A DNA stretch of 64,000 bases from Halorubrum salinum. GTDB lineage: Archaea; Halobacteriota; Halobacteria; Halobacteriales; Haloferacaceae. How positions within the stretch are numbered: the first letter of the stretch is position 1; every line of letters starts with the position of its first letter. Positions 1 to 64,000 of the stretch are shown piece by piece. The DNA is taken from positions 248,001 through 312,000 of the forward strand of contig NZ_JANHDO010000001.1 in NCBI RefSeq assembly GCF_024494575.1. Reading direction: 5' to 3'. The notes beneath the pieces were generated by a model. The model was not told where the DNA came from. It ran no database searches and saw only the letters and a list, made by a program, of their open reading frames with translations. A program made the translations under genes and the position numbers.

Positions 1-571
1 TCGACCACGCCTCCATCGTCTCTATCGCCATCTCGGTGTCGGCGGCGCGGGTCAGAACCGACCCGAGCGCGAAGGCGGCCGCCGCGAGCAACACGAGGAA
101 CTTGGCGACGGTGCCGCTACCGGTCAGGTTCGCCGGGTCGGGCGCGGCGAGGACGACTGCGCCGGCGAGTCCGACGAGCAGGCCGACGACGCCGACGGCG
201 GTCAGCCGCTCCGAGGGGAGAAACGCCCGTGCGAACGCCGTCGTCAGGACGGGCGAGAGGCTGACGATCACGGCCGCGACGGCGCTCGTCACGGCCGGGT
301 CGCTCTCGCCGACGAACAGGAACGCGTGGTACGCGGCGATGATGAGCGTCGCGCCGACCGCGACGACGCTCCACTCGTCGCGGCCCCGGGGGAGCGGGTC
401 GTCGACGGCGTAGGCCGCGTACGCGAGCATCACCACGCCGGCGACGTCGAAGCGGAAGGCGGCGAACAACACCGGCGGGAAGTACGCCAGCCCGGCGTTG
501 ATCGCCATGAACGCCGATCCCCAGACGGCGGCGAGGACGAGGAACAACGAGAGGGTCCGTAGTCGGCTCAC
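1..571 (-). CDS. EamA/DMT-family transporter, C-terminus cut by window edge
   Basis: This is the N-terminal part of a drug/metabolite-type membrane exporter; it runs off the left edge and the last helices are missing. Reading leftward from a GTG at 571 gives a hydrophobic protein opening with SRLRTLSLFLVLAAVWGSAF, typical of the first EamA helix. Several further hydrophobic stretches follow, including a segment with SDPAVTSAVAAVIVSLSPVL, the usual end of the first EamA repeat. About 190 residues are visible. The transported substrate cannot be told from sequence. The next gene to the right is also leftward and ends at 631, so the two may share a transcript, but the 59-bp gap does not prove this. 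Confidence 0.8.
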   Translation of the reverse strand, partial: MSRLRTLSLFLVLAAVWGSAFMAINAGLAYFPPVLFAAFRFDVAGVVMLAYAAYAVDDPLPRGRDEWSVVAVGATLIIAAYHAFLFVGESDPAVTSAVAAVIVSLSPVLTTAFARAFLPSERLTAVGVVGLLVGLAGAVVLAAPDPANLTGSGTVAKFLVLLAAAAFALGSVLTRAADTEMAIETMEAWS

Positions 572-630
572 GTCGGCTCTCTCCCGGGAGCGGGCCAAAA
601 GGTTCCGGAAGCGGCTCGGTCTGCTGACGC

Positions 631-1314
631 CTACCGGATCCGGTAGCGGTCCGGACCGTCGTCGCCGCCGGCCTCGCGGGCGACCACGCCGACGTCGGCG
701 AGACGGGCGAGCGCGTCGGCGACGGTGCGCTCGCGAGCGCCGACCTCCTCGGCGACGGCGGCGGGCGTGCCGTCCGTCTCGACCAGCGCCGCGAGCACCG
801 CGGCGAAAAATCGGCTGTCGGCCTCGGTCCCGAGCCGGTCGTCGATCCGCGAGAGCGTGTCCTCGACGCGCCCCTGTACCCACCGCTGAGCCAGCGAAAG
901 CTCCCGGTCGAGGTCTTGGAGGCGAGAGAACTCGTCCGCGAGGTCGGCCAGATCGGTCGTCGGTCCGACGCCCGAGCCGTCGGGGAGTTCGATCGAGAGA
1001 TGCGGACACCGTCCGGACATGTCGAGGCTGCTCTTCGCGGGGTACGCGCTCTTCGCGCCGAAGCCGTAGGGGGAGACGCTCACCTCCAGCCTGAGGCTGC
1101 GCGTAATCCTGAAGTATTTGCGGCGTTGGTCGTCGGTCGTCGACTCGATCAGGCCGGCCTCCTCCAGCTTCCGCAGGTGGTCGATCACCGCCTTGGGGCT
1201 CACGTCGAGGTACTCCGAGATCTCCGTGACGTAGCAGGGCTTGGTGGCGAGTAGCCGGAGGATGCGCCGCCGGTTCTCGTTGCCGAGGAGATCGAGCAGT
1301 ACCGCGGAGTCCAT
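631..1314 (-). CDS. ArsR-like winged-helix transcriptional regulator
   Basis: This is a 227-residue cytosolic DNA-binding protein. Residues about 4-65 form a winged helix: a helix containing LLGNENRRRILRLL, then YVTEISEYLDVSPKAVIDHL as the recognition region and a wing ending in RKYFRIT. The middle (about 66-110) contains a cysteine and histidine near SGRCPHLSIEL. The C-terminal third looks like a second small HTH (about 185-225). The ATG at 1314 is chosen because the winged helix starts there; the reading frame stays open further upstream but that part is antisense to gpmI. The gene is divergent from gpmI with 135 bp between them, so it could regulate itself and gpmI. The ligand is unknown. 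Confidence 0.82.
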   Translation of the reverse strand: MDSAVLLDLLGNENRRRILRLLATKPCYVTEISEYLDVSPKAVIDHLRKLEEAGLIESTTDDQRRKYFRITRSLRLEVSVSPYGFGAKSAYPAKSSLDMSGRCPHLSIELPDGSGVGPTTDLADLADEFSRLQDLDRELSLAQRWVQGRVEDTLSRIDDRLGTEADSRFFAAVLAALVETDGTPAAVAEEVGARERTVADALARLADVGVVAREAGGDDGPDRYRIR

Positions 1315-1423
1315 TAACGTATGGTTAGCGTCGAGTGCTGATAAGGCTGACTTCCCGGCGGCGTCGCGCCGGTCGCGGTCCTCGCCTCGCCTCCCGGCCG
1401 TCGCGGTCGGTAGCGAAGGGTAA

Positions 1424-1442
1424 TTACCCCGTCGCGGGGTAA
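1424..1442. promoter_or_regulatory. 19-bp palindrome at the gpmI start, candidate operator
   Basis: TTACCCCG-TCG-CGGGGTAA is a perfect 8-bp inverted repeat with a 3-bp spacer. It ends 7 bp before the gpmI ATG at 1450. The overlapping TAATTA (1421-1426) sits about 25-29 bp before the ATG and could be the TATA element of a leaderless transcript. A protein bound here would cover the promoter and start site. The divergent HTH gene at 631-1314 is an obvious candidate binder, but this is inference. Confidence 0.5.
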
Positions 1443-1449
1443 CGCGTCC

Positions 1450-3063
1450 ATGGAGACGGCGCTCATCATTCTCGACGGTTGGGGGCTCGGCGCGGGTGCT
1501 GACGGCGGTTCGGACGCGACCGACGGCGACCGGTCGACCGGCGGCGGCGCCACGGAGACGGACGACGCGGTGACCGCAGACCCCTCGGGACGCCCGCCGG
1601 GTCGGGACGCGGTCGCGGCCGCTGAGACGCCGACGTTCGACGCGGCGACCGAGCGCGGGGCCGACGGCCGCCTCGTCGTCCACGGCCGCCGGGTCGGCCT
1701 GCCGGAGGGCCAGATGGGGAACTCCGAGGTCGGCCACCTCAACATCGGCGCGGGACGGGTCGTCAAGCAGGCGTACACGCGGATCTCCGACGCGCTCTCC
1801 GAGGGGTCGCTCTCCGACAACGACGCGATCGCGGCGGCGTTCGACCACGCCGCCGGGACCGGCGGACGAGTCCACTTCATGGGGCTCGTCTCCGACGGCG
1901 GCGTCCACTCCGACGTGGAACACCTGCTCGCGCTCATCGACGCGGCGGCCGACGCCGGCGTCCCGGCGACCACGCACGCGTTCACCGACGGGCGCGACAC
2001 CGCCCCGGAGATCGCAGACGGGTTCCTCGGCGACGTGACGAAAAGAGCCGACGAGCGCGGGACCGGCCACGTCGCGACCGTCACGGGTCGGTACCACGCG
2101 ATGGACCGCGACGAGAACTGGGAGCGCACGAAGAAGGCGTACGACGCCATCGTCGAGCGCGAGGCGCCACATGAGGCCGACAGTGCGGTCGCGGCCGCCG
2201 AGGAGGCGCACGCCCGCGGCGAGACGGACGAGTTCGTCGAGCCGACGCTCGTCGCCGACGAGCCCGGCCTCGACGACGGCGACGCGGTCGTCTTCTTCAA
2301 TTTTCGGGCCGACCGCGCCCGCCAGCTCGTCCGGATGCTCACCGACACGCGACCGGCGTGGGCGTTCGACCTCGACCAGCCCGAGGTCCGGCTGACGACG
2401 ATGACCGAGTACGACGAGACGTTCGAGTTTCCGGTCGCCTTCCCGCCGCAACAGCCGGCGAACACGGTCGGCGAGGTCGTCTCCGAGGCCGGCTTGACCC
2501 AGCTTCGAACCGCCGAGTCGGAGAAGTACCCGCACGTGACGTACTTCCTCAACGGCGGCCGCGAGGTGGAGTTCGCGGGCGAGATGCGAACGATAGTCGA
2601 GAGCCCGGACGTGCCGACCTACGACGAGGAGCCGGCGATGTCGGCCGAGGAACTCACCGACGAGGCGGTCGCGACGATCGAGACCGACGACCCGGACTTG
2701 GTCGTCCTCAACTACGCCAACCCCGACATGGTGGGCCACACCGGCGACTTCGACGCCGCGGTCGAGGCGGTCGAGGCGGTCGACGAACAGCTCGGCCGGC
2801 TCCTCGACGCGATCGCCGACGCGGGCGGCCACGCGGTCGTCACGGCCGACCACGGCAACGCCGACGACATGGGGACGCCGGAGGACCCCCACACCGCCCA
2901 CACGTTCAACCCCGTCCCGGTCGTCTACCTGACGCCCGACGGCGACGGCGGCGGGACCGAGATCCGCGACGACGGCTCGCTGTGTGATATCGCGCCCACT
3001 CTGCTCGACCTGATCGGTCTCGACCTGCCCCCCGAGATGACGGGGGAGAGCCTCTTGGACTAG
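1450..3063 (+). CDS. gpmI: 2,3-bisphosphoglycerate-independent phosphoglycerate mutase
   Basis: This enzyme interconverts 3-phosphoglycerate and 2-phosphoglycerate in glycolysis and gluconeogenesis, using two metal ions and a phosphoserine intermediate. The alkaline-phosphatase-fold signatures are all present: LILDGWG-type opening with metal-binding Asp9, the catalytic serine in MGNSEVGHLN (Ser92), NYANPDMVGHTG, and VTADHGNADDMG near the C-terminus. It has 537 residues. Residues about 14-50 are an extra Gly/Asp/Ser/Thr-rich loop between WGLG and GRDAVAAAETP, where the family normally has only a few residues. It stands alone, divergent from the HTH regulator at 631-1314. Confidence 0.96.
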   Translation: METALIILDGWGLGAGADGGSDATDGDRSTGGGATETDDAVTADPSGRPPGRDAVAAAETPTFDAATERGADGRLVVHGRRVGLPEGQMGNSEVGHLNIGAGRVVKQAYTRISDALSEGSLSDNDAIAAAFDHAAGTGGRVHFMGLVSDGGVHSDVEHLLALIDAAADAGVPATTHAFTDGRDTAPEIADGFLGDVTKRADERGTGHVATVTGRYHAMDRDENWERTKKAYDAIVEREAPHEADSAVAAAEEAHARGETDEFVEPTLVADEPGLDDGDAVVFFNFRADRARQLVRMLTDTRPAWAFDLDQPEVRLTTMTEYDETFEFPVAFPPQQPANTVGEVVSEAGLTQLRTAESEKYPHVTYFLNGGREVEFAGEMRTIVESPDVPTYDEEPAMSAEELTDEAVATIETDDPDLVVLNYANPDMVGHTGDFDAAVEAVEAVDEQLGRLLDAIADAGGHAVVTADHGNADDMGTPEDPHTAHTFNPVPVVYLTPDGDGGGTEIRDDGSLCDIAPTLLDLIGLDLPPEMTGESLLD

Positions 3064-3113
3064 CGAGCGGGAATCGCCGAAAGCCAAAAGCCCGCACGGC
3101 GCTCACTCGCGGT

Positions 3114-4016
3114 ATGAACGAGCCCGGCACCGAGGGCGTGCTGTTGGACCAGGAGACGCTCCACGATCGGCTCGACGACGCGCCGGAGTGGCTCCAAGCC
3201 CACTACCGGACCTTCCGCGAGTCGATGCTCGGCGAGCGCGACGGCTCGCCGTTCCCCTGTTACTTCGGGATCGAAGTCGAGCGGAACGGCGAGATGCTCT
3301 ACGCCGCCTGCGAGTCGACGACGGACCCGGCGGCGCTGCTCCGACTCCGCGACACGCTCGTCGAGTACCTCGACGCCTACCCCGACCACGCCGACCGCGC
3401 GCCGCTCGCGGTGTTCTTCCGTCCGCCGGCGGACGACGCGGGAGAGGCGCACTACCACGAGCGGCTCTGGCACGTCTTGGAGTTCCTCCACGTCCACGAC
3501 CCCGAGCCGTGGCCGGAATCGATCCCGACAGACCCGGACGACCCCCACTGGGAGTTCTGCTTCGGCGGCGAGCCGCTCTTCCCCACGTCGCGAGCGCCGT
3601 TTTACGACGACCGGAAGAGCCGGTACTCGCCGGTCGGCCTCGAGATCACCTTCCAGCCTCGGGCCGTCTTCGAGGGAATCACCGCAGACACGGCGGCGGG
3701 TCAGCAGGCACGCGAGACGATCCGCGAGCGCATGAGCGAGTACGACGGCGTCTGCCCGCACGCCGATCTGGGCGACTGGGGCGTCGAGGGCGACCGCGAG
3801 TGGACGCAGTACCTGTTCCGCGAGGACGAGGACGCGAGCCCGGACGCCTGCCCGCTGGAGCCGACCCGCGAGCACCCAAAGGTACCGGACGACCTGCTCG
3901 AAGCCGGCGCGTGGCGCGCGTTCGCCGGGAGCGACGGCCGCGGTTCGGCGGCCGGTTCCGGGCGGTCCGATGCGGGCGGCGACGCGGCCGTCACGTCCGG
4001 ACTCGGCGATGACTGA
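3114..4016 (+). CDS. YqcI/YcgG-family protein of unknown function
   Basis: This is a 300-residue cytosolic protein that I assign to the YqcI/YcgG family from its pattern: [11 protein letters not shown] near residue 42, a central [25 protein letters not shown] near 145, and a C-terminal C-x-L-P-type region ending in a Gly/Ser/Asp-rich tail. The biochemical role of the family is not established. It starts 50 bp after gpmI. It ends in an 8-bp overlap with the following isochorismatase-type gene, so the two are probably translationally coupled. Confidence 0.8.
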
Positions 4017-4566
4017 GCGGCTTCCGGACGAAGCGGTCCTCCTCCTCGTCGACTTCCAGACCGGCTTCGACGAGCCGGAGTGGGGCGAGCGTAACAACCC
4101 CGACGCGGAGGCGGTCGCCGCCGCGCTGCTCGGCCGGTGGCGCGCCGACGGTCGCCCGGTCGCCCACGTTCGGCACGCGTCGACGGAGCCGGACTCGCCG
4201 CTCCGCCCCGACGAGCCGGGGTTCGCGTGGAAGCCGGAGACGGCCCCGGTCGAGGGCGAGGCGACGTTCGAGAAGTCGGTCAACGGCGCGTTCCTCGGGA
4301 CCGGCCTCGACGGCTGGCTGACCGAGCGGGGGTACGGCTCGCTCGTCGTCTGCGGGCTCACCACCGACCACTGCGTCTCGACGACGGTTCGGACGGCCGA
4401 AAACCGCGGCTACGACGTGACGGTCGTCGCCGACGCGACCGCGACGCACGCCCGCGAGAGACACGACGGCGGCCGGATCGACCCCGAGACCTCACACCGC
4501 GTCGCGCTCGCGCACCTGCGCGGCGAGTTCGCGACGGTCGCGGAGAGCGCGACGCTTCTGGACTGA
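4009..4566 (+). CDS. Isochorismatase-family cysteine hydrolase
   Basis: This is a 185-residue soluble hydrolase of the isochorismatase/nicotinamidase fold. The catalytic triad is visible: Asp15 in [10 protein letters not shown], Lys89 in [11 protein letters not shown], and the nucleophile Cys122 in [13 protein letters not shown], preceded by the usual turn. Members hydrolyse amides or vinyl ethers (nicotinamide, isochorismate, ureas); the substrate cannot be chosen here. The ATG at 4009 overlaps the last codons of the YqcI-like gene by 8 bp, which suggests coupled translation and perhaps a shared pathway. Confidence 0.9.
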
Positions 4567-4631
4567 CTGAATGCGAAATCGACGCGCGCTCGACCCGCAC
4601 GCTTTTGCCGTCTGCCCGCCGTGTCGTAGGT

Positions 4632-5621
4632 ATGCAACGCGGCCGGCGGAAACCGGACTGGCTGAAGTCGCGTCCCCCCTCGGGGAGCCGGTTCACGGAG
4701 ATCAAAGCCAGCCTCCGCGAGCGCGACCTCCACACCGTCTGTGAGGAGGCCAACTGCCCGAACATGGGCGAGTGTTGGTCGGGCGGCGCGAACGCGCCGC
4801 CGAACGACGAGGCGGCCGACGCCGCCGAGAGTGGCGCGAACGGCCCCGGAACCGCGACGTTCATGCTGATGGGCGACCGCTGCTCGCGCGGTTGTAACTT
4901 CTGTGACGTCGAGACCGGCGGGATGGAGCCGCTCGACCCCGACGAGCCCGAAAACGTCGCTGACGCGGTCGCGGAGATCGGCCTCGATTACGTCGTCTTG
5001 ACGTCAGTCGACCGCGACGACCTCGCCGACGGCGGGTCGGCGCACTTCGCCGAGACGATCCGCGCCATCAAACGGCGCGACCCGGAGATCCTCGTAGAGA
5101 CGCTGATCCCTGATTTCCAAGGCGACCCGGAGGCCGTCCGCCGGATCGTCGACGCCGGCCCCGACGTGATCGCCCACAACGTGGAGACGGTAGAGCGGCT
5201 TCAGTGGCCGGTCCGGGACCGGCGGGCCGACTACGAGCAGTCGCTCGCCGTGCTCGATCGTATCGACCGCGAGTCCGACGTCCACACGAAGACCAGCCTC
5301 ATGCTCGGCGTCGGCGAGTACGACCACGAGGTGTACCGCACGCTCGGCGACCTCCGGGAGGTCGGCGTCGACATCGTCACCTTCGGGCAGTACCTCCAGC
5401 CGTCGCGCTCGCACCTCGACGTGTTCGAGTACGTCCACCCGGACGTCTTCGAGACGTGGCGCGCGGTCGCCGAGTCGGAGTTCGACTTCCTCTACTGCGC
5501 GTCCGGTCCCATGGTTCGCTCCTCGTACAAGGCCGGCGAGCTGTTCGTCGAGGCGCTGCTGCGAGACGGGCGCTCGGCGACGGACGCGCGGCGGCGAGCG
5601 CGGGCCGCCGGCGGCGACTGA
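4632..5621 (+). CDS. lipA: Lipoyl synthase (radical SAM)
   Basis: This enzyme inserts two sulfurs into octanoyl groups bound to lipoyl domains of 2-oxoacid dehydrogenases or the glycine cleavage H protein. It has 329 residues. The auxiliary iron-sulfur site is C-x4-C-x5-C (Cys37, Cys42, Cys48), and the radical SAM site is CSRGCNFC (Cys84, Cys88, Cys91). The C-terminal GPMVRSSYKAGE carries the serine that ligates the auxiliary cluster. Between these, residues about 51-70 (GGANAPPNDEAADAAES) are an acidic insertion not usual in bacterial LipA. The ATG at 4632 gives the family-typical start RRKPDWLK. No lipoate-protein ligase or LipB is next to it. Confidence 0.96.
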   Translation: MQRGRRKPDWLKSRPPSGSRFTEIKASLRERDLHTVCEEANCPNMGECWSGGANAPPNDEAADAAESGANGPGTATFMLMGDRCSRGCNFCDVETGGMEPLDPDEPENVADAVAEIGLDYVVLTSVDRDDLADGGSAHFAETIRAIKRRDPEILVETLIPDFQGDPEAVRRIVDAGPDVIAHNVETVERLQWPVRDRRADYEQSLAVLDRIDRESDVHTKTSLMLGVGEYDHEVYRTLGDLREVGVDIVTFGQYLQPSRSHLDVFEYVHPDVFETWRAVAESEFDFLYCASGPMVRSSYKAGELFVEALLRDGRSATDARRRARAAGGD

Positions 5622-5714
5622 CGGCGGAACGCCGAAGCAGTCGGGAACCGGTCGCGGCGCACGACATCCCCCGGCTGGCTGACGATTTCGCCCCGCACGC
5701 TCCTCGAAACAGCG

Positions 5715-5723
5715 AATTATTTA
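5715..5723 (+). promoter_or_regulatory. TATA-like box before livH
   Basis: AATTATTTA is the only AT-rich stretch in the gap between lipA and livH. It lies about 43 bp before the ATG at 5762, so transcription would start near 5745-5750 with a short leader. This is the only plausible promoter for the whole livHMGF set, because the later genes overlap each other. Confidence 0.5.
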
Positions 5724-5761
5724 CCTCTCGGTGTCTGAGCCTGCGTCAGTGAGACGCACAC

Positions 5762-6883
5762 ATGGGAACAACTGAATCGTCACTGGTCGACACGGTGCGG
5801 GCCAGACCGGGGCTCCTCCTCGTCGCGGTCCTCGGCGGCCTGCTCCTCGTCGACCTCCTCGCGAAGCTCGCGGGGGTGTCGGTCGGACCGATCGGGGGCG
5901 CGCTCTCCGTCGATCGGTTCCGGTCGAACCTCTGGAGCGGGCTCGTGATCGGGCTCGTGATCGGGCTCGCCGGAATCGGCCTCTCGTTGACGTACAGCAT
6001 CCTCTCGTTCGCGAACTTCTCGCACGGTGACCTCGTCTCCACCGGCGCGTTCACCGGCTGGGGCGTCGCCTTCCTGATCGCCGGCTTCGGCGACGTGCCG
6101 GTGCGAACGCTTCTCTCCGTCCGCGACGCCGGGAGCGCGTCGCCGGGCGACATCGGCGCGCACATCCTCACCACGCCGGGTGCGATACTCGTCGGCCTCG
6201 TCGCCGCGTTCGTCGTCACGGCCGCGGTCGCGCTGGCGCTCGACCGAGCGTTCTACAAACCCATGCGCGACCGCGACGGGATCTCGATTCTGATCGCCTC
6301 CATCGGCGCGGCGCTCATCGTCCGGTACCTGCTCCAGTTCGTTTACGGCTCCGACCGCCGGGGAATCACCGCGAGCGTGGACGCGTCGAACCTCGTCTTC
6401 GGGCCGCTCGGTATCTCGATCGACGCCCACGAACTCACGATCGTCGTGGCGGCGCTCGGGCTGATGCTCGCGATGCACTTCATGCTCCAGCGCACGAAGC
6501 TCGGCACCGCGATGCGCGCGATGGCCGACAACAAGGACCTCGCGCTCATCACCGGGATCCCCGCCGAGCGCGTCGTCACCGCGACGTGGATCATCGGTGG
6601 GGGACTCGCCGGTGCGTCTGGATACCTCTACGTACTGTTACGCGGGACGATCCAGTTCGACTTCGGGTGGCTCCTCCTCCTTCTCATCTTCGCCGCCGTG
6701 ATCCTCGGCGGGATCGGCTCGGTGTACGGCGCGATCGCGGGCGGGCTCGTCATCGGTGTCGTGTTCACCACCTCGACCATCTGGATCCCCTCCGACTTCA
6801 ACCAGGCCGCGGCGTTCGCCGTGATGATCCTCATGCTCCTGTTGCGTCCCGAGGGACTCTTCGGAGGTGTCTCGACCGCATGA
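5762..6883 (+). CDS. livH: Branched-chain amino acid ABC transporter permease (LivH type)
   Basis: This is a 373-residue multi-spanning membrane subunit of a branched-chain amino acid (or related amide) importer. The LivH family signature ILSFANFSHGDL is at about residues 80-91. Later come ALDRAFYKPMRDRDG, a long membrane segment LLLLLIFAAVILGGIGSVYGAIAGG, and a C-terminal LLLRPEGLFG. An extra N-terminal hydrophobic segment (about 18-45) precedes the usual first helix. The stop overlaps the next start as ATGA, so livH and livM are translationally coupled. Confidence 0.92.
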   Translation: MGTTESSLVDTVRARPGLLLVAVLGGLLLVDLLAKLAGVSVGPIGGALSVDRFRSNLWSGLVIGLVIGLAGIGLSLTYSILSFANFSHGDLVSTGAFTGWGVAFLIAGFGDVPVRTLLSVRDAGSASPGDIGAHILTTPGAILVGLVAAFVVTAAVALALDRAFYKPMRDRDGISILIASIGAALIVRYLLQFVYGSDRRGITASVDASNLVFGPLGISIDAHELTIVVAALGLMLAMHFMLQRTKLGTAMRAMADNKDLALITGIPAERVVTATWIIGGGLAGASGYLYVLLRGTIQFDFGWLLLLLIFAAVILGGIGSVYGAIAGGLVIGVVFTTSTIWIPSDFNQAAAFAVMILMLLLRPEGLFGGVSTA

Positions 6884-8199
6884 GCGACTCGGACTCACGA
6901 CCCGCTGCCGCCCCCGACAGCGCGCTCGGCGCGCTCACGGACGCCGCGCGCCGCAGCGACCTCGGATTAGTGCTCGGAACGCTCGCCGTCATCTACGCCG
7001 CCGCGACGCTTCTCACCGCCACGAGCGGGCTCAACAGCGTCGTCGGCCTGCTGGAGACGCTGACGTTCCTCGGACTGGTGTACGCGCTCTCCGCGCTCGC
7101 GTTGAACCTCCAGTGGGGCTACACCGGGCTGTTCAACATCGGCGTCGCGGGATTCATGGCCGTCGGCGTCTACACGATGGGGATGGTCGTCAGGTCCCCG
7201 GACCCCGCGTTCGGTCCGCCCGGACTCGGACTCCCGCTTCCCGTCGGCATCCTCGCCGGCACGGGGATGGCCGCGCTGATCGGCGCCGTCGCGGCGCTGC
7301 CGGCGCTGCGGCTCAAGGCCGACTACCTCGCCATCGTCACGCTCGGCCTCTCTGAGATCATCCGGCTCACGCTCCAGTCGAGCGCGTTCGACACTTTCCT
7401 GCGAGAGACGATCGGCGTCGGCACCGGCGGCGGTCGCGGGATGGGGATGCCGGACAACCCCGTTCGCGAGCTGTTCCTCGTCGACGGACAGGCGGGGACG
7501 CCGACCCCGTTCGGCGACCTCGTCTTCGGGATCTTCGGCGACGGGGGGCTCGGCATCGCCCACCCGATACTCATCGGCTGGGGGTACATCGGCGTCCTCG
7601 CCGTCGTCCTCGTCGGCTACTACCTCCTGCTCGAACGCCTCGGGCGTTCACCGTTCGGTCGGGTGCTCAAGGCCATCCGAGAAGACGAGGTCGTCGCCGA
7701 CTCGCTCGGGAAGAACGTGAACCTCGTGAAGATCAAGGTGTTCGTCATCGGCTGTGCGCTGATGGGGCTCGCCGGCATCCTCTGGTTCGGCAGCCAGGGC
7801 AACGTCTCGCCGACGCCGCAGTTCATGCCGCTTCTCACCTTCTACGTCTTCATCGCCGTCATCATCGGCGGCTCCGGCTCGAACGCCGGGTCCGTGATCG
7901 GCGGGCTCGTCTTCGCGGCGGCGCTGTTCGAGGGACCGCGTCGCGTCGGCGGCACGGTTCGCGGGCTGATCGACGCGCAGACGCCGCCGTCGTTCGCCGA
8001 CGCGCTCGTCTCGCTCGACCCGGTCACGCTGCTCGCGTACGCGACCGAAAACATCGCGCCGCTGCAGTTCGTCTTCTTGGGACTCGTGTTGGTGTTCATC
8101 ATCCACCGGCGGCCCGACGGCGTCCTCGGCGACCGGATCGAGACGGCCGCCGCAGTCGACCTCTCGGAGCGACCGAACGGAGGTGAGGCCGATGAGTAG
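6880..8199 (+). CDS. livM: Branched-chain amino acid ABC transporter permease (LivM type)
   Basis: This is the second permease, 439 residues. The family signature LNLQWGYTGLFNIGVAGFM is near residue 75-93, then LRLKADYLAIVTLGLSEIIR, the EAA-like cytoplasmic loop LKAIREDEVVADSLGKNV, and VIIGGSGSNAGSVIGG. The first ~25 residues are a polar Ser/Asp/Ala-rich extension. The ATG at 6880 overlaps the livH stop by 4 bp. The C-terminus HRRPDGVLGDRIE is typical, and the stop overlaps livG by 8 bp. Confidence 0.92.
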   Translation: MSDSDSRPAAAPDSALGALTDAARRSDLGLVLGTLAVIYAAATLLTATSGLNSVVGLLETLTFLGLVYALSALALNLQWGYTGLFNIGVAGFMAVGVYTMGMVVRSPDPAFGPPGLGLPLPVGILAGTGMAALIGAVAALPALRLKADYLAIVTLGLSEIIRLTLQSSAFDTFLRETIGVGTGGGRGMGMPDNPVRELFLVDGQAGTPTPFGDLVFGIFGDGGLGIAHPILIGWGYIGVLAVVLVGYYLLLERLGRSPFGRVLKAIREDEVVADSLGKNVNLVKIKVFVIGCALMGLAGILWFGSQGNVSPTPQFMPLLTFYVFIAVIIGGSGSNAGSVIGGLVFAAALFEGPRRVGGTVRGLIDAQTPPSFADALVSLDPVTLLAYATENIAPLQFVFLGLVLVFIIHRRPDGVLGDRIETAAAVDLSERPNGGEADE

Positions 8200-9118
8200 C
8201 GACTCCAACGGCCCAAGCGACGTGGCGGACGCGGACGTCGCGGAAGTCGCTGACGCTTCGGAGATTGCGGACGCCGCGTCCGGCGGGGAAACGGCAGACG
8301 CGGAGACGCAGGACAGCCCCGTCGAGGAGGCGGCGAAACACACGCCGACGGACGTTCCGCTGCGCGTCGAGGGACTCGTCAAGCAGTTCGGCGGCGTCAC
8401 CGCCGTCGACGGCGCGACCTTCGAGGTCGAACGCGGGAGTCTGACCGGGCTCATCGGTCCGAACGGGGCGGGCAAGTCGACGACGTTCAACTGCATCACG
8501 GGCGTCCACGAGCCGACCGCGGGAACGATCCACTTCGAGGGCGAGGAGATCACGGGGCTCGAACCGTACCAGATCGCCCGGAAAGGTCTCGTTCGAACGT
8601 TCCAGATCGCCCGCGAACTGGAGGAGATGACCGTCTTGGAGAACCTGATGCTCGCGCCGAAAGGGCAGGTCGGTGAGTCGGCGATACGCGCCGTCACGCC
8701 GGGGCTCCGCGGCGAGGTCGTCGAGCAAGAGGAAGCTCTCCGAGAGCGGGCGTGGGAGACGCTCGACTTCTTCGAGATCGACCACCTCGCGACCGAACAC
8801 GCCGGGAACCTCTCGGGAGGCCAGCGCAAGCTCCTGGAGATGGCCCGCGCGCTCATGACGGACCCGGAGATGGTGCTTCTCGACGAGCCGCTCGCGGGCG
8901 TCAACCCGACGCTCGAAGAGAAGCTCCTCGATCGGATCCACGACCTGCGGGCGGACGGCTACACCTTCCTCCTCGTCGAACACGACATGGACGTCATCAT
9001 GGAGAACTGCGAACGCGTCATCGTCATGCACCAGGGCAGCGTTCTCGCCGAGGGGACCGGCGACGAGATACGGAACGACGAGCGCGTCATCGAGGCGTAC
9101 CTGGGGGAAGACATATGA
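8192..9118 (+). CDS. livG: Branched-chain amino acid ABC transporter ATPase (LivG type)
   Basis: This is a cytoplasmic ATP-binding subunit of 308 residues. The Walker A motif GPNGAGKST is at 89-97, the signature LSGGQRKLLEMARALM is near 208-223, and Walker B MVLLDEPLAGVNP follows; the H-loop is in LLVEHDMD. The first ~55 residues are an acidic Ala/Asp/Glu-rich extension before VPLRVEGLVKQFGG, probably disordered. The start overlaps livM by 8 bp and the stop overlaps livF by 4 bp (ATGA). Confidence 0.93.
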   Translation: MSSDSNGPSDVADADVAEVADASEIADAASGGETADAETQDSPVEEAAKHTPTDVPLRVEGLVKQFGGVTAVDGATFEVERGSLTGLIGPNGAGKSTTFNCITGVHEPTAGTIHFEGEEITGLEPYQIARKGLVRTFQIARELEEMTVLENLMLAPKGQVGESAIRAVTPGLRGEVVEQEEALRERAWETLDFFEIDHLATEHAGNLSGGQRKLLEMARALMTDPEMVLLDEPLAGVNPTLEEKLLDRIHDLRADGYTFLLVEHDMDVIMENCERVIVMHQGSVLAEGTGDEIRNDERVIEAYLGEDI

Positions 9119-9963
9119 GCGACGACGAGACGGCGGCGACAGGTACGGACCCGACGGAACCGGACGACGCGGAGTCGGCGGAGCCGGACCCGACGGCGGC
9201 CCCGAGCGACGGGGAGCCGACGGCGACCTCCGCCGGCACCGCCCACACCGTCGACGACGACGCGATCCTCAGGCTCCGCGACGTGGACGCCGGCTACGGC
9301 GACCTCCAGATCCTCTCGGACGTCGACCTCGACGTGGCGAACGGCGAGTACGTCACGGTCGTCGGTCCGAACGGGGCCGGCAAGTCCACCGTGATGAAGA
9401 CGGTGTTCGGGCTCACGACCCACATGGGTGGTACCGTCGAGTTCCAGGGCGAACAGATACAGGGACTCCCGCCGGAGCAGATCATCCGCGAGGGGATCGG
9501 GTTCGTCCCCCAGACCGACAACGTCTTTCCCGGGTTGAGCGTGCGCGAGAACCTGGAGATGGGCGCGTACATCCTCGACAGCGTACCCGAAGACCAGATC
9601 GAGGCGATCTACGACCGGTTCCCGATCCTCCGAGAGCGGAGCGACCAGAAGGCGGGCACGCTCTCCGGCGGCCAGCGGCAGATGGTCGCGATGGGCCGGG
9701 CGCTCATGCTCGACCCCGATCTGCTGTTGCTCGACGAGCCCTCCGCCGGCTTGGCTCCCGACCTCGTCTCCGACATGTTCGACCGGATCGACCGGATCAA
9801 CGAGTCGGGGACGGCGATCCTGATGGTCGAGCAGAACGCCAAAGAAGCGCTGCGGCGCTGTGACCGCGGCTACGTCCTCGTCAACGGCGAGAACCGGTAC
9901 ACCGACGCCGGAGACGTCTTACTCGCCGACGACGACGTGCGACAGGACTTCCTCGGCGGGTAG
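9115..9963 (+). CDS. livF: Branched-chain amino acid ABC transporter ATPase (LivF type)
   Basis: This is the second ATPase, 282 residues, last gene of the transporter operon. Walker A GPNGAGKST is at 84-92, the signature LSGGQRQMVAMGRALM near 185-200, and Walker B LLLLDEPSAGLAP follows, with the H-loop replaced by LMVEQNAKEAL as is usual for LivF. The N-terminal ~48 residues are an acidic low-complexity extension like that of livG. The substrate-binding protein is not in this operon; it lies downstream in the opposite direction. Confidence 0.93.
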   Translation: MSDDETAATGTDPTEPDDAESAEPDPTAAPSDGEPTATSAGTAHTVDDDAILRLRDVDAGYGDLQILSDVDLDVANGEYVTVVGPNGAGKSTVMKTVFGLTTHMGGTVEFQGEQIQGLPPEQIIREGIGFVPQTDNVFPGLSVRENLEMGAYILDSVPEDQIEAIYDRFPILRERSDQKAGTLSGGQRQMVAMGRALMLDPDLLLLDEPSAGLAPDLVSDMFDRIDRINESGTAILMVEQNAKEALRRCDRGYVLVNGENRYTDAGDVLLADDDVRQDFLGG

Positions 9964-9998
9964 TCGGCGGCGTCAGCTAGTGCGGTGTGTTGCGTCCG

Positions 9999-10004
9999 AA
10001 AAAA
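9999..10004 (-). terminator. T-tract terminator for the substrate-binding protein gene
   Basis: On the minus strand this is a run of six T, 42 bp after the stop codon of the leftward gene ending at 10046. A T-tract without a strong hairpin is the usual archaeal terminator. It lies in the 82-bp gap between two convergent genes. Confidence 0.45.
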
Positions 10005-10045
10005 CTCGCAGACCGTCTCTGCGCCGGGACTACCGACTCACCGAC

Positions 10046-11419
10046 TCACTGGTTCAACACGTCCGACCACTGGCTGCTGTAGGTCGGCTGGTTGGGCTCG
10101 AAGGAGACGCGCTGGTCGACCGTCCCGTCGCGCTCTTGGAACGCGTTGACGTAGGCCTCTTCGAGCGACTGACCGTAGGCGTCGTTGAGGTACAGCGTGC
10201 CGGTCGAGGACGCGCCGACGTTGTCCCCCACTGCGAGGTCCGCCATCGCGGGCCCCTGCAGGAGGTCGGACGGCGCGGTCCGGAAGATGAACCCGTTGTC
10301 GTCGAGGTCGGTCACGTTCGGGTCGGTCGACGACGGCGAGATGCCGACGACGCCGTTGGGGATGAACACCTGATCGGCCACCTGGAGGTTGACGTTCGAG
10401 GACGCCGGGCCGACGACGGCACCGAACCCGTCGTTGACGAGCGCGTTCGCGCCCGAGATACCGGCCTGCGGGTCGGTCTGGGTGTCCTCGACGCGCGTCT
10501 CGACGGTGACGTTCAGGCCGGCGTCGTTGACCTGCGTGGCGGCCAGCAGCGCGCCGTCGCGGATCGGCCCGCCGAGCGGACCGAGGTCGCCCGTCTCCGG
10601 CATCAACACGCCGATCCGGGCCGTGAACTCGCCGTCGAGCCCGACGGGGTCTGCCGCCGTCGCGCCCCGGTCCTCTTCCGTGAGGTCGTTCCCGAACTCG
10701 ACGGTGTCGAGCGTCTCTAACTCGCCGTCTTGGAAGTCGATGATGTCGTAGGCGGCGGTCGCGACGTCGCCGTTGACGTCGAAGTCGACGCTCGACGACG
10801 CGCCGACGTAGTTGATCGAATCGCCCGCTGCGACCGCCTCGACGGCGTCCGGGAGGTCGGCGGGACCGAACTCCTCGCCGTCCGGGTTGGCGACGGTGCG
10901 GACCCGATCGCGGATCGCGGCCCCGTCGTTCTCGCCGGCCGCGGTGGCCGCGAGGATCTCGACGGCCATCGCGTCGTACGCCTGCGCGGTGAACACGCCG
11001 GGCTCCTGATCGTACTCGTCCTGGTACGACTGCGTGAAGAACTCGGCACCGGGCCCGCCCGCGGAGGGCGCGGTCCCGATCACGTTGTTCATGTCGTTGT
11101 CGACCTCGCCGGGGAGGTCGGCGTCGATCAGTCCGTCGGGGACGATGATGTCGAGGTCGGACGTGCCCTCGGCGAACTCGGAGTAGTAGTCGCGGAACAG
11201 CTGGATACCGGACTGCGGGAACCCGACGATCATCACGGCGTCCGGGACCTCGCCGGAGCCGCCGTCGCCGCCGTCTCCGGAGCCGCCGTCACCACCGTCT
11301 CCGTCACCGTCGCCGGAGTCGCCGCCGTCGCCGCTCTCGGTCGAACAGCCGGCGAGCGCAGCGATGCCCACCGCTCCGGCTCCGCTCAGAACGTCGCGTC
11401 GTCGCACGTGTCGCGTCAT
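10046..11419 (-). CDS. ABC transporter substrate-binding lipoprotein with circularly permuted lobes
   Basis: This is a 457-residue extracytoplasmic ligand-binding lipoprotein of the branched-chain amino acid type. Residues 1-25 carry a Tat signal (RRRDVL) and lipobox ALAGC with lipid-bearing Cys25. A Gly/Asp linker (26-57) follows. The domain order is unusual. In the normal family the segment RIGVLMPETGDLGPLGGPI directly follows the linker, and PDAVMIVGFPQSG comes later. Here PDAVMIVG and the rest of the usual C-terminal half occupy residues 59-245. The usual N-terminal half starts at about 268 and the protein ends at FEPNQPTYSSQWSDVLNQ, the sequence that normally precedes PDAVMIVG. It therefore looks circularly permuted. 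The start at 11419 is chosen because a TATA box lies 29 bp upstream; an in-frame ATG at 11437 is too close to it. It is convergent with livHMGF and is its likely partner. Confidence 0.9.
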   Translation of the reverse strand: MTRHVRRRDVLSGAGAVGIAALAGCSTESGDGGDSGDGDGDGGDGGSGDGGDGGSGEVPDAVMIVGFPQSGIQLFRDYYSEFAEGTSDLDIIVPDGLIDADLPGEVDNDMNNVIGTAPSAGGPGAEFFTQSYQDEYDQEPGVFTAQAYDAMAVEILAATAAGENDGAAIRDRVRTVANPDGEEFGPADLPDAVEAVAAGDSINYVGASSSVDFDVNGDVATAAYDIIDFQDGELETLDTVEFGNDLTEEDRGATAADPVGLDGEFTARIGVLMPETGDLGPLGGPIRDGALLAATQVNDAGLNVTVETRVEDTQTDPQAGISGANALVNDGFGAVVGPASSNVNLQVADQVFIPNGVVGISPSSTDPNVTDLDDNGFIFRTAPSDLLQGPAMADLAVGDNVGASSTGTLYLNDAYGQSLEEAYVNAFQERDGTVDQRVSFEPNQPTYSSQWSDVLNQ

Positions 11420-11443
11420 GCTGGTACGTCGTACCATACGGGC

Positions 11444-11452
11444 GATTATAAA
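11444..11452 (-). promoter_or_regulatory. TATA box of the permuted binding-protein gene
   Basis: TTTATAATC on the minus strand is centred about 29 bp before the ATG at 11419. This spacing fits a leaderless transcript and decides between the two in-frame ATGs (11437 and 11419). Confidence 0.65.
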
Positions 11453-11564
11453 GACTGCGAGGCTGACGGCCGGACTCGCGAACGCCGAGACGTGTCGATC
11501 TCGCGGTCAGCGAGACGTGTCCGCCGCGCCGGACGACACGGTCTGTGACCGCCGGATCGGACGG

Positions 11565-13193
11565 TCAGTACCCCTGCGCGTTGCCGTCCTTTCGCGGCTC
11601 GGTGGCCGCGGAGAGGACGCCGTCTCGGTTCCGAGCGATCTGTGCGCCGCCGAACGCGCCGGGCGAGCAGACCCGCACGTCGTGGCCCCGCCTGACGAGC
11701 TTCGCCGCGACGTCGTCGTCGAAGTGCGGTTCGACCGCCAGCTCGCCGCTCTCCCGGTACCGCCAGCGCGGGACGTCGAGCGCGCGCTGCAACGGCAATT
11801 CGCAGTCGACGATGTTCGATATCACCTGCACGTGGCCCTGCGGCTGCATGTACCCGCCCATCACGCCGAAGGCGGCCCAGTCGTCCTCGCCGAGCCGGAC
11901 GACACCTGGAATGAGCGTGTGAAACGGTCGCTTTCCGGGTTCGAGGCTGTTCGGATGTTCGGGGTCGAGCGAGAACGACGCGCCGCGGTTCTGCAGCGCG
12001 ATCCCCGTCTCGCCCGCGACCACTCCCGAGCCGAAGCCGTCGAACCGCGAGTTGATGTACGAGACGACGTTCCCCTCGTCGTCGGCGACCGTGAGGAGGA
12101 CCGTGTCGGCGTCCTCCGCGTCGGCGTCGGGCACGCCGACGGAGACGTCGTGATTCGCCTCGTCCCCGATTGTCGACGCGCGCTCGCGCACCCACTCCGG
12201 AGACGCGAGCGGCGGCACCTCGGCGTACTCCGGGTCGGTGATGTACCGGTGGCCGTCGTGAAACGCCACCTTCAGCGCCTCGACGAGGTAGTGGGCGCGC
12301 TCCGGCGCGTCGTGGGCGTACTCGCCCGCGCCGAGCTCGGCGGCGACGCCGAGCGCCTCCAGCGCGATGAGCCCCTGATTGTTCGGCGGAAGCTCGTACA
12401 CCTCCGCGCCGTTGTACGTCGCGGACACCGGCTCGGGCCACTCGACCTCGAACCCGGCCAGATCCTCGACGGTCAGGAACCCGCCCTGCGACTGGACCGC
12501 CGTCGCGATGGCCTCGGCGATCTCGCCCTCGTACACCACGTCCGCCCCCTCGGCCGCGATCAGCTCAAGCGACCGACCGAGCCGCGGCAGCGTGACCCGC
12601 TGGCCGGCGGTCGGGGACGCGCCGTCGAAGAGGAACGCCTCGCGGGCGGCGGCCGTCTCGAACAGCGTCTCGGCCTGCGTCCAGTCGTCGGCTATCACCT
12701 CGCTGACCGGATACCCCTCCGTCGCGTAGCGGATCGCCGGCTGCAGGAGACGGTCGAGTCCGAACTCGCCGAACCGGTCCGCCGTCGCCTCCCACCCGCG
12801 GGCGGTCCCCGGGACCGTCACCGCGTGCGGGCCCGTCGTCGGCATCTCGACGGCCGCCGGATCGTCCGCGTCGATCGCGTCGTCGGCCGCGAGCGCCGCT
12901 CGGACGCGCTCGATCGTCGCGTCCGCGGGCGCGCCGCCGCAGGCGCGCATCGCGCCGACGTCACCGTCGGCGGTTCGGTACAGCGCGAAGACGTCGCCCC
13001 CGAGCCCGGTCGAGGTCGGTTCGACGACGTTGAGCGCGGCGGCGGTCGCGACGGCGGCGTCGAACGCGTTGCCGCCGTCGCGAAGCATCTCGATGCCCGC
13101 CTGACTCGCGAGCGGTTGGCTCGTGGCGACCACGCCCCGCTGGCCGTACACCGTGGACCGGCGCGACCCGAAGCGGTCTAGGTCTGGCTCCAT
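11565..13193 (-). CDS. ggt: Gamma-glutamyltransferase family protein
   Basis: This is a 542-residue Ntn-hydrolase that would process itself into two subunits and act on gamma-glutamyl compounds. Family features are GGNAFDAAVATAAALNVVEP (about 40-60), TGLGGDVFALY, the substrate-loop PNNQGLIALE near 270, and the processing site ADTVLLTV with Thr364 as predicted nucleophile. FGSGVVAGETGIALQNRG follows. The single-Thr form resembles YwrD-like GGTs more than classical TT-type enzymes. No signal peptide is visible, so it is probably cytosolic. Haloarchaea use gamma-glutamylcysteine, a possible substrate; this is inference. A TATA box lies 24-32 bp upstream. It does not overlap its neighbours. Confidence 0.93.
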   Translation of the reverse strand: MEPDLDRFGSRRSTVYGQRGVVATSQPLASQAGIEMLRDGGNAFDAAVATAAALNVVEPTSTGLGGDVFALYRTADGDVGAMRACGGAPADATIERVRAALAADDAIDADDPAAVEMPTTGPHAVTVPGTARGWEATADRFGEFGLDRLLQPAIRYATEGYPVSEVIADDWTQAETLFETAAAREAFLFDGASPTAGQRVTLPRLGRSLELIAAEGADVVYEGEIAEAIATAVQSQGGFLTVEDLAGFEVEWPEPVSATYNGAEVYELPPNNQGLIALEALGVAAELGAGEYAHDAPERAHYLVEALKVAFHDGHRYITDPEYAEVPPLASPEWVRERASTIGDEANHDVSVGVPDADAEDADTVLLTVADDEGNVVSYINSRFDGFGSGVVAGETGIALQNRGASFSLDPEHPNSLEPGKRPFHTLIPGVVRLGEDDWAAFGVMGGYMQPQGHVQVISNIVDCELPLQRALDVPRWRYRESGELAVEPHFDDDVAAKLVRRGHDVRVCSPGAFGGAQIARNRDGVLSAATEPRKDGNAQGY

Positions 13194-13216
13194 ACCGCAC
13201 GTCCGACGCGGCGTGA

Positions 13217-13225
13217 CATAAAAAC
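13217..13225 (-). promoter_or_regulatory. TATA box of the gamma-glutamyltransferase gene
   Basis: GTTTTTATG on the minus strand lies 24-32 bp before the ATG at 13193, the spacing expected for a leaderless transcript. The divergent mscS promoter lies less than 60 bp away. Confidence 0.55.
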
Positions 13226-13302
13226 CGCCCGCGGCGAGCCGTCGGTGCGGTCGACCGCGGCGTATCCGACGATTTATCCTTGCGACGACGAATGTGGCGG
13301 CA

Positions 13303-14529
13303 GTGACGCAACTGGGTGCCACGCTCGACGCGCTGTTGGGAAGCGTCGCGACGATCGAAGCGCGTCTGGCCGTGACGGCCGGGATACTGCTCGTGACCGC
13401 GGCGGTCGGCTGGCTTCTCCTCCCGCGGATCGTCCGCGCCGGCAAACGCGTCGTCGCCGGCTGGCTAGAGCGGTTCCTCGACGGCCGCGGCGAGCAGTCG
13501 ATCGAGACGCTGCGGGAGGCGGTGCCGGTGTCGTTCGGCCTCCGCATCCTCGTCGGCCTCTTACAGCTAGCGCTTTTCGCGCTCGCCGCGGTCGCGATAC
13601 TCGCGCTGTGGGGGCGGTTCTCGATCGTCGTGGCCGTGCTGCCGGTCGCGGAGAACGCCGTCGTCGTGGGAACGCGAGCGGCCCTCTCGGTGCTCCTCGT
13701 CGGCGGCGCGTACGTCGCGAGCGACGTGTTGGCCGAGTACGTCTCGGACCTGTCCGACGACAGCGACCGCATCACCGCCCACCAAGAGCAGCTTCTCACT
13801 CGGATCATGCAGGTCGGACTGCTCGTGATAGCCGGGATCACCATCCTCGGGATCTGGGGGATCAACCTCGGCGGGCTCCTCGTCGGCGCTGGATTCTTAG
13901 GGATCGTGCTCGGGATGGCGGCGCGACAGACCCTCGGGTCGCTCATCGCGGGCTTCGTGTTGATGTTCTCGCGGCCGTTCGAGATCGGCGACTGGGTCGA
14001 GATCGGCGACGAGGAAGGGTTCGTCACCGACATCACGATCATGAACACGCACATGCGCAATTTCGACGGCGAGTACGTCGTGGTGCCGAACGACCTCGTC
14101 AGCCAGCAGGCGATCACGAATCGGAGCCGCGAGGGTCGCCTCCGGATCCACATGGAGGTGGGGATCGGCTACGACGACGATCCCGAGGAGGCGAGCGAGA
14201 TCGCAGAGGCGGTGTTAACGGAGATCGACACGATCGCCAACAACCCGTCCCCGTACGTGATCCCCTCCGGCTTCGGCGACTCCGCGATCTTACTCGACCT
14301 CCGATTCTGGATCGACCCGCCGACGCCGCAGGCGCGGTGGCGGTCGAAGGCGACCGCAGTCGAGGAGATCCAGCGCCGCTTCGCCGAGGCCGACATCTCT
14401 ATCCCGTACCCGCAGCGGACGGTGTCGTTCCCGCCCGAGACCGCGGGCGGCGACGAGACCGTCGAGCGCGTCGAGCGGCTCGACGAGTCCGAGGACCGGT
14501 CCGCGGACGTGACCGAACGCGGGGAGTAG
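13303..14529 (+). CDS. Small-conductance mechanosensitive channel (MscS family)
   Basis: This membrane channel opens under membrane tension during hypo-osmotic shock. The protein has about 408 residues. Several hydrophobic segments occupy residues 1-190. The pore-lining helix and the start of the beta domain are seen in LLVGAGFLGIVLGMAARQTLGSLIAG, followed by RPFEIGDWVEIGDEEGFV, the MscS signature. A mixed alpha/beta domain follows and the C-terminus is acidic. The GTG at 13303 lies about 28 bp after TTTATC (13273-13278) and suits a leaderless message; the in-frame GTG at 13294 is the alternative. It is divergent from ggt. Confidence 0.9.
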   Translation: MTQLGATLDALLGSVATIEARLAVTAGILLVTAAVGWLLLPRIVRAGKRVVAGWLERFLDGRGEQSIETLREAVPVSFGLRILVGLLQLALFALAAVAILALWGRFSIVVAVLPVAENAVVVGTRAALSVLLVGGAYVASDVLAEYVSDLSDDSDRITAHQEQLLTRIMQVGLLVIAGITILGIWGINLGGLLVGAGFLGIVLGMAARQTLGSLIAGFVLMFSRPFEIGDWVEIGDEEGFVTDITIMNTHMRNFDGEYVVVPNDLVSQQAITNRSREGRLRIHMEVGIGYDDDPEEASEIAEAVLTEIDTIANNPSPYVIPSGFGDSAILLDLRFWIDPPTPQARWRSKATAVEEIQRRFAEADISIPYPQRTVSFPPETAGGDETVERVERLDESEDRSADVTERGE

Positions 14530-14608
14530 CGGCGCGGAAACGTCGCGTCTCTCTCGGCGTCCGGTGCCGACCCGACTCGCCGCCCCGGCGATGTAACCCC
14601 TCCACCGC

Positions 14609-14676
14609 CACCGCCAGCGACCACCTCACCGCCAGCGACCACCTCACCGCCGCGACCACCCCACCGTCAGCGACAC
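14609..14676. repeat. 18-bp tandem repeat between mscS and rimI
   Basis: The unit CACCGCCAGCGACCACCT is present as two perfect adjacent copies (14609-14626 and 14627-14644). A degenerate third copy follows (from 14645) and part of a fourth (CACCGTCAGCGACAC). It fills much of the 177-bp gap between mscS and rimI. I see no gene in it. Confidence 0.8.
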
Positions 14677-14706
14677 ATTCACTTCGGCGGCGGCTGAATT
14701 CAGCCC

Positions 14707-15180
14707 GTGATCCCCGTCGACGCCGTGGTCAGACAGGTCGAGCGCGCGGACCTGCTGGCCGTGGTGCGGATCGAGCGGACGTGTTTCTCCGATCCGTGGC
14801 CGTACGACGCCTTCGAACGGCTGATCGACGAGCCCGCGTTCCTCGTTGCCGATCGCGACGGCGAGGTGGTGGGATACGTCGTCGCGGACGTCACTCCGAA
14901 CCACGGCCGCGACATCGCCCACGTCAAAGACCTCGCGGTCCGTCCGGACGCGCGGGGCGCGGGGATCGGCCGGACGCTCCTCCGGTCGGCGCTCGCCCGC
15001 GTGCACGCTGCCGGCGCGGCGGTCGTCCGACTGGAGGTGCGCGAGAGCAACGAGATCGCTCGCTCGCTGTACGCGGACGAGGGGTTCGAGCCGATACGGC
15101 GCGTGCAGGGGTACTACCGCGACGGCGAAGACGCCCTCGTTCTCGTCGTCGATCTCGCCGAGTGGGCGGCCGGCGGCTGA
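14707..15180 (+). CDS. rimI: Ribosomal-protein N-acetyltransferase RimI-like (GNAT)
   Basis: This is a 157-residue GNAT acetyltransferase that would transfer acetyl from acetyl-CoA to protein N-termini. It opens with VVRQVERADLLAVVRIERTCF, the usual RimI first helix. The acetyl-CoA-binding loop VRPDARGAGIGRTLL is at about 80-94, and the C-terminal VRESNEIARSLYADEGFEP is characteristic. In archaea this is the general N-terminal acetyltransferase, so targets are probably broader than ribosomal protein S18. Translation starts at a GTG (14707). Confidence 0.9.
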   Translation: MIPVDAVVRQVERADLLAVVRIERTCFSDPWPYDAFERLIDEPAFLVADRDGEVVGYVVADVTPNHGRDIAHVKDLAVRPDARGAGIGRTLLRSALARVHAAGAAVVRLEVRESNEIARSLYADEGFEPIRRVQGYYRDGEDALVLVVDLAEWAAGG

Positions 15181-15252
15181 CGGGCCGACCCAGTCGGGGG
15201 ATCGCCCTCCGGTGTGACAAGGCTTAGTGCGCGGCGACCCCACCTCACGGAC

Positions 15253-17052
15253 ATGAGTTCGGTTCCCGAGCGGTCCGAGATCGACGAGTCGTACAAGTGG
15301 GACCTCGACGGCATCTACGCCGACGACGAGGCGTGGGAGACGGCCTACGAGGACGTCGCGGACCGCATCGACGAGCTTCGAGCGTACGAGGGCCGCGCCG
15401 CGCAGGACGCCGAGACGCTCCTCGAACTGCTCGAACTCCGCGAGGACGTGTTCCGCGACCTCCAGCAGGTCGTGACGTACGCCCGACTCCGCAGCGCCGA
15501 AGACACCCGCGATCAGGAGTATCAGGCGATGTCCGCGAAGGCCTCCTCGCTCAGCTCCGAGGCGTCGAGCGCGCTCTCGTATCTCGAACCCGAGCTGCAG
15601 TCGCTCACGGGCGAGGACGTCGAGGCGTTCTTCGAGACCGAGCCTGCGCTCGCCGACTACGAGCACTACCTCGACGACGTGTTGCGGATGAAACCGCACA
15701 CGCGCTCGGCGGAGGTCGAGGAGGTCATCGCAGACCTGTCGGAGGTCACGAGCGCGCCGAGCGAGATCTACTCGATGCTGACGAACGCCGACATGAGCTA
15801 CGGCGTCGTCGAGGACCCCGACGGCGAGGACGTGGAGATAACGCAGGCGAACTTCACCAAGCTCCAGACGAACCCCGACCGGGAGTTCCGGCGGCGGGTC
15901 CACGAGACGTTCTACGACGAGTGGGAGGGCGTCCGGAACACGGTCGGCACCTCGCTCGAAAAGGCGGTCCGAGAGCACGTGACGAGCGCCGAAATCCGCG
16001 ACTACGACTCCGCCCGCGCCGCCGCGCTCGACGGCTCCAACGTCCCCGTCGAGGTATACGACACGCTCGTCGATACCGTCGACGACAACCTCGACGTGCT
16101 CCACCGGCACGCCGAGTTGAAGGCCGCGGCGCTCGGCGTCGACACCCTGGAGAGCCACGACTTCTACATGTCGCTGACGGGCGATCAGGGCCCCGACGTC
16201 GAGTACGAACAGGCCCGCGAGTGGGTGATCGAGGCGGTCGCGCCGCTCGGGGACGCGTACCAAGAGCGGATGGCGGAGGGGCTCGACTCGCGGTGGGTCG
16301 ACGTGTACGAGAATCAGGGGAAACGCTCGGGCGCGTTCTCCTCCGGCACGTACGACACCCAGCCGTACATCATGATGAACTACCAGGACGACATCGCCTC
16401 GATGTACACGCTGGCACACGAGCTCGGCCACTCGATGCACTCGGAGCTGGCGGGCGACGCTCAGCCGTGGCACGACGCGAGCTACGACATCTTCGTCGCC
16501 GAGATCGCCTCGACCGTCAACGAGACGCTCCTCACTCACCACCTCCTCGACACGGTCGAAGACGACGAACTTCGCACCCACGTCCTCGACGAGTACCTCG
16601 AACGCTTCCGATCCACCCTGTTCCGTCAGACGATGTTCGCCGCCTTCGAACAGCGGATCCACGAGCGCGTCGAGGACGGCGAGGCGCTCACGCCCGACGC
16701 CTTCGATGAGATCTACGCCGACCTGAAGGGCGACTACTACGCGCCCGCCGACCTCTCCGGCGGCATCGAGCGCGAGTGGGAGCGCATACCTCATTTTTAC
16801 TACAACTTCTACGTCTACCAGTACGCGACCGGCATCTCCGCCGCGGCCGCCATCGTCGAGCGCGTGCTAGAGGAGGGCGAGTCGGCCGCCGCCGACTACC
16901 GCGAGATGCTCGCCGCCGGCGGCTCCGACTATCCACTCGACGTCGTCGAGCGCGCCGGCATCGACATGGCCTCGCCCGACCCGATCGAGTCGGCCGTCGG
17001 GATCTACGACGACTACCTCGACGAGGTCGCGGCGCTGCTCGATCTGGAGTAG
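15253..17052 (+). CDS. pepF: Oligoendopeptidase F (M3 zinc peptidase)
   Basis: This cytosolic zinc metallopeptidase cleaves short peptides. It has 599 residues, about the size of bacterial PepF. The zinc motif HELGH is at 389-393 in TLAHELGHSMHSEL, and the third ligand lies in FVAEIASTVNETLL about 25 residues later. The C-terminal YQYATGISAA and the start RSEIDESYKWDL are also typical of M3B enzymes. The ATG at 15253 lies 72 bp after rimI on the same strand; co-transcription is possible. Confidence 0.95.
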   Translation: MSSVPERSEIDESYKWDLDGIYADDEAWETAYEDVADRIDELRAYEGRAAQDAETLLELLELREDVFRDLQQVVTYARLRSAEDTRDQEYQAMSAKASSLSSEASSALSYLEPELQSLTGEDVEAFFETEPALADYEHYLDDVLRMKPHTRSAEVEEVIADLSEVTSAPSEIYSMLTNADMSYGVVEDPDGEDVEITQANFTKLQTNPDREFRRRVHETFYDEWEGVRNTVGTSLEKAVREHVTSAEIRDYDSARAAALDGSNVPVEVYDTLVDTVDDNLDVLHRHAELKAAALGVDTLESHDFYMSLTGDQGPDVEYEQAREWVIEAVAPLGDAYQERMAEGLDSRWVDVYENQGKRSGAFSSGTYDTQPYIMMNYQDDIASMYTLAHELGHSMHSELAGDAQPWHDASYDIFVAEIASTVNETLLTHHLLDTVEDDELRTHVLDEYLERFRSTLFRQTMFAAFEQRIHERVEDGEALTPDAFDEIYADLKGDYYAPADLSGGIEREWERIPHFYYNFYVYQYATGISAAAAIVERVLEEGESAAADYREMLAAGGSDYPLDVVERAGIDMASPDPIESAVGIYDDYLDEVAALLDLE

Positions 17053-17084
17053 CCGCCCGTTCGGTCGCCCGTTCCTTCACCGCG

Positions 17085-17474
17085 TCAGGCGTCGTACGCG
17101 TGGGCCTCCAGCGTCTCCAACTCCACCGTGTCCAGCACGGCCTCGTTTGTCGCGTCGAGGACGACGGGGGGAACGGTCGTCTCCGGGAGCCGCTGGTCTC
17201 GCGTGGCCGCGAGCGCCTCGGTCCATCGCCCGAGACAGAGACACCAGCGGTCGCCCGGTTCGAGCCCGGGGAACGAAAACTCCGGACGCGGCGTCACGAG
17301 GTCGTTCCCCCGCTCTGCGCTGAACTCCAAGAACTCCGCGGTCATCACCGCACACAGTTCGTGTCTCCCTCGGTCGTCGGGGTGCGTCCCGCAACAGCCG
17401 TCGCGCTCGAAGCCGGTCGTCGGATCGGCGCTGCAGGTGGCTAGTTCCTCCCCGAGTACGTTCCGGTCGGTCAT
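17085..17474 (-). CDS. DUF2237 family protein
   Basis: This is a 129-residue soluble protein of the DUF2237 family, whose function is unknown. The family pattern is clear: NVLGEELATCSADPTTGFERDGCCGT at the N-terminus, HELCAVMTAEFLEFS, then GNDLVTPRPEFSFPGLEPGD followed by RWCLCLGRW, and a C-terminal VLDATNEAVLD. Five or more conserved cysteines suggest metal or redox chemistry, but this is inference. It is convergent with pepF (32 bp apart) and divergent from the aminopeptidase gene. Confidence 0.9.
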   Translation of the reverse strand: MTDRNVLGEELATCSADPTTGFERDGCCGTHPDDRGRHELCAVMTAEFLEFSAERGNDLVTPRPEFSFPGLEPGDRWCLCLGRWTEALAATRDQRLPETTVPPVVLDATNEAVLDTVELETLEAHAYDA

Positions 17475-17604
17475 ACCGTCGTATCGATGCGGGCAAGGAA
17501 AAACCCCCGCGGGCGGTGGCGTCGCCGGCCCGAACCATCTGCTGTGGGCGAGCGTGCACGTCCCGCGTCGGCACCGATTTACCTCCCGCCCGCGACGCCT
17601 CGAT

Positions 17605-18768
17605 ATGGACGAACGCGTACGCGAGCACGCCGGCGTGCTCGTCGACTGGAGCGCGCGGATCGAGGCCGGCGACGACGTCGTCGTGAGCGTCGCCGAGGAC
17701 GCCCACGACCTCGGCGTCGCCGTCGTCGAGGCGCTCGGCGAGCGGGGGGCGAACGTCACGACCCTGTACGGCTCCGACGAGATCTCTCGCGCGTATCTGA
17801 AGGGTAGCGAGGCGAGAGCCGCCGACGCCGACGCGGGAGACGGCGACACCGCAGTCGAGGCCGACGACTTCGATTCCGATCCCGCCGTCGACCGCGCCCT
17901 ATTCGAGGCCGCCGACGCCTACCTCCGGCTCGGCGGCGGGCGCAACACCACCGCGACCGCCGACGTGGACCGCGAGACCCGGCAGGCGTACGCCAAGGCT
18001 CGCAAGGGCGTCCGCGAGGCGCGCATGGACACCGACTGGGTGTCGACGGTCCATCCCACCCGCAGCCTCGCCCAACAGGCGGGGATGGCCTACGAGGAGT
18101 ACCAAGAGTTCGTCTACGACGCTGTCCTCCGCGACTGGGAGGCGCTCGCCGACGAGATGGCGCGGATGAAGGCGATCCTCGACGACGGCGAGGTGGTCCG
18201 GATCGTCACCGAGCGCGAGGACGCGCCCGACACCGACGTCCGGATGTCGATCGCGGGTCGGACCGCGGTCAACTCCGCGGCCTCCGTGGCGTACGACTCC
18301 CATAACCTCCCCTCCGGCGAGGTGTTCACCGCCCCGTACGACACGGAGGGCGAGGCCTTCTTCGACGTGCCGATGACGATCGACGCGGCCCGCGTCCGGA
18401 ACGTCCACCTCGTCTTCGAGGGCGGCGAGGTCGTCGACTTCGCGGCCGAAACGGGGGAATCGGCGCTCGCCAGCGTCCTCGACACCGACCCCGGCGCGCG
18501 GCGGCTCGGCGAGTTGGGGATCGGGATGAACCGCGGGATTGACCGGTTCACCGACTCGATCCTCTTCGACGAGAAGATGGGCGACACCGTCCACCTCGCG
18601 GTCGGCCGCGCGTACGACGCCTGTCTCCCCGACGGGGAATCGGGCAACGACAGCGCCGTCCACGTCGACATGATAAGCGACGTGAGCGCGGACTCGCGGC
18701 TGGAAGTCGACGGCGAGGTGGTCCAGCGAAACGGTCGGTTCCGGTGGGAGGACGGGTTCGAAGGCTGA
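17605..18768 (+). CDS. Aminopeptidase of the M29 (AmpS/thermophilic leucyl aminopeptidase) family
   Basis: This is a 387-residue cytosolic metallo-aminopeptidase. The C-terminal half carries the M29 metal-binding features: NLPSGEVFTAP (about 232-242), RRLGELGIGMN, FDEKMGDTVHLAVGRAY, and a final HVD in SAVHVDMISD. The N-terminal half has EHAGVLVDWSARIEAGDDV, also family-typical. Residues about 72-95 (ADADAGDGDTAVEADD) are an acidic insertion. The ATG at 17605 is the first in frame after the divergent DUF2237 gene. Confidence 0.9.
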   Translation: MDERVREHAGVLVDWSARIEAGDDVVVSVAEDAHDLGVAVVEALGERGANVTTLYGSDEISRAYLKGSEARAADADAGDGDTAVEADDFDSDPAVDRALFEAADAYLRLGGGRNTTATADVDRETRQAYAKARKGVREARMDTDWVSTVHPTRSLAQQAGMAYEEYQEFVYDAVLRDWEALADEMARMKAILDDGEVVRIVTEREDAPDTDVRMSIAGRTAVNSAASVAYDSHNLPSGEVFTAPYDTEGEAFFDVPMTIDAARVRNVHLVFEGGEVVDFAAETGESALASVLDTDPGARRLGELGIGMNRGIDRFTDSILFDEKMGDTVHLAVGRAYDACLPDGESGNDSAVHVDMISDVSADSRLEVDGEVVQRNGRFRWEDGFEG

Positions 18769-18781
18769 GTCGAGAACGCGC

Positions 18782-20518
18782 CTACCGCAGCGCGTCCAGA
18801 TCGAACTCGAAGGCCGCGACGGGCACCTCCAAGTCGTGTTCGACGAGCACGGCGGGATGGACCTCGCCGATGACGCCGACCGCGTCGCCGTCGATCACCA
18901 CGGTGGCCGCCCGGCCGTCGATGAACGACGGGTGCTCGGCTCTCGGCGTCTCCAGTTCGACGCCGAAGTCGTCACACACCGCCTGCAGGCGACTCTTCGC
19001 CGCCTCGTAAGAGGCGTCACGCCGGGCGACCGCGCCGGCGACGTGGCGGGCCTCGGCGACGTTCGAGTTCTGCGAGTCGTCGCGCTCGGCGACGAACCCG
19101 ACCTCTGCGACGTCCTGCGGGTAGGCGTTGTGCGTGTTTCGCTCCAACAGCATCACGAGCGACGGGAGCGCCCACGTCCGGAGTTGGGTGTACTCCTCGC
19201 TGTACGGCTCCGTGATCTCGACCGGGTCGCCGCCGCCGAAGGCGTCGCTTCCGGCCGCCACGTTCATTCGGTCGTAGTTCTCTGTCGCGCTCGTCATGTG
19301 GAAGTTCAGCAGATCCTCGAAGCCGAGTCCGACGAGGCTCGACCGGACCGCGTCCTCAAGTCGCGACCGCTCGTGGCGGCCGCCGACGGTCCCCACGTCG
19401 GGGTAGCGCGGCTCCAGTTCGTCGAAGCCGTAGGCGCGCCCCACGTCGTCGACCAGATCGAGCGGGTGGAGCACGTCGACGCGGTACGGCGGAATCGTCA
19501 CCTCGTAGGCGATCTCCTCGCCGAGCGTGTAGCTCGCGTCGAGGCCGGCGCGCTCGAAGCAGTCGACGATCTCCTCTGGCTCGAAGTCGACGCCGAGCAG
19601 CGTCTCGATCCGGTCGTGCGTCACGGACTTCTCGGTCGTATCGAAGTCCGGCCGAATCAGTTCCGACCCGTACTCGTCCGGCTGGATCGCGCCGTCGGCG
19701 TACTCGACCTCGACCTCCTCGATCGTCGCGCCACGGGCGGAGAGCGCGTAACAGATGATCGCACACATCTTGTCGATAGTCCACTGGTCCGTCCCCGTCA
19801 GCTCGACGAGGAGCTCGCGCGAGCCCGTGGTCACCTCCGTTCGCTTGCCGTTGATCACCGGCGGGAACGAGAAGAGCCCGAGTTCGTCGTAGATCGCGGG
19901 GTACCGATCGAGGTCGGCGACGAGGTCGGCGTACGTCTGTCCCGTGTCGTGCTCGCCAAGCACCTCGTTCGGCGTCAGCTCGTCGTTCGAGTCGAGCGGA
20001 ACGAACGAGACGCCGTCGGGGTCGACGCCGCGGTAGGTGACGGACGGCTCCGCGCCCTCTTGGAGCGCCGCGCCCTTCACCATCGCGAGGTCGTGGATCC
20101 CGATCGCGCCCTTCGCGCGGCCGCGGCCCATCGTCGCGTGGAGCTTCTCCTGCAGCTGGATCAGCGAGTCGAGTCCCGCCTCGTCGAGGTCGACGCCGCG
20201 GACGATCGCGCCGGTGACGTACGGCCGCTCCTCGGGGACGGATTCGTCGACCTCGATCGTCCACTCGGGGTCGTTCGTCTCGGGGACGTACACGCCGCGG
20301 TCGTCGCCGTAGTGGTATCGCAGCGAGCGCGCGACGCCCTCGACGGACAGCCGGTCGAGCCGGTCGGGCGCGAACTCGAACTGGAGGAGCCCGTCGTCGG
20401 TCTCGCCTTCGAACTCCAGCCCGAGCCCGAACAGGTCCGTCTTGAACTCCTCGTCCGTGGTGTCCGTCCGCCCCGTCAGCCCGCGAAGCTCGTCGGTGTC
20501 GATGTCGACGACGGGCAT
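18782..20518 (-). CDS. pheT: Phenylalanyl-tRNA synthetase beta subunit
   Basis: This is the beta chain of the alpha2-beta2 enzyme that charges tRNA-Phe. It has 578 residues, the archaeal/eukaryotic size, shorter than bacterial PheT and without an EMAP-like N-terminal domain. It opens with MPVVDIDTDELRGLTG. The B3/B4 editing region is around 100-260 (KRTEVTTGSRELLVELTGTD), followed by a B5 region (IPPYRVDVLHPLDLVDDV) and FGVELETP near the end. Its ATG overlaps the pheS stop by one base (TGATG), so the subunits are coupled. Convergent with the M29 gene (13 bp apart). Confidence 0.96.
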   Translation of the reverse strand: MPVVDIDTDELRGLTGRTDTTDEEFKTDLFGLGLEFEGETDDGLLQFEFAPDRLDRLSVEGVARSLRYHYGDDRGVYVPETNDPEWTIEVDESVPEERPYVTGAIVRGVDLDEAGLDSLIQLQEKLHATMGRGRAKGAIGIHDLAMVKGAALQEGAEPSVTYRGVDPDGVSFVPLDSNDELTPNEVLGEHDTGQTYADLVADLDRYPAIYDELGLFSFPPVINGKRTEVTTGSRELLVELTGTDQWTIDKMCAIICYALSARGATIEEVEVEYADGAIQPDEYGSELIRPDFDTTEKSVTHDRIETLLGVDFEPEEIVDCFERAGLDASYTLGEEIAYEVTIPPYRVDVLHPLDLVDDVGRAYGFDELEPRYPDVGTVGGRHERSRLEDAVRSSLVGLGFEDLLNFHMTSATENYDRMNVAAGSDAFGGGDPVEITEPYSEEYTQLRTWALPSLVMLLERNTHNAYPQDVAEVGFVAERDDSQNSNVAEARHVAGAVARRDASYEAAKSRLQAVCDDFGVELETPRAEHPSFIDGRAATVVIDGDAVGVIGEVHPAVLVEHDLEVPVAAFEFDLDALR

Positions 20519-22026
20519 CAGTAGCTCACCTCCGCGTTCCGCAGGAAGTCGATGTCGGCCAAGGTCCCGTGGAGGTCGCGGATGTCCTCCGCGCCCGTGG
20601 TGAGCATCGCGAGCCGCTCTAAGGCGAGCCCCCACGCCATCACGTCGCAGTCGACGCCGAGCGGGCCGGTGACCTCCTCGCGGAAGACGCCGGAGTTCCC
20701 TATCTCGATCTCCTCGCCCGTCTCGGGGTGTTCGCCGAACAGCTCGAAGGAGGGCTCGGTGTAGGGGTTGTAATGCGGCTTGAACCGGATGTCGGTGATA
20801 CCGAACTGCCGGTAGAACTCCTCGAAGGTGCCCATCAGATCGCGGACTGAGAGGTCCTCCGCCATCACCCACCCCTCGATCTGGAAGAACTCGAGCAGGT
20901 GCGTCGGGTCGAGCGTGTCGTTGCGGTACACCTTCTCGACGGAGAAGTAACGCTGGGGAGGTTCCAGTTCCGCGCCCGCGACCCCCGAAAGGTATCGCAT
21001 CGATAGCGAGGTGGTGTGACCCCGCAGCGCGACCTCGCGGGCGAACTCCTCGGACCACGGCGAGTGGTAGCCGTCGCCGTCGTCGCCCCAGCCGTCGCGG
21101 TGCGCCCGCTCCACCCGGTCGATAAGCTCTTCCGGAATATCGTCCATCGGATCCACGTCGAGCGCGAACCGGTCCCAGTGGGTCCGCGCCGGGTGGTCCT
21201 GCGGCATGAACAGACAGTCGTTGATCCAGAAGTCGCTGTCGGCGTGAGGTCCCTCCATCTCCGAAAAGCCCATCCCGACGAGCACGTCCTTCACGCGGTC
21301 CGCGGTCCGGCGGAGGACGTGCGTGCGGCCGCCGCGGGCGGCGGGGGCGTCCGCTTCGACGTTGTACTCGGAGAACTCCACGTCTCGCCACTCGCCGCTC
21401 GCGAGCAGCTCCGGGGTGACCTCCGCGACCGTCTCCGTCGCCTCGACGCCGCCCATCAGCGCGTCGACGCCGGCGTCGGTGAGCCCGACCGACCGAGTCG
21501 TCGACTCCTCGACAGAGACGAGCCCGCGGGAGTCGAGCCGGTCGATCACCGCCTCATCGACGTCGGGGGTCTCGCCGGCCGCGAGCGCGGAGAGCGCGGC
21601 GGCTTCGGTGTCGGCGTCGGGGTCCGCGTCCGCGTCGACGGTCAGCTCTCCCGAGTCGATCCGCCCGAACCCCTTCCGCGCGAAGTTCGAGAGCGCGATG
21701 TCGACCGCGGGACCGTCGAGACCGGCCTCGCCGATGACCCGTCCCATCGAGACCGGCTCCTCGTCGGCGTCGAGCGCGAGCCCGGCCCGGTAGAGCCGGA
21801 CCTCCGGGAGCCCGTCGTCGACGTACTCGCGCCCCTCGTCGGTGAGCGCGAGCGTCTCCGTCGCGGTCTCTGCCACCGTCAACAGTCCCTCGTCTCGGAG
21901 GTCGAAGGCCGCGCCGGTGACCGTCTCCGGCTTCAGACCCGTTTCGGTGGCAATTTCGGCTACGGTTCGTTCGTCCGTCGCGCTCGCGGCTTCGAGGACC
22001 GCGAGCTGTCGTTCCGGGAGTCGCAT
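20518..22026 (-). CDS. pheS: Phenylalanyl-tRNA synthetase alpha subunit
   Basis: This is the catalytic alpha chain, 502 residues. The N-terminus (1-70) is a winged-helix-like region opening MRLPERQLAVLEAASA; a longer HTH-type part up to about 220 is typical of archaeal/eukaryotic PheS. The class II catalytic core follows: motif 1 around GFSEMEGPHADSDFWINDCLF, the Phe-binding HTTSLSMRYL, motif 2 YFSVEKVYRNDTLDPTHLLEF, and motif 3 near VMAWGLALERLAML. First gene of the pheST pair, 52 bp downstream of the M48-like gene on the same strand. Confidence 0.96.
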   Translation of the reverse strand: MRLPERQLAVLEAASATDERTVAEIATETGLKPETVTGAAFDLRDEGLLTVAETATETLALTDEGREYVDDGLPEVRLYRAGLALDADEEPVSMGRVIGEAGLDGPAVDIALSNFARKGFGRIDSGELTVDADADPDADTEAAALSALAAGETPDVDEAVIDRLDSRGLVSVEESTTRSVGLTDAGVDALMGGVEATETVAEVTPELLASGEWRDVEFSEYNVEADAPAARGGRTHVLRRTADRVKDVLVGMGFSEMEGPHADSDFWINDCLFMPQDHPARTHWDRFALDVDPMDDIPEELIDRVERAHRDGWGDDGDGYHSPWSEEFAREVALRGHTTSLSMRYLSGVAGAELEPPQRYFSVEKVYRNDTLDPTHLLEFFQIEGWVMAEDLSVRDLMGTFEEFYRQFGITDIRFKPHYNPYTEPSFELFGEHPETGEEIEIGNSGVFREEVTGPLGVDCDVMAWGLALERLAMLTTGAEDIRDLHGTLADIDFLRNAEVSY

Positions 22027-22078
22027 TCGAGTTATCCGTATAGGCGGTGGGCTGGTTGGTAACGGTTCCGGGACATGG

Positions 22079-22810
22079 TCACGACGCCCCCGCGCGAAGT
22101 CGCTCGATCCGGTCCCCGAGCGGCGGCTGGACCGCGAACCACGTCGACCAGTCACCGGTCTCCGGCTCGACACCCCGCATCGCGGCGGCGCGCTCGAACG
22201 CGTCAGCGACGCGGTCTCCCCCGACCGCGTCGGCCGCGCGGGCGTCGGCCGCGTACTGCACCCGACGGCCCACCCAGAACGCGGTAAGCCCGATCGCGAC
22301 GAGCGACGCGAACCCGGCGTCGAACGGGACGGCCGCGGTGACGATCGCGGCCAGCACGGCCAGCACCGACGCGACGGCGGCGGCCCGGAACTCCGTGTAC
22401 CACGTCTCGACGCGGCCGGCCTCCGCGGCGAGGAGACCGATCGCCACGTCCTCGTTCGCCTCGTCCAGCAGGCTCTCCGTGACGAACAGCACCCGGCGGC
22501 GCGGCGGCCCGCGCACCGCCACGTCGACGGGTCCCGGATCGCCGCCGCTCCGTCCTTCGGCGTCGACCCGTCCCTCGGCGTCGGATTCTCCCGCCGCCGC
22601 GTCGGCCTCGGTACCGGCGTCAGATCCTCGCTCGATAGCCACGCGATCGACGTCGAGACCGGCCTCTCCGCGGAGGTACGCGAGGCGCCCGCGCTCAGCG
22701 TCGGTCAGATCGCGCAGGCCGCGGAAGCGGTCGGCGGCAACGAGCGGTCCGACCTCGACGGCGAGGAACGCGGCGACGGCGGTGGCGGAGACGAACGCGG
22801 CGGTGAGCAT
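22079..22810 (-). CDS. M48-peptidase-like membrane protein lacking the HExxH histidines
   Basis: This is a 243-residue protein with one N-terminal (1-26) and about two central (143-185) membrane segments. Its layout follows M48/HtpX peptidases: a soluble stretch RRRVLFVTESLLDEANEDV (105-122), immediately followed by the place where HExxH should be, then membrane segments, then RAADAVGGDRVADAFERAA and a C-terminal PPLGDRIERL like the family's HPPxxxRI. The zinc motif reads A129-E130-A-G-R133, so both histidines are missing. It is therefore probably an inactive relative, perhaps a scaffold or regulator. Residues about 61-97 are an acidic insertion. The ATG at 22810 is chosen because a TATA box lies about 27 bp upstream. 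Confidence 0.7.
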   Translation of the reverse strand: MLTAAFVSATAVAAFLAVEVGPLVAADRFRGLRDLTDAERGRLAYLRGEAGLDVDRVAIERGSDAGTEADAAAGESDAEGRVDAEGRSGGDPGPVDVAVRGPPRRRVLFVTESLLDEANEDVAIGLLAAEAGRVETWYTEFRAAAVASVLAVLAAIVTAAVPFDAGFASLVAIGLTAFWVGRRVQYAADARAADAVGGDRVADAFERAAAMRGVEPETGDWSTWFAVQPPLGDRIERLRAGAS

Positions 22811-22833
22811 GCGGATCAGTTTCTCGCCGGCCG

Positions 22834-22840
22834 AATAAAA
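22834..22840 (-). promoter_or_regulatory. TATA box of the M48-like gene
   Basis: TTTTATT on the minus strand lies about 24-30 bp before the ATG at 22810, which fits a leaderless transcript and supports this start over the longer open frame upstream. It also suggests that this gene, and perhaps pheST, has its own promoter separate from the mcm-minD genes. Confidence 0.6.
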
Positions 22841-22867
22841 CGTCTCGACCGATGGCGACCCGGCCTG

Positions 22868-22920
22868 CAACCGGCGGTAACCCGGCTGGTAACCGACGGT
22901 AATCCGGCCGGCAACCGACG
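22868..22920. repeat. 22-bp direct repeat upstream of the M48-like gene
   Basis: Two adjacent 22-bp copies, 22868-22889 (CAACCGGCGGTAACCCGGCTGG) differing at four positions from 22890-22911, are followed by the first nine bases of a third. Each contains GGTAAYCCGG. They lie about 30-80 bp upstream of the TATA box, where an archaeal activator would bind. The rest of the 203-bp gap (22811-23013) shows no gene. Confidence 0.65.
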
Positions 22921-23013
22921 ACCGTCGGACGACTCCGATCCCCGAACGCACCGTCGAATCTCTGACCGCTTCGCTGCCGCAGCCGTCGCGGTGTCCGTCC
23001 GCCGTGCCTCGCT

Positions 23014-23664
23014 TTATGATGGCACTCGGCGGGCGACGTCACGGACCGCGACCGCCGCGTCGCTGTCGGGCGCGGCGTCGACCACGGGACTCTCGTCTTC
23101 GACCGACCGGCCGACGCGCGGGTCAGCCGGAACGACGGCGACGGGCGCACCGAGGGCGTCGGCGATCGTCTCAGTCGGCGGCTCCTCGACGACGCGGTTG
23201 ACCACGCAGCCGACGAGTCCGGCGTCGAGTTCGCGGGCGAGTTCGCGCGTCCTGACCGCGTCGGCCAGTGCGAACGCCCGCGGCGACGCGACGAGCACCG
23301 AGGCGTCCGCGACCGCCAGCGGAACGCCGGCGTCCGATCGACGTCCGGCAGGACAGTCGAGGACGACGGTGCCGCGCTCGCGTTCGAGCCGTCCGATCGC
23401 GGATTCGAGCCGCGTAAGGTCACAGGCCCGAGCACCGGCGAGCGTCCGCCCGCAGGGGACGACCTCGACCGGGCCCGCCCGCAGCGTTTCGATCGGGTCG
23501 GCACGGCCGGCGAGCACGTCGTGGAGGTCCGGTCCCCGTCCGCCCGGTAGGTCCGCCATCCCGAGGTCTGCGTCGACGACGACGGCGCCGAGTGCGGCAG
23601 CAACGTTGTACGCGAGCGTCGTCTTCCCGACGCCGCCCTTGCCGCCGGCGACGGCGAGGATCAC
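23014..23664 (-). CDS. minD: MinD/ParA-type ATPase
   Basis: This is a 216-residue deviant Walker A ATPase of the MinD/ParA group, whose members position division, motility or chemosensory structures. The N-terminus VILAVAGGKGGVGKTTLAYN holds the deviant Walker A (residues 7-16). Switch I-like VVVDADLGMADLPG and switch II/Walker B VVLDCPAGRRSDAG follow. Most MinD proteins have a C-terminal amphipathic helix for membrane binding; here the end (VRDVARRVPS) is short and only weakly suited. It starts with GTG (23664), overlapping the upstream stop as GTGA. It is the last gene of the tight mcm cluster. A MinD paralogue in a similar position is known in Haloferax volcanii, as far as I recall. Confidence 0.88.
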   Translation of the reverse strand: MILAVAGGKGGVGKTTLAYNVAAALGAVVVDADLGMADLPGGRGPDLHDVLAGRADPIETLRAGPVEVVPCGRTLAGARACDLTRLESAIGRLERERGTVVLDCPAGRRSDAGVPLAVADASVLVASPRAFALADAVRTRELARELDAGLVGCVVNRVVEEPPTETIADALGAPVAVVPADPRVGRSVEDESPVVDAAPDSDAAVAVRDVARRVPS

Positions 23665-24416
23665 GCCAGCCGCTCCAGCGCCTCGATCGGCACGTCTGTC
23701 GACTCGGCGCGCGCGGCCAGCGCGGCGGTCCGATCGCTCACCGCGCGGAGGCGCTCCGCGTCCGTCTCGATCCGGCGGCGGAGATCGGACACGCCATCCA
23801 GCCCGTCCGCTTCTTCGACGACTTCGGTCGCCGTGCCGAGATCGGCACCCGTGAGTCGCTCTGCCCGATCCACTCGGTCGGCCACCGCGTCCAGCCACTC
23901 GTCGACCACCGTCGGTGCCACGCCGCCGTCGCCCGCTTCTCCGTCGGAGATCGGATCGACGCCCGCGCCGTCGTCACGTTCGGTCTCCCCCTTCTCGCCG
24001 TCTTCCCGTCTGTTGCCTACGGTCGTGACGGCATCTCTCGGCGGCCTGTGATCCCCGAGCGTTCGGACCGCGTCGAGCACCGGCGTCTCGGAGCGAGCGC
24101 CCGAGAACGGGTCCCCCTCGTCCGACCCCTGCACACTCTCCCGATCTGACGTGACCGAACCGACCTCTACCGGCGGCTCGGTCGGCTCGGCGGGAACGGC
24201 GAAACCCACGGCCCTGGACGCGCCCGGTCCGAGCCGCACGACGACACCGCCCGCGTCCCAGCCCGCCTCCGGAACGCCAGCGCGCCGCGGCGGTAACACC
24301 GGACCGTCGAGCCGGCTGTCGAGCCGAATCCGACGCGGAACCGCTTCGTCGTTGTGCACGCGACACCGTACCAGCGACACGCCGCCGTCCTGCTCGACGG
24401 TCCACGCGAGATCCAT
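23661..24416 (-). CDS. Conserved haloarchaeal protein of unknown function, mcm-minD cluster
   Basis: This is a 251-residue soluble protein of no known function. The N-terminal ~85 residues look like a beta-rich domain (DLAWTVEQDGGVSLVRCRVHN ... RLDGPVLPPRRAGVPEAGW). A long acidic, probably disordered linker (about 85-165) follows. The C-terminus (about 170-251) is helical, with DEWLDAVADRVDRAERL and heptad-like leucines. I choose the ATG at 24416 because a GTTAAATG box lies about 25-30 bp upstream and the conserved-looking part starts there; an in-frame ATG at 24440 is the alternative. Its stop overlaps the GTG of minD by 4 bp. Confidence 0.72.
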   Translation of the reverse strand: MDLAWTVEQDGGVSLVRCRVHNDEAVPRRIRLDSRLDGPVLPPRRAGVPEAGWDAGGVVVRLGPGASRAVGFAVPAEPTEPPVEVGSVTSDRESVQGSDEGDPFSGARSETPVLDAVRTLGDHRPPRDAVTTVGNRREDGEKGETERDDGAGVDPISDGEAGDGGVAPTVVDEWLDAVADRVDRAERLTGADLGTATEVVEEADGLDGVSDLRRRIETDAERLRAVSDRTAALAARAESTDVPIEALERLA

Positions 24417-24491
24417 ACCGGCAGTGCCGCGGATTTGCATTTAACGTGTCACGGATGAAACCCGCATCGAGACGAAGAGACACAGCCGGGT

Positions 24492-25370
24492 CTAGGGGCC
24501 GAGTTCTCCGGAGATATCGCCGTGCTGATCGACGGTTTCAGCGTCGATCACGGCTCTGACTGCTATTCCGTCTCCATGCTCGGCGATCCAAGCGGCTGCC
24601 GACTCATCGACCGTGACGGGACCGTCAAGCTCGGCGATCCGAACCGCCGCCAGCGACGCGGCGAGGCGCGGACCGTCGTACGTCGACGGGCGCGTGCCGG
24701 CGTCGTCCGGAACGACGCCCGGAACCACCGACAGCGCACCGCGAAACGCCGGATACACCGCACGGGCGAGTTCTCGGCGTGCGTCCCGACGTCGGTTCTC
24801 CACCCGATCGCGGAGTTCGAGCCGACACTCGCGGACGTCTCTGGCGCGGTCGGCCCGTGCCCGCGCGCCGTCGAGCGCCTGTTCCGCGGCGATCCGGTCC
24901 GTCTGGGCACGCGCCAGCGCCGCGGCCGTCGATTCGAGTTCGGCGAGCGTCTCGGTAGCGTCGGCGTCGACGCTCCTGCGCGCCCGCACGTCGCCGCGGA
25001 GTGCCGCGATCTGTTCTTTGAGCCGTTCCTCCTCGCCGCCGGCGTCCGCGACGCGTCGCCGGGCCGAATCGAGGTCGACCGCCGGGACCGCCGTCGACGC
25101 CAATCGCTCGTGAAGACCGGTCAGTTCCGCTCTGACAGACGCCGTTCGTCCGCGCGACCGGGCCGCCGCGGCGAGTTCGCGGTGGAGCGTCGTCTCGGTC
25201 GGAATCCGCCCGAGGACCACCTCGGGTGACGGAACGACATCACGGCCCGCCGCGGTCGCTTCCGGGCCGTCGGGCTCCGGGCCGTCGGGTCCGTCTCTCA
25301 CACCGGCGCGACCGTAACCGCCGCGGCCGCTTTCCGTCCGCAGCTCCCGTCGTTCCCGCGGATCGCTCAC
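24492..25370 (-). CDS. Coiled-coil protein of unknown function, mcm-minD cluster
   Basis: This is a 292-residue soluble protein, function unknown. Residues about 1-45 are Gly/Asp/Pro-rich and probably disordered. Residues about 60-185 form a long coiled coil with repeated Leu/Ala heptads (RVADAGGEEERLKEQIAALR, ETLAELESTAAALARAQTDR). The C-terminus is a compact domain ending VIDAETVDQHGDISGEL. It starts at a GTG (25370) that overlaps the upstream stop (GTGA), so translation is coupled. A 75-bp gap separates it from the next gene. Confidence 0.75.
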   Translation of the reverse strand: MSDPRERRELRTESGRGGYGRAGVRDGPDGPEPDGPEATAAGRDVVPSPEVVLGRIPTETTLHRELAAAARSRGRTASVRAELTGLHERLASTAVPAVDLDSARRRVADAGGEEERLKEQIAALRGDVRARRSVDADATETLAELESTAAALARAQTDRIAAEQALDGARARADRARDVRECRLELRDRVENRRRDARRELARAVYPAFRGALSVVPGVVPDDAGTRPSTYDGPRLAASLAAVRIAELDGPVTVDESAAAWIAEHGDGIAVRAVIDAETVDQHGDISGELGP

Positions 25371-25705
25371 AGCTGTTCGCCTCGCATCGCGTCCGGATCG
25401 GGATGTGACGTCCCCGCAGCGAACGCGGTGTACGGCGTCGATTTCGACTCCCGATCCGCGTACGCGACCGCGGCCTCACGGACCGGCGCATCGAGCGCGA
25501 CGTACTCGTTGAACGGTTCGGTGCGCTCGATCTGCACGTCGCCTCGGTGCGACTCGCGGAGTCGGAGCGCCAGAAAAGCGGCGTACACCGTCGAGTCGAC
25601 GAGCGCAGCGCGGCCGAACCGTCTGACCACGACCTCGTCGTGACGACGACACAGGTTCCGGAGCGCGGTTCGAGCCGCAGCCGAATACGTCACGACCAAC
25701 AACAC
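25367..25705 (-). CDS. Conserved small protein of unknown function, mcm-minD cluster
   Basis: This is a 112-residue soluble protein, function unknown. It opens LLVVTYSAAARTALRNLCRRH and continues with VVVRRFGRAALVDSTVYAAFLALRLRE, then REAAVAYADRESKSTPYTAF. The small basic N-terminal half could bind nucleic acid, but no known domain is recognised. It starts with GTG (25705); a GTG four codons in (25693) is possible. Its stop overlaps the next start by 4 bp, and it follows the previous gene by 48 bp. Confidence 0.72.
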   Translation of the reverse strand: MLLVVTYSAAARTALRNLCRRHDEVVVRRFGRAALVDSTVYAAFLALRLRESHRGDVQIERTEPFNEYVALDAPVREAAVAYADRESKSTPYTAFAAGTSHPDPDAMRGEQL

Positions 25706-25753
25706 GACCGCCAGTGGTCGGCTCCAGACCTTAGCGGTTCCGAACCGCTCCGG

Positions 25754-26146
25754 CTATCGGACTCGTTCGATCTCGAACTCGGGGACTGAGTCGTTTTCTC
25801 TCCCTGTCAGTTCACCCGAGTTGTTTCGATCTTTCGACCGGTCGTCGCGAGACTCCCCGGAGCACTTGGCAGTGGAATCCGCGTCGAGCGTGTCAGCACC
25901 GACGGACAGTCCGGTTCTCGCGAGCACTCGCTCGCGCGCGGCCGGCTTCGAGGGAGCGACGACGATCGTTCCGTCCACCGGTGGTTCGCCCACCGCACGG
26001 AACACGTCGTCTTCGCCCTCGAACTCGCTGGCGTACGTCCGCAACACGGCCGCGACTCGTCGCTCCGTCGCGGCGAGATCCGCCTCCCCGTCCTCGAACG
26101 CACGGAGGGCGTCCTCGACGTTCCGCATCGCTGAGATTCGGTCCAT
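25754..26146 (-). CDS. Conserved protein directly after mcm, unknown function
   Basis: This is a 130-residue acidic protein of unknown function. The first ~85 residues look folded and helical (MDRISAMRNVEDALRAFEDG, ERRVAAVLRTYASEFEG, then GTIVVAPSKPAARERVLA). The tail from about 90 is Ser/Asp/Asn-rich and probably disordered. Its ATG directly follows the mcm TAG with no spacing, so it must be made from the mcm message and is likely coupled to it. Confidence 0.75.
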   Translation of the reverse strand: MDRISAMRNVEDALRAFEDGEADLAATERRVAAVLRTYASEFEGEDDVFRAVGEPPVDGTIVVAPSKPAARERVLARTGLSVGADTLDADSTAKCSGESRDDRSKDRNNSGELTGRENDSVPEFEIERVR

Positions 26147-29100
26147 CTACGTCGTTCGCAGGTGCCCCTGCTTCGGCTCGTACACTTCGCCTTTGGTGCG
26201 GAGCTTCTCTATCTCTTTTTCGGCTTTCCCGGGATCCATGCCGATCTCGCCGGCGCGGTCGAGCACCTCGTCGACCGGCGCGCCCTCCTCGTACTCCTCT
26301 TCGATGTCGGCGATCAGGCCCTTGATGTTCTTGATGCGGTCGCGCTGGCTCTTCGAGGTGCCGGTCTCCACGACGTCGGCGTCGAACTGGCCCGTCTCCG
26401 GATCGACGCCGATGTCCTTGAGACACGACTCGACGATGTCGGTCGCGCGGTCGGCGTCCTCGCGTTCGACCGTGTCCGACAGGCGGAGCCGCGCGCTCGC
26501 CTCCGCGAGACGCACCATCGCCTCCAGCTTCCGGGCGGTGACGGGGACTGGGGCGTCCTCGTCGGCCCCCTTCGAGCGGAGGTCGACGTAGAACTCCTCG
26601 ATGAGTTCTTTCGCCTCCTCCGTCATCGTCGGGAAACAGGAGCGTTTGGCGTGAGCGATGTACTTCCGGAGGAGGTCGGCGTCGATCTCCGGGGCGACCT
26701 CCTCCGTCACCTCCGCGACCTGCGCCGAGGTGAACTCCGAACTCGCCAGCTCCTCGCGCTGCGTGTTGAGTTCGCCGGCGTAGTTCGTCTTGATGATGTG
26801 TTTCGCCAGCCGCGAGTCGTGCTCCGGGTCCGGGCTGTCCGTCACCGTGAAGATGAGGTCGAACCGCGAGATGAGCGCGGGCTCTAAGTCGATCTGCTCG
26901 CCGATCGGCTCGTACTGGTCGAACCGGCCGTACTTCGGGTTCGCCGCGCCGAGCAGGGAACACCGCGCTTTCAGCGTCGCGTTGATCCCCGCCTTCGAGA
27001 CGGAGATCTTCTGCTGTTCGAGCCCCTCGTGCATCGCGGAGCGGTCGGAAGAGTTGTGAACGACCACGCCGTTCGCGACGAAGTTGTGTGTCTCCTCGAC
27101 CGTCAGGTCGTACACCTTCGGGGTTCGTCCGTCCTCGATCCTGGCCAAGATCGACCGGAGCTCCGCCTTGACGGCGTCCACTTCGCTCGCGATCGCGTCT
27201 CGTAGCTCCTCAAGTCGCTCCGTCTCAACGGCACCGGAAAGCCACCGCGAGACGGTCGCCTGATCCACGTTGAGCGACGACGCGACATCCCCTTGACTGA
27301 CGCCGTATGCCTCCAGCGCCGACGCCAACTCTCTTCTCGTGTCTTCGACCGGACCGCGTTTGAGCAGACTCCGTGCGCGCTGTTCAACGTTCTCGACGGG
27401 GCCGCCGAGAACGTCAGCGAGCCGCTGCCGGAGCACCTCGCTGCGGTGTTCGGCCGACTCCGGCGGGACAGTTTCGACCGCCTCTACCCGGCGCCACTTC
27501 ACGTCTCCCCGGACGAACTCCCGTAGGCTACCGAGATCGGTCTCCTCGACCGCAACGAGCGTCTCTCGGAGTCGGTCCGTCACTGTCTGGCGAACCTCGT
27601 CGCTCTCTCCCCACCCGCGGGAGATCTGTTGCTGTGACAGCGCCGTTCCCTCCGCGAGTTCGGACTGCGACACGTGGTACCGGCCGCGCATCTCTGCGAG
27701 GGTCCCCCACGACGGATCGTCGTCGAGCATCGATCGGTCCGCGGTCGCCGCCTCCACTCTCTCCTCGAACGCGTCGAGTACCCGGCTGGCGCGGTGGAGC
27801 GACACGTTCGCTGTTCCGCTCTCGAAGTCGTGATACGTGACCGCGTTGAGTCCGCATTCGCTCTGGTGAAGCCGGAGCGACTCGCGACACTCCGCCAGTA
27901 CGCCGTCGATCTCCGGAATCACGTCCAGAATTGTGCGGTCGCCGTCGGCGGAGTCGACAACGCGGTCGAGCGCTTCCGCCTTTCGAGAGGCGGTGAACCC
28001 GATAGCGCGGCGGAACGCCGCGAGCGAGCCGGCGTCGGTCACCGTGAGGTAGTACACGTCTCGACTCTCGTCTCGCCCGCGATGCTGGATCTGGCTCGAC
28101 ACGCCGAACTGTAAGAGGAGGGTTTGCGTGCCCTCCAGCAGGTCCCGGCTCGCGGAAGCGATCCGAACGTTCCCGGCCGACTCGTCGACGTGTCCTTCGC
28201 TGTCGGCCAGCGCGCGGACGAACGCCGACTTCGCCGCTCGGCTCCCCGTCGAAATCGCCGTCGGAAAACACTTCTCGTCATATCGGCCGAGGTTCATCCC
28301 GGCGTCGAGGACGGCGTCGGCGTGCTCTTTTCCCGTGATGCGGACCGTCTCGACGCCGCCCTCACGCTTTTCGCTCGGAGGACGCGTTGGTTCCGAGCCG
28401 AACGTCGCCCGCGCCGCTCGCTCGAAGTCGTCCAAGAGCTCGTCGTCCGTGTTGGTGAACCGGACGCCGTAGACGCCCTCGCCGCGGTCGTAGTAGACGT
28501 TTCCGTCGCCGGAGAGATACCCGAGAACGCGCGCGGTCGCGGGGTCGACCGCTCCGTTCTCGTCGGGGACTTCGACGCCGGCGCTCGCCGCCGGGATCGC
28601 CCCGGCGCCGTCCGTCGATTTGGTTGGGATTTCTCGGGGAACGTATACCCAGTCGCCCGCGTCGAGCGCGGCCGCCTCGCGCTCGACGCGCTCGCCGTCG
28701 TCGAGGACGAAGAACGGGTGGTCAGCCGTCGCCGTCAGCGACTCACCCGTCTCCATCGTCACGCGAGTCAGCTCCGAGGGCGCGTCGTACTCGTGGACCG
28801 AGAACACGGGACGCTCGACCAGCTCTCCCTCCTCGTCCATCGACCAGACGTCGAGGTCGACGTTGCGGATTCGGCGACCGTTCGAGAGCTCCTCGATCTC
28901 GCCGTCTTCGGCGGCCTCTCTCGCCAGTTCGCCGATCCGTTCCACGCGGCCGTCGGCGAGCGTGACGAGGGTGTCGCCCGTGACGCAGTCCATCTTATCG
29001 AGTTCGTCGACCGCGGCGATCCCCTTGTCGGCGAGCACGAGCGCGCCGGCTTCGAGCGACCACTGCTGGCCGTCGCCGAAGTCGTCGCGTACCGCGGCCG

Positions 29101-30184
29101 CGGTGAGCCCCGCCGCTGAGGAACCCTTCCCGGAGGTGTAGACCGATCGGGGCGCGATGTTTTCTACGTACGAGATCATCTGAGATTTACCCGTACCGGG
29201 GTCGCCGATCAGGAGCATGTGCAGGTCCCCGCGGATTCGCGACCCGTCGGGGAGGTGTTTGGTGACGCCCGAAAAGAGCTGGAGGATCATCGCGAGCTTC
29301 TCCTCCTCGTAGCCGTAGATCGCGGGTGCGATGGAGCCGACCATCGCCTCGTAGATGTCGTCGCGGTTGGAGAGTTCGATGATCTCGCGTTTGTCCGCCT
29401 CGGTGATGTCCATGTCCTCGAACTCCTCGTCCTCGATGGCGATGGAGACGCCGTCCATGTACAGGTCGAAGATGGCGGACTTCTCGTTGCCCTGCTCGAC
29501 CTGTTCGATGTGGAGGACACCGACACAGGTGACGTGGTCGCCGGGGCTCACTTCGCCGGTGATGTCGTCGATGATGTCGATGTCGATCGACTGCGGCGTC
29601 TCCCCGCCGCGGAGTCCCTCGGGGGACTCCTGAATCCGGAGCTTCTGTGAGTCGACGAACTCGGACTGGTCGAAGTTGACGCGGAACGGGCCCTGCCGTT
29701 CACACCCCTGACACTCGTGTGGCTCCTGGAAGCCGCCGTCGCCCTGCGGAATATACGTCATCGTGCCGCAGCGCTGGCACTCGAAGGCGGCCTCGGTCAC
29801 CTTCGGCCGCACGTCGGTCGCCTTGCGGACGATGCCTCTGACCGAGACGAGACTCCCGATGTGGTCGTCGTGGACGCGGATGCCGCGGATGTCGATGCTC
29901 TCCGGGAGGTTCTCTATCCGGACGTGTGCCCGACCGAGGCTGACGTCCGCGGGGAGGTCGTAGAGTCGGAGCGCTTCCTCCGCGTACTCACGCATCTGGT
30001 CCGGCTTCGTGCGGAAGTCCTCCGCGAGGTCGCGGTCGAACTGAAACAGGTCGTCGTAGTCGACGTACAGCGAGCGCTGTTCGTTGGGGTAGTTCTGTGC
30101 GAGGGTGCCGATCTCCTCGCGGTAGTAGTTGCGGTAGAACTGAATGAACCGCTCCGTGAGGTCCTGATTCCCGGCCTGAGCCAT
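26147..30184 (-). CDS. mcm: MCM replicative DNA helicase precursor containing an intein
   Basis: This is the hexameric 3'-5' helicase that unwinds DNA at replication forks. The precursor has 1,345 residues; about 700 remain after splicing, the normal archaeal size. N-terminal domain: residues 1-260, with a zinc site CQRCGT ... CQGC near 137-165. AAA+ domain: Walker A GDPGTGKSQ, Walker B AVDELDKMD (ending at 399), then the intein (400-1044), then SSDRSAMHEGLEQQ and the arginine finger SRFDLIF. A C-terminal winged helix follows (about 1270-1345). The ATG at 30184 begins MAQAGNQDLTERF. It heads a tight cluster running to minD. The TRAM gene upstream is 122 bp away. Confidence 0.97.
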   Translation of the reverse strand: MAQAGNQDLTERFIQFYRNYYREEIGTLAQNYPNEQRSLYVDYDDLFQFDRDLAEDFRTKPDQMREYAEEALRLYDLPADVSLGRAHVRIENLPESIDIRGIRVHDDHIGSLVSVRGIVRKATDVRPKVTEAAFECQRCGTMTYIPQGDGGFQEPHECQGCERQGPFRVNFDQSEFVDSQKLRIQESPEGLRGGETPQSIDIDIIDDITGEVSPGDHVTCVGVLHIEQVEQGNEKSAIFDLYMDGVSIAIEDEEFEDMDITEADKREIIELSNRDDIYEAMVGSIAPAIYGYEEEKLAMILQLFSGVTKHLPDGSRIRGDLHMLLIGDPGTGKSQMISYVENIAPRSVYTSGKGSSAAGLTAAAVRDDFGDGQQWSLEAGALVLADKGIAAVDELDKMDCVTGDTLVTLADGRVERIGELAREAAEDGEIEELSNGRRIRNVDLDVWSMDEEGELVERPVFSVHEYDAPSELTRVTMETGESLTATADHPFFVLDDGERVEREAAALDAGDWVYVPREIPTKSTDGAGAIPAASAGVEVPDENGAVDPATARVLGYLSGDGNVYYDRGEGVYGVRFTNTDDELLDDFERAARATFGSEPTRPPSEKREGGVETVRITGKEHADAVLDAGMNLGRYDEKCFPTAISTGSRAAKSAFVRALADSEGHVDESAGNVRIASASRDLLEGTQTLLLQFGVSSQIQHRGRDESRDVYYLTVTDAGSLAAFRRAIGFTASRKAEALDRVVDSADGDRTILDVIPEIDGVLAECRESLRLHQSECGLNAVTYHDFESGTANVSLHRASRVLDAFEERVEAATADRSMLDDDPSWGTLAEMRGRYHVSQSELAEGTALSQQQISRGWGESDEVRQTVTDRLRETLVAVEETDLGSLREFVRGDVKWRRVEAVETVPPESAEHRSEVLRQRLADVLGGPVENVEQRARSLLKRGPVEDTRRELASALEAYGVSQGDVASSLNVDQATVSRWLSGAVETERLEELRDAIASEVDAVKAELRSILARIEDGRTPKVYDLTVEETHNFVANGVVVHNSSDRSAMHEGLEQQKISVSKAGINATLKARCSLLGAANPKYGRFDQYEPIGEQIDLEPALISRFDLIFTVTDSPDPEHDSRLAKHIIKTNYAGELNTQREELASSEFTSAQVAEVTEEVAPEIDADLLRKYIAHAKRSCFPTMTEEAKELIEEFYVDLRSKGADEDAPVPVTARKLEAMVRLAEASARLRLSDTVEREDADRATDIVESCLKDIGVDPETGQFDADVVETGTSKSQRDRIKNIKGLIADIEEEYEEGAPVDEVLDRAGEIGMDPGKAEKEIEKLRTKGEVYEPKQGHLRTT
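27053..28987 (-). mobile_element. 645-residue intein in the MCM Walker B region, LAGLIDADG type with HTH modules
   Basis: The insert begins at Cys400 (CVTGDTLVTLADG, block A) and ends at VVVHN (Asn1044), with Ser as the +1 extein residue, so splicing looks competent. Block B is TATADHPFFV. LAGLIDADG-type endonuclease motifs are LGYLSGDGNVYYD (intein residues 154-166) and VRALADSEGHVDE (257-269). HTH-like segments lie near 369-405, 437-460 (SQSELAEGTALSQQQISRGW) and 560-586 (YGVSQGDVASSLNVDQATVS). The last lies between the pre-F strand (KWRRVEAVETV) and block F (VYDLTVEETHNFV), which are normally almost adjacent. Insertion right after DELDKMD targets a conserved codon stretch. Confidence 0.93.
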
Positions 30185-30306
30185 TACGAAGCCCCTTCGT
30201 CGCCATCACGTATGAACCTCATGTTCGGTGGAGATGCGTTCCGGCTGGAGCGCGGTCGCGAGCGCCGAGGGCGGCCACGGGGGCCCCGATCCGGGCCGTG
30301 CGGGCG

Positions 30307-30669
30307 CTACGCCCGATCCACGAACGTCGCGTCCGCCGAGGTTCGCCCGTCGTTGAACGAGAGCACCTTCGCGCGGATAACGTCGCCCGTTCCGACGCTT
30401 CCGGGAACGTCCTCGGTGAAGATCACGAACCCCTCCACCTTGCCGACGGCCACCTCCTCGCCGGAGTGATGTTCGGTGAGTTCCGTGACGCCGAACTCGT
30501 ACGTCTCGCCGATGTCGACCGGCGGCTCGCGCTCTTTTGCCGCCTCGTGGGCGCGCTTCGACTCGCGCGCCTCTGCCGAGGGGCCGCGGAGGCGGCGAAC
30601 GACTCCGAGGAGTACGACGAGCGCCAGCAGCGCGGCGGCGGCCACGACGACCGGTGACGACGGGATCAT
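30307..30669 (-). CDS. TRAM-domain protein with one membrane anchor
   Basis: This is a 120-residue protein. Residues about 3-25 form one transmembrane helix (VVVAAAALLALVVLLGVV); a basic, charged stretch follows, and residues about 50-120 form a TRAM domain (IGETYEFGVTELTEHHSGEEVAVGKVEGFVIF), a small beta-barrel that usually binds RNA. It may act as a membrane-tethered RNA-binding protein; this is inferred from the domain. The ATG at 30669 is chosen because a TATA-like GTTTAG lies about 26-31 bp upstream; a GTG at 30693 is an alternative. It is divergent from the helicase gene, with about 200 bp between them. Confidence 0.8.
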   Translation of the reverse strand: MIPSSPVVVAAAALLALVVLLGVVRRLRGPSAEARESKRAHEAAKEREPPVDIGETYEFGVTELTEHHSGEEVAVGKVEGFVIFTEDVPGSVGTGDVIRAKVLSFNDGRTSADATFVDRA

Positions 30670-30872
30670 ACCCGTCCGTCGGTCCGCGGTCACCTAAACG
30701 GTAGGGTCTCTCACGTCGGGGCGGGCCCCGCGGGTCAGACTCGCGGGCGCGGACGCCGAGTCGCGGCTCGCGGGCGGCCGCATGAGAAACGCCTTTGCTC
30801 TCGAAGCCCCCGACTCGATCCAATGCGACACAGCTCCGGTCGCCGTCGACTCGTCCACGGGTGTGGTGTGCC

Positions 30873-33212
30873 GTGAAGGTCGCGGACGCGGTCCCGGAGT
30901 TCGCCGACGCCTTCGGGTTCGAGGAGTTCAACCGGATGCAACGAGAGGCGCTCCCCGGGATACTGGATACCGATCACAACGTCGTCGCGTCCGCGCCGAC
31001 GGCGTCCGGTAAGACCGCGCTCGCCGAGCTCGCGATCTGCAAGACGCTCGACGCCGGGGGGACCGCGCTCTTCGTCGCGCCGCTCCGCGCGCTCACGAAC
31101 GAGAAGGAGAGCGAGTGGGACCGGTTCGAGGAACTCGGCTACTCCGTCTACGTCGTCTCCGGCGAGCGCGACCTCAACCCCCGCCGCGCCGAGCGCGCGG
31201 ACGTGCTCGTGACGACGCCGGAGAAGGCCGACAGCGCCACCCGCAAACACGACTCCGCGCGCTACTCGTTTATCACCGACGTCGACTGCGTCGTCATCGA
31301 CGAGGTTCACCTCCTCGATTCGGAGAAGCGCGGCGCGGTGCTCGAAGTGACGGTCTCGCGGCTCCGGCGGCTGCAGGACCCCCGCATCGTCGCGCTCTCG
31401 GCCACGATGCCGAACGTCGACGACGTGGCGGCGTGGCTCGACGCGCCCGCTGAGACGACCTACGAGTTCGGCGATGAGTACCGCCCCGTCGACCTCGAAA
31501 CCGGCGTGAAGACGTACTCGCACGGGTCGAACGCCTTTGCCGACAAGTACCGCCGACTCTACCGCGCGCTGGATCTCGCCGAGCCCCACGTCCGCGAGGA
31601 CGGACAGGCGCTCGTGTTCGTCTCCTCGCGACAGGACACGGTGCAGGCGGCGAAGAAGGCGCGCGACGAGATCACCGAACGGGACATCCCGATCGACTCT
31701 CGCGGCGACTACGACTTCCACAACGAGGCGAAAGAGCTCACCAACGACACGCTCCGACAGTCAGTCACCGACGGCGTCGGCTTCCACCACGCGGGGCTCG
31801 GAAAAGACGACCGCGACCGCGTCGAGGAGTGGTTCAAACAGGGAAAGATCAAGCTGCTGTTTTCGACCTCGACGCTCGCGTGGGGCGTGAACCTCCCCGC
31901 GCGCTGCGTCGTCATCCGCGACACGAAGTACCACGACCCGCTGGAGGGCGAGACGGACATCTCGCCGCTCGACGTGCTCCAGATGCTCGGGCGAGCCGGG
32001 CGGCCCGGCTACGACGACGTGGGATACGGCTGGGTCGTCTGTGACCACGGCGACGCCGACCGGTACCGCGAGCTGTTGGCGGAGGGCAAGCCGATCGAGT
32101 CGCGGCTCGCCGGCGAGTTGGAGTCGCACCTCAACGCGGAGGTCGCGATGGGGACGATACAGGGAGTCGAAGACGTGATGGAGTGGCTAGAGACGACGTT
32201 CTACTACGTCCGCGCGCAGTCGGAACCGGAGTCGTACGAGTTCGCGACGCTTCGCGACCGCGTCCGCGACACCCTCGACTCGCTCGTCGACGAGGGGTTC
32301 CTCACGGCCGACGACCTCGCGATAGAGCCGACGGCGCTCGGACGCCTCGCCTCGAAGTACTACCTCCGACTCGACACGGCACGGCGGTTCCACCGGCTCG
32401 CGGAGCGGGAAACGCTGACCGTCGACTCGCTGTTGGAGACGGTCGCGGCCGCCGGCGAGTTCGACTCGGTCTCCGCTCGCGCGGCCGAGTCCGACGCGAT
32501 AGACCGGATCCTCGACGACCGCGACACCGACTTAGAAGACGGCCACCGCAAGGTGTTCGCCATCCTGATCGCGGGAATGGAAGACTCGATCCCCTCCGAC
32601 CTCCGCTCCGACGCGTGGGTGATCCGGCAGAACGCGCTCCGGTTGCTCGCCGCGCTCGCGGAGTTCCTCGACCGCTTCGCCGGTCCCCGGGCCGCCAACC
32701 TCGCCGCTCGCGTCGAGGCGCGCGTCGAACACGGCGTCTCCCGGGAAGCGGTCGCGCTCACGGCGATCGACGGCGTCGGCTCCGGCCGTGCCGAGCGGCT
32801 CGCGAACGCCGGGCTCACCTCGCCGGCGGCCGTCGTCGACGCCGGCGCGAGCGCGCTCGAGAACGCCGGCGTGAGCGGCTCCGTCGCGGAGCGGATCGTC
32901 GACGCCGCTCGGGAGTCTCCCCGGGTCGACGTCGACTGGGGCTCGTTCCCGGACACCGTCGCAGTCGGCGAAAACGAGCTGTGTGAGATCGCGGTCTCGA
33001 CCGTCTCCGGCCGCGCCCGCACGGGAATTCGGGTAACCGTCAACGACGTGGAGATGACCGCGCAGACGACGTATCTCGACGGGGAGACGACGGTTCCGGT
33101 CGGCGTGTTCGGACCGCCGGAGACCGACGAACTGGAGTTCGTCGTCGAGGTCGTCTACCCCGACCTCCCGCTGATGCCGGTCAGGTCGACGCGGACGGTT
33201 CGAGTCGAGTAG
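30873..33212 (+). CDS. Ski2-like SF2 helicase (Hel308 type)
   Basis: This ATP-dependent helicase of about 779 residues probably acts in DNA repair or fork restart. SF2 motifs in order: APTASGKTALAEL (Walker A, about residue 40), VVIDEVHLLDS (DEVH box), SALSATMPNV-type motif III (here VALSATMPNV), FHHAGLGKDDR, STSTLAWGVNLPA, and QMLGRAGRPGYD (motif VI). A winged helix and ratchet follow, with a helix-hairpin-helix ALTAIDGVGSGRAERLANAG near 640. The C-terminal ~100 residues resemble the Sec63-type beta domain. The GTG at 30873 gives the clean start VKVADAVPEFADAFGF; the frame is open further upstream to 30795. Confidence 0.9.
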   Translation: MKVADAVPEFADAFGFEEFNRMQREALPGILDTDHNVVASAPTASGKTALAELAICKTLDAGGTALFVAPLRALTNEKESEWDRFEELGYSVYVVSGERDLNPRRAERADVLVTTPEKADSATRKHDSARYSFITDVDCVVIDEVHLLDSEKRGAVLEVTVSRLRRLQDPRIVALSATMPNVDDVAAWLDAPAETTYEFGDEYRPVDLETGVKTYSHGSNAFADKYRRLYRALDLAEPHVREDGQALVFVSSRQDTVQAAKKARDEITERDIPIDSRGDYDFHNEAKELTNDTLRQSVTDGVGFHHAGLGKDDRDRVEEWFKQGKIKLLFSTSTLAWGVNLPARCVVIRDTKYHDPLEGETDISPLDVLQMLGRAGRPGYDDVGYGWVVCDHGDADRYRELLAEGKPIESRLAGELESHLNAEVAMGTIQGVEDVMEWLETTFYYVRAQSEPESYEFATLRDRVRDTLDSLVDEGFLTADDLAIEPTALGRLASKYYLRLDTARRFHRLAERETLTVDSLLETVAAAGEFDSVSARAAESDAIDRILDDRDTDLEDGHRKVFAILIAGMEDSIPSDLRSDAWVIRQNALRLLAALAEFLDRFAGPRAANLAARVEARVEHGVSREAVALTAIDGVGSGRAERLANAGLTSPAAVVDAGASALENAGVSGSVAERIVDAARESPRVDVDWGSFPDTVAVGENELCEIAVSTVSGRARTGIRVTVNDVEMTAQTTYLDGETTVPVGVFGPPETDELEFVVEVVYPDLPLMPVRSTRTVRVE

Positions 33213-33283
33213 CCTCCCGCCTCGGCGGCCGCCCCTCCGATCCCCGCCGACCCCTTAACACCGATACCGCGGCCAGCCGGGGT

Positions 33284-34042
33284 ATGCCGGAACGACTCCG
33301 CGTGCTCGCAGGCGACTGTCAGGTGACCGAACACGGCGACCGCTCGCGCAGCTATCGCGGGCGCGTCGTCGTCCTGATCAAACCGGACGACACCACGCTC
33401 GTCCACGACGCCGACGGCTACCAGCCGGTCGCGTGGCTCACCCGTCCGGAGTCGGTCGTCGTGGAGGGCGACGGCGCGGGCTTTTCGGTCACCGCCCGCG
33501 ACGGCGGCCGCCGGCTTCGGGTCGTCTCGACGGAGGCGACGGCGAGCCGCGCGCTCCCGGTCACGGTGGCCGGCGTGCCCGTCGGCACCTGCCCGGCGGA
33601 CGGCGGGGCGCTCGTGCGCTCGCACGGCGACGTGGTCTGTCTCGACTGCGAGCGACGGTGGGGGCTCCCGGCGGGCGCGAGCGTCACGGACGCGACGTGT
33701 GACGACTGCGGGCTCCCGAAGATACGCGTCGAGCGCGGCGAGCCGTTTCACCTCTGTCTCGACCCGGCGTGCGACCCGATGGAAGCGGCCGTCAGCGAGC
33801 GGTTCGACCGCGTCTGGGACTGCCCCGACTGCGAGGGATCGCTGGCCGTCGAGTTCGCGCCGGGACGGGTGTACCTCGCCTGCGAGAACCCCGACTGCGA
33901 GACGACGCTCTCGATCCCGTCGGGCGTCGTCGTCGACGAGTGCGACTGCGGGCTCCCGATATTCGAGACGGCCGCCGGCCGGAGCTGTCTGGACGGGTCC
34001 TGTCAGATCGCCGGTCACACCGCGGCGAAAACGCGCGAGTGA
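33284..34042 (+). CDS. NucS-N-like (DUF91) domain protein with zinc ribbons
   Basis: This is a 252-residue protein. The first ~95 residues resemble the N-terminal half of NucS/EndoMS endonucleases (RVVVLIKPDDTTLVHDADGYQPVAWLTRPESV). The nuclease half is absent. The rest holds CxxC zinc-binding pairs: CPADGG ... CLDC near 106-125, CDDCGLPKIRV near 143-153, CPDCEGSLAVEFAPGRVYLACENPDCE near 181-205, and CDCGLPI near 218. The later ribbons resemble topoisomerase I C-terminal zinc fingers. A role in binding DNA or nuclease-free mismatch sensing is possible but inferred. It starts 71 bp after the helicase on the same strand. Confidence 0.75.
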   Translation: MPERLRVLAGDCQVTEHGDRSRSYRGRVVVLIKPDDTTLVHDADGYQPVAWLTRPESVVVEGDGAGFSVTARDGGRRLRVVSTEATASRALPVTVAGVPVGTCPADGGALVRSHGDVVCLDCERRWGLPAGASVTDATCDDCGLPKIRVERGEPFHLCLDPACDPMEAAVSERFDRVWDCPDCEGSLAVEFAPGRVYLACENPDCETTLSIPSGVVVDECDCGLPIFETAAGRSCLDGSCQIAGHTAAKTRE

Positions 34043-34048
34043 GGTCGT

Positions 34049-35062
34049 CTACTCCGCCAGTTGCTCGCGCCCCGGAGCGATGAGCCGATCGAGGTACTCC
34101 GCGAGTGCGCCCTTCGCGTCCGCGGGATGGAGTTCGCCCGACTCCAGGTCCGCTTCGAGCGCGTCGTACGCGTCGTAGGTCAGGTCCCCGCCGTACTCCT
34201 CGGGCCGTTCGACGCGAACGGTGTCGAACCGCGGGAACACGTGGTACTCGAACACCTGCAGGACGGGATTCTCCCGTTCTTCGCCCTCGTCGGTCGGTTC
34301 GGGGTCCGCAGTCGGCGGGCAGTACGCGTCGTTCACCTTCGACTCGATGTCCGACCGGTCGTCCTCCATGGAGATGGTGACGCCCGTACTGGAAGACATC
34401 TTCCCGCGTCCGGTCGCGAGGTCGGCGATGAGCGGCGTGTGGAGGCTCGTCGGCGGCTCGCGGTCTATGCTCGGGAGCACGTCGCGCGCGAGCATGTGGA
34501 CCTTGCGCTGCTCCATCCCGCCGATCGCGAGGTCGACGCCGAGGTACGGGATGTCGAGCGCCTGCATCAGCGGGTACACCGCCTGCGACACCTTCACCGA
34601 GTCGCCCGAGGTGATCTCTGCCATCGCGCGCTCGGCGCGGGCGAGGGTGGTTTCAAGCTCTAACGCGTGCAGATCGAGCGTGTAGTCGTCGTCGAGCTGG
34701 AAGTCGGAGCCGAGGACGAACTGGGTGTTCGACTCGTCGAGCCCGTAGGCGATGAACTGGTCGCGCATGCGCTCTGCGGTGTGGCGGATCTCCTCGAACG
34801 AGCCCTTGTCGTTGAGGTAGGCGTGCACGTCCGCGAGCAGGACCGTCACCTCGAACCCCGCCTCTTGGAGGTCGATGAGCTTGTTCGCGGTGAGCATGTG
34901 TCCGATGTGGAGGACGCCCGAGGGCTCGTAGCCGACGTACGCCCGCTTCCCGTCGGGGTCGTCGGCCAGCGCCTCGATCTCCTCCTCGGTGACCACCTCG
35001 GCCGCGTTCCGGGTGATCCGCTCGTGTGCGTCCATACCCTCGACTGTGCGGTTGTCGGTCAT
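34049..35062 (-). CDS. tyrS: Tyrosyl-tRNA synthetase
   Basis: This class I synthetase charges tRNA-Tyr. It has 337 residues, the archaeal size. The ATP-binding HIGH motif is in GYEPSGVLHIGHML (about 45-58), the tyrosine pocket includes QAVYPLMQALDIPYLGVDLAIGG, and the KMSSS loop is GKMSSSTG near 222-229. The C-terminal anticodon-binding part is short, as in archaeal/eukaryotic TyrRS. Convergent with the zinc-ribbon gene (6 bp apart). Confidence 0.96.
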   Translation of the reverse strand: MTDNRTVEGMDAHERITRNAAEVVTEEEIEALADDPDGKRAYVGYEPSGVLHIGHMLTANKLIDLQEAGFEVTVLLADVHAYLNDKGSFEEIRHTAERMRDQFIAYGLDESNTQFVLGSDFQLDDDYTLDLHALELETTLARAERAMAEITSGDSVKVSQAVYPLMQALDIPYLGVDLAIGGMEQRKVHMLARDVLPSIDREPPTSLHTPLIADLATGRGKMSSSTGVTISMEDDRSDIESKVNDAYCPPTADPEPTDEGEERENPVLQVFEYHVFPRFDTVRVERPEEYGGDLTYDAYDALEADLESGELHPADAKGALAEYLDRLIAPGREQLAE

Positions 35063-35116
35063 ATGACTTCTGAAAACGCGGTGAACCTCGGCTCGACTCC
35101 CGAGTCGGCCGTCTCG

Positions 35117-37174
35117 TCACTCCTCGGTCTCGGGCAGCGTCCGCCCCGCGCGGTGCTCGGAGATGATCCGGTCGAGGTGCTCCTGTTTCTCCGCCGTCCG
35201 CCGGCGCTCCGCGCGCTTCTCCCAGTCGTCGAGGGCCGCGTCGAGCGCGCTCTCCTCCGCGACCGCCAGCTCGTCGACCTCGCGGACCGGGACCGCGTCG
35301 GCCGGGACGACCGGCACGTCGTGGTCGAACAGGACCTGGTCTGCGACCTCGGAGAGGTTCCCGTCGCGGATCACGGCTCGCGGCTCCGTCTCCGCCAGCC
35401 GCTCTGCGGTCCGCCGGCCCGCCCCGGAGGCGTCGCGGAGATACACGACGTCGCCGGAAACGAGCCCGTACGCCTCGTCGGCCGCCTCCAACGCGTCGAG
35501 GGTGAACTGCTCTACGACCTTCACGCTCGCGAGCCCGCGACCCTCGGCGACGTCGCCGAAGTTGGAGTGGTCGAGCCGCCACAGCTCTTTTAGCGTCTCC
35601 ACCTTCCGCTCCAGCTCGTCGACGCGATCGCGGGCCTCGTCGCGCTCGCGCTCCAGTCGGTCGGTCTCGCGTTCGAGCCGGGAGACGGCTCGCCGGGTGC
35701 GCGCCTCGATCCGCTCCTCGCGTTTGGCCTCCTCCAGTTCTCCCTCCAGTTCCTCGACGCGCTCGTCCCGCTCGGCGAGGTCGTCTTCGAGCGACTCAGC
35801 GTGTGACTCCAGCCGGTCGACGCGCTCGCGCAGCCGCCGGATCGTCTCCTCCTCCTCGCTCCGTTCCGGCTCGGTGGGGTCCGACTCGCCCGCGCCGGCG
35901 TCGTCCTCTCCGCCGTCGCTCCCGTCGTCCTCGCTCAGGTCGGCGACGACGGCCTCGACGGACGAGCCGCCGGCCACCACGCCCGCGATCACCGCCTCGC
36001 GGTCGAGCCGCGGCGGCGTCTTCGCCGCGATCCGCTCGAACTGGTCTGCGTGGTCGTCGTACGCGTACAGCGCGGCCGCCAGCGCGTCGCGCTCGTGGTC
36101 GTTCGCGTAGCTCGCTTCCCGCGTCCGGTGGAGCTTCTCGTCGACCGGGAGGTCGGTGGTGGGCCGCCACCCCGCGGCGTCGAACGACCGGCGGAACTTC
36201 TCGACGGTCTCCGGCATCGGCTCCACGTCTGCGGCGACGATGATCGGCCGCCCCTGCTCGATTATCCACTCGGTCACGTCGGCGGTGTCGGCGGTCCGCG
36301 AGGAGTAGAGCGCGTGTACGGTGCCGTCGAGGCCGACCACGGCGGCCGCGGTGGTGGTTCCGGGATCGATCCCGACGATCACGCGGTCGCGACGCTGCAC
36401 CAGCGGCTCGTACTCGATCCCGTCGCGGCGCTCCCGTTCGACCTCGACGCGCACGTCGCCCGCCCGCGAGTTCGACACGGGGATATCCTCCGGTCGAGCC
36501 TCGACCGTGAAGACGGCGTTCGCGTAGCCGCCGTACTTCTCCGTCACCTCGCGGTCGAACTCGAGGTTCGTCTCCTTCAGCTTCGACTGGACCTGCCGCG
36601 TCCGCTTCCGCACGTTGCCGTGGATCCGGCGGGTGTACCGGTCTTGGCTCCAGCCGCCCTTCCCGGTCGAGCGACCGCGAGACACCTTCACCCGCGTCTC
36701 GTCCGTGAACGCGGTCACCTCGTGGCCGACGTTGGCCGCGGCGAGCCGTGCTGCCGCCTCCGCCTCCTCCATCGGATCTTTCCCGTACGGGATCCCGTGT
36801 CTGGAGGCGACCCGAGAGAGCGGCTCCGGGCGCTCGGCGCCCGTCACCTGCACGAGTCGGGTCCCGTCCGGCAGCGACCGCAGGAACCCCACCAGCTCAC
36901 CCTTGTCGGCCGCCAGCTCGTAGGCGTTGTCGGTGGCGACGTACAGCGGCTCGCGGTCGTCGATCAGCCGGCAGAGCTTCCGGAAGGAGACGACGTCGCG
37001 GGTCACCCGCGCCACCGGACCGTCGAAGTCGACGTCCGCCGCGTCCCGGTCTTCGGCGTCGACCGGGTCCAAGATAACGAGGGCGTATGAGGGGTCGTCG
37101 CCGCGAACGTCGCCGCTTTGCACGTCGACGCCGAACACCGGCCGGTCGCGGGCGCGGATGGTCCGGGTTGTCAC
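35117..37174 (-). CDS. DUF460 protein with RNase H-like fold and coiled coil
   Basis: This is a 685-residue archaeal protein of the DUF460 family, of unknown function. The middle (about 255-390) carries RVIVGIDPGTTTAAAVVGLDG, the Asp strand of an RNase H/RuvC-like fold, and a later DVEPMPETVEKFRR. The N-terminal third holds a basic region VSRGRSTGKGGWSQDRYTRR (about 160-180). Residues about 430-530 form a long Arg/Glu coiled coil. The C-terminal part (about 540-640) is a compact alpha/beta domain. A nuclease or nucleic-acid-processing role is plausible. The GTG at 37174 lies about 25-30 bp after TATATA, so it is leaderless; the frame stays open upstream but the promoter sits inside that part. 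54 bp separate it from tyrS. Confidence 0.88.
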   Translation of the reverse strand: MTTRTIRARDRPVFGVDVQSGDVRGDDPSYALVILDPVDAEDRDAADVDFDGPVARVTRDVVSFRKLCRLIDDREPLYVATDNAYELAADKGELVGFLRSLPDGTRLVQVTGAERPEPLSRVASRHGIPYGKDPMEEAEAAARLAAANVGHEVTAFTDETRVKVSRGRSTGKGGWSQDRYTRRIHGNVRKRTRQVQSKLKETNLEFDREVTEKYGGYANAVFTVEARPEDIPVSNSRAGDVRVEVERERRDGIEYEPLVQRRDRVIVGIDPGTTTAAAVVGLDGTVHALYSSRTADTADVTEWIIEQGRPIIVAADVEPMPETVEKFRRSFDAAGWRPTTDLPVDEKLHRTREASYANDHERDALAAALYAYDDHADQFERIAAKTPPRLDREAVIAGVVAGGSSVEAVVADLSEDDGSDGGEDDAGAGESDPTEPERSEEEETIRRLRERVDRLESHAESLEDDLAERDERVEELEGELEEAKREERIEARTRRAVSRLERETDRLERERDEARDRVDELERKVETLKELWRLDHSNFGDVAEGRGLASVKVVEQFTLDALEAADEAYGLVSGDVVYLRDASGAGRRTAERLAETEPRAVIRDGNLSEVADQVLFDHDVPVVPADAVPVREVDELAVAEESALDAALDDWEKRAERRRTAEKQEHLDRIISEHRAGRTLPETEE

Positions 37175-37198
37175 GCGCGAGAGTAGGCCGCTGACGCG

Positions 37199-37204
37199 TA
37201 TATA
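37199..37204 (-). promoter_or_regulatory. TATA box of the DUF460 gene
   Basis: TATATA on both strands, 25-30 bp before the GTG at 37174. It lies inside the upstream in-frame extension, which argues that the shorter protein is the real one. Confidence 0.65.
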
Positions 37205-37228
37205 CCCCACGCCGACCGGGGCACGCCG

Positions 37229-38035
37229 TCAGTACAGGTCGTCGAGATCGTCTTCGACATGTGAGTGTTCGTCGGCCGGGAACTCGCCCGTCCTCACGGC
37301 CTCTTCGTACGCCTCGACGGCATTGAGCATCTCTCCTCGCACGTCGCCGAACTGTCGGGAGAAGGGGGGTGCCCACTCGCCCAGTCCGACCGCGTCGTTG
37401 ATCACGAGCACCTGTCCGTCGCAGTCGGGACCCGCGCCGATCCCGATCGTCGGAATCGCGAGCGCCTCGGTGACGGCCCCCGCGAGGTTCGCCGGGACGT
37501 GCTCCAACACCAGAGCGAACGCCCCCGCGTCGGCGTGTGCGCCGGCGAGGTCGATTATCTCCTCGGCGGCGTCCCTGTCGGTCCCCTGTCGGGTGTAGCC
37601 GCCGAGGCGGTTGACGTGCTGGGGCGTCAAGCCGAGATGCGCCATCACGGGGATCCCCACGTCTGTCATGCGTCGGGTCATCTCGACGGTGTGCGGGCCG
37701 CTCTCGATCTTCACCGCGTCCGCGTTCGCCTCCTTCAGCAGCCGGCCGGCGTTGCGCACCGACTCCGCCTCGTCGACCCCGAAGGAGAGAAACGGCATGT
37801 CGGCGACGACCAGAGCGTCCTCGGTCGCGCGGGCGACCGCGCCGGTGCGACTCGCGACCTCCGCGAACGTAACGGGGAGCGTCGAGTCGTAGCCTAAGGC
37901 GGCGTTGCCCATGCTGTCGCCCACGAGCACGGCGTCGACGCCGGCCTCGTCGACGATCGCCGCGGTCGGCGCGTCGTAGGCGGTCAACATCGTGATCGGC
38001 TCCTCGCGGTCCCGGAGTCCCCGCGTCGTGGTCAT
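37229..38035 (-). CDS. panB: 3-methyl-2-oxobutanoate hydroxymethyltransferase
   Basis: This is the first enzyme of the ketopantoate branch of coenzyme A synthesis; it adds a hydroxymethyl group from methylene-tetrahydrofolate (or a pterin analogue) to 2-oxoisovalerate. It has 268 residues. Signatures: ITMLTAYDAPTAAIVDEAGVD at the start, VGDSMGNAALGYDSTLPVT (metal-binding Asp), IESGPHTVEMTRRM, and PVMAHLGLTPQHVN with GGYTRQG. The C-terminal FVK-type IGIGAGPDCDGQVLVI-ND is conserved. No other CoA gene is near it. Confidence 0.95.
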   Translation of the reverse strand: MTTTRGLRDREEPITMLTAYDAPTAAIVDEAGVDAVLVGDSMGNAALGYDSTLPVTFAEVASRTGAVARATEDALVVADMPFLSFGVDEAESVRNAGRLLKEANADAVKIESGPHTVEMTRRMTDVGIPVMAHLGLTPQHVNRLGGYTRQGTDRDAAEEIIDLAGAHADAGAFALVLEHVPANLAGAVTEALAIPTIGIGAGPDCDGQVLVINDAVGLGEWAPPFSRQFGDVRGEMLNAVEAYEEAVRTGEFPADEHSHVEDDLDDLY

Positions 38036-38209
38036 GTCTCGAAGACGCCGGTGCGACCGGTTAAAATCGCCGAATTCGGCGTACCCCCGGGCTCACACCA
38101 CACGCGCTATCGCGTCGCGGCGGCCTCCGAGACTCGTCTCACCGCGGTGTCCGCGGCGTCCGCGGCGGGGACCGCCACCGATTTGTCCGTTCGGCTCGGA
38201 AACCGTGTC

Positions 38210-38518
38210 GTGCAACCCGTCGAGCGGGCCGACTACGAGGGCGTCGACTACGGCTGGGTGATGCAGACCACGTTCGTCGTCACCATCCTCGTCGGCGCGC
38301 CAGTCGTCGCCGCCCTCTCCGGATTCGTCACCCTCGAAACGTGGGGGGCTCGCGCCGCGTTCGCGGTCCGCGTCGGCGCGCCGATCTGGTTCCTTACCGC
38401 CGTCGTCGTCGCGCTCTACGCGAAACGGACCGAGGCCGGAGACGGCGGCGCGGACCGCGACGCGGCGACCGACCGCGACGGCGGGAACGAGGAGGGCCGC
38501 GACGACGCCGACGACTGA
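38210..38518 (+). CDS. DUF5822-family small membrane protein
   Basis: This is a 102-residue haloarchaeal membrane protein of unknown function. It opens VQPVERADYEGVDYGWVMQTTFV and has two transmembrane segments (about 19-41 and 55-75), followed by an acidic tail rich in Asp, Arg and Gly. I recognise the N-terminal pattern as DUF5822. The GTG at 38210 is chosen because the conserved part begins there; the frame is open to an ATG at 38051, but that upstream part looks like compositional noise. Confidence 0.72.
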   Translation: MQPVERADYEGVDYGWVMQTTFVVTILVGAPVVAALSGFVTLETWGARAAFAVRVGAPIWFLTAVVVALYAKRTEAGDGGADRDAATDRDGGNEEGRDDADD

Positions 38519-38533
38519 TCCACCCGCGACGCG

Positions 38534-39181
38534 TCAGTCGAGCAGTTCAGAGACCCACGCGTAGCCGGTGCCCGCGCGCTCCGCGGTCACGGCGTCGCGC
38601 TCGGAGTCGCCGACGAAGAGCGCCCGGTCCGGCGTGGCCCCGAGCCGCTCGACGGCCGCGAGCAGCGACTCCGGCTCCGGCTTGTACGTCTCGGCCGTGT
38701 CGCGCCCGACGACCGCGTCCGATTCGAGCGCCCCGGCGAGCCCGTGCGTCTCGATCGCGACCCGGCAGGCCGCCTCGGAGTTGAGCGAGCAGACCCCGAC
38801 GGCGGGACGGTCTTCGGCGCCGTCGCCCCGTCTCGCGCATTCTCCCGCCTCGGCGAGCCGACGCCCGAGCGGGAGCAGCGTCGAGTCGCGCGCGCCGGCC
38901 CGCTCGTACTCCGTGATCGTCGCCTCGACGGAGTCGCGGATCCCGTACTCGTCGGCCGCGCCGAGCAGTCCCCACAGCTCCCCGGTCGGCGGTTTGATCG
39001 CGCGTTCCGCGTACACGTCGAGCACCGCCTCGGCGACCGCCCCCCAGTCCACGGCGAGGTCGACCAGCGTGCCGTCGAGGTCGTAGACGACCGCGTCGTA
39101 CGCCGGAATGGCGGGCACGACGGAGTCGGCTGCACTCGCCGAGTCGTTCGCGTCGATGTCGCCCGCGACGTCGTCCGTCAT
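38534..39181 (-). CDS. HAD-family hydrolase
   Basis: This is a 215-residue cytosolic phosphatase-type HAD protein. Motif I is VVYDLDGTLVDL (about 30-41) with the nucleophile Asp, motif II is at VGVCSLNSEAA, motif III includes the Lys in ETYKPEPESL, and motif IV is ALFVGDSERDAVTAERAG. The cap is a small helical C1 type, like phosphoglycolate phosphatases. Substrate not determined. The ATG overlaps the stop of the acyl-CoA dehydrogenase (ATGA), so they are coupled. Confidence 0.88.
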   Translation of the reverse strand: MTDDVAGDIDANDSASAADSVVPAIPAYDAVVYDLDGTLVDLAVDWGAVAEAVLDVYAERAIKPPTGELWGLLGAADEYGIRDSVEATITEYERAGARDSTLLPLGRRLAEAGECARRGDGAEDRPAVGVCSLNSEAACRVAIETHGLAGALESDAVVGRDTAETYKPEPESLLAAVERLGATPDRALFVGDSERDAVTAERAGTGYAWVSELLD

Positions 39182-40398
39182 CGCTCGCCTAACAGGCCCC
39201 GAGCGATAATCGTCTTCTGGATCTCCGTCGTTCCCTCGTATATCTCCGTGATCTTCGCGTCGCGGTAGAAGCGCTCCACGTCGAACTCGGTCGTGTACCC
39301 GTCGCCGCCGTGGATCTGGACCGCCTCGTTCGTCACCGACATCGCGGCCTCGCTCGCGCGATACTTCGCCTTCGAGGCGGCGATGCGGGGGTCCTCGCCG
39401 GCCTCCGCCTGCCGGCACGCCTCGCGAACGAGCAGCCGCGCCGCCGACACGTCCGTCGCCATCTCCGCGAGTTTGTGGCGTATCGCTTGGACGTCGCCGA
39501 TCGGACGACCGGACTGATCGCGTTCGCCCGCGTACGCCGTCGACTCGTCGAGCGCGGCCTGTGCCACGCCGACCGCCTGCGCCGCGATCCCGATCCGCCC
39601 GCTCGTGAGCGTCCGGAACGCCGCGGAGAGTCCGTCACCGACCTCCGTGAGGCGGTTCTCGGCTGGGATACGACATCCGTCGAAGCGGATACCCGTGGTG
39701 TCCGACGCGCGGAGCCCGAGTTTCTCCTCTTTCTTCCCGACCTCGAACCCCGGCGCGTCCGCGGGAACGAGGAACTGGGTGATCGTGTCGGGGCCGTCGG
39801 CACCGCCGTCCGGGTCGACCTCGCCGCCCGCGTCGCCGGAGTGCGAGCCGTCGCCCCCGTCCGGAACTTTCGCGAAGACGATCGCGACGCCGCCGCGTTC
39901 CCCGTTCGTGATCCACTGTTTCTCGCCGTTCAGCACGTACTCGTCCGCCGTCGGGTCGTAGCCCGCGGTCGTCGACATCTCCGCCGGGTTCGAGCCCGCG
40001 TGCGGCTCCGACAGACAGAACATGCCGACCGGCCGCCCCTCGGCCATCTCCGGCAGCCACGCCTCGCGCTGGTCGTCGCTCCCGAACTCGGCGAGACAGG
40101 CGGTCGCGAGACAGTGGACGGAGAGCGCGGTCGCGACCGCGAGGCTGCCGTGTGCGAGCTCCTCGTTGACGATCGCGTACGTCGTCGCGTCGGCGTCGCG
40201 CCCGCCGTACTCCTCGGGGACCGTCAGGCCGGTGAGGCCGAGTTCCGCGAGTCCGTCCCAGACGTCCTCCGGGAACGTCTCCGTCGCGTCCGCCTCGCCG
40301 GCTCCCGGTCGGACCTCCTCGGCCGCGAACTCCCGGACGAGATCGCGGACCGCCGCCTGTTCGTCCGTGAGCGACGAGCCGACGCGTGCGCCAGTCAT
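39178..40398 (-). CDS. Acyl-CoA dehydrogenase
   Basis: This FAD-dependent enzyme oxidises acyl-CoA to enoyl-CoA in fatty or branched-chain acid degradation. It has 406 residues. Signatures are MFCLSEPHAGSNPAEMSTTA (FAD-binding), ITNGERGGVAIVFAKV, SDTTGIRFDGCRIPAENRL and the C-terminal QIHGGDGYTTEFDVERFYRD, followed by ITEIYEGTTEIQ with the likely catalytic Glu. Residues about 192-210 (DGGDGSHSGDAGGEVD) are an acidic insertion in a surface loop. The ATG at 40398 is chosen because a T-rich box lies about 27 bp upstream. First gene of a two-gene operon with the HAD protein. Confidence 0.94.
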   Translation of the reverse strand: MTGARVGSSLTDEQAAVRDLVREFAAEEVRPGAGEADATETFPEDVWDGLAELGLTGLTVPEEYGGRDADATTYAIVNEELAHGSLAVATALSVHCLATACLAEFGSDDQREAWLPEMAEGRPVGMFCLSEPHAGSNPAEMSTTAGYDPTADEYVLNGEKQWITNGERGGVAIVFAKVPDGGDGSHSGDAGGEVDPDGGADGPDTITQFLVPADAPGFEVGKKEEKLGLRASDTTGIRFDGCRIPAENRLTEVGDGLSAAFRTLTSGRIGIAAQAVGVAQAALDESTAYAGERDQSGRPIGDVQAIRHKLAEMATDVSAARLLVREACRQAEAGEDPRIAASKAKYRASEAAMSVTNEAVQIHGGDGYTTEFDVERFYRDAKITEIYEGTTEIQKTIIARGLLGER

Positions 40399-40468
40399 AT
40401 CGGCCGGTTCGCCCCCACCGTCAAAAAGCTGATCGGGGGAGCTGACCACGGCTCGGCCGTCACAGCAC

Positions 40469-41488
40469 CTACTCCCACAGCGGGTACAGCTCGTCTCGCG
40501 GCGGCTCCGCGATCCGGTCGCCGTCGAGTCGGACGGTTCCGGCCGTGTCGTCGCGGCCGACCGCCGCCGCGTCGTCGCGGTCGGCCGACTCGTCCGCCCG
40601 CACCTCGCCTATCACCCCCGCGTCGATCCCGGCCGCCGACAGCGACTCCCGGGCTTCGTCGACGCGGTCCGGCGGGACCGCGGCGAGCAGCGCGCCGGAG
40701 CCGAACGTCGCCAGGGGGTCGACGCCGAGCGCGTCACAGCAGGCCCGCGTTTCGGGTCGAACCGGGACCCGGTCGCGCTCGACCGCGAGGGTCGTCTCGC
40801 TCGCACGAGCGACTTCGACGAGCGCGGTCAACAGGCCGCCCTCGGTCGGGTCGTGCATCGCGGTCGCCGCCTCCCGGACCGCGGCCGCGTCGGGGACGAC
40901 GCTCACCTCCGTCAGAAACCCGGCGGCGGAATCGAGCGTCTCGGCCGAGACCCCCGCGTCACGACACGCCTCGCGGAAGTCGGTCGCGAGGATCGCCGTC
41001 GCCTCGATCCCCGCGCCCTTCGTGAGCAGGAGCCGGTCGCCGGGCTCTGTGCCCCCGCTGGCGACGAACCGGTCCGTGGTCCCGAGCGCGGTCATCGAAC
41101 AGAGCGGGCGGTCGAGTGCCGGCAACACCTCGGTGTGGCCGCCGACGATCGCGACGCCCACCTCGCTCGCCGTCTCGTCGACCTGCTCGGTGACGGTCCG
41201 TCGCCGCTCGGAGTCGTCGTCGGGCAAGAAGAGCGTGTGCGTGAGCCACCGCGGGTCCGCGCCGCTCGCGGCGACGTCGTTGCAGGCGACGTGGACCGCG
41301 AGTTCTCCGACCGCGTCCGCCGCGAGCGACAGGGGGTCCGCGGCGACGACGAGCGTCTCCGCCGCGCCCGCGAGGTCGATCGCCGCCGCGTCCTCGCCGT
41401 AGGCCGGACCGGTCGAGACCGACGGGTCGTCCGCGCCGGTCGCCGCGAGCACCTCCGCCAGCGCCTCGGGGCCGAGCTTGCCGGTCAT
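40469..41488 (-). CDS. AIR-synthase-related protein (HypE/PurM/ThiL-like fold)
   Basis: This is a 339-residue ATP-binding protein of the AIR synthase superfamily. Features are PAYGEDAAAIDL (about 28-39, phosphate/Mg site), a helix VAVHVACNDVAASGADPRWL (here LAVHVACNDVAASGADPRWL), VGVAIVGGHTEVLP, and MHDPTEGGLLTALVEVA. It resembles archaeal HypE-like proteins, but no hydrogenase maturation genes are nearby, so the substrate is unknown. Its ATG overlaps the AlaX stop by 4 bp, so the two are co-translated. An AlaX/AIR-synthase pair is unexpected and its shared function is open. Confidence 0.82.
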   Translation of the reverse strand: MTGKLGPEALAEVLAATGADDPSVSTGPAYGEDAAAIDLAGAAETLVVAADPLSLAADAVGELAVHVACNDVAASGADPRWLTHTLFLPDDDSERRRTVTEQVDETASEVGVAIVGGHTEVLPALDRPLCSMTALGTTDRFVASGGTEPGDRLLLTKGAGIEATAILATDFREACRDAGVSAETLDSAAGFLTEVSVVPDAAAVREAATAMHDPTEGGLLTALVEVARASETTLAVERDRVPVRPETRACCDALGVDPLATFGSGALLAAVPPDRVDEARESLSAAGIDAGVIGEVRADESADRDDAAAVGRDDTAGTVRLDGDRIAEPPRDELYPLWE

Positions 41489-42828
41489 CGCTCCCGCAGC
41501 CACGCGACCACGCTGTCCGGGTCGGCGTCGAGCCCGCCGGCCTGCGCGAACGTCGGGCCGCCGCCGCCACCGCCGCCGAACGCGTCCGTGACCGCGTCGA
41601 CGACCCCACCCGCGTCCGGACTCTCCGCCCCGTCGCCGCTCGCGTCGTCCGCGACCGCGACGACCACGAACGGCGCGTCGCCCCCGCCGACCGCGGCGAG
41701 CGCGTCCGGAGACGCGTCGGCCGGCCCGTCCGCGACGCCGCCCCCGACGATCGCGTCCGCGGGGCCGCGGAGGTCGTTCGGGTCCGCGCCGCCGACCGTC
41801 CCGATGGCCCACGTCGCGCCGTCGACCTCGGTCGTCTCGAACTCGCGCAGCTTGGCGGCGAGCAGGTCGCCGCGGGCGTCGCGGAGGTCGGCTTCGAGCC
41901 GGTCCGCCTCCGTGCGCAGCCGATCGATCTCGTCGGGGAGGTCCGCGATCCGCGCGTCGAGCCCGGCGGCCGCGTCGAGAGCCGCGCGGTGGACCGCCGC
42001 GTCGTGGTCGATCGCCGTCGGCCCGACCGCGAACTCGACGCGGGTCACGCCCTCTCCGGGGTTCGAGCGGTCGAGCACCGATATCGGCCCGATCTCGGCC
42101 GTGGTCCGGACGTGGGTGCCGCCGCAGGCGGCCACGTCCCACGGGGCGGCGTCGTCGCCGGCGTCGTCGCCCGGAGAACCGTCCGTGCCGGCTTCGCCGC
42201 CACCGTCGGTCTCAGCGCCGGCCGCCGCGCCGCCGTTCCCGCCGATCGTCACGACGCGGACGGCCTCGCTCCCCCCCATCGCGCCCTCCTCCGTCTTCGC
42301 GTTGAACGCGATCTCGTCGATGGCGCGGGCCTCGCTCTCGGGGTACTGCGCCCACGACACGGGTAGCGAGTCCCAGACGGCCCGGTTCGCGAGCCGCTCC
42401 AGCTCGACGAGGTCGGCGTCGTCGAGGGGCTCCGCGGTCGTCAGGTCGACGCGCACCTTCTCCGGCGCGATGTCGAAGCCGGCGTAGCCCAGATCCTGGC
42501 AGGTCCGCCGAGCCGCGCCGTAGAGGACGTGCGAGGCGGTGTGTGCCCGCGTGCAGTACGTGCGGAACGCGTCGTCGACGATCCCCGTGACGGTCTCTCC
42601 CGGCGCGGGGATCTCGCCTTCGGCGTCGAGTTCGTGGACGACCCGCCCGTCGCGCTCGCGTACGTCGGCGACGCGGACGCCGTCGACGGTGCCGCGGTCG
42701 GCCGGCTGGCCGCCGGACTCGGGGTAGAAGTACGTCTCGTCGAGGACGATTTCGCGTCCGTCAGCGGCCTCGACCGTCGCCTCGAACTCCCGTACCTCGG
42801 GGTCGGCCGGCGCGCGTGATGCGGTCAT
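41485..42828 (-). CDS. AlaX-type alanyl-tRNA editing protein with DHHA1 domain
   Basis: This is a 447-residue free-standing editing protein that would hydrolyse Ser- or Gly-mischarged tRNA-Ala. The editing domain has both zinc motifs: HTASH in CTRAHTASHVL (about 94-98) and CGGTH in AACGGTHVRTTAEIG (about 235-239). A Gly/Asp-rich insertion (about 198-225) precedes the second. A coiled stretch follows (about 285-330), and the C-terminal ~120 residues form a DHHA1 domain that ends in GGGGGGPTFAQAGGLD. It is the long AlaX form without an aminoacylation domain. 124 bp separate it from the decarboxylase gene upstream. Confidence 0.92.
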   Translation of the reverse strand: MTASRAPADPEVREFEATVEAADGREIVLDETYFYPESGGQPADRGTVDGVRVADVRERDGRVVHELDAEGEIPAPGETVTGIVDDAFRTYCTRAHTASHVLYGAARRTCQDLGYAGFDIAPEKVRVDLTTAEPLDDADLVELERLANRAVWDSLPVSWAQYPESEARAIDEIAFNAKTEEGAMGGSEAVRVVTIGGNGGAAAGAETDGGGEAGTDGSPGDDAGDDAAPWDVAACGGTHVRTTAEIGPISVLDRSNPGEGVTRVEFAVGPTAIDHDAAVHRAALDAAAGLDARIADLPDEIDRLRTEADRLEADLRDARGDLLAAKLREFETTEVDGATWAIGTVGGADPNDLRGPADAIVGGGVADGPADASPDALAAVGGGDAPFVVVAVADDASGDGAESPDAGGVVDAVTDAFGGGGGGGPTFAQAGGLDADPDSVVAWLRER

Positions 42829-42952
42829 GCACGGCCCGTGGACGCGGTCGGATAAATAGGTGGCCGACGGGCGTGGCGACGGTCCGAGCGTCTCGTCTCG
42901 GTCGACCGAATTGAACCCCCGGTCGGCGTACGGCCGCTCGGCGATGAGTCGG

Positions 42953-43585
42953 TTACGGCCGCTCGGCGATGATCGTCTCGCCCGCGCGGACGGACTCGCC
43001 CTCGGCGACGCGGAGGTCCGATTCGCGCACGTCCGCCGGCAACACCACGTCGGCGCGCGAGCCGAACGAGACGTGTCCGACGCGCTCGCCCCGGTCGACG
43101 GCGTCGCCGGGCTCGACGGACGGGTGGATCCGCCGAGCGAACCAGCCGGCGATGACGAGCAGCTCGTACTCCTCGCAGTCGATGACGACCTGCTCGTTCC
43201 GGTCGGACTCCTTGTCGAAGGCCGGGCGGTTCGCCCCGGGACGGTGTCTGACCTCCCTGACCGTTCCGGGGAGCGGCGCGCGGTTCACGTGCACGTCGGT
43301 GACGTTCATGAACACCCCGACGCGGAGCCTGTCTCCCTCCTCGCGGATCACTGAGACGGTGCCGTCCGCTGGCGAGACCGCGACCCCCTCGGCGTCCGGG
43401 GGCGCGCGGTCCGGGTCGCGGTGGAACCAGAGCACGCCGAGCGCGAGCGCGGTCATGGCGATCCCGACGGGGGGAACGAGCGGTAGCGTCACGGCGGCCG
43501 CGAGCGCGGGGACGAGCGCCAGCCGCCACGCGGCGTCGACGACCGGGAACGGGAGCACCCGCGCGAGCGGTGGGTTCCGGCTCAC
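42953..43585 (-). CDS. Archaetidylserine (phosphatidylserine-type) decarboxylase proenzyme
   Basis: This membrane enzyme of 210 residues makes the ethanolamine head group of archaetidylethanolamine from archaetidylserine. Two hydrophobic segments (about 10-50) precede FHRDPDRAPPDAEGVAVSPADGTVS. VFMNVTDVHVNRAPLPG is the catalytic core. The self-cleavage site is the Gly-Ser in GHVSFGSRADVVLP; the serine becomes the pyruvoyl group. It is the short, PSD type known in archaea. In Haloferax volcanii this enzyme and its synthase partner are needed for ArtA-dependent lipid anchoring of PGF-CTERM proteins. It starts at a GTG one base after the rfcC stop. Confidence 0.92.
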   Translation of the reverse strand: MSRNPPLARVLPFPVVDAAWRLALVPALAAAVTLPLVPPVGIAMTALALGVLWFHRDPDRAPPDAEGVAVSPADGTVSVIREEGDRLRVGVFMNVTDVHVNRAPLPGTVREVRHRPGANRPAFDKESDRNEQVVIDCEEYELLVIAGWFARRIHPSVEPGDAVDRGERVGHVSFGSRADVVLPADVRESDLRVAEGESVRAGETIIAERP

Positions 43586-43586
43586 G

Positions 43587-44636
43587 TCAGGCCTCCGCGG
43601 GCTCGCGAAGCGGCGGTTCGAGTTCGGTGCGGCCGGCCGCCCACGCCGCCAGCAGGTGGGTGAGGTGGAGCCGGTCGTCGAGCCCGTCCGTCAGGTCGAG
43701 GTCGGCCTCCCCGGCGAGCACGTGCAGTCGGGCGAGGTCAGCGCCGTCGTACGCCGACCCGGCGCGCGCGACGCGGAGGGTCTCCCGCAGCAGGTCTCCC
43801 CCGTCGTACCCCCCCTCCTCAAGCAGGTCGTCGAGCGCCGAGCGCGCGTCGCCGAAGTTCCCCTCTCGCGCGGCGGCGAGCGCCTCTCGGATCGCGTCGT
43901 CGTCGCCGACCTCGCCGAGCGTCTCGTAGGCGGTCGACATCGTGACTTCGCCGCCCTCGACCGCGGTCGCCTGCGCCGAGAGGATCGCCTCGCGGAGGTC
44001 GCCGCCGGCCGCGCTGGCGACGAACTCCAGCCCGTCGGCGTCGTAGTCGACGCCCTCCCGCTCGCAGACAGTTTCGAGTACGTCGATCGTCTCGTCGGTG
44101 GTCGGCGACCGGACTTGCACCGGGAAACACCGCGAGCGGATCGGCGCGATGAGCTTCGACGGCTGCCGGGTCGCGATCACGAACTGCGTGGTCCGGTGGT
44201 GCTTCTCCATCACCCGCCGGAGCGCCTGCTGGAAGTCCTCGCGGATCGCCTCGGCGTTGTCCAGCAGGATCGTCTTGTACTCGCCGGACATCGGCGCGTA
44301 CGACGCCGACTCCTTCAGCACGCGGTTTATCATGTCGCGTTTCGCCATCCGGCTGCGCCCCTGCAGGAACCCCTCGAACCGGGGGTCGGTCCGGATCTCC
44401 TTTTTCGTGCGCCCGAAGAAGTCAGCGACGTTGATTTCGATCAGGTCGCTCTCCGGGTGGTCGTGTGCGGCCTGCGTCAGCGCCCGCGTCGCCGCCGTCT
44501 TCCCGACTCCCGGCGGCCCCTGCACCACGAGGTTCATCGGCTCGTCGACCGCGCGCTCCAGCCGCTCGCGCGCCTCGGTCTGTCGTATCTCGTCGAGCGC
44601 GGGAGCGTGCGCGTCGATCCACAGCGGTCCCTCCAT
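43587..44636 (-). CDS. rfcC: Replication factor C small subunit RfcC-like
   Basis: This is a 349-residue AAA+ clamp-loader subunit that helps load PCNA at primer-template junctions. Walker A is GPPGVGKT (about 40-47), Walker B-like is ILLDNAEAI, where the usual DEAD/DExD is DNAE, and the arginine-finger SRC motif is IAPIRSRCFPV near 170. A C-terminal helical domain follows. The altered Walker B is typical of the second small subunit in halophiles, so it may hydrolyse ATP weakly. The ATG at 44636 begins MEGPLWIDAHAPALDE; the longer frame runs through an intergenic tandem repeat and is rejected. It is 1 bp from the decarboxylase gene, so the two are in one operon. Confidence 0.92.
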   Translation of the reverse strand: MEGPLWIDAHAPALDEIRQTEARERLERAVDEPMNLVVQGPPGVGKTAATRALTQAAHDHPESDLIEINVADFFGRTKKEIRTDPRFEGFLQGRSRMAKRDMINRVLKESASYAPMSGEYKTILLDNAEAIREDFQQALRRVMEKHHRTTQFVIATRQPSKLIAPIRSRCFPVQVRSPTTDETIDVLETVCEREGVDYDADGLEFVASAAGGDLREAILSAQATAVEGGEVTMSTAYETLGEVGDDDAIREALAAAREGNFGDARSALDDLLEEGGYDGGDLLRETLRVARAGSAYDGADLARLHVLAGEADLDLTDGLDDRLHLTHLLAAWAAGRTELEPPLREPAEA

Positions 44637-44720
44637 GCGCGAGTGTCGGTGACGCGCGCTCAAGAATCGGTCGGTCGGCGGGGCGGCGTCGGCTCGCCCT
44701 CGGGACCGATGGCTCGCCGG

Positions 44721-44792
44721 ACGCGGCGTCTGCTGACTCACCGCACGCGGCGTCTGCTGACTCACCGCACGCGGCGTCTGCTGACTCACTGC
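44721..44792. repeat. Three tandem copies of a 24-bp repeat
   Basis: The unit ACGCGGCGTCTGCTGACTCACCGC is present at 44721-44744, 44745-44768 and 44769-44792. The third copy differs only at one base in its last nine (ACTCACTGC). It lies upstream of the rfcC start and about 100 bp before the sugar-ABC TATA box. The unit length is a multiple of three, but no gene is supported here. Confidence 0.85.
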
Positions 44793-44896
44793 AAACGGTC
44801 CGGTAACGCGCCGGATTCGACGGTCGATCCCGATCTGTCTCTCGCTCGCTAAGGCGTCCTCTACCGCCGTGTCACGCCCCAACACGCTGGATGGGA

Positions 44897-44906
44897 CTTT
44901 TATTAA
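44897..44906 (+). promoter_or_regulatory. TATA-like box of the sugar ABC operon
   Basis: CTTTTATTAA lies about 60-68 bp before the ATG at 44965. It would give a leader of about 35 nt. A weaker TTAAGT at 44933-44938 is at leaderless distance (about 29 bp). Either could serve. Confidence 0.45.
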
Positions 44907-44964
44907 CCTTCGGAGTAAATGAACATCAATCGTTAAGTACGCGGGGTTTGAAACGGGCTCGTAC

Positions 44965-46329
44965 ATGACACGAGACAGCGCAACCGACGACGCCGACCGA
45001 CTCACTCGCCGACACTACGTTGCCGGTGCTGGCACCCTCGCGACCGTGGGGATCGCCGGGTGCTCGGGCGGCGGAGACGGCGGCGACGGGTCCGACGGCG
45101 GCGACGGGTCGGACGGGTCCGACGGCAGTGACGGCGGCGACGGGTCCGACGGCGGATCCAGCGAACTCGAGATCATCCACTGGTGGACCGCCGGCGGCGA
45201 GCAGGACGCGTATCAGGCGCTCCTCGACGGCTTCCGAGAGGAGCATCCGGACGTCGAGATCGTCGACAACCCGGCACCCGGCGGTGCCGGCTCCGCGATC
45301 GATACCGTCGTCCAGAACCGCGTCATCGACGGGAACCCGCCGAGCACGTTCCAGATATGGCCCGGTCAGGCGCTCACGCCGTACACCGACGAGGACCTCC
45401 TCGAAGACATCGGCGACTCCGTGTGGGACGAGGAGATGCGGGACGCGTACCTCGGTGACGTCGTCGACCTCGCGCGGCCCGCGGGGAACCTCGTCGCGGT
45501 CCCGATCAACATCCACCGGCTGAACAACCTGTTTTACAACGTTAGCGTCCTCGACGACGCCGGCGTCGACCCGACCGATATCGACGGGCCGGAAGGCCTC
45601 CTCGGCGTCTTCGAGACGCTCGACGCCGAGACCGATGTCACGCCGATGGCACACCAGACCCAGAGCCCGTGGTCCTCGCTCCAGCTGTGGGAGAGCATCT
45701 TCATCGGCGAACAGGGCGTCGACGCCTTCCAGACCCTGATCGGCGGCGACGTCTCCGGACTCGAAGACGAGGTCCGCTCGGCGTTGCAGCTGCTCGCAGA
45801 CTACCTCCAGTACATCCCCGAGGACGCCGGCTCGATCAGCTGGGACCAGGGGAACAACGACGTGATCTCCGGCGACGCCGCCTTCCTCCACCAGGGCGAC
45901 TGGGCGGCCGGTCAGTACCGCTCCGCCGAGGACTTCGAGTTCGAGAGCGACTGGGACATGGTGCCGTTCCCCGGCACCTCCGGCGTCTACCAGTCCGTCA
46001 TCGACTCGTTCGTCTTCCCGACGGGCAACCCCTCGCCGGAGGCGACGGAGCAGTTCCTCAACTACGCGGGCTCGGTCGACGCCCAAGAGCGGTTCAATCC
46101 GGTCAAGGGGTCGATCCCGCCGCGCACCGACGTCCCGATGGACGAGTTCGGCGACTTCCTCTCCCGGCAGTTCGAGGACTTCCAGAACTCGAACACGCAG
46201 CCGCCGGCGATCGCACACGGGACGGCGGTCGCCCCGGCGATCCAGTCCTCGCTGCAGGAGGTCTTCGCCAACTTCAACGGCAGTCAGGACGTTGACGCCG
46301 CCTACGACGGCATCGTCAACTCGTTCTGA
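44965..46329 (+). CDS. Sugar ABC transporter substrate-binding lipoprotein
   Basis: This is a 454-residue extracytoplasmic solute-binding lipoprotein of the carbohydrate (CUT1) type. The N-terminus carries a Tat-like signal (LTRRHYVAGAGT) and lipobox GIAGC with the lipidated Cys near residue 33. A long Gly/Asp/Ser linker (about 34-66) follows, a typical haloarchaeal feature. The mature part begins LEIIHWWTAGGEQDAYQALLDGF. Inside are TFQIWPGQAL and NLVAVPINIHRLNNLFYN, as in glucose/oligosaccharide binding proteins. It heads a four-gene operon with two permeases and an ATPase. The sugar is not identifiable from sequence. Confidence 0.92.
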   Translation: MTRDSATDDADRLTRRHYVAGAGTLATVGIAGCSGGGDGGDGSDGGDGSDGSDGSDGGDGSDGGSSELEIIHWWTAGGEQDAYQALLDGFREEHPDVEIVDNPAPGGAGSAIDTVVQNRVIDGNPPSTFQIWPGQALTPYTDEDLLEDIGDSVWDEEMRDAYLGDVVDLARPAGNLVAVPINIHRLNNLFYNVSVLDDAGVDPTDIDGPEGLLGVFETLDAETDVTPMAHQTQSPWSSLQLWESIFIGEQGVDAFQTLIGGDVSGLEDEVRSALQLLADYLQYIPEDAGSISWDQGNNDVISGDAAFLHQGDWAAGQYRSAEDFEFESDWDMVPFPGTSGVYQSVIDSFVFPTGNPSPEATEQFLNYAGSVDAQERFNPVKGSIPPRTDVPMDEFGDFLSRQFEDFQNSNTQPPAIAHGTAVAPAIQSSLQEVFANFNGSQDVDAAYDGIVNSF

Positions 46330-46333
46330 GCCG

Positions 46334-47383
46334 ATGGCTTCACGGATTTTTGCGGCGCTGACGCGCGACGAAGGGTCGTCCGACACCGACGAGTCACCAC
46401 GCCGCGAGGAGCCGTCCGTCCGGACCGACGGCGGCACCGTCACCGACGGCGCGAGCGACGCGACGACCGCGGCCGTCGGAGACGACGCGTCCGCGCTCGG
46501 TCGACTCCGTCGCAGCCGGTTCCTCGAATCGCTCCCGTTCTGGGGGCCGCCGGCGCTCCTGGTGTTCTTCTTCGTGTACGGGGCCATCGCGTGGAACTTC
46601 GTCATCTCGCTGACCGGGTGGGAGGGGCTCGGCAGCCCCGACTACTCGTCGCTGTCGACGGAGATGTACGCGCGGCTGCTCTCGGACCCGTCGTTTACCG
46701 CGGCGTTCCGGAACACGCTCGTGTTGCTCCTCGCGTTCACGGTCCTCTCGCTTATCCTCGGGCTGCTCGTGGCGATCCTCGTCGACCAGAAGATCCGGAT
46801 CGAGAACACGTTCCGGACGATCTACCTGCTGCCGATGAGCCTCTCGTTCGTCGTCACGGCGATCTTCTGGTCGTGGATGTACAACCCCACGAACGGGCTC
46901 ATCAACGAGGCGCTGCGGGGGGTCGGCCTCGACGCGTTCACGCAGGCGTGGCTCGCCGACCCGCAGTTCAAGCTGGCGGCGATCATCTTCGCGCTGATGT
47001 GGCAGTTCTCGGGGTACTGCATGGTCGTGTACCTCGCGGGGCTCCGCGCGATACCGGAGTCGCAGTACGAGGCCGCCCGCATCGACGGCGCGTCGACGAT
47101 CAAGCTCTACTGGCGCGTGATCATCCCGCAGCTGCGGGCCTCCACGATGTCCGCGGCGGTCGTGCTCGTCGTGTTCGCGCTCAAGGCGTTCGACTTCCTG
47201 TTCGTGCTGTTCGGCGTCAACCCCGGACAGTCGGCGGACATCCTCTCCGTGATGATGTACCGCGTCGCCTTCGACCGGATCCAGTGGGCGTACGGCTCCG
47301 CCGTCGCGATGGTGCTCTTCGCGATGACGCTCGGCGTGATCGGGCCGTACCTCTACGTGCAGTACCGGCGGGGTGAGCTATGA
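46334..47383 (+). CDS. Sugar ABC transporter permease (MalF/UgpA type)
   Basis: This is a 349-residue inner-membrane permease. The first ~60 residues are a polar acidic extension; six membrane segments follow. The EAA loop is EAARIDGASTIKLYWRVIIPQL (about 254-275), which contacts the ATPase. The start ATG at 46334 lies 4 bp after the binding-protein stop, and the stop overlaps the next start as ATGA. Confidence 0.93.
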   Translation: MASRIFAALTRDEGSSDTDESPRREEPSVRTDGGTVTDGASDATTAAVGDDASALGRLRRSRFLESLPFWGPPALLVFFFVYGAIAWNFVISLTGWEGLGSPDYSSLSTEMYARLLSDPSFTAAFRNTLVLLLAFTVLSLILGLLVAILVDQKIRIENTFRTIYLLPMSLSFVVTAIFWSWMYNPTNGLINEALRGVGLDAFTQAWLADPQFKLAAIIFALMWQFSGYCMVVYLAGLRAIPESQYEAARIDGASTIKLYWRVIIPQLRASTMSAAVVLVVFALKAFDFLFVLFGVNPGQSADILSVMMYRVAFDRIQWAYGSAVAMVLFAMTLGVIGPYLYVQYRRGEL

Positions 47384-48264
47384 GCGCAGCCGACAGACTC
47401 CAGACGACGATCGCGGGCCTCGACCGCTCGCGCGTCGCGCTGTACGCGGTGCTGCTCGCGCTCGTGGCGTTCTACCTCGCGCCGCTCGAATCCGGGTTCA
47501 TGACCGCGTTCAAGACGCCTGACGGGTTCCGGACGACGACGCCGTTCGCGCTCCCGCCGCTCGGCGAGTTCACCCTCTCCGCGTGGGGGACCGCGTTCGA
47601 TCGGCTCTCGAACGGCCTGCTGAACAGCGCGCTGATGGCGGTGCCGGCGACGGTGCTCTCGGCGCTTTTCGGGTCGCTCGCGGCCTACGGCCTGACGAAC
47701 CTCAGCTGGCGCGGACAGATCGGCGTGCTCGTGCTGTTCGTCGCCGGCGTGTTCATCCCGTATCAGGCGGTGTTAGTGCCGCTGACGCAGTTCTGGTCGT
47801 TCGTCGACCTCGGCGGCCGGATCCCGCTCGCGCTCGTCGCCGACAACGAGGGGCTGATAAACTTGAGCATCACCCACGTCGCCTACGGGATCCCGATCTG
47901 TACGGTGTTGTTCCGCTCGTACTACGCGACGATCGACGACGAGATGCTGGAGGCGGCGCGGCTCGACGGGGCGTCGGCGGCGACGATCTACCGGCGGATC
48001 ATCCTGCCGCTCTCGGTCCCGATCTTCGCCGTGACGCTCATCTACCAGTTCACGCAGATATGGAACGATCTCCTGTTCGCCATCGTGCTGGTCAGCAACC
48101 CGTCCAACCAGGTGGTGACGGTCGCGTTGAACCAGCTGCAGGGGTCGTTCGTCCAGCAGTTCAACCTCCAGATGGCGGGGGCGTTCGTCGCGGCGCTACC
48201 GACGCTCGTCGTGTACGTCCTCTTCGGTGAACAGTTCGCGAAAGGCGTCGCAGGTGACTCATAA
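47380..48264 (+). CDS. Sugar ABC transporter permease (MalG/UgpE type)
   Basis: This is a 294-residue second permease, with six membrane segments and the EAA loop LEAARLDGASAATIYRRIILPLS (about 190-212). The N-terminal FYLAPLESGFMTAFKTPDGF is like other haloarchaeal CUT1 permeases. It overlaps the upstream gene by 4 bp and the ATPase gene by one base (TAATG), so all subunits are co-translated. Confidence 0.93.
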   Translation: MSAADRLQTTIAGLDRSRVALYAVLLALVAFYLAPLESGFMTAFKTPDGFRTTTPFALPPLGEFTLSAWGTAFDRLSNGLLNSALMAVPATVLSALFGSLAAYGLTNLSWRGQIGVLVLFVAGVFIPYQAVLVPLTQFWSFVDLGGRIPLALVADNEGLINLSITHVAYGIPICTVLFRSYYATIDDEMLEAARLDGASAATIYRRIILPLSVPIFAVTLIYQFTQIWNDLLFAIVLVSNPSNQVVTVALNQLQGSFVQQFNLQMAGAFVAALPTLVVYVLFGEQFAKGVAGDS

Positions 48265-49418
48265 TGGCACGACTCGAACTCGACTCGGTGACGAAGCGAT
48301 TCGGCGAGGGGGACGGTTCCGTCCTCGCTGTAGACGACGTGGACGTCGACATCGCGGACGGGGAGTTCCTCGTCCTCGTCGGCCCGTCCGGCTGCGGGAA
48401 GTCCACGACGCTCCGGATGGTCGCCGGGCTCGAATCGATCACGGACGGCGAGATCCGTCTCGACGGCGATCGCATGAACGAGCAGGGGCCGGCGGAGCGG
48501 GACATCGCGATGGTGTTCCAGAGCTACGCGCTGTACCCGCACATGACCGTCCGCCAGAACATGCGGTTCGGATTAGAGGAGTCGACCGACCTCAGCGACG
48601 AGGAGATGGACGGTCGCGTCGACGAGACGGCCGAACTCCTCGATATCACGGAGCTCCTCGACCGGAAGCCGGGCGCGCTCTCCGGCGGGCAACGCCAGCG
48701 CGTCGCGCTCGGCCGCGCCATCGTTCGCGAGCCGAAGGCGTTCCTGATGGACGAGCCGCTCAGCAACCTCGACGCGAAGCTCCGCTCGCAGATGCGAACG
48801 GAGTTACAGCAGCTGCAGGCCGATCTGGACACCACAACCGTCTACGTCACGCACGACCAGACGGAGGCGATGACGATGGGCGACCGGATCGCCATCCTCG
48901 ACGCCGGCGAACTCCAGCAGGTGGCGACGCCGCTCGAGGCGTACCACCGCCCCGCGAACCAGTTCGTCGCCGGGTTCATTGGCGAGCCGTCGATGAACTT
49001 CATCGACTGTGCGACCGAGGACGCGACGCTCGTCGACGGGGGGTTCCGCTACCCGCTCGGCGACGAGGTCGGTGAGGCGGTCGCCGACGCCGCCGACGTG
49101 ACGCTCGGAATCAGGCCCGAGGACCTGTCCGTCGACGCGAGCGCGGACGCCAGCGGCGGCGACGCAGCCGGCGACCACGCGTTCGACGCGACCGTCACCG
49201 TGGTCGAACCGATGGGCGACGAGAACGTCGTTCACCTCTCGCTCGCCGACGGACCGGAACTGGTCGCGACCGTGAACGGACTCCGCCGGATCGAGAGCGG
49301 GACGGACGTGATCGTCTCGATCCCCGAGAACGCGATCCACGTGTTCGACGGCGACTCCGGCGACGCGCTCCACAACCGCTCGCTCGACGACGCCGAACTG
49401 GACGACGCGCGCGTCTAA
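48264..49418 (+). CDS. Sugar ABC transporter ATPase (MalK/UgpC type)
   Basis: This is a 384-residue cytoplasmic ATPase. Walker A is GPSGCGKSTT (about 38-47), the signature LSGGQRQRVALGRAI (about 138-152), Walker B FLMDEPLSNLDAKLR and the H-loop VTHDQTEAMTMGDRI. The C-terminal ~140 residues are a TOBE/OB regulatory domain (LGIRPEDLSVD ... MGDENVVHLSL) as in MalK, so transport may be controlled through it. Last gene of the sugar operon; 103 bp downstream lies a convergent gene. Confidence 0.95.
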   Translation: MARLELDSVTKRFGEGDGSVLAVDDVDVDIADGEFLVLVGPSGCGKSTTLRMVAGLESITDGEIRLDGDRMNEQGPAERDIAMVFQSYALYPHMTVRQNMRFGLEESTDLSDEEMDGRVDETAELLDITELLDRKPGALSGGQRQRVALGRAIVREPKAFLMDEPLSNLDAKLRSQMRTELQQLQADLDTTTVYVTHDQTEAMTMGDRIAILDAGELQQVATPLEAYHRPANQFVAGFIGEPSMNFIDCATEDATLVDGGFRYPLGDEVGEAVADAADVTLGIRPEDLSVDASADASGGDAAGDHAFDATVTVVEPMGDENVVHLSLADGPELVATVNGLRRIESGTDVIVSIPENAIHVFDGDSGDALHNRSLDDAELDDARV

Positions 49419-49521
49419 CCGCGGTCGTCGCCCGCTGTCGCTCCCCTCAACTCACGCCTAGCTGTCACTCTCTTCACACTCACGCTCGCCGAGCCCGTCG
49501 AGCGCGCTCCTCGCGAACCGC

Positions 49522-50178
49522 TCAGACGCCGCGGCGTCGCCACGCGCGACCGGTCGCTTTCCCCACCGCGGCGGCGGCGACGACCTCGACGTAGAACAGA
49601 CAGAAGAAGCCGAGCGCGACCCTGTTCAGCGGTCCGTACGCCGCGGCGGTGAGGCCGAGCCCGCCGGCGGCGAGCAGGGTCGCGACGAGGTAGCCGGCGT
49701 CCTGTGCGGCCGCGCCGACGAGCGTCGTATTCACCGCCGCGCGCAGCTTCCCCTCGCGGGCGACCGCGGCGAGCGCCGCCGGGAGCGGATAGCAGATCGC
49801 GGCCGCGAGCAGCGTCGAGACCGTCGATCCCACCGTGAACAGAAGGCCGTCAGTCGTGCCTGTCGGGTCGAACCCTTCGAGCGGACCGCCGAGCGTCACG
49901 ACGAGGAGGACGACCGGAACCGCGAGGTAGCCGACCGTCGTCACGGCGACGCGGAGCCCGTCGCGGAGCAGCGCGCCGACCGGCCGCCATCCCGGCCGCT
50001 CGGGATCGACGTGCGACTCTGTCTCCGCGGTCGCCGCGAGCACCCGAGAGAGGTACCCGGCGACGGCGACGAACGGAAGCAGGGGAACCCACACCGCGAG
50101 CAGGTGGAGCCCGCCGCCGACGAGCAGCGCGTCGACTCGGGGCGACCCGCGAACCGGGAACGTCAGGACGCTCGACAT
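49522..50178 (-). CDS. DUF4013-like membrane protein
   Basis: This is a 218-residue membrane protein of unknown function with four or five hydrophobic segments. It has features seen in haloarchaeal DUF4013 proteins: an N-terminal GLHLLAVWVPLLPFVAVAGYLSRVL and WRPVGALLRDGLRVAVTTVGYL. I choose the ATG at 50178, which overlaps the stop of the SHOCT gene by one base (TGATG); a GTG at 50181 is also in frame. It is convergent with the sugar ABC ATPase gene. Confidence 0.78.
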   Translation of the reverse strand: MSSVLTFPVRGSPRVDALLVGGGLHLLAVWVPLLPFVAVAGYLSRVLAATAETESHVDPERPGWRPVGALLRDGLRVAVTTVGYLAVPVVLLVVTLGGPLEGFDPTGTTDGLLFTVGSTVSTLLAAAICYPLPAALAAVAREGKLRAAVNTTLVGAAAQDAGYLVATLLAAGGLGLTAAAYGPLNRVALGFFCLFYVEVVAAAAVGKATGRAWRRRGV

Positions 50179-50606
50179 CACTCGCGGGCCCGCTCTATCT
50201 CGCGTCTAACGCCCTCGCGGACGCGGTCGGTAAGGCCGTCGCCGGTCTGTCGGACGCCGTCTGCGGTCTCTGCGTCCTCGGTTTCGAGGAGCCGATCCAG
50301 TCGCCGCTCGAACTCGTCGCCGTCTATCTCGCCGCGGGCGTAGCGCTCGCGGAGCGCGTCGAGCGCGGGGTCGAGGGAGTCGGCGTGTCCGCTCCGCGGA
50401 TCGCCGCCCGCGTCGGGGAGGGGTTTCGTGAGCGTATGGAAGACGGGAAGCGCGACGAACAGGCCGAAGAACCAGACGAGCGGGAGGGTCCACCAGACGC
50501 CGGTGAGGAGGGGTGCCGCGACGCCGCCGCCGAGCACGAGCAGGGCGAACACCCGCCGCCAGCGGTGTCGCAGGTTCCACGCGATCCGCCGGAGGAGACC
50601 GGTCAT
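50178..50606 (-). CDS. SHOCT-domain membrane protein
   Basis: This is a 142-residue protein with two hydrophobic segments (about 19-57) and then a SHOCT domain: SLDPALDALRERYARGEIDGDEFERRLDRLLE (about 77-108), a short helical pair found at the end of many membrane proteins. The C-terminus is amphipathic and charged. Function unknown; its overlap with the DUF4013-like gene suggests the two act together. Confidence 0.85.
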   Translation of the reverse strand: MTGLLRRIAWNLRHRWRRVFALLVLGGGVAAPLLTGVWWTLPLVWFFGLFVALPVFHTLTKPLPDAGGDPRSGHADSLDPALDALRERYARGEIDGDEFERRLDRLLETEDAETADGVRQTGDGLTDRVREGVRREIERARE

Positions 50607-50682
50607 GCTCGGGCGGACGCCTGCGAGGGGGAAATCGGTTTCGTCGCCGACCGAGGCGCTCTGGACGCGGCCATCAGCCGGA

Positions 50683-51162
50683 CTACGCGGCCTCGAAGAC
50701 GAGCCGATCGCCGGTCTCGACGCCGTGGCGATCGCTCCAGCCGCGCGGCACTTCGAGGACGTACTGCCCCGTGCCGCGGTACCGAGTGAACGGCCGAGCT
50801 TCCGGCTCCGCCTCGTGGATCACGGTTATCGTCCCGTCGGCGGCGACGAACAGGATATCGAGCCCGAACGCCATGTCGCGCATCACGTAGGCGCGTTCGG
50901 CCGTGTCGCCGTGGACGAACAGCATGCCGCGGTCGCCGGGGAGGTCGTCTGTCGCGGAGAGCCCGACGTACCGTTTCACGAACCCGTCGGCGACACGGGC
51001 CTCGACGGTCGCGAGCGAGGCGTTCGTCTCCCCGTCGACCGCCTCGACGGTCGTCGTCTCGTACCCCGCGATCAGGAGGGTCGGATCGACCGCGACCGCG
51101 AGGGCAACGATGAGGGTGAGGGCGGAGGCGGCCGCGGCGATCTTGAGGGCACGGCGGCGCAC
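50683..51162 (-). CDS. DUF192-family exported protein
   Basis: This is a 159-residue protein with an N-terminal membrane anchor (about 7-32), so the rest is probably outside the cell. The DUF192 domain follows: EARVADGFVKRYVGLSATDDL, RGMLFVHGDTAERAYVMRDMAFGLDILFV, and a C-terminal YVLEVPRGWSDRHGVETGDRL. The family's function is unknown. Translation starts at a GTG (51162) 60 bp from the divergent tRNA-Val gene. Confidence 0.88.
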   Translation of the reverse strand: MRRRALKIAAAASALTLIVALAVAVDPTLLIAGYETTTVEAVDGETNASLATVEARVADGFVKRYVGLSATDDLPGDRGMLFVHGDTAERAYVMRDMAFGLDILFVAADGTITVIHEAEPEARPFTRYRGTGQYVLEVPRGWSDRHGVETGDRLVFEAA

Positions 51163-51222
51163 GGACGGGGTTCGCGGTGGAGAAAGAAACCGTTTTCCGC
51201 TCTCGACCGGTTCAAACGGTGG

Positions 51223-51296
51223 GGGCTCGTGGTCTAGCTGGTCATGACGCGGCCTTTACAAGGCTGAGGTCGGCGGTTCGAACCCGCCCGAGCCCA
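51223..51296 (+). tRNA. tRNA-Val, anticodon UAC
   Basis: 74 nt fold as a cloverleaf. The acceptor stem GGGCTCG (51223-51229) pairs with CGAGCCC (51289-51295), with discriminator A51296. The anticodon stem CGGCC/GGCTG encloses TTTACAA, giving the anticodon TAC (reads GUA and other Val codons). The T arm is GGCGG-TTCGAAC-CCGCC. No CCA is encoded and no intron is present. Confidence 0.96.
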
Positions 51297-51331
51297 CTTC
51301 CTGCGGCGAGCAATCCGCGAACCGTAGGTAC

Positions 51332-51339
51332 GGACGGCG
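51332..51339. repeat. Left 8-bp target-site duplication (GGACGGCG)
   Basis: GGACGGCG lies directly before the left terminal inverted repeat and is repeated exactly at 52202-52209 directly after the right one. Confidence 0.85.
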
Positions 51340-51356
51340 GGCTCTGTTGAAATCCT
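51340..51356 (+). repeat. Left terminal inverted repeat
   Basis: GGCTCTGTTGAAATCCT, perfect match to the reverse complement of 52185-52201. Confidence 0.9.
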
Positions 51357-51448
51357 TAGTATCTGATAGGATCGGCGTGCGAGATACAGAGCATGAACCA
51401 ATCAGCGAATCATTGAGACAGTACTAGTCAGCGGTTATCGGATAGTGG

Positions 51449-52015
51449 TTACTCCCGTCGTGTAGTGGAATTCGAGGTGTTTTCGGACCCTGAAACACTT
51501 TGCCCCACACCCGCAGATCCGCCGAAAGCGGATCTATTCGAGTTACCGTATAGCATCGTAACTCTCTCACCGTCGTGTTTGATAATTAGTTGCCACGGGT
51601 CTTCACCCGCGGGAATTCTCATGGTTCCATTATAGCGGGCGACACCTGAACACGTCCGCGGTGCTTTCTCCGTCTCCTCTATCGGCACGTTGAGGACGTA
51701 GGTGGACTCATTCATCCGTTCGAATGTTGGGCCTCCTATCGCGTACGAGGGACCCGGCAGGGAGACATTTTGAGAATAGGTGATTTTCGTGTTTGTATCC
51801 GCAACGACTGAGGTAGAACTGTTCGCCACAAAATCGTCAGTGCATTGAGCACCAGCTGATTCGAAGTGTAGTAACGCCGGCGGTTTTTCAGCGTCGGCGA
51901 GAGGATTATCAAACCCCCCCAGACCACTTCCGCCGAAAGCGAGACCGCTACCAACCCCAATCCCACCAACGACTACGACCACAGCGACGACCACCAGAAT
52001 GTCCTGTCGATTCAT
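51449..52015 (-). CDS. Cargo gene of the insertion element: exported haloarchaeal protein of unknown function
   Basis: This is a 188-residue protein with an N-terminal membrane segment (about 5-28, ILVVVAVVVVVGGIGVGSGL) and a Ser/Asn-rich C-terminus, so it is probably cell-surface. Two cysteines (in AQCTDDF and PRTCSG) may form a disulfide. Inside are FESAGAQC and ARYNGTMRIPAGEDPW, a pattern I associate with a haloarchaeal family without known function. There is no similarity to a transposase. Its codon use and base composition are clearly more AT-rich than the neighbours, which supports transfer. The ATG at 52015 precedes the hydrophobic stretch directly; an earlier in-frame ATG at 52051 is possible. 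Confidence 0.75.
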   Translation of the reverse strand: MNRQDILVVVAVVVVVGGIGVGSGLAFGGSGLGGFDNPLADAEKPPALLHFESAGAQCTDDFVANSSTSVVADTNTKITYSQNVSLPGPSYAIGGPTFERMNESTYVLNVPIEETEKAPRTCSGVARYNGTMRIPAGEDPWQLIIKHDGERVTMLYGNSNRSAFGGSAGVGQSVSGSENTSNSTTRRE

Positions 52016-52184
52016 CGTAGTCCGAACAATGTAGAGCGCCGTGAAAATCATCTCGTAGAGTCAAACGAGCGCTTTAGTCACAGTTCGTCCACAAGGAATG
52101 TACTAACCAACGAGAATTTACATTGATCTCATGCTGCATTCCCGCTCTGCATTCAGCACGGCTGTAAGAATATATCACCGATTG

Positions 52185-52201
52185 AGGATTTCAACAGAGC
52201 C
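52185..52201 (-). repeat. Right terminal inverted repeat
   Basis: AGGATTTCAACAGAGCC, reverse complement of the left end at 51340-51356, with no mismatch. Confidence 0.9.
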
Positions 52202-52209
52202 GGACGGCG
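52202..52209. repeat. Right 8-bp target-site duplication (GGACGGCG)
   Basis: Exact copy of 51332-51339, directly outside the right inverted repeat. Confidence 0.85.
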
Positions 52210-52312
52210 CGGTTCGAAGCCTACCAGTCGCGCGCAGCGAGCACGGGTTCGTCGCGGAGAGCGGACCGAATCGGCTCAGTTTTGCGACGAACGTGGAAGA
52301 AGTGAACGCCGA

Positions 52313-52435
52313 TCAGGCGCGCAGCCACGCGAGCAGGCGCGCGGCCGGACTGGTCGCTGCGTCGAGGTCTTCGGGTCGGGGAGTGTCTTTCAGTCGCGCG
52401 GTGCTCGTTTCGAGAGTCGTTTTGGCTTCGGCCAT
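52313..52435 (-). CDS. Possible 40-residue protein
   Basis: A short open frame reads MAEAKTTLETSTARLKDTPR and then PEDLDAATSPAARLLAWLRA. It has an ATG at 52435 and a TATATA box about 21-26 bp upstream (52456-52461), the spacing of a leaderless transcript. The C-terminal half is amphipathic. I know no family for it. The promoter is the main reason to list it; without homologues it stays tentative. Confidence 0.4.
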   Translation of the reverse strand: MAEAKTTLETSTARLKDTPRPEDLDAATSPAARLLAWLRA

Positions 52436-52455
52436 TACAATAACAAATTGTGGCT

Positions 52456-52461
52456 ATATAC
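52456..52461 (-). promoter_or_regulatory. TATA box of the possible 40-residue gene
   Basis: TATATA in a strongly AT-rich stretch (52430-52530) that is unlike the rest of the region. A second AT-rich run (TTATAATTTAATTTAATTAT) lies at about 52505-52524. Between 52462 and 52709 I see no gene. Confidence 0.45.
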
Positions 52462-52709
52462 GGATAAACAGCTCGAAATCGTAACGCAATCCGGGAGAAA
52501 ATCTGTTATAATTTAATTTAATTATCATCGACTTTCACGGGGTATCAGACACAGACACCGAGTGGGTCGTGAAACTCGTCTCGACGGCGCACGCGCTCCC
52601 CGCCGAGCGATCCGTGAGCCGTTGTACCGGAATCGGGTCGGAGATCGCCCCTCGCCGGGGAGTTTCGCGGCCTAATCAGTCTTAAGTCGCCGCCGCGTCG
52701 AGGGGAGTC

Positions 52710-53423
52710 ATGAGCTACGAGGCGGTCTGTTTCGATCTCGACAACACGCTGTACCCGTACGCGCCGTGCAACGAGGCGGGCAAGCGGGCGGCGCTCGCGG
52801 CCTTCCGCGAGCGCGGGTACGAGATGGACCGGCAGGCGTTCGACGACCTGTACGCGGCGGGTCGCCGAGAGGCGAAGCGCGAAACCGGCGGCACGGCGGC
52901 CTCTCACTCCCGGCACATCTACTTCAAGCGAGCCCTCAGAGCGCACGCGGACGAACACGACTCCGAGACCGCGCTCGCGGTCGGCGACGCCTACTGGGAC
53001 GGATACGCGGACGCGATGCGTCTCTGTGACGGCGTCGAGCGCACCCTCGACGCGCTCGCGGACGCCGGGGTAGCGGTGGCCGTCGTCACGAACCTCACGA
53101 CCCGCGTCCAGTTACGGAAGCTCGCGCGGCTGGGGATCGACGACCGGATCGACCGGCTCGTCACCTCGGAGGAGGTCGGACGCGAGAAGCCGAGCGCGCT
53201 CCCGTTCACGACGGCGCTCGCGTCGCTCGACTGCCGACCGAGCGACGCCCTCGTGGTCGGCGACAACCTCGGAGCCGACATCGGCGGTGGGAACGCCCTC
53301 GGCATCGACACGGCGCTTTTCGTCGCCGACGGCGACGCACCGCCGGACGCCGAGATCGACGAGCCGCGGCGGCCGGACGTTCGACTGGACGCGTTCGACG
53401 AGCTTCACGAGGTGGCGCTTTGA
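52710..53423 (+). CDS. HAD-family phosphatase, candidate ribulose-1,5-bisphosphate phosphatase
   Basis: This is a 237-residue HAD hydrolase. Motif I is [12 protein letters not shown] (nucleophile Asp9), motif [11 protein letters not shown], motif III Lys in [12 protein letters not shown], and motif [20 protein letters not shown] helical C1 cap lies between. Alone the substrate would be open, but the next genes encode a class II aldolase, ribose-1,5-bisphosphate isomerase and a PfkB kinase. In halophilic archaea this set forms a non-carboxylating pentose bisphosphate pathway in which a HAD enzyme converts ribulose-1,5-bisphosphate to ribulose-1-phosphate. A TTAAG box lies about 24-28 bp upstream. 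The stop overlaps the next start (TTGA). Confidence 0.85.
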
Positions 53424-54097
53424 CCCGCGATCGCCCCGCGGCGGACCCCGACCGCCTGCGCGCCGCCCGCGAGGCGGTCGTCGAGTACGCGCCGGCGCTC
53501 GCCGACTTAACGCCCGGCCGGACCGGCAACCTGAGCGTCCGCGACGGCGACGCGCTCGCGGTCACGCCCACCGGCGTCCCGTACGACTCGTTCGACGCGA
53601 CCGACGTGCCGGTCGTCTCGCTCTCCGGCGAGCGCCTCGCGGGGCGGATGGCCCCGTCGAGCGAGGTCCCGATGCACACGGGTATTTACAATCACGACCG
53701 ACCGGGCGCGATCGTCCACACCCACTCGCCGTGGGCGACGACGATGGCGACGCTCCATCGAAAGCTGCCGCCGATCCACTACATGATCGTCGCCGTCGGC
53801 CGTGAAGTCCCGCTTGCCGACTACGCCCCGTTCGGCACGGAGGAACTGGCGGCGAACGTCGTGGGCGCGATGGCCGAGGCGAACTCCGACGCCGCGATCC
53901 TCGCCAACCACGGGCTCGTCGTCACCGGCCCCGACGTGGAGACCGCGGTCGAGAACACCCGTCACGTCGAGGACCTCTGCCGGCTCTACCTCCGCGCGTC
54001 GTCGGTCGGCGATCCGCACGTCCTCACCGACGAGCAGCTGGCGGCCGTCGAGGAGCGGTTCGAGGGGTACGGACAGCAGCCGGGCGGCGGCGAGTAG
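53420..54097 (+). CDS. Class II aldolase, candidate ribulose-1-phosphate aldolase
   Basis: This is a 225-residue zinc aldolase of the fuculose-phosphate type. The metal site is [11 protein letters not shown] (about 99-101), the N-terminal [12 protein letters not shown] and the later [23 protein letters not shown] are also family signatures. In the pathway context it would split ribulose-1-phosphate into dihydroxyacetone phosphate and glycolaldehyde. It starts with an uncommon TTG (53420) that overlaps the HAD stop as TTGA, so it is translationally coupled. A 67-bp gap with a new promoter follows. Confidence 0.88.
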
Positions 54098-54132
54098 CTG
54101 CCCGCCGCTCGGGGTCGCGCTCGTCGCCCGAT

Positions 54133-54141
54133 TTTATAAAT
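54133..54141 (+). promoter_or_regulatory. TATA box of the ribose-1,5-bisphosphate isomerase gene
   Basis: TTTATAAAT lies 24-32 bp before the ATG at 54165, an almost ideal archaeal TATA box for a leaderless transcript. It suggests that the isomerase and kinase can be expressed apart from the HAD-aldolase pair. Confidence 0.7.
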
Positions 54142-54164
54142 ACCGGGCGAGCTACCGGATCGGT

Positions 54165-55130
54165 ATGACCGACACGGAACCGGCGGCCGCGGTGCGGGAG
54201 ACCGCCGACTCGATCGCGACGATGGAGGTCCGCGGGGCGGCGACGATCGCCTCGGCGGCCGCGGAGGCGCTCGCCGAGCAGGCGCGCGAGGCGGCCTCGG
54301 CGCACGCGGACGACCCACCGGCCTTCCGCGCGTCGATGCGGGCGGCGTCGCGAACCCTCCGCGAGACCCGCCCGACCGCGGTGTCGCTGCCCAACGCCCT
54401 CCGGTACGTCCTCCAGCGGATGGAGGGCGACTCGGTCGAGGCGCTTCGCCGGAGCGTCGTCGACGCGAGCGAGGCGTTCGTCCGACAGCTCGACCGGGCA
54501 CAGGAAGACCTCGGCCGCGTCGGCGCGAACCGCCTCGCCGACGGCGACACGGTGATGACGCACTGCCACTCGACGGACGCGTTGGCGTGTATCGAGGCGG
54601 CCGTCGAACAGGGGAAGTCGATATCGGCGGTCGTCAAGGAGACGCGTCCGCGCCAGCAGGGCCACCTCACCGCAGAGCAGTTGCGGGACGCCGGGGTCCC
54701 CGTCACCCTCATCGTCGACTCGGCGGCGCGCCGGTACCTCGACGAGGTCGATCACGTCCTCGTCGGAGCCGACTCGATCGCGGCCGACGGCGGCGTGATC
54801 AACAAGATCGGAACGTCCGGACTCGCCGTCAACGCCCGCGAGCGCGGCGTCCCGATCATGACCGCGGCCCAGACCATCAAGCTCCACCCGGAGACGCTGA
54901 CGGGCCACACCGTCGAGATCGAGATGCGGTCTGAGAGCGAGGTGATAGACGCCGACGCCCGCGAGGCGATCGGCGAGGTCGCGGTCGAGAACCCGGCGTT
55001 CGACGTGACGCCGCCGCGGTACATGGACGCGATCGTCACCGAACAGGGACAGTTTCCCCCCGAGAGCATCGTGACGCTGATGCGAGAGCTGTTCGGCGAG
55101 GGAGCCGAAAAGCCGTGGGCAGAGCCATGA
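54165..55130 (+). CDS. Ribose-1,5-bisphosphate isomerase (eIF2B-like)
   Basis: This is a 321-residue protein of the eIF2B/MtnA superfamily. It would convert ribose-1,5-bisphosphate to ribulose-1,5-bisphosphate in nucleoside ribose breakdown. Signatures are MTHCHSTDALACIEAAVEQG, VKETRPRQQGHLTAEQL, VDHVLVGADSIAADGGVINKIGTSGLA and the C-terminal EFFREL-like TLMRELFGEG. The GADSI and NKIGT motifs bind the phosphorylated sugar. No Rubisco is in the window, consistent with the halophile version of the pathway. Its stop overlaps the kinase start by 4 bp. Confidence 0.92.
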   Translation: MTDTEPAAAVRETADSIATMEVRGAATIASAAAEALAEQAREAASAHADDPPAFRASMRAASRTLRETRPTAVSLPNALRYVLQRMEGDSVEALRRSVVDASEAFVRQLDRAQEDLGRVGANRLADGDTVMTHCHSTDALACIEAAVEQGKSISAVVKETRPRQQGHLTAEQLRDAGVPVTLIVDSAARRYLDEVDHVLVGADSIAADGGVINKIGTSGLAVNARERGVPIMTAAQTIKLHPETLTGHTVEIEMRSESEVIDADAREAIGEVAVENPAFDVTPPRYMDAIVTEQGQFPPESIVTLMRELFGEGAEKPWAEP

Positions 55131-56353
55131 ACGGCGAGGACGAACGCGGCAACGAGAGCGACGGTGGCGGAAACGACTGGGACGCAGAAGTGGCGGAGTG
55201 GGACGAGGAGGTCGCAGAGTGGGAAACCGACAGCGACGGCTCGGTCGGAGACGCCGGCTCCACTGACGGTGACGAGACGGTCGGAGACGCCGGCTCAACC
55301 GAGGGGTCCGACCAGCACCCCACCGGCGACCCCGACCACCGCGCCGCTGACGAACCCGAACCCGCCGCCGACCCGGACTTAGAGCCCGAATCGGCCGACC
55401 GCGTCCCGAAGGTGGTCTCGGCGGGCCACATCAACTGGGACGTGACGATCCACGTGGACCAGCTGCCGGAGCCCGACGGCGAGACCCGCATCGAGCGGCT
55501 CGAACAGTCGGGCGGGGGCAGCGCCGCGAACGTCGCGGTCGGCCTCGTCGGCCTCGGCGGACAGTCGGTCGTCTACGGGAGCGTCGGCGGCGACGAGTCG
55601 GGCGCGCTGGCGCTCCGGGAACTGGCGAGCGCCGGCGTCGACCCCGGGCAGGTGCTCGTCGCCGCCGACGAGCCGACCTCGGTGAAGTACGTCATCGTCG
55701 ACGGCGAGGGCGAACTGCTGATGTTGGCGAACGACGGCGCGAACGAGTCGTTCTCCGCGGCCGAGTTCGACCCGGACACGCTCCGAGCGGCCGATCACCT
55801 CCACCTCACCGGCCAACAGCCGGGGACCGCCGCAGCGCTGGCGACGGCGGCAGGCGAGGCGGACGCGACGCGGAGCTTCGACCCCGGTCGACGCGCCGGC
55901 GACCGCGAGTTCGACGCCGCGCTCCACGCGACCGACGTGCTCTTCGTGAACGACCGCGAGGCGGACGCGCTCGCGGCGTCGACCGACATCGACCCGTGGG
56001 AACCGGACGACCGCGTCGTCGCGATCAAGCTCGGCAGCGACGGGGCGACGATCCGAACGCCCCACGGCGACGTCTCTCACCCCGGGTTCGACGTCGATCC
56101 GGTCGACACGGCGGGCGCGGGCGACGCGTTCGCCGCCGGCTTCCTCGGCGCGGCCCTCCGAGACCCCGAGGTGACCGACGGCGGGTTCTCCCACGACCCC
56201 CGCGACTATCAGGTGCCGCTCCTCGTCGGCAACGCCTGCGGCGCGATCGCGGCCGAGGCCGTGACCGCTCGCGTCGACCTCTCGTGGGACCGAGTCCGCG
56301 AGACCATGGGCGACTCGCCCGAGTCGGATCTGCTCATCGAGATCCGGGTGTGA
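55127..56353 (+). CDS. PfkB-family sugar kinase, candidate ribose-1-phosphate kinase
   Basis: This is a 408-residue ribokinase-fold enzyme. Residues about 1-95 are an unusual acidic extension containing the repeated VGDAGST (DGSVGDAGSTDGDETVGDAG). The kinase part starts near VPKVVSAGHINWDVTIHVDQL. It continues with RLEQSGGGSAANVAVGLVGLG (substrate) and ends with DPVDTAGAGDAFAAGFLGA (anion hole and catalytic Asp). In the pathway context it would phosphorylate ribose-1-phosphate using ATP. The ATG at 55127 overlaps the isomerase stop (ATGA). Confidence 0.88.
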   Translation: MNGEDERGNESDGGGNDWDAEVAEWDEEVAEWETDSDGSVGDAGSTDGDETVGDAGSTEGSDQHPTGDPDHRAADEPEPAADPDLEPESADRVPKVVSAGHINWDVTIHVDQLPEPDGETRIERLEQSGGGSAANVAVGLVGLGGQSVVYGSVGGDESGALALRELASAGVDPGQVLVAADEPTSVKYVIVDGEGELLMLANDGANESFSAAEFDPDTLRAADHLHLTGQQPGTAAALATAAGEADATRSFDPGRRAGDREFDAALHATDVLFVNDREADALAASTDIDPWEPDDRVVAIKLGSDGATIRTPHGDVSHPGFDVDPVDTAGAGDAFAAGFLGAALRDPEVTDGGFSHDPRDYQVPLLVGNACGAIAAEAVTARVDLSWDRVRETMGDSPESDLLIEIRV

Positions 56354-56447
56354 GGCAGTGGCGGCGGCGAGTCGCCGCGTCCGGGTTCGCGCTCACGGCC
56401 GCGTCCGCGACCGAGGGTTCAAATCCGATCCCGCCGAACCCGGAGCC

Positions 56448-56978
56448 ATGTACGCGGTCGTCGGCTGCAACGAGTGTGCGGCCATGTGGCTGCTCTCCGA
56501 CCCCGAGACGAGCGACAGCGCGACCTGTCCGCGCTGTCAGAAGACCCATCGAACGGCGAAGCTCAAGCGCTTCTTCGAGTCGGAGGACCGCGAGGCCGCC
56601 CGCGAGGCCCGCGCCGCGCTGCTCGCGAAGAAGCGCGGCGAGAGCGCGGCGTTCGCCGACGTGGCGCACGTCTCCGAACTGGAACGCGCGGCCGCGGACG
56701 CCGGCGTCGACGACGAGGAGTACCTCGAAGCGTCGGGGGTCGACGCGGACGCGGTCGCCGAGGCCGGAGCCCGCGCTGAAGGCGGGAGTTCGGGCTCGCA
56801 GAGCCGTACCGACGTCGTCCGCACTGCCGTCGACGAGGCCGACGATCCCACCGAGGCGGTCGTCGTGGAGCGCGCGGCCGATCACGGAGTGCCCGCGGAG
56901 ACCGCCCGGGAGATCCTCGACAAGCTGACGCGGCGTGGAGACCTCTCGGAGTCCGGCGGCCGGTATCGGGTCCTCTGA
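56448..56978 (+). CDS. DUF5817 zinc-ribbon protein
   Basis: This is a 176-residue protein of the haloarchaeal DUF5817 type. The N-terminus is a zinc ribbon with two CxxC pairs (CNEC at about 7-10 and CPRC at about 27-30). Residues about 45-100 are helical (REAAREARAALLAKKRGESA). The C-terminal part (about 120-176) looks like a winged helix (VERAADHGVPAETAREILDK). It could bind nucleic acid. It starts 94 bp after the kinase gene on the same strand. Confidence 0.82.
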   Translation: MYAVVGCNECAAMWLLSDPETSDSATCPRCQKTHRTAKLKRFFESEDREAAREARAALLAKKRGESAAFADVAHVSELERAAADAGVDDEEYLEASGVDADAVAEAGARAEGGSSGSQSRTDVVRTAVDEADDPTEAVVVERAADHGVPAETAREILDKLTRRGDLSESGGRYRVL

Positions 56979-57041
56979 GGCGTCGGGTCCGGAACCGAGT
57001 TGTCGGGCGCTTCGCACGTCAGCGCGAGACACCTGACAAAG

Positions 57042-57049
57042 CATATATG
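57042..57049 (+). promoter_or_regulatory. TATA box of the PGF-CTERM gene
   Basis: CATATATG lies 23-30 bp before the ATG at 57072, the spacing of a leaderless transcript. Confidence 0.65.
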
Positions 57050-57071
57050 CCGCCGTTTTGACGTGTCGAGT

Positions 57072-58085
57072 ATGGACACTCGAACTGCCCTCCTGGCGGC
57101 CGCGGTCGCCCTGCTCTTCGTCACCGCGATCGGGGCCGTCGCCGCGCCGGACGCGCTCGCCGACCCGCGGTCGGACGACGAGCGCCCCGGCCACGTTCGC
57201 ATCGTCGACACCGTCGTCTCTCCCGGCGAGGTCCGCGGCGAGACGGCGGAGCTTCGGCTCGGCGTCGACCTCCGACACCGGGGTCCGCCCGTCGAGAACG
57301 TCACCGTTCGGCACCGCGCGATCGGCGCGGAGTCCGGTCTCCTCGTCGACGAGACGACGGTCGACGTCGGCGAGGTCGACGGCGGCGGCGAACGGACGAT
57401 AAACGGCTCCGTCGACGTCGAGCGCGCCGGCGGCTACCGGATCGAGACGGTGGTGTTCGCCGACGGCGAGCGCCGCACGAGCCAGACGACGCGGGTCAGC
57501 GGCCTGAGCGCGCTCACGCCCGAGTACGCCGACTCGCCGGTCGGATTCACGGACGGGCGGGTCTGGCCGACCGTCGCCGTCAGCGTCAGCGAGGCCGACT
57601 CCGAGACCGCAACGCTGTCCGTGTCGCTCTCCGTGACCAACCGCGGCGACGAGGCGTCCGACCCGCTCGAACTCCGCGTGCTGATGCGGCAGGCCGAGTC
57701 GAACGTGGTCGCCGCCGACGCCGCGGAGACGGTGGGGTCGGTGCGCCCCGGCCGAACCGACACCGTCACCGTCACCGCGACGGTGCCGGCGAACTACAAC
57801 TACTACGTCGACGGCGCGCTGTGGAGCGACGACGTCCTCATCGACGAGACGCAGGGGGTCGCCAACCTGAACCCCCGAGAGACGATCAGCGCGGACGAGA
57901 CCGTCGAGGAGGTCGAGTTCGCCGTCGAAGACTTCGAGCGCGACGCCGGCGAAGACGGCGTCGCCGAGAGGCCGGAGAGCGGAAACGACGGCGGGGGCAC
58001 GGACGACTCGACGCCCGGATTCGGCCCCGTCGTCGCGCTTATCGCCCTCGCGAGCGCGGCGCTGGTCGCACGGAGGCGGCGATGA
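57072..58085 (+). CDS. PGF-CTERM-anchored surface protein
   Basis: This is a 337-residue exported protein. A Sec-type signal is at 1-30 (ALLAAAVALLFVTAIGAVAAPD). Two beta-rich repeats of about 110 residues each follow (about 40-150 and 160-280); they resemble CARDB/Ig-like domains. The C-terminus is Gly/Asp-rich, then a membrane segment and a basic end: STPGFGPVVALIALASAALVARRRR. This is a PGF-CTERM signal, recognised by archaeosortase ArtA and replaced by a lipid anchor. A role in the cell wall is likely, but the ligand is unknown. The stop overlaps the next gene by 4 bp. Confidence 0.88.
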   Translation: MDTRTALLAAAVALLFVTAIGAVAAPDALADPRSDDERPGHVRIVDTVVSPGEVRGETAELRLGVDLRHRGPPVENVTVRHRAIGAESGLLVDETTVDVGEVDGGGERTINGSVDVERAGGYRIETVVFADGERRTSQTTRVSGLSALTPEYADSPVGFTDGRVWPTVAVSVSEADSETATLSVSLSVTNRGDEASDPLELRVLMRQAESNVVAADAAETVGSVRPGRTDTVTVTATVPANYNYYVDGALWSDDVLIDETQGVANLNPRETISADETVEEVEFAVEDFERDAGEDGVAERPESGNDGGGTDDSTPGFGPVVALIALASAALVARRRR

Positions 58086-58540
58086 CGGCCGACGACCGAC
58101 CAGCCGGCGACGACCCGTCGACCGGGGCCGATGCGGGCGATTCCCCGAACCGCGAATCGAGCGACCGGACGGACCCTACGAGAACCATGACAGACACGAC
58201 AGCCGACGACGCAGCCGACGACAGAACAGCCCGCGGCGACGCGAGCCGCAGATCGGGCCGGACCGACGCCGGCGGACCGGACTCGTCCGACGAATCGGGG
58301 CTCGACCGCCTCGGCACGGACCGTCTCCGCGCGATCCTCGATCGGGTCGGACTCGCCGCGCTCGTCCTGCTCGCGTTGGTCGCCGGATGGAGCTTCTACG
58401 GACAGGCCGGGACCGCGATCCGGACGTGGCTGGATCCGGCGTACCAGCCCATCGCGCTCGCGGCGTTCAACCTCGCTGTGCTTCTGGTCGCGGTCGCCGG
58501 CATCGTCCACCAGCTCGCGCGGATCCGCGCGAGCGAGTAG
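58082..58540 (+). CDS. Membrane protein of unknown function after the PGF-CTERM gene
   Basis: This is a 152-residue protein. The first ~78 residues are acidic and disordered (Asp, Thr, Arg, Ser). Two membrane helices follow: about 87-106 (VGLAALVLLALVAGWSFYG) and about 122-145 (IALAAFNLAVLLVAVAGIVH). No family is recognised. The ATG overlaps the PGF-CTERM stop (ATGA); an in-frame ATG at 58187 (MTDTTADD) could be an alternative start. The tight overlap suggests it works with the surface protein, perhaps as a partner in the membrane. Confidence 0.7.
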   Translation: MTADDRPAGDDPSTGADAGDSPNRESSDRTDPTRTMTDTTADDAADDRTARGDASRRSGRTDAGGPDSSDESGLDRLGTDRLRAILDRVGLAALVLLALVAGWSFYGQAGTAIRTWLDPAYQPIALAAFNLAVLLVAVAGIVHQLARIRASE

Positions 58541-58583
58541 GTCGGCGAGCGGTCCGACCGCGGGGGCGCTCGGCTCCGCGAAC

Positions 58584-58943
58584 TCACTCCTCCGGGAGTT
58601 CGTCCGCGCTCGCCGGGATCCGTTCGACCTGTCCCGCGAGCGTCGCGGCGTCGCCGGCGACCGTGGAGGGATCGACTCCCGCCTCGTTCGCGACGAGACG
58701 GACGTGTGCCGCGAGCAGCGCGAGCGCGCGGAGCCCCTCCTCGTTCGCGTCCTCGCCGTCGCGCTGCGCGAACGTCGTGTCGACCTCCCCGTCGCGGACG
58801 ACCCCGACGTGGAGGGCGTCGACCCCTTCCGGGTCGAGGAGCTCGCGGGCGCGGTCGAGTTCGGCGGAGAACGGATCGTCGCTCTCGTCGGCGTCGTCTG
58901 TCTCGTCGGCGTCGTCGGACCGATCGGGAGGGTCGTCGCTCAT
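58584..58943 (-). CDS. Conserved acidic protein of unknown function
   Basis: This is a 119-residue soluble protein. The first ~25 residues are Asp/Glu repeats (SDDADETDDADESDD). The rest reads like a small folded domain: RARELLDPEGVDALHVGVVRDGE, RALALLAAHVRLVANEAGVD and ATLAGQVERIPASADELPEE. It follows the Rieske gene on the same strand after a 54-bp gap. I do not recognise its function. Confidence 0.65.
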   Translation of the reverse strand: MSDDPPDRSDDADETDDADESDDPFSAELDRARELLDPEGVDALHVGVVRDGEVDTTFAQRDGEDANEEGLRALALLAAHVRLVANEAGVDPSTVAGDAATLAGQVERIPASADELPEE

Positions 58944-58997
58944 GGCGTCTCGTACGGGGAGTCGGGGGAAAAGCGCGGCGGGCGGTCGAATCGGCCG

Positions 58998-59834
58998 TTA
59001 CTCCGGCCGGGGCCGGGCGACGAACAGCGCCTCTTCGAGGGTGAACGGGTCGTACGTCGACTGGTGACAGACGCAGTACGTCCCGTCGGCCGCGCCGTAG
59101 CGGGCGGACTCTTCGAGCACCTTGTACCCGGGGATACAACAGAAGTGGGTACAGACGTTGAGGTACGCGAGGAATCCCTGATCCGTCGAGGCCTGCAGCC
59201 ACTCGTCGTTCTGTGCGGCCTCCTCGATCTGCGGCGACCGCACCACGATGACGTTCAGGCTGGCGTCGGTGTCCTGTGACCGCCACGTGACGTTCGCCGG
59301 CTTGCCCACGCCGCTGCTGCCGATCCCGTTGCCCCACTCGTCGTAGTCGTCGAAGTCGTCGACGTGGATCCGGTCGCCCGCCGAGTACGTGTCGGACTGC
59401 CACGTGTACGGCGGCGAACTCGCCGAGCGGAACAGGTTGTCGGACTCGAACCCGGGCTGGATGTTCTCTTGGGACTCGACGCCGCAGTACTGGAACCACG
59501 CGCCGGAGTACGTCTTTCCACCCAGCTCTTCCTGTGCGACCTCGACCTCCTGACCCTCTTGGGTGATCGTCGTCGTCTCGGGCCAGATACCCTCGATGTA
59601 CCCGTCGTCTGTCACCTGCAGCGGGATCTGCGGGAGCCCGCGCGGTGCCGGACCGCCGGTCTGACGGATCGTCATCGCGGTGGTCGATCCCCCGCCGACG
59701 CCGCCGGCCGTCGTCAGCGTGTTCACTGTCGCCGACCCCATCGCACCGACCCCCGCTAGGGCCGCGCCGCCGACGACGCCCTTGACGAAGCGCCGCCGTC
59801 CGGACTCGGCCGGATACTTGTCGGACTGGCTCAT
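58998..59834 (-). CDS. Rieske [2Fe-2S] protein, Tat-exported
   Basis: This is a 278-residue electron-transfer subunit of the cytochrome bc type, anchored by an N-terminal helix and exported by the Tat pathway (RRRFVKGVVGGAALAGVGA, about 13-31). The cluster ligands are CTHFCC (residues near 229-234) and CVCHQS near 252-257. The first motif has Phe-Cys where bacterial Rieske proteins have Leu-Gly-Cys; this is seen in other haloarchaeal proteins. The long region before (about 60-225) is typical of the archaeal form. No cytochrome b gene adjoins it here, so the partner is elsewhere. TATA-like TTTTTACC lies about 25 bp before the ATG at 59834. Confidence 0.9.
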   Translation of the reverse strand: MSQSDKYPAESGRRRFVKGVVGGAALAGVGAMGSATVNTLTTAGGVGGGSTTAMTIRQTGGPAPRGLPQIPLQVTDDGYIEGIWPETTTITQEGQEVEVAQEELGGKTYSGAWFQYCGVESQENIQPGFESDNLFRSASSPPYTWQSDTYSAGDRIHVDDFDDYDEWGNGIGSSGVGKPANVTWRSQDTDASLNVIVVRSPQIEEAAQNDEWLQASTDQGFLAYLNVCTHFCCIPGYKVLEESARYGAADGTYCVCHQSTYDPFTLEEALFVARPRPE

Positions 59835-60041
59835 AGACGGTGTTCGGGCTGGCCCGGTAAAAAGGGTGACGAACCCTCCACCGGAGCGGGAATCGCGTCG
59901 AAGCACGCACCGGTGAGCCGCGGTCCCTTCGATACGCGTCCTCTCGGGATCGCACGATCGATGTGGATATTCACTCGATTCCGAGGCAAACATTTGTCAA
60001 TACCGCGGGTTTTACCAGACTCGACCGGTAGTGACTGTGGT

Positions 60042-62744
60042 ATGAAGTTGCACAACAGAGACGTTCGCACGGACGTCCGGGAGCTCGGTGCACTCGTGGG
60101 AGACGTGCTCGCCGCGCAGGCCTCGACGGAGGCGTACGAGACGGTGGAAGCGCTACGCAACGCCGCGATCGACTACCGCCGCGGCGACGCGCCGGACCGC
60201 GACCGTCTCCACGAGCGGGTGGACGACCTCTCCGAAGTCCGCGAGGGCATCGTCGCTCGGGCGTTCACGACCTACTTCGAACTGATCAACCTCGCCGAAG
60301 AGCGCGAGCGGGTGCGCGCCATCCGGAACGCCGACGACGAGGGGGCCCTGCACGACTCCTTCGAAGCCACGATCGCCGAGTTCGCGGCGCAAGACGTCGA
60401 GCCGGCAGAGCTCGAAGACCTCCTCGCCGACGTGCTCATCGAGCCGACGTTCACGGCGCATCCGACCGAGGCGCGCCGGTCCACGGTCAAATCGAAGCTT
60501 CGTTCGATCGCGAACCACCTCGGGGAGCTCGACGAGCGGAACCTCACCGAGCGCGAGCGGAACGCGATCTGGCGCGACGTCACCGCCGAGGTGACGAGCC
60601 TCTGGGGCACCCGGCAGGTGCGGCAACGGCCACCGGAGCCGGAAGACGAGGCCCGGAACGTCCAGTGGTATCTGGAAAACACGCTCTTCGACGTCGTGGG
60701 CGACGCATACGAGGAGTTCGAGGAAACGATATCACAGGAGTACGACGACGTGGACTGTCCCAAGCTCTTCGAGTTCCGCTCGTGGGCGGGCTCCGACCGG
60801 GACGGAAACCCCTTCGTCACGCCCGAGGTGACGGACGAGACGCTCGCACGCCAACGCGAGGTCGCCGTCGAGAAGTACCGCGACCAGTGTAAGCGGCTCT
60901 CGGCCGTGTTGAGTCAGGACGGCGAGCGATACGCGGTCGATGACGCGCTCACGCGGTCGCTCGCCGACGACGCCGAACGGTTCCCGACGGTCGTCGAGGA
61001 GGCGCGAGAGCGATACCCCGACGAGCCGTACCGACAGAAGCTCCGCCTGATGCGCGAGCGGCTCGACCGTATCGACGACGTGCGTCCGGGCGGATACCCC
61101 GACAGCGACGCCTTCCTCGCCGACCTCGACGTCATCGTCGAGTCGCTCGCTGCCGACGGACAGGACGCGGTCCGCGAGTCGTTCGTCGAGCCGCTACGTC
61201 GACAGGTCGACACCTTCGGCCTCACGCTCGCGTCGCTCGACCTCCGTGACCACCGCGAGAACCACACGGAGGCCGTCGCTGAGGCGGTCGCCGCGGAGGG
61301 CGTCGACTACCGCGAGATGGACGAAGCCGACCGTCAGGCGTTCCTCACCGAGGCCATCCTACAGGAGGACGGAGTCATCGACGCCGACGATCCCGGCGAC
61401 GTCTCGGAGACGACGGAGCGGGTGATCCGACGGTTCGAAGCGCTCGCCGAGTGGCAAGACGAGTACGGCGCACAGGCGATAGACACCTACTGCATCTCGA
61501 TGACCGAAGAGCCGAGTCACGTCCTCGAAGTGCTCTTCCTGGCCGATCAGGTCGGCGTCGTCTCGCTACCGGATCACTGCGGGCTCGACGTCGTTCCCCT
61601 CTTGGAGACCGAATCGGCGCTCAACGGCGCCGAGCGCATCCTCGGGAGCCTGTTCGACAACGACGCGTACGCGGCGGCGCTCGACGCCCGCGGAGACGTA
61701 CAAGAGGTCATGCTCGGCTACTCCGATTCCAACAAGGAGAACGGCTTTCTCGCCGCGAACTGGGACCTCTACGAGAACCAGCGTCGGATCGCGCGGTTCT
61801 GCAGGGACGAAGACGTCACCCTTCGGCTGTTCCACGGCCGCGGCGGCTCCATCTCGCGCGGCGGCGGTCCGATGAACGAGGCGCTGCTCGCGCTCCCCAA
61901 CGAGACGGTCACCGGACAGGTGAAGTTCACGGAGCAGGGCGAGGCGATAGCCGAGAAGTACGCCAATCCGCGGATCGCAGAGCGCGAACTCGAACAGATG
62001 CTCGACGCGCAGATCCGTGCGCGCCACGAAGCCACCGCCGAGCCCACGGAGGACGTACCCGAGCGGTGGGTCGACGCGATGGAGATCATGGCTCCCGCCG
62101 CCCGGAAGACGTACCGGGACCTCTTGAACAGCGACGGATTCGTCTCGTATTTCGGACAGGCGACGCCGATATCGGTCGTCGAGGACCTGAACCTCGGCTC
62201 GCGGCCCGCCTCCCGCTCCGGCGAGCGCACCGTCGAGGACCTGCGCGCGATCCCGTGGGTGTTCTCGTGGACGCAAACGCGGCTCATCCTGCCCGGCTGG
62301 TACTCGCTCGCCTCCGGCATCGACGCGTACCTCGATGCGGTCGGTGAGGAGAGCGGACTCGCCACGCTCCGCGAGATGTACGAAGAGTGGCCGTTCTTCC
62401 AGACGACTCTCGACAACGCCGGGCTCGCGCTCGCCCGTACGGAGCCCGAGATCGCCGCGGAGTACGCCGACCTCGCGGACGACGACCTCCGCGAGCGGTT
62501 CTTCCCGGAACTCGTCGGCGAGTACGAGCGCGGCCGCGAACTGGTCCTCGCCATCAGCGGGCGCGACCAGCTGCTCCGCCGCGAGTGGCTCGAAGAGAGC
62601 CTCGGCCGTCGAAACCCGTACGTCGATCCGTTGAACCTGCTGCAGGTGAGCCTCCTCGGCCGCAGCGACCGCACCGATGAGGAGGAACGGACCCTTCGGC
62701 TCACCGTCAACGGTATCGCTGCCGGCATGAAAAACACCGGATAG
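60042..62744 (+). CDS. ppc: Phosphoenolpyruvate carboxylase
   Basis: This enzyme fixes bicarbonate onto phosphoenolpyruvate to make oxaloacetate, refilling the citric acid cycle. It has 900 residues, the bacterial-type size. Signatures are FTAHPTEARRST (about 145-156), SWAGSDRDGNPFVT (near 247), GYSDSNKENGFLAANW, FHGRGGSISRGGGP (catalytic GRGG loop near 608), and a C-terminal NGIAAGMKNTG. The ATG at 60042 is chosen because TTTTACC lies about 30 bp upstream; the open frame continues further upstream but overlaps the divergent Rieske promoter. It is divergent from the Rieske gene. Confidence 0.96.
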   Translation: MKLHNRDVRTDVRELGALVGDVLAAQASTEAYETVEALRNAAIDYRRGDAPDRDRLHERVDDLSEVREGIVARAFTTYFELINLAEERERVRAIRNADDEGALHDSFEATIAEFAAQDVEPAELEDLLADVLIEPTFTAHPTEARRSTVKSKLRSIANHLGELDERNLTERERNAIWRDVTAEVTSLWGTRQVRQRPPEPEDEARNVQWYLENTLFDVVGDAYEEFEETISQEYDDVDCPKLFEFRSWAGSDRDGNPFVTPEVTDETLARQREVAVEKYRDQCKRLSAVLSQDGERYAVDDALTRSLADDAERFPTVVEEARERYPDEPYRQKLRLMRERLDRIDDVRPGGYPDSDAFLADLDVIVESLAADGQDAVRESFVEPLRRQVDTFGLTLASLDLRDHRENHTEAVAEAVAAEGVDYREMDEADRQAFLTEAILQEDGVIDADDPGDVSETTERVIRRFEALAEWQDEYGAQAIDTYCISMTEEPSHVLEVLFLADQVGVVSLPDHCGLDVVPLLETESALNGAERILGSLFDNDAYAAALDARGDVQEVMLGYSDSNKENGFLAANWDLYENQRRIARFCRDEDVTLRLFHGRGGSISRGGGPMNEALLALPNETVTGQVKFTEQGEAIAEKYANPRIAERELEQMLDAQIRARHEATAEPTEDVPERWVDAMEIMAPAARKTYRDLLNSDGFVSYFGQATPISVVEDLNLGSRPASRSGERTVEDLRAIPWVFSWTQTRLILPGWYSLASGIDAYLDAVGEESGLATLREMYEEWPFFQTTLDNAGLALARTEPEIAAEYADLADDDLRERFFPELVGEYERGRELVLAISGRDQLLRREWLEESLGRRNPYVDPLNLLQVSLLGRSDRTDEEERTLRLTVNGIAAGMKNTG

Positions 62745-62804
62745 CGGGTCACCCGCACCGATCCGCTGCCCGCCGCTAGGCGATCGCCGCGCCCTAGACA
62801 GACG

Positions 62805-62823
62805 TTGAGACTGGCCGTCTCAA
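62805..62823. terminator. Small hairpin downstream of ppc, possible terminator
   Basis: TTGAGAC-TGGCC-GTCTCAA, a perfect 7-bp stem with a 5-nt loop, 60 bp after the ppc stop. A T-rich TCATTTTCT follows about 18 bp later. It could end the ppc transcript or be a regulator site. The rest of the gap 62745-62962 shows no gene. Confidence 0.35.
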
Positions 62824-62992
62824 TGCATACGGTCTTGAGATCATTTTCTCCCCAAATTCACCCAGACACATCCCGAACCGCCCGCACACTTTGAGGATTC
62901 GGGTCAACGACATATGTATCCGTTAGATATGTGAAATATCTCGTCCATGTTCTCGCGAGCCGATGTCCCGACTGGACATGGTGGAACTACTC

Positions 62993-63495
62993 ATGAGCAA
63001 CTCAGAACAGCGGATGTCGACCGAGACAGCACTAGAGCTGCTGACCAACCAGCAGCGACGACAGATCCTCCGCCGGGTGGCTGACACAACCGACGGGACG
63101 ACTGTCGATCAACTCACACAGCACCTGCGAGGGGCGGATTCATTCCACCCGGACGGTACGGTTCTGTAGAACATCGACGTATCGAGCTCCACCACGTTCA
63201 CCTGCCGAAGTTACAGGAAGCAAGCGTGATCGAGTACGACACCGGCCAGGGAACCGTTCGTCGAGCCCGAGAGTTCCAAGAGGTTCTCGATCTGCTCAAG
63301 CTATCGACGATCATCGGGAAGATATACCACCGTCTGTCTCCTAACCACCCTCGTTCGGCAGGTCGTAGAACTATTCGTTGTCCTCTCTTCCGGGGTCTCC
63401 ATTGGTGTGGACTTCTATGCTTCCGTTCTCGCTCACCGAGACGGTGGTGTCGGCGTACCGGAAGGAGACCGTTACTGATGATGGCTGTCCGTTGA
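62993..63495 (+). pseudogene. Frameshifted ArsR-like HTH protein of a haloarchaeal family
   Basis: The first part reads MSNSEQRMSTETALELLTNQ, then RRQILRRVADTTDGTTVDQL, a winged-helix N-terminus, and hits a stop at 63167-63169. In the frame starting at 63169 the domain continues: EHRRIELHHVHLPKLQEASV, then IEYDTGQGTVRRAREFQEVL, with the HxHLPKL wing that normally follows directly. So a small insertion or deletion broke one gene. After about 63325 the second frame runs into sequence opposite the HalOD1 gene and makes no sense, so the end is probably lost too. In-frame ATGs exist further upstream (62963, 62978). Confidence 0.75.
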
Positions 63496-63709
63496 GAAGT
63501 GTGTTGAGTGCATCCACATCCAGAGTCTTCTGCAGCGGTGGAAGCTCCGTCGTGGGCCGGTTAGTGGCCGCAGCCACCGCTTCGACGATCATCATAGAGG
63601 GTTGGTCCCGATCCGTCCAGTTGTCACGAACCGCCGTGGATTTCGCACCTGTGCCCTCGGCCTGGTCGGAGGGCTCCGAGTCGTCAACGCTGTTCGTGTC
63701 GTCATCCAT
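63371..63709 (-). CDS. HalOD1 output-domain protein
   Basis: This is a 112-residue cytosolic protein. An acidic N-terminus (about 1-25) precedes a HalOD1 domain: SMMIVEAVAAATNRPTTELPPLQKTLDVDAL, then SSVTVSFRYADTTVSVSENGSIEV. This domain is found at the end of haloarchaeal signalling proteins and also alone; its molecular role is not known. The gene overlaps, in antisense, the remnant of the HTH pseudogene. A strong TATA-like stretch TTATAAATAT lies on the minus strand at about 63787-63797, about 80 bp upstream, giving a leader of roughly 50 nt. Confidence 0.88.
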   Translation of the reverse strand: MDDDTNSVDDSEPSDQAEGTGAKSTAVRDNWTDRDQPSMMIVEAVAAATNRPTTELPPLQKTLDVDALNTLLNGQPSSVTVSFRYADTTVSVSENGSIEVHTNGDPGREDNE

Positions 63710-63829
63710 TAGCTATCACCGGTTGTTACGGAAGAAGCGACAGCGGGAGCAACTACCATGAGTTATGGTGACTCATATTGAACCCGGATATTTATAATCT
63801 TGTTGTGATTATCTGAGTTACTATTTATT

Positions 63830-64000
63830 TTAGGAGTCTCGATTGTTGTCGAGCTGCCAGGTGAACAGCGCTTTCAGCACTACGACAAGGCTATTCGTCT
63901 GACCCGCGCCCCAAATAGCGGTTTCATCGCGCGATTCGGGGGGATGTTCACCATTCCCGTCGACGAGCACACTCACGAGCGTCTTATCCCGATCGACCAT
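63830..64000 (-). CDS. Protein of unknown function, at or beyond the right window edge
   Basis: A leftward frame reads MVDRDKTLVSVLVDGNGEHP, then PESRDETAIWGAGQTNSLVV and VLKALFTWQLDNNRDS, and stops at TAA 63832-63830. The first visible codon is an ATG exactly at the window edge (64000), so this may be a complete 56-residue protein or the C-terminal end of a larger one. The pattern is haloarchaeal, but I do not know the family. Confidence 0.55.
   Translation of the reverse strand: MVDRDKTLVSVLVDGNGEHPPESRDETAIWGAGQTNSLVVVLKALFTWQLDNNRDS

Follow-up and report, generated by a model that had tools for sequence, protein, structure and literature searches.

A circularly permuted branched-chain amino acid-type binding lipoprotein of Halorubrum salinum, and the likely repeated permutation of its family at one loop in haloarchaea

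The 64,000-nucleotide stretch of Halorubrum salinum DNA analysed here, hereafter referred to as the window, encodes a branched-chain amino acid-type binding lipoprotein in which the two halves of the ligand-binding domain stand in swapped order. When the first canonical half is named A and the second B, the window protein has the order signal-B-linker-A, as opposed to the canonical order signal-A-B. In our preferred reading, to which we assign a probability of about three in four, the gene product is a functional, lipid-anchored binding protein of the neighbouring LivHMGF-type ABC importer, which probably takes up branched-chain or related amino acids; its domain would have been cut in a helix-strand loop of lobe 2, with the old ends bridged by a linker of ~23 residues, and this permutation would have arisen independently in an ancestor of clade gamma (Halorubrum, Halohasta and some relatives). 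The gene is a single open frame with possible starts at 11437 or 11419 and a stop codon at 10046-10048, and it specifies a protein of 457-463 amino acids. The relevant features of the window are the following.

5762-6883, plus strand: livH-type permease gene (PF02653; NCBIfam LivH/UrtB-type matches)
6880-8199, plus strand: livM-type permease gene (PF02653; NCBIfam LivM match)
8183-9118, plus strand: livG-type ATPase gene, start approximate (PF00005, PF12399; NCBIfam LivG match)
9115-9963, plus strand: livF-type ATPase gene (PF00005; NCBIfam LivF match)
10046-11437, minus strand: gene of the circularly permuted substrate-binding lipoprotein (open frame and swapped-order PF13458 match)
10049-10621, minus strand: module A, the canonical domain's first half, residues 267-457, ending SSQWSDVLNQ (profile search, Pfam positions 2-186)
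10622-10690, minus strand: joining linker from the old C-terminus to the old N-terminus, residues 244-266, of the gamma-clade type EED..ATAADPVG (linker comparison)
10691-11245, minus strand: module B, the canonical domain's second half, residues 59-243, beginning PDAVMIVG (profile search, Pfam positions 191-312)
11246-11344, minus strand: Gly/Asp-rich linker, residues 26-58 (direct reading)
11345-11419, minus strand: Tat signal (RRRDVL) and lipobox LAGC, residues 1-25 (direct reading and motif scan)

The swapped order was evident from two alignments. In a Pfam search the window protein matched PF13458 (Peripla_BP_6) with a score of 109.8 bits against a curated cut-off of 31.7, and the profile ran against its canonical order along the chain, positions 191-312 (residues 59-177) preceding positions 2-186 (residues 267-454). 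Likewise, the solved Thermotoga maritima binding protein 3td9 aligned as two swapped pieces, residues 211-396 of the mature window protein corresponding to chain positions 17-198 of 3td9, and residues 63-158 to positions 265-357. These alignments bear out the swap of halves proposed in the first-pass annotation. The sequences on which that proposal was built were all found, namely PDAVMIVGFPQSG at residue 59 directly after the Gly/Asp linker, EFGNDLTEEDRGATAADPVGLDGEFTARIG at the join of the old ends, and FEPNQPTYSSQWSDVLNQ at the C-terminus, followed by the stop. The end of the protein had also been said to be what normally precedes PDAVMIVG, and indeed the nearest canonical relative, L066 of Halorarius litoreus, has the predicted join, reading EPGQASYSSQWSEVLN-DNP-GVVAVIGFPESG across the window protein's cut site. 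Direct reading and a motif scan of all rows further confirmed, as had been claimed, that the twin-arginine signal (RRRDVL) and the N-terminal lipobox cysteine (LAGC) typical of haloarchaeal Tat lipoproteins were kept at the front. The analysis thus supports the interpretation that a type I periplasmic-binding-protein sequence has been circularly permuted in nature, its export signal still being in place. The solved relatives found by sequence were amino-acid binding proteins and receptor ectodomains, with MglB absent among them, and the other matches within the window's own genome were weak and lay chiefly in the signal and linker regions. Since the family profile still matches, permutations of this kind stay hidden in ordinary domain annotation.

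The permuted order is widespread among haloarchaea. By our own count from the match table, a permuted member, recognized as a full-length collinear match with E<=1e-95, was present in ~168 of the 391 sampled Halobacteria genomes; canonical genes instead gave two half matches of ~1e-45 to 1e-74. The family and class samples together placed the permuted order in seven family groups. Within the window's genus, nearly all of the 52 genomes contained a permuted member at an identity of either 75-89% (~30 genus mates) or ~53%, while a canonical form was the best match in three genomes (G041, G049 and G034) and only weak matches were obtained in G018. The loci that were read contained 115 permuted and 50 canonical frames, some of them duplicates, and both kinds of member co-occurred within three genomes (G015, G042 and G030). 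Full-length permuted matches were confined to the window's order: a phylum-wide sample of 295 genomes contained no permuted form outside the Halobacteria, the other matched groups showing separate half matches only, and the plasmid collection contained no permuted relatives, only canonical haloarchaeal ones that matched in two pieces each. The first-pass annotation had considered that the same order, already described, might turn up across many genera; the order did prove to be common, and no description of it was found in our literature search.

The livH, livM, livG and livF genes reported to lie beside the gene were confirmed at 5762-9963 on the plus strand, convergent with the permuted gene, which is thus encoded together with permease and ATPase genes of the LivHMGF type, as expected of a type I (cluster B) binding protein. 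The layout livH> livM> livG> livF> SBP< was common to nearly all permuted loci and most canonical relatives among the loci read, so that both orders sit in equivalent cassettes. Gain or loss of the lipid anchor was considered as a correlate of order and was not seen, most proteins having a lipobox whichever their order. In Halegenticoccus and Haladaptatus (L067 and L069) the canonical members have a Tat signal without a lipobox cysteine and, judged by this, may be released instead of anchored.

To establish how the permuted genes are related, trees were built after A and B had been restored to canonical order. The tree of A+B (79 rows) needed four changes of order, three of which were forced by well-supported branches. 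Permuted proteins formed a clade alpha of 32 rows from many families, a clade beta of 5 rows adjoining the canonical L067-L079, and a clade gamma, which comprises the window protein, Halorubrum, Halohasta, Natronomonas sp. LN261 and L152; one further permuted lineage, delta (Actinarchaeum group, L063), was unplaced. The sister of gamma was the canonical L066, and gamma was nested inside a canonical protein clade. In AU tests, the p-values of which are not those of a blind test because the groups to be tested were defined with the first tree already in view, both A+B (p=1.4e-4) and A alone (p=7.6e-6) rejected a single permuted clade; gamma+alpha (A+B p=0.0045; A alone 2e-4) and gamma+beta (p=0.0046) were likewise rejected, and alpha+beta was borderline on the binding-protein tree (p=0.054). 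A chimera with discordant halves was also considered and rejected: separate trees of A and of B required four changes each and set the same clades apart, each of alpha, beta and gamma forming a single clade. Half B was weak in the AU tests, since by itself it rejected neither one clade of all permuted members (p=0.065) nor gamma+alpha (0.080), and this is a real weakness.

The transporter genes provide independent evidence. In a tree of LivHMGF (55 rows, 1308 columns), gamma again grouped with the canonical L066 (SH-aLRT 99), and this pair was placed inside a canonical group of L130, L133, L131, L137 and L093 (support 100); beta and almost the whole of alpha fell in other parts of the tree. 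AU tests on LivHMGF rejected gamma+alpha (7.8e-6), gamma+beta (5e-10), alpha+beta (p=0.013) and alpha+delta (p=0.013) as well as one clade of all permuted members (p=3e-70); beta+delta was not rejected (0.46).

The cut fell at one site in all permuted proteins. The stop lay 1-5 residues beyond the end of module A (exactly 2 residues in both beta and gamma), and the lipoprotein linker was followed by module B. The cut corresponds to the loop of lobe 2 that leads from the helix SSQWSDVLNQ to the strand PDAVMIVG; in the secondary structure of the canonical AlphaFold2 model it lies between helix 187-194 and strand 200-204, and the permuted model opens with that strand and closes with that helix. 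The joining linkers, in contrast to the cut, were conserved within clades and dissimilar between them: L(S/T)EEDxNATAADPVGVDSFEAMVGVLM in gamma, (N)PDGxGPSADxSPGGxGREVxVGILL in alpha and PQPEPxGSGSGADRTVRLGVLQ in beta, that of delta resembling certain alpha linkers. The stretch before lobe 1 in gamma (SFEAMVGVLM) is close to its counterpart in the canonical L066 (SFEAKVGVLM). In all 50 of the 50 canonical frames, bacterial outgroups included, exactly 3 residues separated A from B, and the canonical frames thus carry no scar of a reversal.

On these grounds, at least three independent permutations at one and the same loop of haloarchaeal LivJ-type binding proteins appear likely, and most likely the permutation was gained three or four times. 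Parsimony on the binding-protein tree at equal costs gave four gains against one gain and six losses, and multiple gains are favoured, since the single-gain history requires six exact reversals. An unlikely alternative is one ancient permutation after which the canonical order was regained repeatedly, by re-permutation or by whole-gene exchange. Such a single event would account for the shared cut at no further cost, the widespread alpha clade is probably old, cassettes appear to have been swapped at a fixed chromosomal site within the genus, so that gene replacement would occur, and the two histories tie if a gain is made to cost three times a loss. However, every one of the losses would itself have to be an exact circular permutation, and the invariant 3-residue spacing in canonical frames is that of the bacterial outgroups. 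Canonical cassettes acquired from outside would not nest the permuted clades within canonical ones in the binding-protein and LivHMGF trees, nor does a single origin fit linkers that are kept within clades and yet differ between them.

The fixed site just referred to is the interval between lipA and a gamma-glutamyltranspeptidase gene (window ~4.5-13.2 kb), in which genus mates hold one of three liv cassettes: gamma-permuted (L098, L102), canonical (G041; L093) or alpha-permuted and inverted (L086-L090, L105). The flanking genes are 77-88% identical to those of the window, as against only 41-77% for the alpha and canonical cassettes, and this difference suggests that cassettes have been exchanged at this site within the genus. 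An insert of ~1.4 kb, coding for a 388-amino-acid transposase-like protein, interrupts the gamma-type gene of G017 (L098:6076-8874) beyond codon ~354.

A second alternative, which we hold to be less probable still, is that the permutation happened once and that gene conversion with canonical copies in the same genome then homogenised the halves and hid their common origin. The opportunity exists in the three genomes that carry members of both orders, and partial conversion could yield the observed pattern, in which half A speaks most strongly against one clade and half B does not do so significantly. However, the adjoining LivHMGF genes agree with the binding-protein tree, which would not follow from converting the binding protein alone, and the joining linkers, absent from canonical genes and therefore out of reach of conversion, differ among alpha, beta and gamma. 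Moreover, half B of gamma is also nearest a canonical protein (65% identity to G162). Permuted and canonical relatives share up to 70% identity per half.

As to the route, repeated gain would probably have proceeded through duplication, either in tandem or via a B-A-B intermediate, after which the redundant modules would have been lost; two or three further permutations at this loop would have occurred in haloarchaea independently of the gamma event. No A-B-A or B-A-B intermediates were found in the loci read, and apart from real tandem pairs the search for vestiges of a lost module beside permuted genes gave chance-level matches only. The alpha-type protein of L162 ends in ALSPPDN, to be compared with the canonical ALxxDPD; this very short stretch might be what is left of the start of a lost module B. 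Tandem alpha-type permuted genes adjoin livHMGF in L157 (G246) and L158 (G380), one copy of each pair being without the lipobox cysteine, and in L163 (G152) two alpha-type permuted copies lie ~11 kb apart, one of them entering a run of N.

AlphaFold2 gave one good model of five for the window protein, of only moderate confidence (pLDDT 71.7, pTM 0.77), and for the canonical L066 a model with pLDDT 84.5 and pTM 0.86. With Foldseek the L066 model aligned over its full length with the LivK structure 3td9 (386 columns, TM 0.79/0.86), and the permuted model aligned over only ~200 columns, to Leu-binding proteins; about one half is what a sequential alignment of a permuted protein is expected to cover. 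The motifs PDG in module B and GPASS and SPSST in module A, which are candidate ligand-site motifs of LivJ-type proteins, were strongly conserved across the permuted clades. From this conservation and the adjoining transporter genes we infer that the window protein is a working amino-acid binding protein. Its fold would still shut on the ligand like a Venus flytrap. In Rossmann-like lobes the starts of strands lie on the face away from the ligand, and for this reason the exit of the membrane tether would have shifted from the outer pole of lobe 1 to that of lobe 2.

Haloarchaea also have binding proteins without dedicated transport, and the permuted protein might accordingly have left transport and been kept for another task, for instance as a chemoreceptor ligand sensor like the haloarchaeal BasB. 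We regard this as quite improbable, since nearly all of the loci read, whichever order they carry, have livHMGF adjoining the gene, and chemotaxis genes were not noted next to the permuted one. An assembly or annotation artefact can be dismissed, as can chance, because the permuted order is kept across the ~30 genus mates, including the one-contig genomes G022, G042 and G045, and across the class-wide sample, and because the gene is under purifying selection (dN/dS versus relatives 0.20-0.32).

Compared with canonical LivJ/LivK-type proteins (type I, cluster B; PF13458; represented by 3td9 and L066), the window protein has the same two modules, the same livHMGF neighbourhood and the same candidate ligand-site motifs, and most canonical haloarchaeal members share the Tat/lipobox front of the permuted proteins. 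It differs from them in its order B-A instead of A-B, in the extra joining linker of ~20 residues, and in its new ends, which lie in the helix-strand loop of lobe 2. Natural circular permutations have mostly been inferred once per family and from distant relatives. Here, permuted and canonical relatives share a cassette type and, in one genus, even a chromosomal site, which makes the origins of a permutation directly testable, together with the questions of why a cut is allowed or favoured and whether the position of the tether matters for docking on the ABC transporter. If there were indeed at least three origins, this would point to selection for having the tether and chain ends at lobe 2, or to a DNA-level route that repeats the cut; its recurrence may reflect selection on where the tether sits or the existence of only one permissive loop.

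A literature search, in which few subscription papers were covered, yielded no report of permuted binding proteins in haloarchaea or of the LivJ type. The one precedent found for natural permutation of such binding proteins is TpMglB-2 (Tp0684) of Treponema pallidum and its relatives, for which the class Type Ic / Cluster Bc has been proposed; in this permuted type I protein the first three strands of the N-lobe have moved to the C-terminus and the order of the C-lobe is unaffected (PMC4990184). Both proteins are natural circular permutations of the type I domain with an N-terminal lipid tether and adjoining ABC transporter genes. However, TpMglB-2 belongs to the sugar-binding MglB family and is cut in the N-lobe, whereas the window protein has no MglB among the solved relatives found by sequence, is cut in lobe 2, and has moved all of the start of lobe 1 together with the first part of lobe 2. 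With respect to Type Ic / Cluster Bc, the window protein therefore has the permuted type I order by sequence, with the fold only modelled, but neither the cut after the third N-lobe strand nor the MglB homology. Duplication is the route usually proposed for circular permutation, as in DNA methyltransferases, saposin/swaposin and transhydrogenases, and for the transhydrogenases independently acquired arrangements have been inferred (PMC3320104). In contrast to these cases, the haloarchaeal cut would have been reached repeatedly within one family of equivalent cassettes, with clade-specific linkers. The circularly permuted GTPase cpRAS, for which a single origin is favoured (PMC2430557), resembles the haloarchaeal proteins in being a permuted variant of a common fold with a scattered distribution, whereas for the latter the trees and linkers favour several origins despite the same cut. 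It is this repeated origin at one site that would set the haloarchaeal proteins apart from the known examples.

Follow-up and report, generated by a model that had tools for sequence, protein, structure and literature searches.

MIC231 of Bacillus cereus is a mobile insertion cassette (MIC), a unit with the ends of an insertion sequence (IS) that lacks a transposase and carries a passenger gene. Its kin, the IS231 elements of the IS4 family, include autonomous relatives that bear passengers too. Integron gene cassettes, with their attC sites, integrase and arrays, are another well-known form of mobile single gene. In haloarchaea, gene exchange between genera is held to be frequent.

According to a paper of 2008, no other IS family had shown the modularity of IS231 (PMC2266710); MIC231 is also cited in PMC6542083. 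An IS that carries passenger genes has been termed a transporter IS (tIS; PMC3129680). The MITEs of Haloquadratum (HqIRS series) are non-coding, except for the ∼520-bp ISH2 type with one recurring short open reading frame (ORF) (PMC3119063). A review of the IS6 family names a single member with a passenger, and for Hrr. lacusprofundi one transposon passenger gene is noted in the literature. No small dedicated vehicle for single genes is described for haloarchaea in the searchable literature.

Here we analyse an 862-bp unit within a 64,000-nucleotide stretch of the Halorubrum salinum genome (the window). We read it, with a probability of roughly 0.87, as a non-autonomous MIC of a haloarchaeal transposon family with an IS5-type transposase, the ISHla2/ISHxa2 group.

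Structure and position of the unit

The unit occupies window positions 51340–52201 and was re-found as the initial annotation had described it. Its terminal inverted repeats (TIRs; GGCTCTGTTGAAATCCT) match perfectly at 17/17 positions (51340–51356, plus strand; 52185–52201, minus strand), and it is enclosed by an exact 8-bp target site duplication (TSD; GGACGGCG, 51332–51339 and 52202–52209, 8/8). Imperfect similarity between the two ends runs on beyond the TIRs to ∼34 nt (79%). No transposase ORF is present in 51340–52201, and the only gene inside is transcribed leftward. The AT-richness reported for this gene was borne out for the unit, with a GC content of 0.509 versus 0.691 for the whole window and 0.70/0.64 for the flanks, and so was the position after tRNA-Val (51223–51297), at an otherwise empty site, the gap to the start of the unit being 42 bp.

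The 17-mer end, allowing at most one mismatch, is present in all 52 Halorubrum genomes, and a reversed control pattern gave no matches. When ends of different loci are paired, the outer bases agree at 7 or more of 8 positions in 0.35% of pairs and at 8/8 in 0.13%. Thus, the ends and TSD of the window unit are not a product of chance.

Conservation continues inwards from each TIR. The left end forms a module that we call A1 (51340–51395, plus strand), which combines the TIR with a subterminal TTAG..CTGATAGGATCGGCGTGCGAGATACAGAG; bases 1–56 of the query are conserved genus-wide without the cargo. The right end forms an A2 module (52143–52201, minus strand), with the TIR and a subterminal ..GGTGATAT.TTC..CCGTGCTGAATNCAGAGCG; here bases 804–862 are conserved alone, in the genus at large as well as in other haloarchaeal genera, where they are found on plasmids.

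The empty site that the initial annotation had suggested seeking in relatives was recovered in part. In the sister species G018, tRNA-Val is followed by the HAD-like gene that also neighbours the window cassette (89% identity over this gene), with no cassette between them, but the spacer after the tRNA has diverged, so that the single-copy target is recognisable only roughly. Repeated copies of the tRNA-Val 3' end (GGTTCGAACCCGCCCGAGCCCA) lie downstream of the tRNA in G018 (L063). In the window, an imperfect piece of the same 3' end is found at 52209–52221, and bases 52211–52242 have matches at many places genus-wide.

The ends border an IS5-type transposase

The TIR of the window unit also starts units that encode an IS5-type DDE transposase of 273 aa. 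At most loci that were examined, an exact GGCTCTGTTGAAATCCT is present and the transposase ATG follows exactly 52 bp inside this end. With NF033579 the protein reaches 209.8 bits, the curated cutoff being 140, and it also matches PF01609. Homologues occur in 47/52 Halorubrum genomes, and the family reference transposase has 93–94.5% identity to those annotated as ISHla2 (Halorubrum lacusprofundi) and ISHxa2 (Halopiger xanaduensis). Complete units with 8/8 TSDs that contain the transposase exist. The ISHxa2 locus, for instance, has the exact 17-bp end at its start and an 8/8 TSD, and one transposase unit (L199) has a right end of the A2 type, as in the window unit. The window unit differs from ISHla2 and ISHxa2 in having no transposase and in its A1/A2 ends. 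The 8-bp TSD is reminiscent of the ISH1 subgroup of the IS5 family.

Within its own genome, no autonomous element closely matching the window ends was found. The one intact related transposase there shares 68% aa identity and lies beside an end with 3/17 mismatches; the active partner may therefore be lost or reside on another replicon. In the mechanism that we propose, a DDE transposase from a related element elsewhere would recognise both ends (the 17-bp TIR plus ∼40 bp of subterminal sequence), act in trans to move everything between them and leave an 8-bp target duplication. The cargo is an entire gene with no relation to transposition, and upstream of it there is space for its own promoter. 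Such mobilisation in trans is something we infer; it is indicated only indirectly, by identical or near-identical cassettes that stand at different sites with different TSDs.

Units, end types and pairing in the cassette family

The family was sampled in stretches of the window's genome, other Halorubrum species and other haloarchaeal genera, with the ends modelled by profile HMMs. Stretches were picked for ends lying close together, and the counts below describe the family rather than give an unbiased census; units containing N were left out. This yielded 49 distinct TSD-flanked units, 39 with an 8/8 and 10 with a 7/8 duplication. Beyond the 17-bp TIR, five types of end could be distinguished, A1, A2, B1, B2 and C1, the last being the transposase side. 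Most units paired A1 with A2 (18) or B1 with B2 (17), followed by C1/B1 (6) and C1/B2 (3); the rarer pairs were A2/A2 (2), C1/A2 (1), A2/B1 (1) and B1/B1 (1). The two ends were thus unlike in 18/20 A pairs (binomial P = 2e-4 against equal chance) and in 17/18 B pairs (P = 7e-5), both values being hand-calculated.

The transposase gene was found in 10/10 units with a C1 end and in 0/39 units without one. In C1 units it spans bases 53–874, interrupted by a stop in one case (L199), and the DNA beyond it mostly contains one or two unrelated passenger ORFs that vary by unit. One example is ISHxa2 itself (L212:2949–5438, on the Halopiger plasmid NC_015658), a unit of 2490 bp in which the transposase and the first of two passenger genes are each followed by a decayed inner right end, a layout which suggests that the unit was lengthened stepwise. 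Doubled ends ∼90 bp apart in L182 and L196 were considered as tandem insertions; they have N at the joint and are therefore probably assembly-gap artefacts.

The search for other copies of the cassette, with the same or other cargo, that the initial annotation had advised was productive. Besides a decayed copy in Hrr. saccharovorum (below), blastp divides the main cargo into 39 unrelated families among the 45 units whose main ORF is 60 aa or longer. The Pfam names assigned to this cargo include Na+/bile-acid symporter, CAAX/CPBP protease, rhomboid, BrkB, HicA, globin, uracil-DNA glycosylase (UDG), luciferase-like, RDD, Usp and PQQ propeller; by kind, it comprises transporters, proteases, toxin-antitoxins, lipoproteins, the globin, the UDG and others, and the interiors are mostly unrelated. 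By a crude measure, a strong hydrophobic segment is present in 19/33 cargo families of at least 80 aa, versus 23% of 44 gene-like ORFs of the window. Units bearing a passenger had been thought rarer than empty MITEs, an expectation that does not hold for this family, since most of the recovered units contain a gene.

The same cassette can occupy different sites. An SBF-transporter cassette is present in Halorubrum G026 and in G080, whose genome belongs to another family (L169 and L274), with 98.5% nucleotide identity over the interior, and both the sites and the TSDs differ (GTTCATGT vs GTACATCC). Similarly, a HicAB cassette that G004 shares with G037 (L152 and L225; 97% identity) is flanked by GAATGAGG/A in one case and CTACGGCA in the other.

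The passenger gene

The passenger ORF of the window unit (51449–52015, minus strand; 188 aa, MNRQD...) begins at the start common to its homologues; an alternative start gives 51449–52051 and 200 aa. The protein is predicted to be exported or membrane-anchored. A hydrophobic segment at its N terminus precedes a conserved domain, in which two cysteines are kept in all aligned copies, and a Ser/Thr-rich tail. A Pfam search with it gave no match. Homologues are encoded in 12 other Halorubrum genomes (55–70% aa identity). In ten relatives, the homologue sits at one conserved place, adjoining a threonine-dehydratase-like gene (PALP + ACT-like); having no TIRs and this single conserved context, these ten are ruled out as present-day cassettes. 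In Hrr. saccharovorum (G024, DSM 1137), the window cassette is found at an unrelated site with both ends decayed. A midpoint-rooted tree, in which the window branch is long, places the window and Hrr. saccharovorum proteins in a clade apart from the ten TIR-less copies (100/100 support).

Comparison of the window and G024 copies gave dN = 0.20 and dS = 1.01, hence a dN/dS of about 0.19, and the passenger protein is under purifying selection. The earlier claim of a mobile cassette that has no transposase and a real passenger gene was upheld. The simplest history would be that a chromosomal gene was captured once, after which the cassette moved between species. Alternatively, a cassette may have settled and lost its ends, giving rise to the TIR-less copies.

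Alternative explanations

We favour an IS5-type cassette because the TIRs and TSD are exact, the transposase at most loci starts 52 bp inside the same end and, among the TSD-flanked units, occurs only in C1 units; because the cargo families are many and the same cassettes stand at different sites with different TSDs; and because the Hrr. saccharovorum copy is decayed, G018 has no cassette and the passenger is under selection. The initial annotation had instead called the ends IS6-type, which would make the unit a non-autonomous element moved by an IS6/IS26-like transposase. The window end does resemble the consensus of IS6 (GGTTCTGTTGCAAA), and archaeal IS6 members likewise have a TSD of 8 bp (PMC6807381). 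However, at none of 30 PF13610 (IS6/IS240) loci in the genus, including the sole one of this genome, do these ends surround the transposase, so that the IS6-family copies that the annotation proposed to look for were not found there; window-type ends lie directly around the IS5-type transposase instead. An IS6 origin is largely refuted within Halorubrum, and we regard it as very improbable. Nor is the unit likely to be the dead relic of an ancient insertion, no longer able to move. The divergence of the cognate transposase in its own genome would fit such a relic, but the TIRs and TSD of the window unit are perfect where the G024 copy has decayed ends, the site in the sister species is without the cassette, and other cassettes have near-identical copies at different sites.

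Both the route by which genes enter the space between the ends of these IS5-type cassettes and any advantage that a host draws from the cargo are things we infer. Solo ends or MITEs may have inserted to the left and right of a chromosomal gene; the outermost ends, A1 and A2, would then have moved all that lay between them, and the inner ends would have been deleted later. The cargo of the window unit would have come from the site of the TIR-less copy in the ten relatives. Several unpaired ends in the window's genome, cassettes nested in cassettes (L029, L107 and L175), the decayed inner right ends of ISHxa2 and the mixed pairs A2/B1, B1/B1 and A2/A2 all agree with this composite origin, which we rate at a little short of an even chance. 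Random joining of ends would, however, predict as many like as unlike pairs, quite different from the 18 A1/A2 against 2 A2/A2 and 17 B1/B2 against 1 B1/B1 observed, and the window unit has no inner ends. The strong rule of unlike ends would be expected if, instead, cargo were exchanged inside a standing A1–A2 or B1–B2 frame. Cassettes that are alike over about 55–60 bp per end could, for instance, recombine or undergo template switching with one another, in which case the end pair is inherited and the gene alone changes. Near-empty frames exist (278–375 bp in both the A and B classes, and one of ∼108 bp in G037), and the cargo interiors are mostly unrelated, as such exchange would predict. 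The rule would nevertheless be explained equally well if the transposase required unlike ends, and a swap at a single site was not encountered; exchange within a frame is therefore a tentative proposal, which we place at around a one-in-three prospect.

Comparison with described systems

The window unit has IS-type ends and a TSD, lacks a transposase gene, and carries a passenger that is unrelated to transposition, as its homologues and dN/dS indicate. Its ends are common to an autonomous IS, through the exact 17-bp TIR and the A2 right end of L199, although a close autonomous match was not found in its own genome. In these respects it is a MIC and resembles MIC231, and like IS231 the family includes passenger-bearing autonomous relatives. 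It departs from MIC231 in its IS5-type transposase, haloarchaeal hosts, 8-bp TSD, two end pairs (A1/A2 and B1/B2), breadth of cargo and wide distribution of its end across genera. The ten C1 units, with the transposase and further DNA, are like tIS, whereas the window unit, having no transposase, belongs with the MICs and not with the tIS. Nor is it a MITE, since MITEs are short and non-coding and the window unit holds a conserved gene on which purifying selection acts. Haloarchaeal MITEs are moved in trans, as is proposed here, with TIRs related to a known transposon and TSDs (PMC3119063), but the family described here differs from them in its full-gene cargo, which varies between units. Integron gene cassettes share with it a common recognition sequence, one (sometimes two) freely varying genes and a community-wide gene pool; in place of attC sites, an integrase and arrays, this family has a DDE transposase, and its units, with TIRs and TSDs, lie scattered.

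No account of the cassette family was found in the literature on ISHla2/ISHxa2 and haloarchaeal cassettes, a search that ISfinder and most subscription journals lay outside. The MIC as a kind is known from MIC231, and the IS5-type archaeal version with two end pairs and wide cargo appears to be undescribed.

Distribution and further units

Counted alone, the end sequence is present in 152/194 sampled species and 54/65 genera of the class, with no matches to the control pattern, and annotated plasmids of many haloarchaeal genera carry A2- or A1-type ends. The family is a small dedicated vehicle for single genes among haloarchaea, and one that IS annotation based on transposases misses. It also makes gene capture testable, through the end types, the unlike-end rule and the comparison of TIR-less and mobile forms of a passenger gene. 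Conceivably, although we would not put it at even odds, IS5-type ends serve haloarchaea as a gene-shuffling system that extends over the whole class. The two standing frames (A1/A2 and B1/B2) would acquire single host genes time and again, with membrane and exported proteins well represented among them, and carry these genes from one genus to another by means of transposase that separate elements supply. Archaea would then have, in effect, their own equivalent of the integron cassette pool.

Among seven matches in viral contigs, six were single ends without a partner and one was a real unit. The latter, in an IMG/VR contig (L283:9928–10843), is 916 bp long, has an 8/8 TSD (TGGTACTC), contains an HNH-type gene and adjoins a tyrosine-recombinase-like gene; viruses may thus carry such cassettes.

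Three further loci of the genome that harbours the window unit show related arrangements. At contig C1:785430–787607 (L029:3431–5608), an A-type cassette with a 483-aa lipoprotein-like gene and the TSD TACGCGCT lies inside another cassette, whose own TSD is GCCGAGGC/GCTGAGGC; the same lipoprotein family is present in cassettes of two other genomes (L158 and L264). At C1:232463–233983 (L028:2464–3984), the same ends enclose a PQQ-propeller lipoprotein gene, and the flanking 8-mers are inverted, not direct (GCTGAAAC / GTTTCAGA). At C5:75606–77901 (L034:1607–3902), a hybrid unit with A2 and B1 ends and a 7/8 TSD contains a lipoprotein-like gene and a long TnpB-like gene.
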